DNA of 64,000 bases from Aldrovandia affinis (Eukaryota; Chordata; Actinopteri; Notacanthiformes; Halosauridae). Below, piece after piece: positions 1 through 64,000 of the stretch (positions are counted from its first letter, which is position 1; each line of letters begins with the position of its first letter). The stretch lies in the NCBI GenBank assembly GCA_029706075.1, contig JAINUG010000087.1, positions 124,001 through 188,000 of the forward strand, given 5' to 3'. Below the pieces are notes generated by a model that did not search any database, was not told the DNA's origin, and worked only from the letters and a program-made list of their open reading frames with translations. The translations under genes and the position numbers were made by a program.

Positions 1-960
1 ACCACGTGCACTGCTGAAAATCCACTCCAGTACTGACGGCCATGCCATAGGGTTAGTGCAACAGCAGGTAAAATTGTGCAGGACTAAGATGATTAAAAAT
101 AATAATAATAACAATAATAATAATAATGATAATAAAAAGGCAAACTTCTTAAAAAATAATTAAGTAATTACAGTATGACACTCTAATCACACAATGAACA
201 CTGAAAAAATAAACAGTGGGATAACATAAAAAATTGCAGAGTCTGGTTACAGTCATCTAATCTTTAATCTTTTCAATGTGTCTGTTGGAATTGTTCTGCG
301 ACACGGGTAAAACAAAGAGCCACGACGAACACAAAGCCGGGTCTGGGTCCCTTTTGTCCCTCCCTCAGCAGGCACACCTGGGTCGAGGGCGAAGATTGAT
401 ATAATCAGAAGGAAAGACCAGTGAAAGACCTCAGAGCTGCGCATTTCCCACCTGCTGGAGACGGAACAAGCCTGATCTCAGGCCCCTGTGTATTTCTGAA
501 AGGTTTGCTTGAGGACTGAGGCAATCTTTACACTAAAGCTTTAATGTGTTTCTGAATCTGTCTGGGAAATGTAGCATCGGCATGTGCTACGTTCTCGAAC
601 GCACATTACAAAGCAGAGGTTTCTCTTCAGACTGTAAGTTGGATGTGCGAGTCTAAAATCTGTTGCATAAAGACGCTCGGACACTGATCTCAGACCACCT
701 GAGTATTTCTGAAGGGTGCGCTGGAGGCAGACCAGCTAATCCGCCACCTCCACGGAGAGCCTCTTCTGCAAGGGATGGAACCCAGACTCCAGCCCTCCCC
801 ACAAGGCTGCATCCGGCCCCAGGTTCACACCAGACTCCACTCCACTGATTCAGGGACATTCAGGGCCTCGCTTTCTCACATGCCTCCCCCTCAGAACCCA
901 GAAGGGATGACACCTTCACGCAACGCTACAACTGCGCTTGTGAAACACTGCCAAGGTTTT
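1..960. other. Intergenic, no gene recognised
   Basis: No supported gene. A short (AAT)n-like microsatellite lies near 107-137. Short open frames at 253-444 and 653-1014 have no recognisable motif, no splice context and no family resemblance, so they are not called. Confidence 0.5.
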
Positions 961-979
961 TGTTTTGTTTGTCCCAGGC

Positions 980-1525
980 GAGTGCTCTCTCAGTGTGTGG
1001 GGGGGGGGTGTTAGTGCTCTCAATGTGTGAGGTGAGTTTTAGTGCTCTCAGTGTGTGGGGGGGGGGGTGTTAGTGCTCTCAATGTGTGGGGGGTGTTAGT
1101 GCTGTCAGTGTGGGGTGGGGGGGTGTTAGTGCTCTCAGTGTGGGGTGTGGGGGGGGTGTTAGTGCTGTCAGTGTGGGGTGGGGGGTGTTAGTGCTGTCAG
1201 TGTGGGGTGGGGGGTGTTAGTGCTGTCAGTGTGGGGGGGGGGTGTTAGTGCTGTCAGTGTGGGGTGGGGGGTGTTAGTGCTGTCAGTGGGGTGGGGGGTG
1301 TTAGTGCTCTGTGGGGGGGGGGTGTTAGTGCTCTGGGGTGGGGGGTGTGTGCTGTCAGGGGGATGATAGTGCTCTCAGTGTGGGGGGGTGTTAGTGCTCT
1401 CGGTGTATGTGTGTGTGTGTGGGGGGGTGTTAGTGCTCTCAGTGTGTGTGTGTGGGGGAATGATAGTGCTCGGTGTGTGTGTGGGGGAATGATAGTGCTC
1501 TCGGTGTGGGGGATTATGACTTAAA
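980..1525. repeat. G-rich minisatellite (GTGTTAGTGCTSTCAGTGTG unit)
   Basis: About 18 imperfect copies of a roughly 25-37 bp unit, GTGTTAGTGCTCTCAGTGTG followed by a G run of 4-10, are arrayed head to tail. The right end changes to a variant with GTGTGTG and GGGGGAATGATAGTGCT. The dense G runs on the plus strand could form G-quadruplexes. The glycine/valine-rich frames across it are products of the repeat and are not genes. Confidence 0.9.
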
Positions 1526-2690
1526 GCCACGGACTTATATGACACATCCTCTCTGCAGCGCTGTGCACAACGCTCTGAAAGGCCATCTTCAAAAGGCTGT
1601 CAGATAAAAAGGAAGAGTGCGTGGGGAAAAGCAGCTTCCCACATTTTCAACTTCAGTTAACCCCACATGTTCCATTAGCCCATCTGCAAAAGGATTAAAA
1701 AAGATAACCACAACTGTTCAAACAACTCATTTATTTTTGTTGTCGCCTTTTTTTGTGGACATCCTGCAAAACCAAAGGCTGAGGTTGAGGATGTGGATTT
1801 TACAGGGACTGAAGCTTCCATAGCTGACAGAATTCACTAAATCCCCCTCTGAGTTTAAGAAGCAGGTCACATTCTGTTTACTGTTCAGGTCACATTCACT
1901 CTTATTCAACTGCATACAGAACCAATGCTTAACCAGCTTTAAATTGTTATGATACTCTGCAGTACACAATATTGAGTCATTTTCAACATAGTCAGGAACA
2001 CATTGCCAATTGGCAGCCTGTCAAATCAGCTGGTGGTTACCCTAGTACAAAAAACATCCACTAGTTGCTTTTGATGTTTCATTGTTCAGTAGGGTTTTGT
2101 CACACCAGTAAGTTAACATAAAAGTCCTGACACTTAAGTCTGAAATTATTTTACCGAATAGCAAAATAAATATATTCATGATTAAAAGTAAGCAGTGTAG
2201 AAGAGCAAATAATACATCTCAAATCATTAGTAACAGGGACAAGACATTTTCCCTTAGCAGAGTCTGAACCGTAGGGTAACAAATATAATCCCTGCTTTCA
2301 GAACCTGCATATGTACCTTCGCCATGCATGCCAATCAAAAATCCATACCAACTACTTAGCTCATCCATTTTAGGTACAACATTTAAAACGAGCCTCGCGT
2401 GATTGTGGTGTACACACATGTCATGACTTCCTCATAAATTGCACCATTGCCTATGTGAAAGGACATGTTCATGAAATTGTATTCTTTCAAAAAGAAAAGC
2501 AGACAACAAATACCTTTCAGCGCCACCGCTTAAATGCCTTTCAAAGTCTCAAGCCATTTTTGACCTCGTTAGTAACTAACGGCAATCGGTTAATGCAACG
2601 TTTCAAGCACAAAACATAACGATATACAACTACAGCGTGTGTAATCGGTGAAAGACATCTACACAGACCGCAAAAGTTGAACATAGGAAG
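1526..2690. other. Intergenic AT-rich DNA, nothing recognised
   Basis: No gene, RNA or named repeat recognised. The open frames at 1617-1823, 1727-1969 and 2219-2419 have no codon bias or motif to support them. Confidence 0.4.
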
Positions 2691-4226
2691 AAAGTAGCTG
2701 CACTTTTCTATCGAGGTCAGCAAAACAATCCGTCCAGGCATACAAAGCTAACGTTAGTTGAGCAAACTTCCAAACGTTACTTCAATCACGAACTTGGTCA
2801 AACATTACATTTTACAACTTGGTCAAACGACTGTGAAGTGTGTAACGATCTAATGTTAAGTCAGCTAAACAATAGATAGGAAAATTGCAATGCATCACAT
2901 CCAAATTTCAGGATCAATCAATGCACGGGAACCGTTGGAAATGATTACCCAACTAGTGCTAGCTATATTTAAAAGCTGGTAAGTGAATACGATAACTTTA
3001 AACTAAACAAGGCGATGAAACGTTCGTAAAACGAGAAAAGTATGAACTGGTGGGTAGCTAAATAACGTCAAAACACTCTAAATTGAATAACAACTGTCAA
3101 ATACGGAGTAGATAGCCAATAGCTAGCTAGATCAAATGAGGACCTAACCTACCGTTAGCTGACTGGCTAGCCAGTGGGAAAGCCGGGACAAACTGAAAAA
3201 GCAGCAGGGATAGTAACGAAGCTAACGTTAATGTCACTGTATACTGCATGCAGACAACCTTATTTAGGAAGGCAAAATATCTAGCGGGCTAATTCAAATA
3301 TTTGCTTCCTGCAACTTTACAGAACCTTAGATGACCAGCCAGCAAGCATGAGCATCTGATCATATGTGCAAATGCAACTTGTAATTCAGTACAAAACCAT
3401 AACATGCCATCTTAACGTCGTTATTTACACATGTAGCTCGCTAAGCCAATATGCATGTAGGTGGCCCAAAAAAACGTAGGATGAAGCTAGCAAATATTCG
3501 CTTGCTTGCTTTGTAAAGCATGTTGAGAGCGAGATAGTTAGGCAGCTAACCTGCAAATGATGCTTACTGGCTCGCTACCACTGTACTTGCCTTGAACTAT
3601 TGGTTATTTAAAACGATCTAGCTGACTAACCAACAGCGAGTTAGAAACTGAAATCAGATGTTTATGCTAGCAAGCTTAAATCAGTATAAGCAAAATTATT
3701 GGTAGCAAGCTACATGGCCAACTAGTTTGCCGTGTGTTTCTGTTCTATCCTTCAAATAACGTTACAGTACTCGCGAATGTTAGCTACCTGAATGATTCGC
3801 TGCAACGTTCGATTAACTTGGACCTGCTCGGAATATTTTTCCTTGTGTTAGCATCTAGCCATTAGCTAACGTTAGCTTTGCTAACTGTGGCCCCTAAGTG
3901 CTATATAGTATGACATCGATAGCTAGTCAGCTACAGTGGGAGTACTGAAAGAGGTGGTTTGCTGTGCGGGTTGGGCCTGCTCTTCCTAGGTTCCCGTCGC
4001 TCTCGATTTATATAGCCCCGGACAAAAAAAACAGAAGCGATCAAGTAACTGTACGAATTGAAACCCGCCAACTTTCTCGAATCCGACCGAACCGGCACCG
4101 CCGGGTTCGGAGGGGCTTCTGGGTCGACATGCACCGTTTACCCGGTAAACCTAACCTAGTATTTTGGAGAAAAAATCCGAGGAAAAAACTCACCGCATTA
4201 ATTTCTCTTCTCCTCGCAGATCCAAG
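2690..4226 (+). promoter_or_regulatory. Motif-rich putative promoter and 5' region of the 4.2-kb gene
   Basis: The segment is full of the palindromic words AACGTT, GCTAGC and TTAGCTAA (for example near 2750, 3140, 3225, 3760 and 3855-3880). It becomes CpG-richer from about 3,960. A pyrimidine tract and acceptor (ctcttctcctcgcag) ends at about 4,219, seven bases before a good Kozak ATG (AAGATGG), suggesting a non-coding 5' exon upstream; a GTAAAC at about 4,145 could be its donor, giving a 75-nt intron. The promoter role is inferred from the motif cluster and position; no transcription start can be read. Confidence 0.45.
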
Positions 4227-4511
4227 ATGGCCGTGTATTCTACACAAGCCGAGGATGCTGGGGGAATGACCTTTACCCTCTCACCCCGCCGTGACCTCCA
4301 GAGCAGGGGCACGTCCAGCGCTGCGCGGAGAGCTCTTTCCCCCGCTACAGCGAGAGGGCGAGGCGGCATCGCGGTGCCAAGGAACCCGCAGTCAGACAGC
4401 TTCTGGAGGGATGTGAATGAGCTGAACAGAAACAAGAAGACTTTCGTCATTCAGGCCACCCTACCTGCTGCTTACTCGAATCGGCAACATCTGAATACGG
4501 CAGAGGAATAA
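4227..4511 (+). CDS. Small basic 94-aa protein, family not recognised
   Basis: This is an uninterrupted 94-codon frame ending in TAA. The ATG at 4,227 is chosen over an upstream in-frame ATG at 4,164 because it has a strong Kozak context and lies just after a consensus splice acceptor, so the upstream codons are probably intron. The protein has a Ser/Arg/Ala-rich, likely disordered first half with SPRR and a GRGG stretch. The C-terminal half is more complex (SDSFWRDVNELNRNKKTF) and looks like a conserved short motif. There is no signal peptide or membrane segment. Base composition is markedly more GC-rich than the flanks. An AATAAA near 5,253 could serve as polyadenylation signal. I do not recognise the family; coding status rests on the start context, composition and upstream motif cluster. 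Confidence 0.6.
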   Translation: MAVYSTQAEDAGGMTFTLSPRRDLQSRGTSSAARRALSPATARGRGGIAVPRNPQSDSFWRDVNELNRNKKTFVIQATLPAAYSNRQHLNTAEE

Positions 4512-5500
4512 TCAACACCTTGGACAGTCGTTAGCGAAAACGATTGGTTACTTTGATGGCGCTGCGTCGTTACAAAAGAAATCTTTATTTGTCCTTTATT
4601 TTTGCTATGAACTGGTTACATCGACACCAGCATTTATGTTAAAATGTATCCAAGGGTATGTGTGTTGCAAACCGGACTGGCTACAACAGTGTCTGTTACC
4701 TGATTTGGCTGTGTAACTAAGTAACTAGCTAGCAAGCAAGCACTTGTAACCGTTGTTGAGATAGCCTCTGCTATAATTCAGGTTTCTGTCAGGATTCATG
4801 ATAGCCGTTTAGGAACGTCTAATTCTAGCTAGCCAGCACAATTATTTGCTTACTGAACATCTAGCCGATCGCCGATCTTTGTGACCTGGACTGCTAGTCT
4901 ACAATGTAGTCTAGTGTGTTGTGGTATATTTAAATGATTCTCCTGTACTTCGTAATCTACACGTATGCTTTTAACGAGGAGAATTGGGCTGCCGGGTTGT
5001 GATATTTGCTGTTGACTCAGGGCATGGAAAAAAGATTGAATATCCAAACTGCACTGCGTCTTAATGGCTGCAATCGTCTCAGAGGCTGCTGCTATATTTA
5101 TAAACGAAATGATAATAAATAATGAATACATTTTATGTATATATTACTAACTACACTGTAATATATTTTAAAAAGCGAATTACTTAATATATTTGAATCG
5201 GTATTAATATTAAATTACCATAGCTATTGTTATTAGATCGCCACGTATATTTTAATAAAAGGACTTGAAGCACTGTTCATGCAAGGTTTTTGGGTAACTT
5301 GAGCGCGTGCCACTGGATTAAATTAAACAAAACAGTAACTGGTTTACATGGTTCGCACACAGTACAGCTCCACAGGAGTCTTAAGACCACGAGGGTGTTG
5401 TTATCCAAAGCCTTAACATGGAGCACAACACTTTACTTATAAATGTAAAATACTGGATTGATTTTGAATTTCAAGAGCTGATGTAGTGTGGCTGGGAAGA
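4512..5500. other. Probable 3' UTR, then intergenic
   Basis: AT-rich sequence follows the 4.2-kb ORF, with AGCTAGCAAGCAAG motifs near 4,725 and an AATAAA near 5,253. No further gene is recognised. Confidence 0.4.
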
Positions 5501-5539
5501 CGTGAGTTAAGCACGTGATCGAGCGTCCACTGCAGACTC

Positions 5540-5775
5540 GGGTCTTTAGCTCAGCGGGCTAATCGCGTCTCTTGTTGCGTTCGGATCGTCGGTTCATACG
5601 ACTGATCAGTGGGAGTGGTTGCTGCGGCGGGAGTTTTGAGCGTCCGCTGCAGAAAGTGACGTCGATAAGAGTATGTTTAGTTCGCTTTGCTGGGAACAAG
5701 GGGCTTTAGCTCAGAGGGCTAATAGTGTCTCCTGTTGCGTTGGGATCCTCGTTTCAAATCTCGCTGCGGGCAGAA
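5540..5775 (+). repeat. Two tRNA-like / SINE-head copies in tandem
   Basis: Two related segments start at about 5,542 and 5,700. Each reads TTTAGCTCAG(C/A)GGGCTAAT, resembling a Pol III A box, and about 35 bp later GGTTCATACG or GTTTCAAATCTCG, resembling a B box. The blocks also share GAGCGTCC(A/G)CTGCAGA. The boxes are degenerate and there is no foldable acceptor stem, so these look like SINE or tRNA-pseudogene relics duplicated in tandem, not functional tRNA genes. Confidence 0.45.
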
Positions 5776-6860
5776 GCAACTCAGTTGCACTGATCAGGAT
5801 TGCCGTCTGTAATGAAAAATCTAATTTCCATCTGTATCATCATTTTTTCAAGGTGCAAACATGTACATGTGGACAAAAGCCAGACGTTTCAGCATTCGAG
5901 ACCTTGGTGCTGCATGCTGCCTGCACCCTAACCACCCTGATCCAGGATCAGCTCTTAACCAGAAATATGAAAACTTCTTAACTAACTTTTATAATGGCAG
6001 TAGAACCCTGGTGATGGAACTGAGAGCTGGATGTACACATTTACTGTTGTTCAAGTAGTTATAGGTAGGTTCGATTCTGGCTATAGCTCCTTGCTTTGCC
6101 ATGTTATTTCACCCCAATTTGAAATAACCAATTGTGTTTCTCAAGTCACCTCTGTGTCAGCTGTGCCCATGCAAAGAGCACTGCAGCTTAAGTGTGTACA
6201 CCCCTCCAATGTAGTCGCCTGTGAGCCAGTAACAATTGTACATATTTTGGCGTATCCCTTATCTCTAATTAGTAGACGGTGGGCTTGTATTGTGAGCAAC
6301 TAATGTAGAACTTGCAACTATAGGGCCCATTATCAGTTTGTGTTTGTGGTGAACACCTTTACTGAATAAACAACTCTGGAGCGCCTTGTTTTGTGATTTT
6401 ATTTTTTATAGATCAGATTGTCCACAGGTCAGCACTGTGCCTGGGTCTCCCAGTGAGTTTGTCACTGTGTTGATGAAAAGGGGCTAGAGTTTAGTTTTAT
6501 CTGACATTATTGCATTTGAGGGGATTGTGGGTGTCACCTGGGACAGTGGGAGTTCTCCATCCAGTGCTGAATCACACTTTCATAACACCAATTTATATTT
6601 GGCACATGCAGAAATGGATGTAAATAAATGTCTACGGCAGGGTGGGCGGTCGATTCCACTAATTCAAGTTTTCAATTCAATTCAGTGCAAGTCTTCATCA
6701 TATGCATCTATAGGACTGCTGCACAGACCCCAGATGGTGGCTAAAGGAAATGCTCTTTAAGTCTGTTAATTTGAGGCCTACGGGGCTCTGAAAACTGAAA
6801 TGAGTTCTCCAGAGAAAGGAAATAGTTATCCCAATGGGGGTAGGTGAATGCCAGATGTAG
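5776..6860. other. Intergenic, no gene recognised
   Basis: Short frames at 5,673-6,303 show no recognisable domain or splice structure. An AATAAA lies near 6,364. Nothing else is supported. Confidence 0.35.
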
Positions 6861-6867
6861 GAATATA

Positions 6868-8480
6868 CAGTGATGCTTGAAAGTTTGTGAACCCTGCAGG
6901 GGGTGGTCATTTCATATATTATAGAAAAATAACCCTATAAAACCTTTGTCTAAGCCTCAATTCTTAACGAAGATATCCCAAATAAAGGACACGCACAAAG
7001 AAATATGACATATTTTCATTGTTAATTTAACAAAACTGGTTTATTGAACAAAAACGCAGATATCCTTGTGTGCATAAAATATGTGAACCCCTTCAATCAA
7101 TAACTTGTGGCACCTCCTTTAGCAGCGATGACTTGAAGAAAACGTCTCCTATGGCCACTGATCAGACTCTGACTCTAGGAGGGATTCATTTTACATTTAA
7201 CATTTTAGTCATTTAGCAGACGCTCTTATCCAGAGCGACTTACACAGTTTACATTTCTTTTACATTTATCCAGCTGGATATTTTACTGAAGCAATTCAGG
7301 TGAAGTACCTTGCTCAAGGGTACAACAGCAGTGCTCCACCTGGGAATTGAACCAGCATCTTCTGAGTTCCAAGTCCAGTTCCCTAACCATTACACTACAC
7401 AGCCGGCCACATTCTTTCCCACTCCTTACAGAACCCAGCCAACTCAGTGAGGTTTGAGGGCTGTCTGGCATGAACAGCCCACTTCAGGTCCTGGCACAGC
7501 ATCTTGATTGGATTTAGGTCAGGACTTTGACTTAGCCAATTCAAAACACAAAACCTCTTTCTCCTGAGCCATTCTTTGATAGATTTGCTTGAATGCTTCG
7601 GATCATTGTCTTGTTGGAACACACTTTCAGCCAAGTTTTAGCTCTTGGACTGATGGTCGGATGTTCTGTTCAAGAATTCTCAGATATCTCTCAGAATTCA
7701 TGGTTCTGTTAATGATGTGGAGTCGTCCAGGCCCAGAGGAAGAAAAGCAGCCCCAGATAATGACACTCCCGCCACCATGCTTGACTGTAGGGATAAGGTT
7801 ATTTTGAGGGTGGGCAGTGTTGGGTTTTCACCAGACTTGGCATTTTTGATTGTGACCAAAAAGGCAGATTTTGGACTCATCCATCCAGAGAACAGACTTC
7901 CAGAAACCTTCAGGTTTGTCCAGGTGGTCTCTGGCAAACTTAAGACGGGCAGCTTGGCTCATTTTAGACAGCAGAGGCTTCTTCCTGGCTACCCTTGCAG
8001 GGCAGTTATATTCAGCGTTCTTCTTATTGTTGATGAATGTGCAATATAATCAGGTGTAGCGAGGGAGGCTTGTAGATCCCTGGATGTTATTCTTGGGTTG
8101 CTTTTTACTTTATTTTTTTGTGGCTCTTGGTGATATTTTAGAAGAACACCCACTTCTAGGCAGAGTCGCTGTTGTGTTAAACGCTCTCCATTTGTATATT
8201 ATGTGGACCAATGGAGCCCCCAAGTCTTTCTGATATGACTTTATATCCTTTTATAACCTCTTCCAGAGGTCCTCTGAAGTCTCCTTAGATCCCGGCATGG
8301 TGTGTTTTGCACCTGTATGGGTAACACCGAAGTGACCAGGTTTTTAACCTGTATTTATGAGAGTGCCATCCAAACTATTTCCTAAAGATCTGACCTTCTG
8401 ATTGGTACCCAATTATATACTCACCTGATTCTACTTAACTACTTGATTTCATTAAGGCAACAGGAGGTTCACTTTTGTTC
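6868..8480 (-). mobile_element. Degenerate Tc1/mariner transposon, interrupted by a SINE
   Basis: The left end is TA followed by CAGTGATGCTTGAAAG, a Tc1-type terminus. Reading the minus strand through several frames gives typical Tc1 transposase blocks: a KHGGGS-type segment and GPGRLHIINRTMNSERYL near 7,690-7,780, then QQDNDPKH, SQSPDLNPI and AVHARQPSNLTEL (7,395-7,634). The catalytic glutamate expected after SPDLNPI is lysine (NPIKML), and there are frameshifts and stops, so the element is inactive. The right terminus could not be located; the end given is approximate. Confidence 0.8.
7165..7405 (-). mobile_element. tRNA-derived SINE (GTCGCTCTGGATAAGAGCG tail family)
   Basis: In reverse orientation this reads from a tRNA-like head (AATGGTTAGGGAACTGG, then GGTTCAATTCC) through TTGCTTCAGTAAAATATCCAGC to a tail containing CGCTCTGGATAAGAGCGTC and TAAATGT repeats. 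The same family occurs at 26,345 and 45,258, with tail fragments at 24,347 and 35,445. It sits inside the older Tc1 copy, so it inserted later. Confidence 0.8.
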
Positions 8481-10220
8481 ATTTATTTCACACAAATAGC
8501 AGATTTCATTTTGAAAGAAAATGCAGAATATAACAGTTAATCATTCTATTTAAGAATCAGAGTCAGGGACTTTAAAACAAAAATGTGCAGTCGTTTTTTG
8601 TTTTAGCAACTGATTTTAAAATTGTATGCTATAAATTATAATGTTTGTCACTAACTGCCACAGCATTCTAAGCCAAAGTGGAAATATTTGTTTCCTCAAA
8701 AATGTGCATTAATGTGACTTGGCTAAATTACTTTTCAGTAATAATGTTCTGTATTTCCATACACGGTGCCTTCTTGTAGCATGTGTTGTGGGTTTCCCTG
8801 TCTCAAATGTTGATTGCAGATTCCAGAACTACCCACATCTCCTCCCTGAAACACAACATTGCTTTCTTCCTGGAATCTATGCGGTCATGCAAGAAATTTG
8901 TCTGTGTCTGTGGGAATCTGATGTAATTACAGCAAGATCTCAGAATCAACAGTGCTCAAGGGAAATGCAGATGCTGTAGCCTCACTGGTTAGGCCTATAA
9001 CCTTACAGTACTCTGAGCCTGACCAGGCTGCTTGTAACTTTATGGTGCTATGAGCCTGACCAGGCTGCTCATAACCTTACAGTACTATGAGTCTGACCAG
9101 TCATGAGCTTGCCAGTCATTCTTAAATTAAAAAAAAAAAATAAAGTCCATTGTTTGTTCATTGTGTTTTTCTTTTTTTTCTCCATTGTTTTCGTTTCATT
9201 ATAATGGCTGTTAAGGCTACAGGACTGTATTGGTTTTGTTTTGCATATTTGAAATAAAATTCTATCTATCTATCTATACACAACACAACGATAATTTCTT
9301 CAGTGATATCACTAGCCCCCTCCCCCAACCCAGGATTGTATAATTGATGTATGCAATATGAAAAATAACTCCATAAGCTCCTTCCCACCGATCTAGCTCA
9401 GACCACAAACAGACATGCCCTCACTGCTGTTCTTGGCCTCTTCTCTAAATCAACTATAGCTCAGTGTCTCCCATCTAATTTGTTAGTTTTTGTTGCATGA
9501 ATACGTGCCTATGAATGAGATAATATTACTTTATTTGATTTGTTTATTTGCATCCTTAATCGGATGTGGTTACTCAACATCTTTAATTACTCTATTAGTA
9601 CCTGTGACATTCATAGCACAAGGTATTCAGGAAATAACTTGGTACCCATTTAGGTACTCTTTAAAAAATACAAATGGCCTATATTCATCAATGATAGCAT
9701 ACACAGGTAGTGCATGATAGAATATGGTAGCATATTCTCAGCTTCAGAGATGGGCCTTCATTTTAAGACAGAATTCCCTATATGTGTTCACCATGGTGCT
9801 AGCTGTGTAACTAGCATGCATTGCGAAGCATGAGTTCTCAAGTCCATTGCGTCAAGCAAACAACACATCCATCTCTCATATGAGACTACAGTGGCAGATT
9901 AATTTGGGCCATAAATGTCTCACTCTCCATCCCTCTTCCTCTCCCTTGTGCTCTGATGTCCTCTCTGGTGCACAGAATCCCCAATGGGAACAGAGTTAGG
10001 AAGTCCCGGCAATAAAACCTGACTCTCCGTTATGTGACCTATACAGGGACACCCGCGGACTCACAAGGCGTGTTTGTACAGAGCCAGGTGTCTCCAATTA
10101 GCGCTGTGGCTCCGCCCTGCTCTGCCTCTGCTCGCCTGCTTTAACCCAGGAGAACCTGTTTATGTAGCCTTGTCTGTATGTACCCTGGGAAATTGGAATA
10201 GGGGATTATGGTTGTGATGC
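8480..10220. other. Intergenic with a three-copy short repeat
   Basis: At 8,990-9,105 a roughly 37-bp unit (ACCTTACAGTACTCTGAGCC...CTGACCAGGCTGC) occurs three times. At 9,240-9,280 GAAATAAAATTC followed by (TATC)n resembles a retroposon tail. The 75-aa frame at 9,490-9,717 is hydrophobic but unsupported. No gene is recognised. Confidence 0.45.
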
Positions 10221-10224
10221 GTGT

Positions 10225-10234
10225 GTATGTGTTT

Positions 10235-10272
<38 letters not shown>
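10225..10272. repeat. (TG)n microsatellite
   Basis: TG dinucleotide run with a short G tract at its end. Confidence 0.9.
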
Positions 10273-10273
<1 letters not shown>

Positions 10274-10423
10274 GGTATGCATGCAGTGCTCTGGCTGTAT
10301 TACAATTAGCACAAAGAGACTGAACAGAAATTCTACCCAGCAAGATTTGAAGTCACAGACGAGGTAATGCATGATCTCCATTTACACTTATGGACTTATG
10401 AACCACAGGCACAATCAGTTATA

Positions 10424-10560
10424 GCAGGGATGTCCAATCTTATCCAAGAAGGCCCAGTGTGGGTGCAGGCTTTTGTTGTAGCCCAGCACTAACACACCTG
10501 ATTCGACTAATGAAGGTCTCGATTGAAGACGACGATTGGTGGATTAGTTGAATCAGGCTT
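10424..10560. mobile_element. Partial MITE-like element next to LINE copy A
   Basis: Reads GGGATGTCCAATCTTATCC...GTGTGGGTGCAGGCTTTTGTT, a dispersed teleost non-autonomous DNA-transposon-like sequence, with a partial fold-back (CTGATTCGACTAATGAAG and GGATTAGTTGAATCAGGC). Family is uncertain and no target duplication was found. Confidence 0.45.
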
Positions 10561-10578
10561 TTAGAGGATGTGCATATA

Positions 10579-13500
10579 TCAATCAATCAATCAATCAATC
10601 TTTATTTTTGTATAGCGCCATTTACAAACAGGTTGTCACACAGCGCTTCACAATTGGCATTTTCCAGAGGGAATCAAAAAACCAGAAAACCATTGGAGCC
10701 AATGTAGGAAACTGGAAAATTATTCCCTGACCCCTTAAAAGGCGGTCGAGATGAACTCCTGGAAAATTGTGGGATACAGAGAAAAACAACACAAATAGTC
10801 CTTGAGGCTCATGTGGCTTAACAGACCACTGGAAGGGCATTCTAAGTGTAGGAGTGGGGTGGACCTCATCCCTCCAGATACCAGGGCAGGGCGGGGGATG
10901 GAACCAGCAGCTAGGGTCTGGGCCAGCGGCATCCGGCTAACACATGGCAGGGGGGGGGGGTTGACTCTGGGGCAGGTGAGCTCCGGGCAGGTGCCGCGAA
11001 GCCGGGGAGAAAAGAGGAAAGGTGCAATTATGACTATGATAAATATCACGCCGGATCAGGGGGAAGAGTAGTGATAACACTTTTGCACCAGCAGAAGTAA
11101 TCTAGGGCAGCATAACTAATTAGGTGAGTGGCACAGGGAGCACGCAGCCATGAGGGCACTCAGAGACCATCCCACCACATCATCAGCAGTCCTGATAGGG
11201 GCGGATCATCACTTATGATTGGTGACAGTAAGGATAGCTCATTGCACTCTATTGCTACGCCCCTCCACATCTGCACCTAATGACTATAAGAGAGACTAAA
11301 GAGATGCGTTTTTAACCTAGACTTGAAAATTGAGACCGTGTCTGACTCCTTCACAGAGATGGGTAGACTGTTCCACAGTAAAGGAGCTCTATAGGAGAAA
11401 GCTCTGCCACCTGCTGTATTTTTGATATTCTAGGGACTACCAAGTTGCCTGCATCTTGTGAGCGAAGTGAACGTGGGGGATTGTACGGATGAAGTAGATC
11501 CGTCAAGTAAGAGGGTGCAAGTCCATGCAACACCTTATAAGTTAAGAGGAGTACCTTATAGTCTACACGATAGTTTATAGGAAGCCAGTGAAGTGACGCT
11601 AACACAGGACTAATGTGCTCATATTTCTTTGTTCTAGTCAGGATTCTTGCAGCAGCATTCTGTACGAGTTGTAGGCTCCTGAGTGAGGCATTGGAACAGC
11701 CAGACAGTAATGCATTGCAATAATCTAATCTAGATGTAACAAAGGCATGTACCAATTTTTCTGCATCTATTAATGACAGGAAGCCCCTAATTTTGGCAAT
11801 ATTAAAAAAAAGAAAAAAGGCTACTCTGGAAATGTTTTTGATGTGACTATCAAATGAGAGACCAGGATCTATAGTAACACCAAGGTCTTTTACCGCCAAA
11901 CTTGCAGCAACAGAGCAACCATCCAGATTAAGAGATAAATCAGATAACCCTCTTCTGAGGTTTTGGGCCCCAAGACCAACATCTCTGTTTTATCAGTATT
12001 CAGCAATAGAAAATTATCTGACATCCAGTCTTTTATGTCTTTAAAACAGGCCTCCAACTGTTCGAATTGTCCTTCGCCAGGTTTCATTGATAGGTATAAT
12101 TGTGTGTCATCTGCGTAGCAGTGAAAATGTACGCCATGTTTACGAATGACATCACCAAGTGGCAACATGTAAAGGGAGAACAATAATGGCCCCAAAACAG
12201 AACCTTGAGGGATACCATATTCCACCTTGATGAGAGCAGAGGGCTCGTCATTTAACTGCACAAATTGATATCTATCTGATAGGTAGGATTTAAACCAGGA
12301 GAGTGCCTGTCCACGCAGTCCAACTAGGTTTTCAAGTCTGCTCAGAAGAGTTTGGTGGTCTATTGTGTCAAACGCAGCACTTAAGTCCAAAAGCACAAGA
12401 ATAGAGACACATCCACAGTCAGCTGATATCAGTAAGTCATTGACAACTTTAATAAGAGCAGTCTCAGTGCTATGGTGTTGCCTAAATCCTGACTGAAAAG
12501 TTTCATAGATGTCATTTGATGTCAGGAACGAAGTCAGTCTCTGAGCTACAGCTTTCTCTAGAATTTTTGAGAGAAAAGAAAGATTAGAAATTGGCCTGTA
12601 GTTACTGAGATTTTCTGGGTCAAGGTTTGGTTTCTTTAAAAGTGGCTTAATTACTGCCACTTTTTGAGAATTTGGCATATAGCCTGATGAAAGAGACAGA
12701 TTAATAATGTCTAGCATGGATTGCCCCATAACAGGAAGAAGTTCTTTAACAAGTTTTGTTGGGATTGGGTCTAATTGACAAGTAGATGGTTTGGAGGACA
12801 TAACCAATTTAGAAAATTCAGTCCACTCCAGAGCACTAAAAACTCAAGAGTAGCCATAGGACCCTGTCCTGGTAAGCCTGTGCTTTCTGATCAGTGTCCG
12901 CTACAGCAGAAGGTGCCATTTTAGAAATTTCATCTCTAATTTTCTCAATCTTCTCAGAGAAAAAGTTCATGAAATCATTACTATTATGGGCTGCCGGAGG
13001 CTTAGCATTGGTTTCAGTCTGGTTCTTTGTCAGTTTGGCCACTGTATCAAAAATAAATTTTGGATTATTCTTATTACGCTCAATCAGATCAGACAAATAG
13101 GTTGACCTTGCGGAGGAGAGAGCATATTTGTACTGTACCAGACTGTCTTTCCAGGCAGAATAAAATACTTCTAATTTAGTGGATCGCCACTTACGTTCCA
13201 ACTTGCGAGAAGCTTGTTTAAGAGCACGTGTGTGGTCAGTATACCATGGTGCAAGCTTCTTTTGGCTAGTTTTTCTTTTTGAGAGGCGCAACAGCATCAA
13301 GTGTGTTGCGCAGGGTGTAATTTAGATTGTCAGTCAGCTGATCAATAGATTGTAGACTAGTGGGATCCTGATTAACAGTAAATGATTCTTGGAACAGGCT
13401 GACAAAGTTAGGTATGGTAGAGGAATTTAGGGAGCGACTAAAGTAGAACACTGGTTTTGATCTAATAGCAGTGGTAGCATGAATTTCAAACGTAATAAGG

Positions 13501-14525
13501 AAATGGTCAGAGAGCACAGGATTATGAGGAGAGACAACTAGATTGCTAATGCTAATACCATAGGATAAAGCTAAGTCCAGTGTATGTTGATGACAATGAG
13601 TCGGCCCAGACACATTTTGGACAAAACCAACGGAGTCAAGAATAGAAGCAAAAGCCTTCACTAGAGAATCATTTCCATTATCAACATGAATATTAAAGTC
13701 GCCTATAATCACAACTTTATCTGCCATAACTGCTAGGTTTGATAAAAAGTCAGAAAACTCTGAGAGGAAAACAGCATAGGGTCCAGGGGGTCTGTAGATA
13801 GTAGCTAGTATAAAAGATAAAGTAAATGCAGATCTATTATCTACATTAGTCTGTATGGAGCCCAGGGAAAGCACTTCAAATGAAGGGAATGTGTTTAAAG
13901 ATTTCTTAGTAAGGCGTAGTCTAGTGTCAAAAATAACAGCCACACCGCCACCTCTGCCTGACTGTCGAGGGTTGTGACAACTAGAGTATCCAACTGGGGT
14001 AGATGCATTTAATGCTATGTACTCATCAGGTCTAAGCCAAGTCTCCGTCAAACTTAAAATGTCAAGTTTATAATCAGTGATCAGTTCGTTCACAAGGGCA
14101 GCTTTAGGAGCTAGTGATCTTATATTTAGCAACCCAATTTTAAGGAGAGTTCTATCGAAATTAGGTTTAGCATTTGCATTACGATGGTTCGTGTTGATCC
14201 TTATCAGATTATTAGAAAAAATCCCACGGGGAGGTTTGAGTTTCAATAGACTACGGTTTTCTCTACGTGGAACAGACACAGTCTCAATTATGTGGGAACT
14301 GGGGTGGAAACTAGTCACGAGTTCAGGGAAACTTGCAGACAGTTGTTTAAGACCGTCTGTCTGCTGCCTGGCTGTAGCTCTTGAATGTCAATTTCGCCGA
14401 TTCAGACTATGGCCTATGTTATTAGATAACAGAAGAGCACCCCTCCAGCTCGGGTGGAGTCCGTCTCTCTTCAGTAAACCAGGCTCTCCCCAAAACGTAG
14501 GCCAATTATTAATAAACCCTATTTG
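10579..14525 (-). mobile_element. L2-like LINE retrotransposon, copy A (5'-truncated, frameshifted)
   Basis: This is a non-LTR element reading right to left. At 14,380-14,520 lies the end of ORF1, with a DGLHPSWRG motif like the C-terminal Asp-x-x-His of SGNH esterase domains in CR1/L2 ORF1. ORF2 follows: an AP-type endonuclease (LLNIRSLAPK, LTETWL, SGRGGGVAVI, GDFNIHVDN, SDHFLITFE; 13,266-14,318), then reverse transcriptase with [16 protein letters not shown] and [10 protein letters not shown] (about 12,090-12,250) and a typical C-terminus at 11,351-11,899. The 3' end is a UTR ending in (ATCA)n at about 10,579. A one-base deletion near 11,963, other indels and truncation inside ORF1 make it inactive. 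It is near-identical to copy B. Confidence 0.93.
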
Positions 14526-16265
14526 ATGAATTGTATAAATTGAACTTAGAAATTTGGTAGAAATGTCATTTTTATTGATTTAATTGTGAAAACCTTCAAG
14601 AAAAACTTGTAAAAATACTCTTTAGAGAAGGGAAGGAAACAATCTTAACAGGTTAATATAATACTTCTTACTACGGTGTATTACTATGTTTCGGTAGTGA
14701 CAATTTTGGGGAGAGGAAAAACATTCCAAAAGAGTCTGAAAATACAATATAAAAATTGACGGTACTTTTACTAGATATATGTACTTTAGATATGGTACAA
14801 TATATATAGGGACAGTTTTGGGAATAAAACATACAAAATTTCAAAATATTTCCAACCTGACTTTGAACCAATTCGGTAGAATGGCCCATATAGGAGATTT
14901 AGGGACCTCTAGCAGAACAAACAGATATTCCTCATTGTCCCATGAGTGAATGGGAAATCACAAGTCACATATAAATATAAAAAATAAAGACAAATGGGTC
15001 CGTAAGTTACACAATCATTCTCATTATACATCTCCATACCCCACACATTCAAATTACTCCAAATCGCAAATATGATGAGAGTCATTGTCAAATAACGTAC
15101 AAAGACAAACTACACAACAAAATAACCCAGACTAACTTCGAACGTCTTTTCTGGCCAGGCTTCGACATTAAGACAATTAAATAAACATGAATATTGACTT
15201 GGAAGGTCTTTATTTTTGAACGCAATGCTAGTGAAGCAGCAAGTTTTGGTTGCAAGCAAGGAGACAAAAACTAACTTTTTGATAGAGAGAAAATTATCTA
15301 AACGGCACGTGTCACCTACAGTTCAGCACCAAACCTACTAACGAATATTATGTCTAGCTATCTATCTAATTACCTAAGTTTATGCAATAAACGTGTGAAC
15401 CTAAACTTTTTATTGGGAACTGAATCGAATAAAAATAGATCATAGAGCGAGTCAACTAGCACTGTTTGACATTAGAAGCAACATAGCTACGGTTAGCATA
15501 TTTTCTTATGATTCGTGTTTATGATTAGATAAATTGGTTAACTTCACTGTCATGGCTAACCAGTTGAGTCGTTAACATTAGCTTTATATCATTCCGTTTT
15601 TAATAACTAGCTAGCTAGCTAAGTTAGCTTGCAAGCCAGATAATAGCATTATAGCTATTGTATAGCATATTATATAGCCTAGTTATTATATAGCCATATA
15701 GCTACTATGTTTAAAACGTGTGCTCCTCTCCAACCAGTTAGTCAATCGGACTTTAATGAGGGCAAGTGGTAGCCTAGATAACGATCCCGGCCCTTGTCAC
15801 AGAACCATTAACGCATTAGCGATAAGTCTTCCCGTATTTCTGTATCCACACGTATTTTGGAGGACACGTGTGCTAGTAGGCTATATGTGAATTTGCCGCG
15901 ATTGGACGGACCTACAATTTCTTCCTTCATTTAAGCAACACAGTAACACATATATTCTTAAGCAACATAGTAATATTATGAAATCTCCTAAATTGAAAAT
16001 CAAATTAAAAGTAATAAAATAAAGACTGCTAGTATGTGATGATTCACGTTTATTTTGTACATTATTAAACATGTGTATCTATAATTAGGCTAATCCACGA
16101 GCAAAATACAACAAGACGGACAGGAGCACCAAAACACCATTATAATTCAGAACCTTATGCCAGCATAGGCGAATGTGACATCACAGAGGATGCCATTCCA
16201 GTGTTTCTCAGAATTACATAAATAAAGACAATTCAGTAAACACCACATTCTGAACATTTCTTCAG
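14526..16265. promoter_or_regulatory. Intergenic, with a TAGCTAGC/TTAGC motif cluster upstream of the minisatellite gene
   Basis: AT-rich and without recognisable genes. Between about 15,330 and 15,720 there is a dense run of AGCTAGCTAGC, GTTAGC and TAGCTA words like those preceding the 4.2-kb ORF. Because this cluster lies about 0.6-1 kb upstream of the next gene candidate it may mark a promoter; that is inference. Confidence 0.35.
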
Positions 16266-16323
16266 AGTTTACTGGATTAATAGACTTATCGAGGCCTATT
16301 GAGGGCCAACCGCAGAGATCGCG

Positions 16324-17954
16324 ATGTATATGGCAAGACAAACGCAGAGACCGCAAGGTTTATCGCAAAACAACCGAAGACATCGCAACAACCGCAATGG
16401 ATACGTTAACAGCCGCAGAGAATGCAGTGGCTATAGCAACAACCGCAGAGAATGCGGTGGACATATCAACAACTCCAGAGAGCGTGGTGGATATAGTAAT
16501 AACCCCAGAGGCAGCGATGGATATCGCAACACAATCGCAGAGGCGATGGATGTGGGAACAACCACACAGACCGCGATGGATATCGCAACAACTTTAGAAA
16601 CTGCAGGGACAGCCATGGATGTGTATCGCAACCGACGCAGACACCTCGATGGATGTCGGAACAAGCGCCGAAACCATGATGGACCTTGCAAAACAATGGC
16701 AGAGACCGCGATGGATATCGCAACTGCAGAGACAGCAATGGATATTGCAGAAGAGACAGCGATGGATACTGCAGCAGAGACAGCGATGGATACTGCAGCA
16801 GAGACAGCGATGGATACTGCAGCAGAGACAGCGATGGATACTGCAGCAAAGACAGCGATGGATACTGCAGCAGAGACAGCGATGGATACTGCAGCAGAGA
16901 CAGCGATGGATACTGCAGCAGAGACAGCGATGGATATCCCAACAGCAGAGACCGCGATGGATATCCCAACAGCAGACACCGCGATGGATATCCCAACAGC
17001 AGACACCACGATGGATACTGCAGCAGAGACAGCGATGGATACTGCAGCAGAGACAGCGATGAATACTGCAGCAGAGACAGCGATGGATACTGCAGCAGAG
17101 ACAGCGATGGATACTGCAGCAGAGACAGCGATGGATACTGCAGCAGAGACAGCGATGGATATCCCAACAGCAGACACCGCGATGGATATCCCAACATCCA
17201 CAGAGACCGCGATGGATATCGCAAACCAACAGCAGAGACAGCGATGGATATATATCGCAAAATTCGCAGAGGTCGCGACGGATGTCACGACAACTGCAGA
17301 GACAGCGATGGATATCGCAACATCTGCAGGGTCTGTGAATCCCCAGCTGGACGTGGTGGAGCCAAGGATACAGGATGGAGTAAGTGCTGCACTGTGCACA
17401 ATGCGCTAAAAGCCAGTCCAATGTTGTTCCCAACAATTCAGCACTTTTCACTGCACGGTGAAGAGAACATAAAAAAAATATTGATAAAAAGTTGTTTTGA
17501 AAAATAAGAATTGTTTGTATTTGTGGAAATTTTTGTGGAAAGACGTTTTTTTCCCCAATATGAAGGCAGTGCTTATTCAGATGTCTTGTACAATGTGTGA
17601 TTGCAGTATATTGTGGAGAACATTGAGATTCCACTGGACAATGCTAAAGGCGACAACCATCAGCTGGAGGACCTGCCACAGAGTGAGTCACAGATAATGT
17701 GCTCTGAATGGACAGTGTTGAAAATGCTCTTTTCCTATTACATTCAGTGGGTAAAAATTCATACTCAATTAGTATCTCCCAACACAGAGATATCTAGAAA
17801 GCCTGTGTTAAATGGAGTCTCTCCATTGTCTTTTTCAGAGGTCAAAAAGTCAAAGACAGGAATCCGGCGTTTCTTCAGCCGCGTGTGGAAGACCCTGAAG
17901 AAAAGCGCCCTCTGCTGCTGCTGCTGCTGCTGCCTCTCCGTGGAGACGGATTAA
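16324..17954 (+). CDS. Three-exon candidate gene: ETAMDTAA-repeat protein with basic Cys-rich tail
   Basis: Proposed exons are 16,324-17,379, 17,607-17,682 and 17,839-17,954. Exon 1 ends at GGA|GTAAGT in phase 0. Exon 2 follows tgtgattgcag and begins TAT in the matching frame (YIVENIEIPLDN...), ending CAGA|GTGAGT in phase 1. Exon 3 follows tctttttcag and restores the frame (VKKSKTGIRRFFSRVWK...), ending TAA after a run of seven cysteines. The total is 1,248 nt, 415 aa. A candidate acceptor for the 5' side of exon 1 lies at 16,265 (catttcttcag). Most of exon 1 encodes the octapeptide ETAMDTAA or nonapeptide ETAMDIPTA. The tail has an amphipathic basic helix (RRFFSRVWKTLKKS) and then CCCCCCC, which might be membrane-associated or S-acylated. 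Tails of this basic/Cys type occur beside some fish pim-like kinases, but no kinase domain is present. Three consecutive phase-consistent junctions support a real gene. The start codon is uncertain because the first 250 bp shift frame relative to the repeat. Confidence 0.45.
16340..17320. repeat. 24/27-bp coding-type minisatellite with very long open frames on both strands
   Basis: The core unit is a 24-mer, GAGACAGCGATGGATACTGC plus AGCA, present about 14 times in two blocks (about 16,755-16,935 and 17,005-17,160). A 27-mer variant (GATGGATATCCCAACAGCAG plus ACACCGC) lies between and after them. More degenerate units extend to both sides. The length is a multiple of three and the unit has no stop in any of the six frames, giving long open frames on both strands (for example 16,324-17,409 on plus and 16,431-17,399 on minus). 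Confidence 0.95.
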
Positions 17955-18176
17955 GAGGCTTCACATCCAGCATCCTCATCAACACATCACTCAGAAACAC
18001 AGACATTCACATATACAAAACATCATACACATCTTTAAAACACAACAATTCAACATTCAAAATCAACTAATAACTAATTGCCCCTCCAAGCTACCCTCTG
18101 CAGCATCATGCTTTTCAGTGATAAAGTTTAAAAAAATAAGTTAAAGATGAAATAATGTGGCCATGTCTATTCTTAG

Positions 18177-18255
18177 GGGAGATCTTCTCATCGCTGTGCT
18201 CGGATGCAACAATATCAGAAGCATTGAGATGAAGCCCTTCGTCATGTATCAAAGG
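18177..18255 (+). other. Exon-like block with flanking splice signals
   Basis: A short stretch is bounded by atgtctattcttag and AAAG|GTAAGC. One frame is open (GDLLIAVLGCNNIRSIEMK...) but its phase does not join the preceding candidate exons. In the phase that would join exon 2 of the upstream gene it hits TGA after about 18 codons, so it could be an alternative terminal exon. No product is assigned. Confidence 0.25.
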
Positions 18256-20140
18256 TAAGCACTGGAATGTAAAACATAGCAGATATCGTATCTTTATTGG
18301 TACATGCAGTAGGATGATTCATAGGCAGCCAGACAGTTTTCACCATGACCTGCACAGGTTCCACCACCTTTCCCCATGTTTATGATTACAGAGTGATTTC
18401 TGCACAGCAACCAATGATGAGAAGGCAAAAAAACATGACTGACAGACTTGGCCAGGAAGAAATACGGAAAAGTCATCGACAAATCCATACCGGTGTGTGT
18501 GTGTGTGTGTGTGTGAGGGAGATGTGCTCTGTTGCCATCGCAGTTTTTTTGTGTTTCCCAGCATTTGTCAGTCTCTACACTTGTCAAATCACTTGGAGGA
18601 ACTTTGTAATTATGCACAGCAACTGCAGAGAGAATGCAGCATAACGGAAAGAGAAAAATATACTTTGTTGATACTAACTTTCATTTCTGGGGAACCTAAA
18701 AAAAATAAGTGCGTTCCTGGCAGTCATAAGTAGTTTTTTATACGATATGGTATGACCAGTATATTTTGCTGTTGTTGTGTGTTACAGTGATTAGCGATGA
18801 AAAGCATGGAGTGCGGTCATGTCACCTCCACATCCACGTTTTCGGGAGGCAGGCAGCTGACGTGGCCCCAGGCTAGAAGAGGGCTTTCCTGGGAGGACCA
18901 CAGTCCCAGCAATAACACACATAAATAAATACACACACACACACACACACACACTCCAACAACACTTATTCAGGACAACATTAATCTCATCACACAGATT
19001 GTATTTTGTATTGTTGATTGTATTTTGTGTTTATTATAAAAAAGCGGATTTGCTCTTAAGGTTAACCTTTGTTGCCGCTAGGGGACAGAGAGGGAATTTC
19101 CCATTTTTTCCCCGTCTAGCTTCGACAAGCTTGTTAAAAAGCGAACCGATTATGAAATTTGGCATTATATCGAGCTGACGTGAGGTTTTTGGTGGTTTTT
19201 CGCCCTCTCAAGAGCAAATTAACTTAAGTCCTTAAGTCCTATTTTAATTGTTAAAGTGTATAAACATTGACCCTAATAAATTATATTTACTGCATGTATT
19301 TTAGAATTATATATTTGAAAGTATTTATTTTGGTGTACTTAAGCATATATCCTACCAGTGAGTGCATTGCAACCGATGTACAATAACACAACAATAAATG
19401 GTATTTAGTTTGGTACTGCTAAAACTTTGCAACCAAGAATAAACATAGGAATCAAAGGGTTCAATGAAACTTTCAATTGAATTCATTTTCAATTTTTCTC
19501 AGATGAAAAGATCATATTGTTACTGTCATGTCAAATATTTTATGTTTATTACTAAAACATGAATGCTAGCCTACGGGAGTGTAATCCTTCAATAATTATA
19601 GCTGAAATACATGATGGGTTCTATAATAAGATAGGCTGTGTGTCCCTCAAGCTCAACACAACACTAGAGATATATGATAATGGTTCACTAAAGTCTCACA
19701 CAATGGATGCATGCAGACACAATGGATGCATGTAACTGCAGTACCGATACTCGCATAGAATGAAATTGTGCCCAGTTCAGTCGATCTCCGGAGGTTTTTT
19801 CATCTCTTCTTGGATATTGAAAGAAGTCCAGATTAAGTCAAATTGCCTCTCTTGAAAGTACAGACCCAACTGGAAATGGACTGTCCACACAAAAAGATAG
19901 CAGGCAAGGATCCCAACAGGAATAACACTGGCAGAGATGCAGTGTATTGAATGTTTTGATCAAACACAGTAGAAAAGAGCAGTTAGGGGCATGCAGGTAA
20001 CTTTGAGTATCTTGTGCATGAGTCCACTGCCTACACAGCTCATTTGCATATAATTCATACTGGCGAATAACATGAGAGAAGAACCAGTTACCCAGAGAGA
20101 GGAGGGGGGCTATCATGCACTGTGCACTGGCTGTCACATA
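18256..20140. other. Intergenic with (TG)n and (CA)n tracts
   Basis: There is a (TG)n tract at about 18,493-18,514 and a (CA)n tract at 18,931-18,953. The frames overlapping them are repeat artefacts. The remainder is AT-rich and no gene is recognised. Confidence 0.45.
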
Positions 20141-20217
20141 ATTAACAAGGGTTATAGGAGCCAAATGAATTTCCCACTTGTGGGATAATAAAGTTTACTT
20201 GAACTTGAACTTGAACA
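20140..20217 (+). mobile_element. 3' tail fragment of a LINE/SINE
   Basis: GAATTTCCCACTTGTGGGAT, ATAAAGTTTA and then (CTTGAA)n resemble the 3' end of fish non-LTR retroposons, where AATTTCCC...GGGATNAATAAAGT precedes a short repeat. Only the tail is visible. Confidence 0.5.
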
Positions 20218-20298
20218 ATGTGAGAACTGGTATCACTGTTACCCTCTGCACCTCAGCAAGGACGTCTGTATGCTACAGGCCCTAAAGTCCAGTACATG

Positions 20299-20341
<43 letters not shown>

Positions 20342-20352
20342 CGCGCGCGCAA
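20299..20352. repeat. (TG)n(CG)n microsatellite
   Basis: A TG run changes into GTGCGTGCGCGCGCGC. Alternating purine-pyrimidine sequence of this kind is prone to form Z-DNA. Confidence 0.85.
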
Positions 20353-20959
20353 GAGATTAAATTTGTGTTCATGATCAGTTCATTCATTCAGATTGAACTG
20401 CATATCACTTTCTGGTGTATTTTTCTTTAAGATGTTGAATCTATTTGTTACAGACCTTTTGAGGATACATTAGTTAGCGTTCAGAAGCCTGACAGCAACA
20501 GCATAATGTTATTGTCAATGTTATTTGTCAATGTTTTCTTCTTCTTCTCTTTTACTGAACCCACTTGGGTAATTATTTTCCATTGATAAGTAATGTTTGT
20601 ACTTGAAATGGTTATGGATGAACAATTGTTATGTCTTCAAAAATAAAATTATTTTATTGACCACAAAACATTTGTGTTTGTAATATTCCCAACATAAGGC
20701 ATGTTATGAGTTAAGATTAAGCAATAAGGTTGAGGGAATATGATACAACCTTGCAAACAAAATACTGTGGTCACTACCGGAACAGTGCAGTCACTACCGA
20801 AACACTGGGTGTTTTGTAAAAAATAAAATATATAGAGTTATAAACTAAAATGTTATGATACTGAATGGTTAAATGTATGTTCAATTTAATCAATCATTAA
20901 CTCTGAAATCAATATGATCAGTGTTATGCATTTTACAGAGAAAGATTGCGTTTAGATTT
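20353..20959. other. Intergenic, no gene recognised
   Basis: AT-rich. Paired words CACTACCGGAACA(GTGCAG) and TCACTACCGAAACACTG occur near 20,770-20,805. Nothing else is supported. Confidence 0.35.
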
Positions 20960-20960
20960 G

Positions 20961-23900
20961 ATCAATCAATCAATCAATCTTTATTTTTGTATAGCGCCAT
21001 TTACAAACAGGTTGTCACACAGCGCTTCACAATTGGCATTTTCCAGAGGGAATCAAAAAACCAGAAAACCATTGGAGCCAATGTAGGAAACTGGAAAATT
21101 ATTCCCTGACCCCTTAAAAGGCGGTCGAGATGAACTCCTGGAAAATTGTGGGATACAGAGAAAAACAACACAAATAGTCCTTGAGGCTCATGTGGCTTAA
21201 CAGACCACTGGAAGGGCATTCTAAGTGTAGGAGTGGGGTGGACCTCATCCCTCCAGATACCAGGGCAGGGCGGGGGGGGGTATGGAACCAGCAGCTAGGG
21301 TCTGGGCCAGCGGCATCCGGCTAACGCATGGCAGGGGTGGGGGGTTGACTCTGGGGCAGGTGAGCTCCGGGCAGGTGCCACGAAGCCGGGAGAAAAGAGG
21401 AAAGGTGCAATTATGACTATGATAAATATCACGCCGGATCAGGGGAAGAGTAGTGATAACACTTTTGCACCAGCAGAAGTAATCTAGGGCAGCATAACTA
21501 ATTAGGTGAGTGGCACAGGAGCACGCAGCCATGAGGGCACTCAGAGACCATCCCACCACATCATCAGCAGTCCTGATAGGGCGGATCATCACTTATGATT
21601 GGTGACAGTAAGGATAGCTCATTGCACCAGAAGGCTCTATTGCTACGCCCCCTGCCACATCTGCACCTAATGACTATAAGAGAGACTAAAGAGATGCGTT
21701 TTTAACCTAGACTTGAAAATTGAGACCGTGTCTGACTCCTTCACAGAGATGGGTAGACTGTTCCACAGTAAAGGAGCTCTATAGGAGAAAGCTCTGCCAC
21801 CTGCTGTATTTTTGATATTCTAGGGACTACCAAGTTGCCTGCATCTTGTGAGCGAAGTGAACGTGGGGGATTGTACGGATGAAGTAGATCCGTCAAGTAA
21901 GAGGGTGCAGGTCCATGCAACACCTTATAAGTTAAGAGGAGTACCTTATAGTCTACACGATAGTTTATAGGAAGCCAGTGAAGTGACGCTAACACAGGAC
22001 TAATGTGCTCATATTTCTTTGTTCTAGTCAGGATCCTTGCAGCAGCATTCTGTACGAGTTGTAGGCTCCTGAGTGAGGCATTGGAACAGCCAGACAGTAA
22101 TGCATTGCAATAATCTAATCTAGATGTAACAAAGGCATATACCAATTTTTCTGCATCTATTAATGACAGGAAGCCCCTAATTTTGGCAATATTCCTCAGG
22201 TGAAAAAAGGCTACTCTGGAAATGTTTTTGATGTGACTATCAAATGAGAGACCAGGATCTATAGTAACACCAAGGTCTTTTACCGCCAAACTTGCAGCAA
22301 CAGAGCAACCATCCAGATTAAGAGATAAATCAGATAACCCTCTTCTGAGGTTTTTGGGCCCCAAGACCAACATCTCTGTTTTATCAGTATTCAGCAATAG
22401 AAAATTATCTGACATCCAGTCTTTTATGTCTTTAAAACAGGCCTCCAACTGTTCGAATTGTCCTTTGCCAGGTTTCATTGATAGGTATAATTGTGTGTCA
22501 TCTGCGTAGCAGTGAAAATGTACGCCATGTTTACGAATGACATCACCCAAGTGGCAACATGTAAAGGGAGAACAATAATGGCCCCAAAACAGAACCTTGA
22601 GGGATACCATATTCCACCTTGATGAGAGCAGAGGGCTCGTCATTTAACTGCACAAATTGATATCTATCTGATAGGTAGGATTTAAACCAGGAGAGTGCCT
22701 GTCCACGCAGTCCAACTAGGTTTTCAAGTCTGCTCAGAAGAGTTTGGTGGTCTATTGTGTCAAACGCAGCACTTAAGTCCAAAAGCACAAGAATAGAGAC
22801 ACATCCACAGTCAGCTGATATCAGTAAGTCATTGACAACTTTAATAAGAGCAGTCTCAGTGCTATGGTGTTGCCTAAATCCTGACTGAAAAGTTTCATAG
22901 ATGTCATTTGATGTCAGGAACGAAGTCAGTCTCTGAGCTACAGCTTTCTCTAGAATTTTGAGAGAAAAGAAAGATTAGAAATTGGCCTGTAGTTACTGAG
23001 ATTTTCTGGGTCAAGGTTTGGTTTCTTTAAAAGTGGCTTAATTACTGCCACTTTTTGAGAATTTGGCATATAGCCTGATGAAAGAGACAGATTAATAATG
23101 TCTAGCATGGATTGCCCCATAACAGGAAGAAGTTCTTTAACAAGTTTTGTTGGGATTGGGTCTAATTGACAAGTAGATGGTTTGGAGGACATAACCAATT
23201 TAGAAAATTCAGTCCACTCCAGAGCACAAAAAAAAACTCAAGAGTAGCCATAGGACCCTGTCCTGGTAAGCCTGTGCTTTCTGATCAGTGTCCGCTACAG
23301 CAGAAGGTGCCATTTTAGAAATTTCATCTCTAATTTTCTCAATCTTCTCAGAGAAAAGGTTCATGAAATCATTACTATTATGGGCTGCCGGAGGCTTAGC
23401 ATTGGTTTCAGTCTGGTTCTTTGTCAGTTTGGCCACTGTATCAAAAATAAATTTTGGATTATTCTTATTACGCTCAATCAGATCAGACAAATAGGTTGAC
23501 CTTGCGGAGGAGAGAGCATATTTGTACTGTACCAGACTGACTTTCCAGGCAGAATAAAATACTTCTAATTTAGTGGATCGCCACTTACGTTCCAACTTGC
23601 AAGAAGCTTGTTTAAGGGCACGTGTGTGGTCAGTATACCATGGTGCAAGCTTCTTTTGGCTAGTTTTTTTTTGAGAGGCGCAACAGCATCAAGTGTGTTG
23701 CGCAGGGTGTAATTTAGATTGTCAGTCAGCTGATCAATAGATTGTAGACTAGTGGGATCCTGATTAACAGTAAATGATTCTTGGAACAGGCTGACAAAGT
23801 TAGGTATGGTAGAGGAATTTAGGGAGCGACTAAAGTAGAACACTGGTTTTGATCTAATAGCAGTGGTAGCATGAATTTCAAACGTAATAAGGAAATGGTC

Positions 23901-24337
23901 AGAGAGCACAGGATTATGAGGAGAGACAACTAGATTGCTAATGCTAATACCATAGGATAAAGCTAAGTCCAGTGTATGTTGATGACAATGAGTCGGCCCA
24001 GACACATTTTGGACAAAACCAACGGAGTCAAGAATAGAAGCAAAAGCCTTCACTAGAGAATCATTTCCATTATCAACATGAATATTAAAGTCGCCTATAA
24101 TCACAACTTTATCTGCCATAACTGCTAGGTTTGATAAAAAGTCAGAAAACTCTGAGAGGAAAACAGCATAGGGTCCAGGGGGTCTGTAGATAGTAGCTAG
24201 TATAAAAGATAAAGTAAATGCAGATCTATTATCTACATTAGTCTGTATGGAGCCCAGGGAAAGCACTTCAAATGAAGGGAATGTGTTTAAAGATTTCTTA
24301 GTAAGGCGTAGTCTAGTGTCAAAAATAACAGCCACAC
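20961..24337 (-). mobile_element. L2-like LINE retrotransposon, copy B (5'-truncated, frameshifted)
   Basis: Nearly the same sequence as copy A and in the same orientation, from the 3' (ATCA)n end at about 20,961 to an abrupt 5' truncation at about 24,337 inside the endonuclease, where the shared GCCACAC is followed by unrelated (CA)/(TA) sequence. Endonuclease (23,565-24,341) and reverse transcriptase blocks (22,543-23,198; [10 protein letters not shown] in 21,741-22,643) are present. Its damage differs from copy A: an extra C near 22,545, a lost T near 22,958 and an A-run expansion near 23,227 break frames intact in A, while the frame lost in A near 11,963 is intact here. It is inactive. 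Confidence 0.93.
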
Positions 24338-24346
24338 ACATATATA

Positions 24347-24390
24347 TGCCATTTAGCAGACGCTTTTATCCAAAGCGACTTACAGTAGTG
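24347..24390 (-). mobile_element. SINE tail fragment
   Basis: ATTTAGCAGACGCTTTTATC and the following CAAAGCGACTTACAGTA are the reverse complement of the SINE tail seen at 26,530 and 45,430. Only the tail is present, immediately beside the truncated LINE end. Confidence 0.6.
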
Positions 24391-25250
24391 AATGCATACA
24401 TTTTTCAGTATATGTGGTCCCAGTGGGAACCAGTGCATGCAAGGGAGTGTGTGTGCATGTGTGTGGTGACAACGTTGTGTGTGTGTGTGTGTGTGTGTGG
24501 TGACAGCAAAGTGCCAGGCCAAAATCCTTCCATCTGTCAGCATGTTTCTGTAGCACTGTCCTCTCCCTCTCCTAGCTTGTGGGGATTCATATCTAAGAGA
24601 CAATTCACACCTCCCCCCCCTCCCCTAAATTTCCAGGAAGGTTTTCACATTACAGCATGCTCATTATGCGGGCCCACCTCATCATAAAGTGGATAAGTCC
24701 TTTAAAACTCAATAAGGGGAATCTCCACACTAATTCAGATAACTTATTAACAATATTGAACTTTTAGTAGAACCATGTTCATGGTTTTATATAATATGAG
24801 GGCATTTTCTTCACACATAATCTCTGTCCATTCCCCTGTTATGACTGACCCCTTGCCTCAATTTACCTACAGGGATGATCATACCAATCTTTAAACTAGC
24901 TAGTTGAACACCAAATCTGATATCTAGCTGTGGAATATCGTTCATCTCTGTGATTAGTGACATCTGGCTTGTTAGCTAGCATGCTATGGCCAGAGAGGAT
25001 ACATGTCTTCACAAGGTTCTGTTGTCCTTGGTTCTGGAAAGCTGTTTCTGGATATCTAGTCATATTGAACAGTGCTGCCATGCACCACTATTACACCTTA
25101 TTAAAATCAACTAATTATTAGGTCATCAGTCTGCCAAAAAATATGAGACATCATAGTGTATATGACTGGAACCAGGTATTTACTACGATCCCTGAACAAT
25201 TCAGACTTTTACGCCACAGTTTAATCTTGAGGGAAAGTACGAGGCATATG
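24391..25250. other. Intergenic with a (TG)n tract
   Basis: (TG)n lies at about 24,474-24,500 and a C-rich tract near 24,613. No gene is recognised. Confidence 0.4.
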
Positions 25251-25252
25251 CC

Positions 25253-25650
25253 TCCTGAGTGGCTCAGTCAGTAAACACACTTGCTTTACTGACTAAGCAC
25301 TTTTACCATGACGTCATTAGTTAAATCCATGGCTATGTCATAAGCCAACTAAGACCTAGACACTGCACCAGGGGTGGAGTGGAGTGGAGTGACACAACCA
25401 GCTGAAGAACTACTCACTGGTGCAGTGGCATGCCCTATGATCTGTATCATGCCAGTGTGGACAGTTGCTGAGGGTCCCACAGGGCTACACATAATTGGCC
25501 ATAGCGTCGCCTTGGGAGGGTATTGCCCACATTATCGCACATTACCGCATCCCCTGGTGGATCGGTTGGTTGCCATTGGCTGCAGGATGCACTTTCCTGC
25601 TGTAATTGGGAATGTGCCAGGAGGGGGGGGGATAGGAACTAAAAGGATGG
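25253..25650 (+). mobile_element. Degenerate tRNA-derived SINE, probable
   Basis: CCTGAGTGGCTCAGTCAGTA resembles a Pol III A box. It is followed by a long body with TAATTGGCCATAGCGTCGCC, GGTGGATCGGTTGGTTGCC and a GGGGGGGGATAGGAACTAAAA end, a layout shared with long fish tRNA-SINEs. The B box is unclear and no target duplication was found. Confidence 0.45.
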
Positions 25651-26220
25651 AAAAAATGGAAAACAGGAAATCATACAACGTTGTGCCCAACTGAACAATT
25701 TTAATGAAAAACTATCGTAATGAACTACGTATGTTCACATGCAAAAAGATAGAGGCTACAGAGCACACATTTACTTTAATCCTATGTCTCGATCTGTAAA
25801 TCATACTATCATCAATTGTCTTTGCACACAGAGAAGCGGAGACATTTTACAGCCTGTCAATTAATGCACAAATGATTGAGTTTATGCTACAAGTTTACAT
25901 AGCTCCCACTTTCTCTAACAACATTTTCTTTTCTGTTTAAAAAAAATCTTATTATAAGAAAAAAGATATCAACAAAACCTTTACACTCTATTCATCTAGT
26001 ACAATACATACTACAAGCACATTAATGATCTTTAACATCAATTACAAGGGAGTCAACTCAACACCTGAATCATTATCTTTTCCTTTGTCGAACAGACGAC
26101 ACGGGGAGATGTGAAAATATCATTAAAAGGGCTTTCACATATGCCCACAGAAGTCGAAAGTCCATCCATAAGAATGTGGATACTGCAGTGAGAGGTGGAT
26201 TTGAGAGTGAGTTCTTTATA
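25651..26220. other. Intergenic, no gene recognised
   Basis: AT-rich sequence without a recognised gene or repeat. Confidence 0.35.
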
Positions 26221-26225
26221 ACTGT

Positions 26226-26730
26226 GGTTCCCAAACTTGGTCCTGGGGACCCACTGTGCCTGGAGGTTGTTTGAAAACACGTTCTACCATCGTGGGACAT
26301 TTATTGTTCGTGGCATGCATAGCAATTTCTGGCATAATAATTCTGGCAGTGTTAGCATAATGGTTAGGGAGCTGGGCTTGTAACGCAAAGGTTTGAGGTT
26401 CGATTCCCAGGTGGGGATACTGCCGTTGTACCCTTGAGCTAAAGGTACTTAACCTGAATTGCTTCAGTAAAATATCCAGCAGTATAAATGGATTGTATGT
26501 AAAGAAATGTGAACTGTGTAAGTCGCTCTGGATAAGAGCGTCTGCTAAATGCCTAAAATGTAAATGTAAATGTAAATAATATGGGTTTAAGAGAGTAAAT
26601 CATGCTTTAATAGAAATTATACAATTAAGAACAAATAATAGCGAATTATAACTCAGAGGTTGCAATTATGGTTGGACTGAAAACCAGCATACACAGTGGG
26701 TCCCCAGGACCGAGTTTGGGAACCACTGAT
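26226..26730. mobile_element. MITE with inverted ends, split by a SINE
   Basis: The left arm (GTGGTTCCCAAACTTGGTCC, TGGGGACCCACTGTG) and the right arm (CACAGTGGGTCCCCAGGACC, GAGTTTGGGAACCACTG) are inverted copies. A SINE separates them. Related arms occur at 30,025 and 31,620. No clear target duplication was found. Confidence 0.7.
26345..26577 (+). mobile_element. tRNA-derived SINE, nested in a MITE
   Basis: Full-length copy: A-box-like TTAGCATAATGGTTAGGGAG, B-box-like GGTTCGATTCCCAGG, the core TTGCTTCAGTAAAATATCCAGC broken only by single changes, and the tail CGCTCTGGATAAGAGCGTC followed by TAAATG repeats. Same family as 7,165 and 45,258. Confidence 0.85.
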
Positions 26731-26739
26731 GTTGACCAA

Positions 26740-27638
26740 ATTCATTCTGGGCAGGAAGTAGTCCATATTCCTTACAGTAGGTGGCAGTTATATGTGACCC
26801 TCTATGTTATGGTATTTGGCTCTTAGAAGCTACAAGTACATTTGTGATTGCACACTGCTGAACTAGCCCAAGGTCTCCAATATTTTGCATTGTCAAGAAT
26901 TTAACTGATATTTAGAAAAAAACAAAAAACAAAAATTATTTATTGCTCCTCATTTCAGAACTAAGCAATACATGAGAAGGTGAAAGGATAGAAATCAAAT
27001 GTAAGATGTGAAAGACCTTCACAAAGAAGTCCAAGGTTAAGTAAAATAAAAATGTTGTATGAATGGTAGAGGCCATTTATTATGCTACAATAAAATATAG
27101 TACAAACAAAATCAGAATTGTTTTATTAAAAATGATCAGAAGTACCCCCAAAAATCGTAATTTTTAACTGTAAAATGGTTAAAGTTGCATCAAAGGCTAT
27201 TGCACAGTTTGTCTGTACTTGACGTCTGGGTCAAGACTTGACTGTAACCTTAAATATATGTTTTTAATTTAAAATAATGATAACCTGTTTTTATGAATCT
27301 CTCCATTTTGGGGGCATTGCCCCTTTTGTGTTGTTTGGTTAATGTACTTTCTATTTAACTAGTGCAAAAATGACACAAAAGGCCATAGAGACCAAAAATC
27401 ACTAGCGCACCATCCTAAACTATAATAATTTCATAAACATAGATTACCTTCTGTGCCAGGATGTACCAGGCAGTGTTTTAAGTCAAACAACCTTGGGTCG
27501 GATGAAACCATCACACAGAAAACAGAACAGAATAGAGATGTGCACATTGGATTGTTCTTTTCACGCGTTTCACGGAAACATGTGGGCGGATCTGTCGCGT
27601 GATACTCCCTCGCCTGTCAGGATGACCAGCGGTCCGGG
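26740..27638 (-). other. Probable myrfl 3' UTR and downstream flank
   Basis: This lies directly downstream of the myrfl stop codon (27,639). On the minus strand AATAAA signals occur near 27,073 and 27,121 and could end the transcript. No other gene is recognised. Confidence 0.4.
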
Positions 27639-48878
<21,240 letters not shown>

Positions 48879-49590
48879 CGGCCCTCTTCCAGCGCCACAG
48901 GGCTCCACTGTGTCCTGCTGTCTGTGAAACAGACCTGTTTACTGGTCATGAAATACTGGGTGCTGCCCAGGCTTCAGCATCCTGTAGGCCCACCATTTTA
49001 ACCTCAACACTCGAATGGCTGTGTTCCAAACGAGAGATGTGTTCCCCGCAAAGGGAACTTCGAAGTTAGTAACGGCCACTTTAAAGCGCATTCCATTACA
49101 GTGAATAAAAGATGAGTCTTTCTTAAAGGGTTAAGTGAAGAAGGAAAGAACAATTTCCAGTAAGTGTTTTGAGTGAAATGCCCAGAGCGTATTGCGACAG
49201 TGACAAATCTTTTTGATAACGTATCAAGCACACATAATACTGTTAACGTTAAGTTATAGGCTTTCAACCAAGCAATGTCCTGGTACGACATACTAATTTA
49301 GCTAAGTAAAATAAATGGTTACTTGCTAATGATACAACTAGGTAGTTAGCTGTCTAAAAGGGGAATTAATCTAATGCAAATATAGTAATGGCGTTATTCC
49401 TTTTTCAGTTTCAGTTTTCAGTGAGGCAATGGAAGTGTAAAACAACTTCGATGGCTAACAAACTATCATTTAAAATAGGACAACCCAGATAAAAACCAGA
49501 TCAGTTTAAAATCAACCAGATACTTCTTTCCACCAGCACAAAAGTAGGTCAAAGTGTGTTCGTCTGAATGAACCGTTTGTTTCATTTTCC
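48879..49590 (-). promoter_or_regulatory. myrfl: myrfl 5' UTR and putative promoter region
   Basis: Directly upstream of the myrfl ATG on the minus strand. TGTTAACGTTAAGTTA (49,240-49,256) and TAGCTAAGTA, TAGTTAGCTG words (49,296-49,350) resemble the motif clusters at the other putative starts in this window. A transcription start cannot be placed. Confidence 0.3.
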
Positions 49591-49597
49591 TTTAGAC

Positions 49598-49804
49598 TGG
49601 GGGTATTCCAATCCAGGCCTCGAGGTCCGCAGTGTCTGCAGGTATTTGCTCCAACCACGCACTACATCACCTGATTTCACGAATTAGCTCGCTTCCTGGA
49701 CCAAGAAGGTCAACGAATTCTTCTAAATCAGGTGGTGTAGTGCGTGGTTGGAGCAAATACCTGCAGACATTACGGGCCTAGAGGCCTGGATTTGAATACC
49801 TCCG
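49598..49804. mobile_element. 207-bp fold-back hAT MITE
   Basis: The two arms (TATTCCAATCCAGGCCTCGA...GTGTCTGCAGGTATTTGCTC, CAACCACGCACTACATCACC) are almost perfect inverted repeats over about 75 bp, so the element folds into one long hairpin. Perfect 8-bp target duplications CTTTAGAC lie at 49,590-49,597 and 49,805-49,812. Confidence 0.92.
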
Positions 49805-50147
49805 CTTTAGACCCTTCAAAATAATCACCCTTCGCAGGGTGTAGGGTGCAGGGAACACATTATGCCAAACGCCAAAACCAGCACTAATGATTTACCCGAA
49901 TCCTGAATCAAAATCCGAATCCAAAACTTTAAAAAATCAGGAATCAAGTCAATAAAACATGTAAAACAAACAATAATTGCCCACACTTGAAGTTCATATT
50001 TTATATTTTCACCATAATGTTTCAGCATTACTTTGTAATAGTAACAAAAACAAAACGGGTGCACTGATTTAAAACTGCGTAGTCTACTTGCATGTCCATA
50101 AATTTAATGTAAATGCTAATGCTATTGATCTGTTAACGACTTCCATG

Positions 50148-50314
50148 CAAGGCCGTAACCATGGAGTCAACATTGGGGGGCACCAAATCAATTTATTTAT
50201 ATTTTTTATATCAGCTAGGCTATATATTGGGGGGGACATTTTGTCTAATATTGTCTAATACTGAATATTGGGGGGGATGTGTCCCCCCCAATATATATGG
50301 TAATTTCGGCCTTG
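50148..50314 (+). mobile_element. hAT MITE, CAAGGCCG family, copy 2
   Basis: A 167-bp inverted-orientation relative of 35,544, with CAAGGCCG/CGGCCTTG ends and perfect 8-bp target duplications CTTCCATG (50,140-50,147 and 50,315-50,322). Confidence 0.92.
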
Positions 50315-50322
50315 CTTCCATG

Positions 50323-53052
50323 TACGTCATTACAGTCAAAGCTGGAAGGGATTTGTTTTTTACCCTGGTCCAAGTAGTTGTTGCAGCCGATTAAATCATC
50401 CACAACAGAGTGTCACTGCGTATCCATTTAAATCATCTTCCCAACTAATTAATGAATCGCTTTAGCTCGAATGCGTCGTACTCCATAGTGTTTCAGACAC
50501 AGATGCTTTAACAGTGGCCATTGTTATAGCCTACTACTTAGCTTGGGAGCGTGTCTATGTTCCCCCAGCCCTATGTTCATAAATATGTATAATGTTCCTT
50601 GTTCTTAAATAAAGACAACTCTCTGAAACCAAGATGATCACTATTACTACAGCAATACGAGGGTTATTTTTTTCTTCTTTTTTGGGGGCATGGGTTAAGG
50701 GGGCAACAACACGTTATGTGCATTAGGGAATGGCCATACCTGTGCTGTGGGGATGTAGGCCTGAGGGAACATTTTTGATGGGGGAAAAATGTATTCGAAA
50801 AAATTATTAGAAATGGGAGAACATAGGGCTGTGGGAACATAGGGATGACCCCCTTAGCTTCATAGGCACCATGAATATCCTTACCATTAACGTTACTTCC
50901 ATCCTTACCAAATATTACCATACAGCAATTATTTGGCTGGGGTTTCCATTTCGCACCGTAAGGCTACAATATTAATCCAGCAAAATACAGCAGCAGGCAG
51001 TCACTCGGTCAACAGGAAAACCCATATTCGGATTTGGTTCATGAAATAACGTCTATTCGTTTATCATATATTAATCTATAACTAAAAAATGCAAAATAAC
51101 AGAGATTTGGCCCAACCTGAATACTGCTAAATAACGGAGATTTTGCTGAATCCATCATTAACTTTAATGTTGTTTTGTTTGAGCCAGTCGTACTTGATTT
51201 GCCTTCTTATTATTTAGGTAGCCTACTTACTATGATGTTATTAACATACCAAACAGGTAGCCTACTTAGCAGCCTTATTGAACACTGTCAGTTAACTGTA
51301 CGAAAAAATGTAACCAAAATGAAATCTCAAAACGTAATCAATAAAGTCCTCTGTTGTTGTTTAAAAAAAAAAAAGTATATTTATAGTTTGTACATGCTTG
51401 TTAAATGTTGAATATTTTGCTTGGTAAACTCACCGGATGGATCTATGGATGACAGATTTATCAGTAAATAGGAATCATTGTTAGGGAAGGGGAAAGGCAC
51501 GTAGATTTAACGGGCATTGATGGATTTATCAAACAGGAGACACGTAAGATAATTAGCCTTGCAGAGGAACTTTTTATTTAAAAGCATTTTCCATAACTCT
51601 GTCCTTCACCTGTTCCATCAAATCACTCTTTATATTATCCTGTTGTTATGAGCACAGCTCCGTTACTTTGTGCTTTCACAGTTACTATTGAATAAGTACC
51701 CAAAAACGACATTCACTGTCATTCTGGAATTGGATCACATCATTTACAATAAGCTTACTTGTGTTGGTTTTTAAATGGTGTTTAAGCAACCACTCAATGT
51801 AGATGTGACAGTGTTCAGCCTGTACAGTAAGTACAATGATTATTTCTGGTGTGTGTCTACTATGGCCATGGTTGTGGATTGTACCACTTGGTTGCCTAAC
51901 ACACATAGAGGGGTATGTACTACCCGATGCAAGGGTACCATTGGTTATGACCTGATGCATGGTTTGGACTTGATGAAAGGTTACCATTGGAAACCTGTTA
52001 TAGAATATTGCTGGTACTTCATTATATATGACTGAGATATATTCATCCATCTAATGAGTATAAATATCAGAATTCTCACATGTAATCCAAACCCATCCCA
52101 ATGAATCAAAAAAGTATAACGACCCTCTTGTGTTGGTAACCAGAACACTGACATTCATGGCATGAAAAAATGTTCTAGAAAGATTTCAAGATGGCAGTTT
52201 CCACCTTAACATTGACTGAGTCAAATCTACCGCAAAGCCTTTAGCTTTAGGAATACCTAAAAGAGACCATATTTTATCCTTTTTTTGTAACCTTTTTTGA
52301 AGCTCACATTACTGATCAGTTTACATCTGAAGAATACCAATATTGTATTGTAAATAACCTAAAAACAGACCAGCTTTCAATTTTGTTTAGGTTTTCAGTA
52401 TAACAATGGTTTAGTGCCTATAAGTCAATGAAATCTGCTCCTAAAAACACTATTTATATATTGTTTGAACACATGTGGCAAATTGCACAATCGCCATTCT
52501 TTATAACCATGCGGCTTGTTTAAGTATGAATTTTAAAGTCTGATAGTTGACTGATCAAACACACTTATCTGACACATGGCAAATACAGCCCTGATTCTAA
52601 ATCAGTTTCTGGATTAGTCTGAGCAAATATGACAACAAAAGAATAATGCATTTGTTAATGAGGGAATGAGTGGAATTCATATAAACTGTAATGACAGGGA
52701 GGGATAAAGATTTAATGAGAATTCCTTCCTCATCAAGTCCCATTATCATTTAAGGTGGAGTCAAACACCATAGACCCTGGTTTACCTGTTCACCAAGGCA
52801 GAGTCGGGTGCGTCCGTCGAAGATCCCTTGCCAATTTCAGATGGTCAATCAAGTGTAATCCATTAGCAAAAGCAGTGATGATAATCCATGAGGTGTTGAT
52901 TATCCCCCCACAGTCGTTTGTGATTCTGAAAAGAATAATCCCACGATTATTTTCCTCTTCCCAGAAAAAATGTCGGCAGATGTGTGTGTCTTCCGTGTGT
53001 CTCTCTTGGACTTTGCTCCCCTGGTCTCCAGAGGAAATCACCCTCCCCCACC

Positions 53053-53094
<42 letters not shown>

Positions 53095-54527
53095 TGTGTG
53101 TGTGTGTGAGAAAGGAGGAGTAATTCGTCCTTTTACTTGGGTACCCCCTTACATACACTGATCATGTGAACCACAGTGATACACAAAATAGACCTCTGCA
53201 TTCTCATGTGCACCCAGGACACACAGTAAAGATACAGTGATACGTGCTTTTCCAAGTGTATCCTCTTGTCCATAACTATATCTCACAAGGCTGCAAACAA
53301 TGTCTTCATGGATTCAGAATGACACACACTGAGCTCAGTTAAAATAAAATTCAGTACTTTTCATTGTCTCAAGGTCCTCTCAAGCCCAACAATATGATGG
53401 TTCCAAAAGTTAAATTGTTCAAATGGTTTGATACACATATTGTATCACGACCACAATTATGAATGCATATCATAGGAGATGATTTGTGTATATTTGTTTA
53501 TTTATTGTTCTCTGCTACATATTCAAGCAAACCTTCTGTGTAATGACAACTAGTATGTTATTCGTTTTCTCCTGAAACATTCCCACACGGGTCCAGAATT
53601 ATGGTGTTATTTTCATGACAAATATGCAGCTTTGGGCTGCTGGGTGCTCTGTTCCACTAGCACACTGGATTTCAGTGCAGTGCTGTGCCCCATGGTCTGG
53701 TATCCAATCCTGCCTCTGCCAGTGCTGACTGTGGCCTGCTCCCTGGGAGGGAGGGAGGAAGGGTTTAGTCAGTTGGGCTGTCCCTTTCTCATCATGCAAG
53801 AGTGACTCATCTGGTAGATCAGGTCTGCCTGTGCCAGCTGTGCGTGGAGTGTATGGGCAGGCAGGTGACAGATGGCAGAACATGCCATGCTTGCCTCTGC
53901 TCTCCCGAATAAACTGAGGACATTGCAGCGATGAGATGGGCCTATGAATATGAATCAATATGAGGGGAAAATACATATTGGGTTGAAAAAATAATATGGA
54001 GGAAAGCAGGCCAAGTGAAGCTTGTGTGGTTTTGTTGTCATTATTGGAACATGAAGAGGATTCTGTTATTGTGTTCAAGTATTTCTGTATTGTATTACTG
54101 TATTACTCAGGACCCTACACCAAGTGTCAGTCTGCAGCTGGACTCTGTATTGTATACTGTATTTCTCAGGCCTCTTTTTACTTTCTCTTTACTTAATTCT
54201 GATTGGATCTCTCCCATTGGTCTCATGTTGTGGTCACACTGCTGACAAACGGATCCTATCATTAAGATCTGTACCAGTTTAATATGATCAAAGCCACCAT
54301 ACACAATCTAAACCAATGCTGTTTGTGAGGGTTGTTACAGAGGGAAAGGATGGCCAATAAGAACTGAGGAAGAGCTGGAGGCAAGAGCTGCTCCATGAAC
54401 ATCTCTGCAAAATGTTCTACACAGTACCCTCCAGCATTATTCACACCCTGGATAAAGATGAGCAAAGAAGGCTGTATACAAAAATAATATGGGTAATGAC
54501 CTATATTGTGTGCTGAAAAAAATTGGA
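50323..54527. other. Intergenic between rab3ip and myrfl, no gene recognised
   Basis: AT-rich DNA. (TG)n with GAGAGAG lies at about 53,057-53,108. A possible tRNA-SINE remnant lies at about 53,635-53,760 (GGGTGCTCTGTTCCACTAGC ... GGTCTGGTATCCAATCCTGC). The frames at 51,685-52,050 and 53,599-54,078 lack motif or splice support. No RNA gene is seen. Confidence 0.45.
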
Positions 54528-54730
54528 AAAAGGGAGGGGCTGGCGGATATCGTAGCGGTCTAACGCACCCGTATTTGGCTGGTCCTGTACGAGTGTGAGC
54601 TGCCTATCAGGGACGCGGTTCAAAACCCGTCTCTGCCAGACTGCACAAACTCGCTGTGAAGCACGTGTATAGAAGGTATAATTGGCTTCCAATTTGGGGA
54701 GAAAAACAGAAAAATCTGAAACAAAAATTG
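54528..54730 (+). mobile_element. tRNA-derived SINE
   Basis: GGGAGGGGCTGGCGGATATC, TAGCGGTCTAACGCACCCGT and GACGCGGTTCAAAACCCGTC supply A- and B-box-like sequence; the tail is CCAATTTGGGGAGAAAAACAG. Same family as 43,410. Confidence 0.75.
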
Positions 54731-55835
54731 ACCTACCTGCCCCGCCCAGCATAGTGGAAATATATAAACACATCAGTAATGGACTGTATCCCTTCAGAAA
54801 CGTTCACAGCAAAATACATTGAGAAGATCACTGGTCTAATTACTGCTACAGAAATGACTGAAACGTGTGGTCAAGACTTCAGGTTTCGCTGCAACATTTA
54901 TTAAAAAGCATCTACCTGCAGCATCTTGTCAAGGGTGGCAATTATTTAAGTAATACTTTCCAATTGACTCCTGGTTAACACATGCGGTAGAGTTCCTGTC
55001 TAAACCGTGCCTTTGATCAATTAAGAGATGAAGAACAAAACCAGCCAACCTTGTGGCCGGCGCGAGCTGGGGCTGGGGCTGGGGCTCGCCCACTAACACA
55101 AAATAAAATGATTATAACCATCCCTTTCAAACTAAATATCCATCACAGGCTTTTGGAGGCCCTACAGCAGTAAACCACATAGGTTCTAGCTACAGAGATT
55201 GGCTCTTGCACATACCAGTCGACACAAGTGGTCCAGAGGTATAGTTTTATTTAGTATAGTCCAGGAAGGCACTAAAATAAAGTGAGGGAAGCTTTATAAG
55301 ACCGGAGTGCAGAAATAAAAACCAACAAATGTACAGAGATCAAACATACATACAGCACATATCATACGTACACACACTTCACTGCCACGTACAGATAACT
55401 AGTTTGAGTTTGAGCTAGAGAGCCAGATACACTTTATTGGTATGGGTTGAATTTACAACATTCCACTTTTTTATTCAGTATTTTTCCCAAATGCGCCAAG
55501 TCCTAAAAAAGAATGCAAACAGAAAAACAATCAAACCGTTTCCTTGTCATGGGAACTAGTTTCGATTTCTCAGTGTAATCAGAAGCAGCGCATCAGCTGG
55601 TTCACGCTCTCTCTCTCTTCTTCCTGATTAAGATGCAGTACAGTGCATTACCTGCAGCTCAGTGCGCAGCACTCAAAACACAATGAGGTGCAATGTGGGC
55701 GTGGCCGGTGTAATGAGATGCAAGAGGAGGGAGGGCAGGGAGGCGGGGCCTGCCTGTGGGGGCCAAGCTGAGTGGAGCATTCCCCTGTCCATCTGGTCTT
55801 CTTGTCTAATGAGAGCCTTCCTCTCACCCACAGGG
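54731..55835 (-). other. Intergenic, then probable rab3ip 3' UTR
   Basis: Downstream of the rab3ip stop. Minus-strand AATAAA signals occur near 55,432 and 55,468. A short CTGGGG repeat lies at 55,066-55,087. No other gene is recognised. Confidence 0.4.
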
Positions 55836-58800
55836 TCACAGCTCCTCCTTGTAGAACCCCAGCTTCGCAAATGACATCTCCTTCCGCAGGTGCATGACCT
55901 CCCAAAACATCTGCTCCGCTGGAGACCAAGAGAGACATGAGGACATCGTCACGGGTGTGCACGCACACGCCTGTGTTTGTGTACAGGTGTGAAAGTGAGT
56001 GTGCGAGTGAGTGCTTGTCAGTGTGTGAGTGGGTGTGTTGAGTAATGTATGGAAACTGGCCATGGTCATGTAATATGAACAACATCGATTAAACTGCTGC
56101 GTGTTTCAGGTGCAATTTCTGCAGGTTTTTAAATGAAGGGCAATGATACAATTTAACAGTAAAAATGTACCCGTAAAATATTGCACCTATAAACGCAACA
56201 CTAAAAGGTGTTCAAGAGCCATGAGAAACTGCTCAGAAATCAAGATGTATGACTGTAACCTTTGAGCACTGCTCGATTGACTCCAGAGGTACATGTATAA
56301 CAGAAACTGTTTGCACTACGTTATATAACTGCAATGGTGTGAATGACGGGGGCGGTTTCCACTGGCAGGAAACTGGCCTTGCACTAGATCTGCAGCATTT
56401 AAAAAAATTTAAATGGAAAATAAAAAAAATACCTTGGGTGATTATGCGATGAAATAAAACTAGAAAGGGAAAGTGTTTGGATGTATGTAAGGAAGTCAAG
56501 TATTTATAAATTCACTGGGGTTAAAATATTTATCAACATTTTTCCTATACACTAATATTTTTGTATCAAAGGCCTGTTTTGTATCAAATTTCAAATTTCA
56601 TGATTTTGGGGGACATAGCATTTATGTAAACTGTAAATTGCACCAATAAAGACACCAAAAAAACAATTGAAAATTACCATTTAATACAATTTCTTGTAAC
56701 CCACATACCAGTTTTCCCAGTATAACAGAGAAATGGCAAAGAATTTAACACTCAAAAGATAAAGTAAAAAGATGATACAGTGCACAATAGTGGACACTGA
56801 AAGGCCTGTAATTTCATTTCATGATTTTACAGTTTTATGCAATTCAAAAAGACCAGTAACAGTTTACAAAGAATTAGACTCAAAAGATAAGGCTTTGGAA
56901 AGTCATTCCATTTTAAGTTTTTCTCCACGTGGTTCTTCTAATTTGTTATTTTTGATGAGTGAGTGAGACAAAGATTGTGACATGTACATTTTCAAAAGAA
57001 TGTTTCTGTCAACCTTGCATTTTCTTTCTATAAGGCATCCAGGATGTTGTCTTTTCCTACAGGATAACACAAATTGTCATTAATCATTGTCATAGTCATC
57101 AATGCACTTATACAAGATGTCCTTAATAGAACAGGTGCAAAGGAACCTAGGAAAGGTCAGAGGCCAGGAAGGTTGTGGGCATATTATAAATACAGAGTAT
57201 GATCATGGGAAGGCTGTGGGAATGTCTGCTCAAAGACCCTCACCATCCTGCTGCTTCACCAGCCCTTGATGGATGTAGCGGATGTAGGTGAAGAAGTTGC
57301 AGACAGAGGTGATCTGTGGAGCAGGGAGAGGAGAGAATATTCACAGTGTCAAATTCAAAATCAAATGCACCATCAAATACACACCACAAAATACAGGTAG
57401 TGAACAAAAAAACTGAAACACAACAGTGTTACAACAGTGAAGGGCTCTGGCCGTTGGGGTGTGGGGCGCATTTTCTTGCCATAGTTCGGGTACACTCATA
57501 CCCTTAGAAGGCAAGGGTGGGCCCCCGGGTGGCGTAACGGTAAAGGCATTCGCCCGGAGTGCAAATTGCCCATTACGACCAGGGTTCAGTTCCCGTTTGG
57601 GGGGTGGCGATTGGCTGTTTGATTCACAACTGAGCTGGATTTAAAAAAAGTTTTGCGTCATTCTGAGCTCTGTTTGTGTCATTTCAGTCTGGATTAAACA
57701 GGGAGACCTGCTGGCCTCCCGCGTGGCCCAGTGGTTACGACGTTCGACGCTGACCACGGAGACCGGGGTTCGATTCCCCGTCTCGCCAGAGTCGGCTCTG
57801 GCCGGGAGTCCCATCGGGGCGGCAATTGGCTGCCTGCCCCAGGGAAGGGGGAGGGAAGCCGACACACACAGTTCGATGCACATAAGAGTGGTTCTGGGGT
57901 ACCGGAATTACAGTCGACGGCACGACGAGTGTTGTCTCGGAGGAGGCAGCGATACGCCCTTGTCACTGCCGGTCACAGGACTACGGCAGTGAACTATAGG
58001 GGTAGGGGGATTGAACTAAGCACATGAGTAACTGGCTACCAAATTGGGGGTAAAATCTGAAAATAAAATGGAAAAACCCCCAAAAACAGGGAGACCTGCT
58101 GTGTGGAACAGCCGGATAGTCTCTAGAGACCAGCTTACCCGGTACCGGCAGAAGGGAGACACATAGTAGTAGCTGCTGGAGTCGCCCAGCTTGATTCTGT
58201 GCTTGCAGGTCTTGGCCTGGCCACTGAGAGCACACTTTCTGTGACAGAGAGAGGTAGTGAAGGAGAGAGAAAATGAAAGAGACACATAGATACTAGTTAT
58301 ATTGTAAGTATTATTATTACCGTCGTAGCTCAAGATTTATTGATTTCTTGTTTTGTATTTTTCCACTGATTGCTGTTTATGCTTTAGCAATAATGTACCT
58401 TGACTTTTTCATTAAACCATTAACATCAATTATTTTCAATAAAATAAAAAAAACATAGTACATCCACCAAAGCATAAACAATCATACATGGTCACAAATC
58501 ATAGGAACTCTCACACACACTCTCTCGCAGTGAAGGACACTCTCAGGGTTTACGTTGGTAACACACAGATCAATTGTTTCCCAAATGTGTGCTTTAGTTG
58601 TAGGTCAGGGCTAATAGTGAAAGGTGATTAAACACATGTGATTTATTCCTGCATGTGGGCAAAACATGGTCTCGGAGAAAGGTTTTTTGTTTTTGTATTT
58701 TGGGGGCATTGCTTTTTTTAATCTCTATAGACAGCGTGAGCTTTTGAATTCATCGTTTGAAGGGTTACATTCTTCAAACAGAAATAGCTTGTAACTAATA

Positions 58801-61420
58801 AATCCCAAAACCAATTCAAATCAATTCCCTGAAGCAAGCAAACATGCAAATTTGCTACACATCAGACCTTTCCTGTGAGAACGACTATTATACAATCTGT
58901 CTCTATGACAACAACACTCCACATTGCCCTAGTCGTGAGAGAGACAAAGACAAAAACAGTAAACAGTTAAACACCTAACCTTGTCCTTTAAAGTGAGTTA
59001 CTTGTCATTCTTTTTATTTTATACTACATTATATATCTTTAATTTATCTCTGATTAAATATCTGTAGCAATTATTATTTAGATGGATTTAAGGGTACATT
59101 TTAACAGACTGACAGTTTCATAAAGATAATTGATCTAAAACATATATAATTTTAGATTGAAAACTGACAGGTGTGAGAATGTTGCCTGAATGATCTTTTT
59201 TAATTTTTTTATTTTATTTTTTTTAAAAATTTGTTTCTGATTTTATCCCATTTTCTCCCAATTTGGTAGCCAATTAGACCCGCTATTTTTACGTCAATCC
59301 CCCCCTAGTAATGTGAGTTCGCTGCCGTAGTCCTGCAACCGGTAGTAGTGACGCCTCTTCCGAGACGTTCGACCGAACCCCGGTACTTACAGGGCCACTC
59401 TTATACGCAGCGAACGTCACGTCGGCTTCCCTCCCCCCTCCCTGGGGCGGACAGCCAATCGCCGCCCCCTGGTGGCACTCCCGGCCAAAGCCGACACCTG
59501 GCGAGACGGGGAATTGAACCCCGGTCTCCGTGGCCAGCGTCGGACGTTGTAACCACTGGACCACGCGGGAGGCCTGAATGATCTTTTTTAAATAAATCCA
59601 TTTCAAATTTTTCTCCCAATTTGATGGCCAAGTTTACCCTCTACCCTCCCGCTGCCTGCAACTATGAGATCAGCCACTACCCTGGGACCAACAGTGACAA
59701 AAGGTGCAGAACCGCGTCCTTCGAGATGGAACTCGCCATGCTGTTGACGATTCCAATACACACAGGGAAGCTTTTCCACATTGGGTTTGCTGGAACAATC
59801 TTACTACAGTGAGCTTCTTGGCCAGGCTGTGGAACAGTCTTCACAGATCTAACATAACTCTGTTATGGTGCAGAGCATACTACGTCCAGCGGTTCTACAG
59901 TTCTACAGTACTGCGCATAGCAGGATGAACTCACTAAACCATCCTGTGGAAACTTCCAACATGGCCACACAGCACTCTGTATGACACACAACATTTCCAT
60001 AATGTTTCTATAACGTTGCGCAATGTGGTGCACATTGGCAGTAGTGGTGTGCTCTGCAGCGTACTCACTTCGGTCCCCCACACTCCATGGCGGAGGCCCG
60101 CACGACCGGGAGCTGCTGGAATCCAACAGGCTCCACACTCAGCGTGTTCCTCTCCACAGCCTCCAAAATGGCCGACCCCAGCTGTGTGAGAGAGAGAAAG
60201 AGAGAGAGCCGACATGGATCACACACGGGCATACACACAGCACAGCACACCCACAGCTGAGGGGGCTGGTGCAGTACTACATCCCAGCCACTTGAAGGCA
60301 GCGGCTCAAAACCCCGCAAACCACAACACGACTCAGAAAGTTCTGTAAATCGATTTTTTATATATTTTTTAAAGAATTTGTTTCTGATTTTATCCCAATT
60401 ACACCCTCTCTTTTTCATGTAAATTTCCCCCTCGTATTGTGAGTTTGCTGCCGTAGCGAGGATGGCATTCCCCAAGCCGACCATACTCCAGAGCCAATCG
60501 TATACGCAGCAAACTCATGTCGGCTTCCCTCCCCCCTCCCTGGGGTGGACAGCCAATTGCTGCCCCCTAGTGGCACGCCCGGCCAAAGCCGATTGACATG
60601 GCTGGTGGAATCAAACCCCGGTCGCAGTGGCCAGTATCAAACATTGTAACCACTAGACCACCCAGGAGGTCCTATGTAAATCAAATTTTATTTCATTTTT
60701 TTGGACAGACAAGGTGAAACATTGCCTGATACTCCGCGATGAAAAATGTGGGAAGAAGAGAGAAGACAATAGCGACCAGCTAATATCAACGGAGGCAGAG
60801 AGGAGAAACACTCAGCCAAAAGCTTGAATAACTTCCCGTTCAAGATGAGTGCTTATTCTCTTTATTGCTCTCAAGGCTACCGAATGAAGTCGTAACTGTT
60901 TAAGAAGACAAAGTCAAAGGAGAGAAGGTGAACTGCTCTTAAACAGGCGGATAACAAACAAGCTCTTAAAAGAGCAGCAGTCAATAATTCAGTTTGTGCT
61001 GACATGATGGAGAGACCACTCGTGAGTTGCAGTGAGAACATTGAAGGTTGCATGACACTGCGGGCCATGAAAAATGGTCCTGAAATACGCAAACATGATT
61101 CATCCAATATTAAGAATGGAATTTGGGGTCCCAGCCAATTAAGAATAAAAAATATCTTGGCATGTGTTCTGAAGTCTTAATAAATATCTAAATACACCAT
61201 ACTTAAAAAAATAATTTATTGATTCTTCATCTTAAAAAAAAAATCCATCCATCCATAAAATCCAACATATCACACACCCACACACCTCACTCTTGGAGAA
61301 GGTGAGGCAGGGGTAGATATCCTCTCTATAAATGCGTTCCAGGAAAGAGCAGCTCCTCTCCAGCGTGGGGTCCTCCCTCCAGGCTTTAAACTCACTGAGG
61401 AGCAGCGGGTCAACCTACAG

Positions 61421-61464
<44 letters not shown>

Positions 61465-63431
61465 AACACATACATATACCTTTACTGACCACACACACTA
61501 ATCTGCAGCCTGTGGTTTACATATAACGTGAATCACCATTTGGAGAGATACTGTCAAAAATGCATGATTTCAAACAGTTTGGGATTTTCTCTCTTGCGAG
61601 TTTGGAAAGATAGAGGCGGGGCTTAGGCAGCAAATAGAGAGAGGCGGGGCATGGCATGGTACTGGGTGGGGTGGGCAGGTACCTCTTTGCAGGTGTCGCC
61701 GACAGGCTTGGTGACACTGAGCTCCTGCTGGCCTCCCAGTGTAGCGCTGCTGCTCTTGTTGCGGGCGTGGCCCTTCTTGAAGGGGGCCTTGGGTGCCAGG
61801 GGAAGGTCCTTGCAGGGAGAGGTTGGGGAGGTGGACAGCACCAGGTTTTTCAGGGCGGCCACCTCAGCCTGCAACACGTCGATCTGGAGACCCCGCCCGC
61901 AGCAGAGACACACCCAGTGCTTTGGTTTCGTTCTTTTTGACACTTTTATTGCAGTACTATTAAACTCCAGTCCTGATAGGGCTCAATGTCCAAACATGGC
62001 ATTTCCAACTGTAACGTAAACTGTAACTTTCAGGACTGTGGAGGTGAAGCTAAAATTCGCATCGAGACAGTGACTGCGGCCCACTAGGACCTGAGCTGAA
62101 CTAGACTACAAGAACACAGGAGTCTCAGAATACGAGCAGAATTATACACATTTCTGCGGTGCCTCTTTCATAGTAGCAATAGCAGGTGACTGAAATTAAG
62201 CGTGAAAAGCAGACCTGCTGACATTCAAATTCTAACTTTAAAGCAATGTTCCTTTTTGTCTGAACTTGTACAACCGTAGATAGAAACAGACAGAAAAGGC
62301 ATTGTTTGTGACAAAAAATAATGAAGCCAATATCCCCTTACTTACAGCTGTAGGATGGAAGGATTTATCGGTGATGATGGACGAATGTGTATTCAGAAAT
62401 TATGATATCACATCAAATGCGGAGTGTGGCAATATTAGCATGTGCTTGTGAAAAATATGAACTGCTCCATAAACCATGGGCAGCATGATAAACATAAGTC
62501 AGTCCCACTCTCAGAATCGTGGATTATTGGCACTTAACAGCACCTCTACTCTTCTGGGTTCGCAGCAATTTGAAAGGTGCCTTTGATGAAGAGCTCTCAG
62601 CCTAATCAAACCAGCAGAGACACTCCAGGCCCTACTGCCCAGAATACAAACTGCTCATTAGTGGGAAGTTGAGGGTCACCTACTCCATTAGTACAAGCGC
62701 TGAAATATGACAAAGTGATGGCTATTGAAATGACAAGGGATGACTACAGAAATGACGAAACTAGTATGGTTAGAGGGTCACCTATTCCATCTGTGTGAGT
62801 GCTGACGAAATAGCAAGACTATGATGGTTAGGGAGCCATTTGATTTGATTTAGGGAACCTACTTTGTTTGTATTGGCACGGACATATATACCACCCATAG
62901 GAACAGATTCTACTAAAATAACTTTTACCAGTTACAGAAGCTAGGGGTGCACTTACTTTTTGCCACAGGGGTATTTGATGTCTGATGACTTTTTGTTGAG
63001 TGGATAATGGAAAAGTTGTAACGTTTTGTGTTATTTGCTATAGCTTAATCTATATTAGGATTTATGTGGTGGTCAAATATCCTTTTGATTCAAAATTTCC
63101 CCAAAAAAGAAATTAGCAGGGGGGGCACATACTTTTTCACAGCATTGTACATTGTGTAATATGTGACCAATAGTTTTATTCTGAGGGAATGAACAGATCC
63201 GGATAAATGTACCAACCCTGACCCCAATCCCAAAAACTGTGTGTAGGGAGTGGATTAATGCTTGGGGGCTGGGGACTTTTCTTCCACATACACACAAAAC
63301 ACAAACCCCAAATGGAGTAATTCCATCGATTTCCCACTCTCAAGCCACCTCACCTTTCCCAGGGCCTCCTTCAGCTGCTTCTCAGCCGTCGTCTGCTTCA
63401 TGTTGGCCTCTCGCACCATCTTGTGCGCTTC
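55836..63431 (-). CDS. rab3ip: Rab3A-interacting protein (Rabin8), 3' seven exons, partial
   Basis: Rabin8 is a guanine-nucleotide exchange factor for Rab8, acting downstream of Rab11 in vesicle traffic to the primary cilium. Exons, 5' to 3': 63,354-63,431; 61,683-61,883; 61,286-61,414; 60,069-60,181; 58,139-58,238; 57,244-57,313; 55,836-55,918, all GT-AG with matching phases (257 codons plus TGA). The first encodes the end of the Sec2p coiled-coil exchange domain ([20 protein letters not shown]). Next come [17 protein letters not shown] and [11 protein letters not shown], then [41 protein letters not shown] joined to [37 protein letters not shown], and [20 protein letters not shown] with KEEL at the end. 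The KEEL end fits RAB3IP better than its paralogue RAB3IL1, as does the myrfl neighbour. The exons for the N-terminus lie beyond the right edge. Confidence 0.93.
55975..56045. repeat. GT-rich low-complexity tract in the last rab3ip intron
   Basis: Imperfect GTGTGAGTGAGTG-type repeats; frames over it are artefacts. Confidence 0.6.
57520..57650 (+). mobile_element. tRNA-derived SINE head, partial
   Basis: GGGCCCCCGGGTGGCGTAAC, GGTAAAGGCATTCGCCCGGA and CAGGGTTCAGTTCCCG supply A- and B-box-like sequence; the body ends in ATTGGCTGTTTG and a short A-rich stretch. Related to, but distinct from, the SINE next to it. Confidence 0.65.
57713..58083 (+). mobile_element. Full-length tRNA-Glu-like SINE with 17-bp target duplication
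   Basis: Head GGCCTCCCGCGTGGCCCAGT, GGTTACGACG and CCGGGGTTCGATTCCCCG resembles tRNA-Glu. The body has GGCGGCAATTGGCTGCC and the tail ACCAAATTGGGGGTAAAATC and an A-rich end. AAACAGGGAGACCTGCT lies directly on both sides (57,696-57,712 and 58,084-58,100). It ends about 40 bp from a rab3ip exon. Confidence 0.9.
59203..59571 (-). mobile_element. Full-length tRNA-Glu-like SINE with 19-bp target duplication
   Basis: Reverse-oriented copy of the 57,713 family: the head at the right end is GGTCCAGTGGTTACAACGTC and GGGGTTCAATTCCCCG when reverse-complemented, the tail at the left end T-rich. GCCTGAATGATCTTTTTTA lies on both sides (59,184-59,202 and 59,572-59,590). Confidence 0.9.
60352..60671 (-). 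mobile_element. tRNA-Glu-like SINE, third copy
   Basis: Reverse-oriented member of the same family (GACCTCCTGGGTGGTCTAGT and GGGGTTTGATTCCACC when reverse-complemented). Short flanking TGTAAATC on both sides may be a decayed target duplication. Confidence 0.8.
60672..61285. other. rab3ip intron, no feature recognised
   Basis: Intron sequence between exons 60,069-60,181 and 61,286-61,414; an A-rich tract lies at about 61,231-61,250. Nothing else is recognised. Confidence 0.4.
61423..61460. repeat. (CA)n microsatellite
   Basis: CA run just upstream of a rab3ip exon acceptor (about 61,415); the long CA/TG frames here are artefacts. Confidence 0.9.
61884..63353 (-). other. rab3ip intron with a probable Tc1-type fragment
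   Basis: Mostly unrecognised. At about 62,940-63,151 GGGGTGCACTTACTTTTTGC and GGGGGGCACATACTTTTTCACAGCATTGTA-type sequence (shown in parts) resemble the terminal region of a fish Tc1 transposon; low confidence for that part. Confidence 0.35.
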
Positions 63432-63689
63432 CTGCAGAGTGGCATGACAGGTCAGACCCACAGTGCCCCTCTACCCCTACCCAGAATACAGCACACAGCT
63501 CCACATTGAAAGAAAACCCCCAACACGAGCCAAGCCCGACTGACAGAGCAGCCCCTGAGTGAGTCCGGAGCTTTGAAACACAAAGAGAGGGAGAGACACA
63601 GACAGGAGGAGGAGTTAAGGTCTTAGGCCGGGAGCAGTGGAAAAAAAGGCTAATATTTGTCATCACAGAGGAAAAGAGGACTCCAATGG

Positions 63690-64000
63690 CGTAGAGCAGT
63701 GGTCTCAAACTCAGTGCCACGGAGGGCCATGTGTATGCTGGTTTTTACGGCAGCCTCCGCTTTTGATTAGATAATTAGTTCCATTATTTGCTAAATTATC
63801 ATGTTGGCTTGCACATAATGTATATATAGTGAAATTAAATATTTTTGTTATCTAAATAATAATTGTTGAGTATATTCTGTGCTTTAACTTCAAGAATGCA
63901 CAGAGGTGCATGCATATGGCTAAATGAGTAGTTGAGCCAATTAAGGCAGCAGTAATTGGTTGGAATGAAAACCTGCATATACACGGCCCTTTGTGGCACT
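63690..64000. mobile_element. Fold-back MITE, cut by the window edge
   Basis: GCAGTGGTCTCAAACTCAGT, GCCACGGAGGGCCATGTGTA at the left and the inverse (ATATACACGGCCCTTTGTGG, CACT) at the right edge are inverted arms of one roughly 310-bp element. The end is outside the window, so no target duplication can be checked. Confidence 0.7.

Follow-up and report, generated by a model that had tools for sequence, protein, structure and literature searches.

Human NPIP (morpheus) consists of segmentally duplicated paralogs in which a coding exon holds two repeat types in up to 39 copies; one repeat type is read in two frames, and coding repeats do not occur in every copy (PMC2812944). NPIP appears to be the closest analogue, and an analogue only, of the locus described here, with which it shares recently amplified paralogs and copy-variable minisatellite repeats in a coding exon. 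The locus lies in a 64-kb stretch of DNA (the window; contig C2433, positions 124,001-188,000) of a fish genome, and the assembly searched for relatives comprised 1.22 Gb in 2576 contigs. Overall, the locus is probably an N-domain-less, recently amplified member of an apparently undescribed multigene family. Complete members consist of an N-domain of approximately 160 aa, a minisatellite-coded repeat whose type differs from member to member, and a C-terminal tail formed by a basic amphipathic helix and a cluster of cysteines. The fish family differs from NPIP in that its repeat precedes a basic, Cys-rich C-terminal tail and in that two complete members (L029 and L039) are intronless after the N-domain start. 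Pfam, which presumably includes an NPIP model, gave no NPIP match in scans of the tail and the N-domain.

Proteins with a C-terminal polybasic stretch and a palmitoylated Cys cluster form a general class that the family resembles in having a basic amphipathic helix followed by a Cys run near the C-terminus, with acylation putative here. The tail differs from this class in having no sequence relative in PDB or Pfam. The N-domain has none in either database. The earlier note on this DNA knew of no such family, and among the papers listed by full-text literature searches, which cannot match sequences, none described a fish family of this kind. A further parallel may be drawn with Ala/Thr-rich repeat proteins such as fish type I antifreeze, in which short Ala/Thr-rich repeats are likewise coded by a fast-changing array. 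The family departs from these in its repeat units, which are 8 or 10 residues long and contain acidic residues, in its membrane-type tail and in the Pro-rich repeats of sister members.

The locus is on the plus strand. Putative exon 1 (16,324-17,379; 352 codons), as the earlier note had drawn it, begins at the first ATG and ends at the donor. Its frame is already open at 16,303, and 415 codons lie between the ATG at 16,324 and the TAA stop at 17,952-17,954. Most of exon 1 is a minisatellite array. Its core (16,699-17,161) was found by Tandem Repeats Finder as 18.8 copies of the 24-bp unit GCAGAGACAGCGATGGATACTGCA, encoding AETAMDTA. A degenerate left part (16,303-16,698) has units of approximately 30 bp with frame slips and begins at the position of the exon-0-like sequence in N-domain paralogs, and a right part (17,143-17,329) also has units of approximately 30 bp, encoding AETAMDIPTS. 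The exon ends in a unique stretch (17,330-17,379; NPQLDVVEPRIQDG) that is kept in paralogs and leaves the array through LDVVEPRIQDG into the GTAAGT donor at 17,380, an exit that was present as claimed. Intron 1 (17,380-17,606; GTAAGT...TTGCAG) is followed by exon 2 (17,607-17,682), entered in phase 0 and left in phase 1, by intron 2 (17,683-17,838; GTGAGT...TTTTTCAG), which is unusually conserved among paralogs, and by exon 3 (17,839-17,954), which encodes the basic amphipathic helix, seven Cys and LSVETD before the TAA stop. The donor, exon limits, phases and length reported previously were all re-found in the sequence. The first plus-strand AATAAA past the stop, a possible poly(A) signal, is at 18,924-18,929. 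Upstream, a stretch common to N-domain-bearing paralogs (16,165-16,270) may be a promoter or leader, and smaller shared pieces are found at 15,314-15,410 and 15,518-15,666.

The array had been described as open in all six frames, which holds for the 24-bp unit, with no stop in any frame; over the full exon-1 stretch, all frames but one contain stops (counts over the six frames of 0, 3, 6, 2, 1 and 3). Six-frame openness was rejected as evidence of coding since it is frequent by chance, being expected in 14% of random 24-mers at 54% G+C; the figures for 30-mers and G+C-rich 36-mers were 5% and 17%. The 36-bp unit and the unit of L041 each carry a stop in one frame. Frame slippage at the left end of the array was real, with unit lengths of 29, 34 and 32 against 24, 27 and 30; the slips fall outside simple runs, and over part of exon 1 the reading frame departs from that of the array itself. 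Six close paralogs carry 18.8, 16.8, 17.8, 10.8, 16.8 and 14.8 copies of the 24-bp unit (the value of 10.8, for L012a, was taken from the third-ranked repeat row), and this range of 10.8-18.8 among close paralogs indicates that the array changes quickly, as had been suggested.

Splice sites and codons within the window were scored with splice matrices and a codon table. The donors scored fairly (2.2 and 2.7 bits), the second acceptor strongly (6.1 bits) and the first weakly (-1.6 bits), and the chain drawn previously was the best two-intron chain available from the exon-1 frame. Of 3000 random open starts in the window, 15 gave a chain with an equal or higher score, and 537 gave any chain at all. 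By codon use, exon 2 ranked within the highest 0.8% of 75-nt open stretches and exon 3 within the highest 4.5% of those of 111 nt; a different plus frame of exon 3 outscored the one drawn (16.4 vs 8.2 bits) because of a CTG run. The window sequence on its own thus gave moderate evidence against chance junctions.

The genome search showed that the same exons, mostly with the same splice sites and frame and with a conserved basic amphipathic helix and Cys cluster, recur in many paralogs, which bears out the claim that three consistent junctions are unlikely by chance. The DNA of exons 2 and 3 gave 43 matches and the 63-aa tail gave 93 at E ≤ 10. Of these, 53 were listed as matches to exon 3, spread over 30 contigs, and 47 of the 53 had E ≤ 10−3; the other 40 tail matches were exon-2, duplicate or weaker and were left out of the exon-3 list. 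Tandem copies are spaced 6-12 kb apart on C632, C524 and C2365 and mostly approximately 2 kb or less on C2067, and other copies are dispersed through the genome. At least eight are near-identical and recent (the window copy, four on C632, two on C524 and one on C1810). In the aligned rows, which include the window and omit one offset L019 alignment, donor 1 was GTAAGT in 21 of 22, AG preceded exon 2 in 23 of 29 and GT was present at donor 2 in 27 of 29. The exceptions at exon 2 are L018, where the AG is lost, and three L028 rows and two L036 rows, where the start of the exon is non-homologous. The Cys run of intact copies differs by whole codons. This comparison supports exons 2 and 3 as inherited gene structure, and the array as part of the same gene is likewise supported. 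The splice junctions are therefore credible because they are inherited; the long frame by itself said little.

No spliced retrocopy that could have served as proof of splicing was found, as 0 of 82 genome matches cross a junction, and 154 pattern matches in viral contigs included no relative. In the 3.5 kb fetched around a copy of the N-domain-less lineage on C1380, exons 2 and 3 were not found. At one further locus (L035), a tail-like frame comes after a frame that looks piggyBac-transposase-like.

A search with the N-domain gave 27 matches, of which 12 were near full length and stop-free. The frame from N-domain to tail was unbroken at seven of these 12 loci. Two of the seven are single frames: L029 encodes 493 aa, with the N-domain, repeats of the GLPEGPSRPAVA type and then QGIRRFFCRTWKALKRSTFCCCCVSMETD, and L039 encodes 365 aa with ETAMDIATSA repeats. 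The other five (L019, L022, L025, L037 and L045) combine the N-domain with a short ETAMD repeat, a donor and exons 2 and 3; an insertion is carried in intron 2 of L045. In most fetched copies of the ETAMD type, too, the tail is divided between exon 2 and exon 3, which follow a GTAAGT and a GTGAGT donor, respectively. At the five incomplete loci, the frame was shifted in L020 and L021, stopped short of the tail in L040 and L041 and stopped within the array in L042; the repeats are VEDILDGAA in L041 and GLPEGPSRPAVA in L040 and L042. The N-domain itself was broken in L024, L026 and L043.

Between subfamilies, dN/dS of the N-domain was 0.45-0.75, with Fisher p values of 0.0004 (L039/L040), 0.03 (L037/L039) and 0.08 (L037/L029) for pairs that are not independent; within subfamilies it was 0.31-1.90 or undefined, on few differences. 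An acceptor 13 bases ahead of the N-domain ATG was kept in the seven loci printed. The AlphaFold2 model of the N-domain was poor (pLDDT 44.8) and all helical. Overall, the family is very probably protein-coding.

The window copy is a derivative and not a full member of this family. It has the tail exons, the helix and Cys cluster, the adjoining minisatellite and the upstream sequence; the N-domain is absent across the 64-kb window, without a match on contig C2433, and is absent also from L009-L018. The upstream stretch at 16,165-16,270 is 86% identical to DNA of C2365 approximately 2.7 kb before its N-domain, and 85-86% identical in C2365, C1189, C2123 and related copies. The alignments continue into the exon-0-like stretch, where the window lineage turns to the array at approximately 16,303. 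Similar fusions of upstream sequence and array, with 78-93% identity in pieces, occur on C1380, on C2433 at 1.2 Mb, on C524 at 0.65 Mb and on C2067. Since the N-domain is present in both intron-bearing and intronless subfamilies, its absence here would reflect loss in an old lineage that was later amplified. The loss may have occurred by deletion or unequal exchange. In the window lineage, the array lies directly behind the family upstream region, within what aligns with the exon-0-like stretch, and the N-domain and its acceptor are missing. Transcripts of the window copy may still splice as drawn.

The best-placed alternative takes the window copy as a working gene for a 415-aa protein of ETAMDTAA repeats with a lipid-anchored tail, and we consider it unlikely. 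The open frame, the three consistent junctions with their seldom-equalled chain score and the conservation of the tail exons among paralogs all speak for it, and one close copy (L012b) keeps the ATG frame and the tail too. The N-domain-less lineage is also old, judging from the identity of its upstream pieces, yet tails such as that of L014 are open. Against a working gene, the first-ATG frame reached the donor in three of seven N-domain-less copies with complete arrays (six recent copies plus L014), approximately as expected by chance, and exons 2 and 3 were both unbroken in four of the eight recent copies. Tail pN/pS was 0.81 for six copies, two of which (L017 and L018) have broken splice sites, and 0.87 for the four with intact splice sites, so that no clear purifying selection on the tail exons was seen. 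These values leave out L027, in which exon 2 had been paired with exon 3 of the next tandem copy because exon 3 of the first copy has a stop, L028, whose exon-2 start is non-homologous, and L038, which was misframed. The missing N-domain and the reading of exon 1 partly out of the array's own frame count against a working gene as well. The earlier claim of a spliced coding exon with a 415-aa product is therefore supported for splicing as an inherited structure and is not supported for the product of the window copy. Most repeat units of the window array offer an in-frame ATG, so a product could still be made from this copy; that it makes a protein that matters is doubtful.

Assembly errors in tandem repeats could instead account for the slipped frames and broken tails seen in close copies, in which case more copies would be intact than were counted. 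Such errors would fit C632, a 20-kb contig with four close copies, and the defects themselves, several of which are of 1-2 nt and some of which lie beside a (TGC)n run. Similar defects were found on large contigs, however (in the tail on C524 and as exon-1 slips on C1810 and C524), and the slips of the window array are not in simple runs, so we regard this explanation as decidedly improbable. Finally, we consider it very unlikely that the family is non-coding, a mobile or tandem repeat with frames left open by chance in arrays poor in stops. Such a repeat would fit the dozens of dispersed and tandem copies, many of them broken, the arrays open in several frames and a 3' flank conserved past a stop as in dispersed repeats. 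Against it, the N-domain is non-repetitive and stop-free at 12 loci with the between-subfamily dN/dS given above, exon boundaries and splice sites have been preserved, and the amphipathic helix is retained where the repeats before it are unrelated.

Within the preferred reading of an N-domain-less member of a coding family, the tail is retained by the window copy. The hydrophobic moment of its helix (TGIRRFFSRVWKTLKKSA), the top-scoring 18-mer of the 74-aa tail and selected as such before ranking, was matched by 0.03% of 51,543 open 18-mers in the window, and the moment was 0.58-0.85 in six subfamily tails. Composition and helix moment suggest that the tail may be an inner-membrane anchor made of a basic helix and acylated cysteines. 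In complete members, the tail would hold the N-domain at the membrane on a repeat stalk, and minisatellite turnover would reset the length and chemistry of that stalk. This anchored-stalk mechanism is tentative, and we judge it slightly more likely to be wrong than right. It is less likely still that stalks, as acidic Ala/Thr-rich 8-10-mers or Pro-rich 12-mers, are exchanged between constant ends formed by a helical N-domain and a membrane-anchoring tail, with the window lineage expressing only the anchored stalk from an array that has more than one readable frame.

A hydrophobic stretch (LYFVLLIIFGVYHQKG) and its variants were observed 3' of exon 3, at 18,999-19,046 in the window and at L039:1411-1458, L017:5202-5249 and L050:615-662. 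In L039, the one member with a transmembrane end, that end results from its in-frame fusion to the amphipathic helix and seems to be captured 3' flank. This end was considered as proof of anchoring, and the argument was withdrawn because similar DNA is 3' flank elsewhere and conserved past the stop.

Intron 2 was 96.8% identical between the window and L019, with exons and intron 1 at approximately 84-86%. It differed at 5 of 156 sites against 7 of approximately 39 synonymous sites (p 0.003). The frame 17,601-17,954, which spans the intron, is open in the window. The intron as retained coding sequence was rejected, as paralogs have stops and indels of 1, 2, 11 and 26 nt in it. An Rfam search of the intron gave no match. 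Its conservation could reflect a regulatory role or gene conversion.

Other features were also identified in the window. The minus strand at 31,000-64,000 has exons resembling myelin regulatory factor (a match to PDB 7dc3) and a Rabin-8-like gene (PF25555, slightly under the cut-off); gene names in this region are tentative beyond these two matches. A 21-bp minisatellite of 4.5 copies at 35,006-35,099 falls within a frame on the minus strand that resembles, on visual inspection, part of a MYRF exon (SLRCSNA repeats), and may be a second coding minisatellite in the window. Another minisatellite, at 45,656-46,008, has 4.4 copies of an 80-bp unit and is probably very recent, since the units match at 98%. 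LINE-like stretches are present on the minus strand at 11,351-14,387 and 21,741-24,365, with an endonuclease match at 13,266-14,387 and the remainder recognised by eye, and UnaL2 3' elements occur at four places.

With these results, an odd repeat becomes a family of dozens of paralogs, many with the same tail exons and some with differing arrays between the same ends. The family provides a natural series for the replacement of coding minisatellites and the tolerance of frame slips in stop-poor units, and for asking whether a membrane-tethered repeat survives without its original domain.
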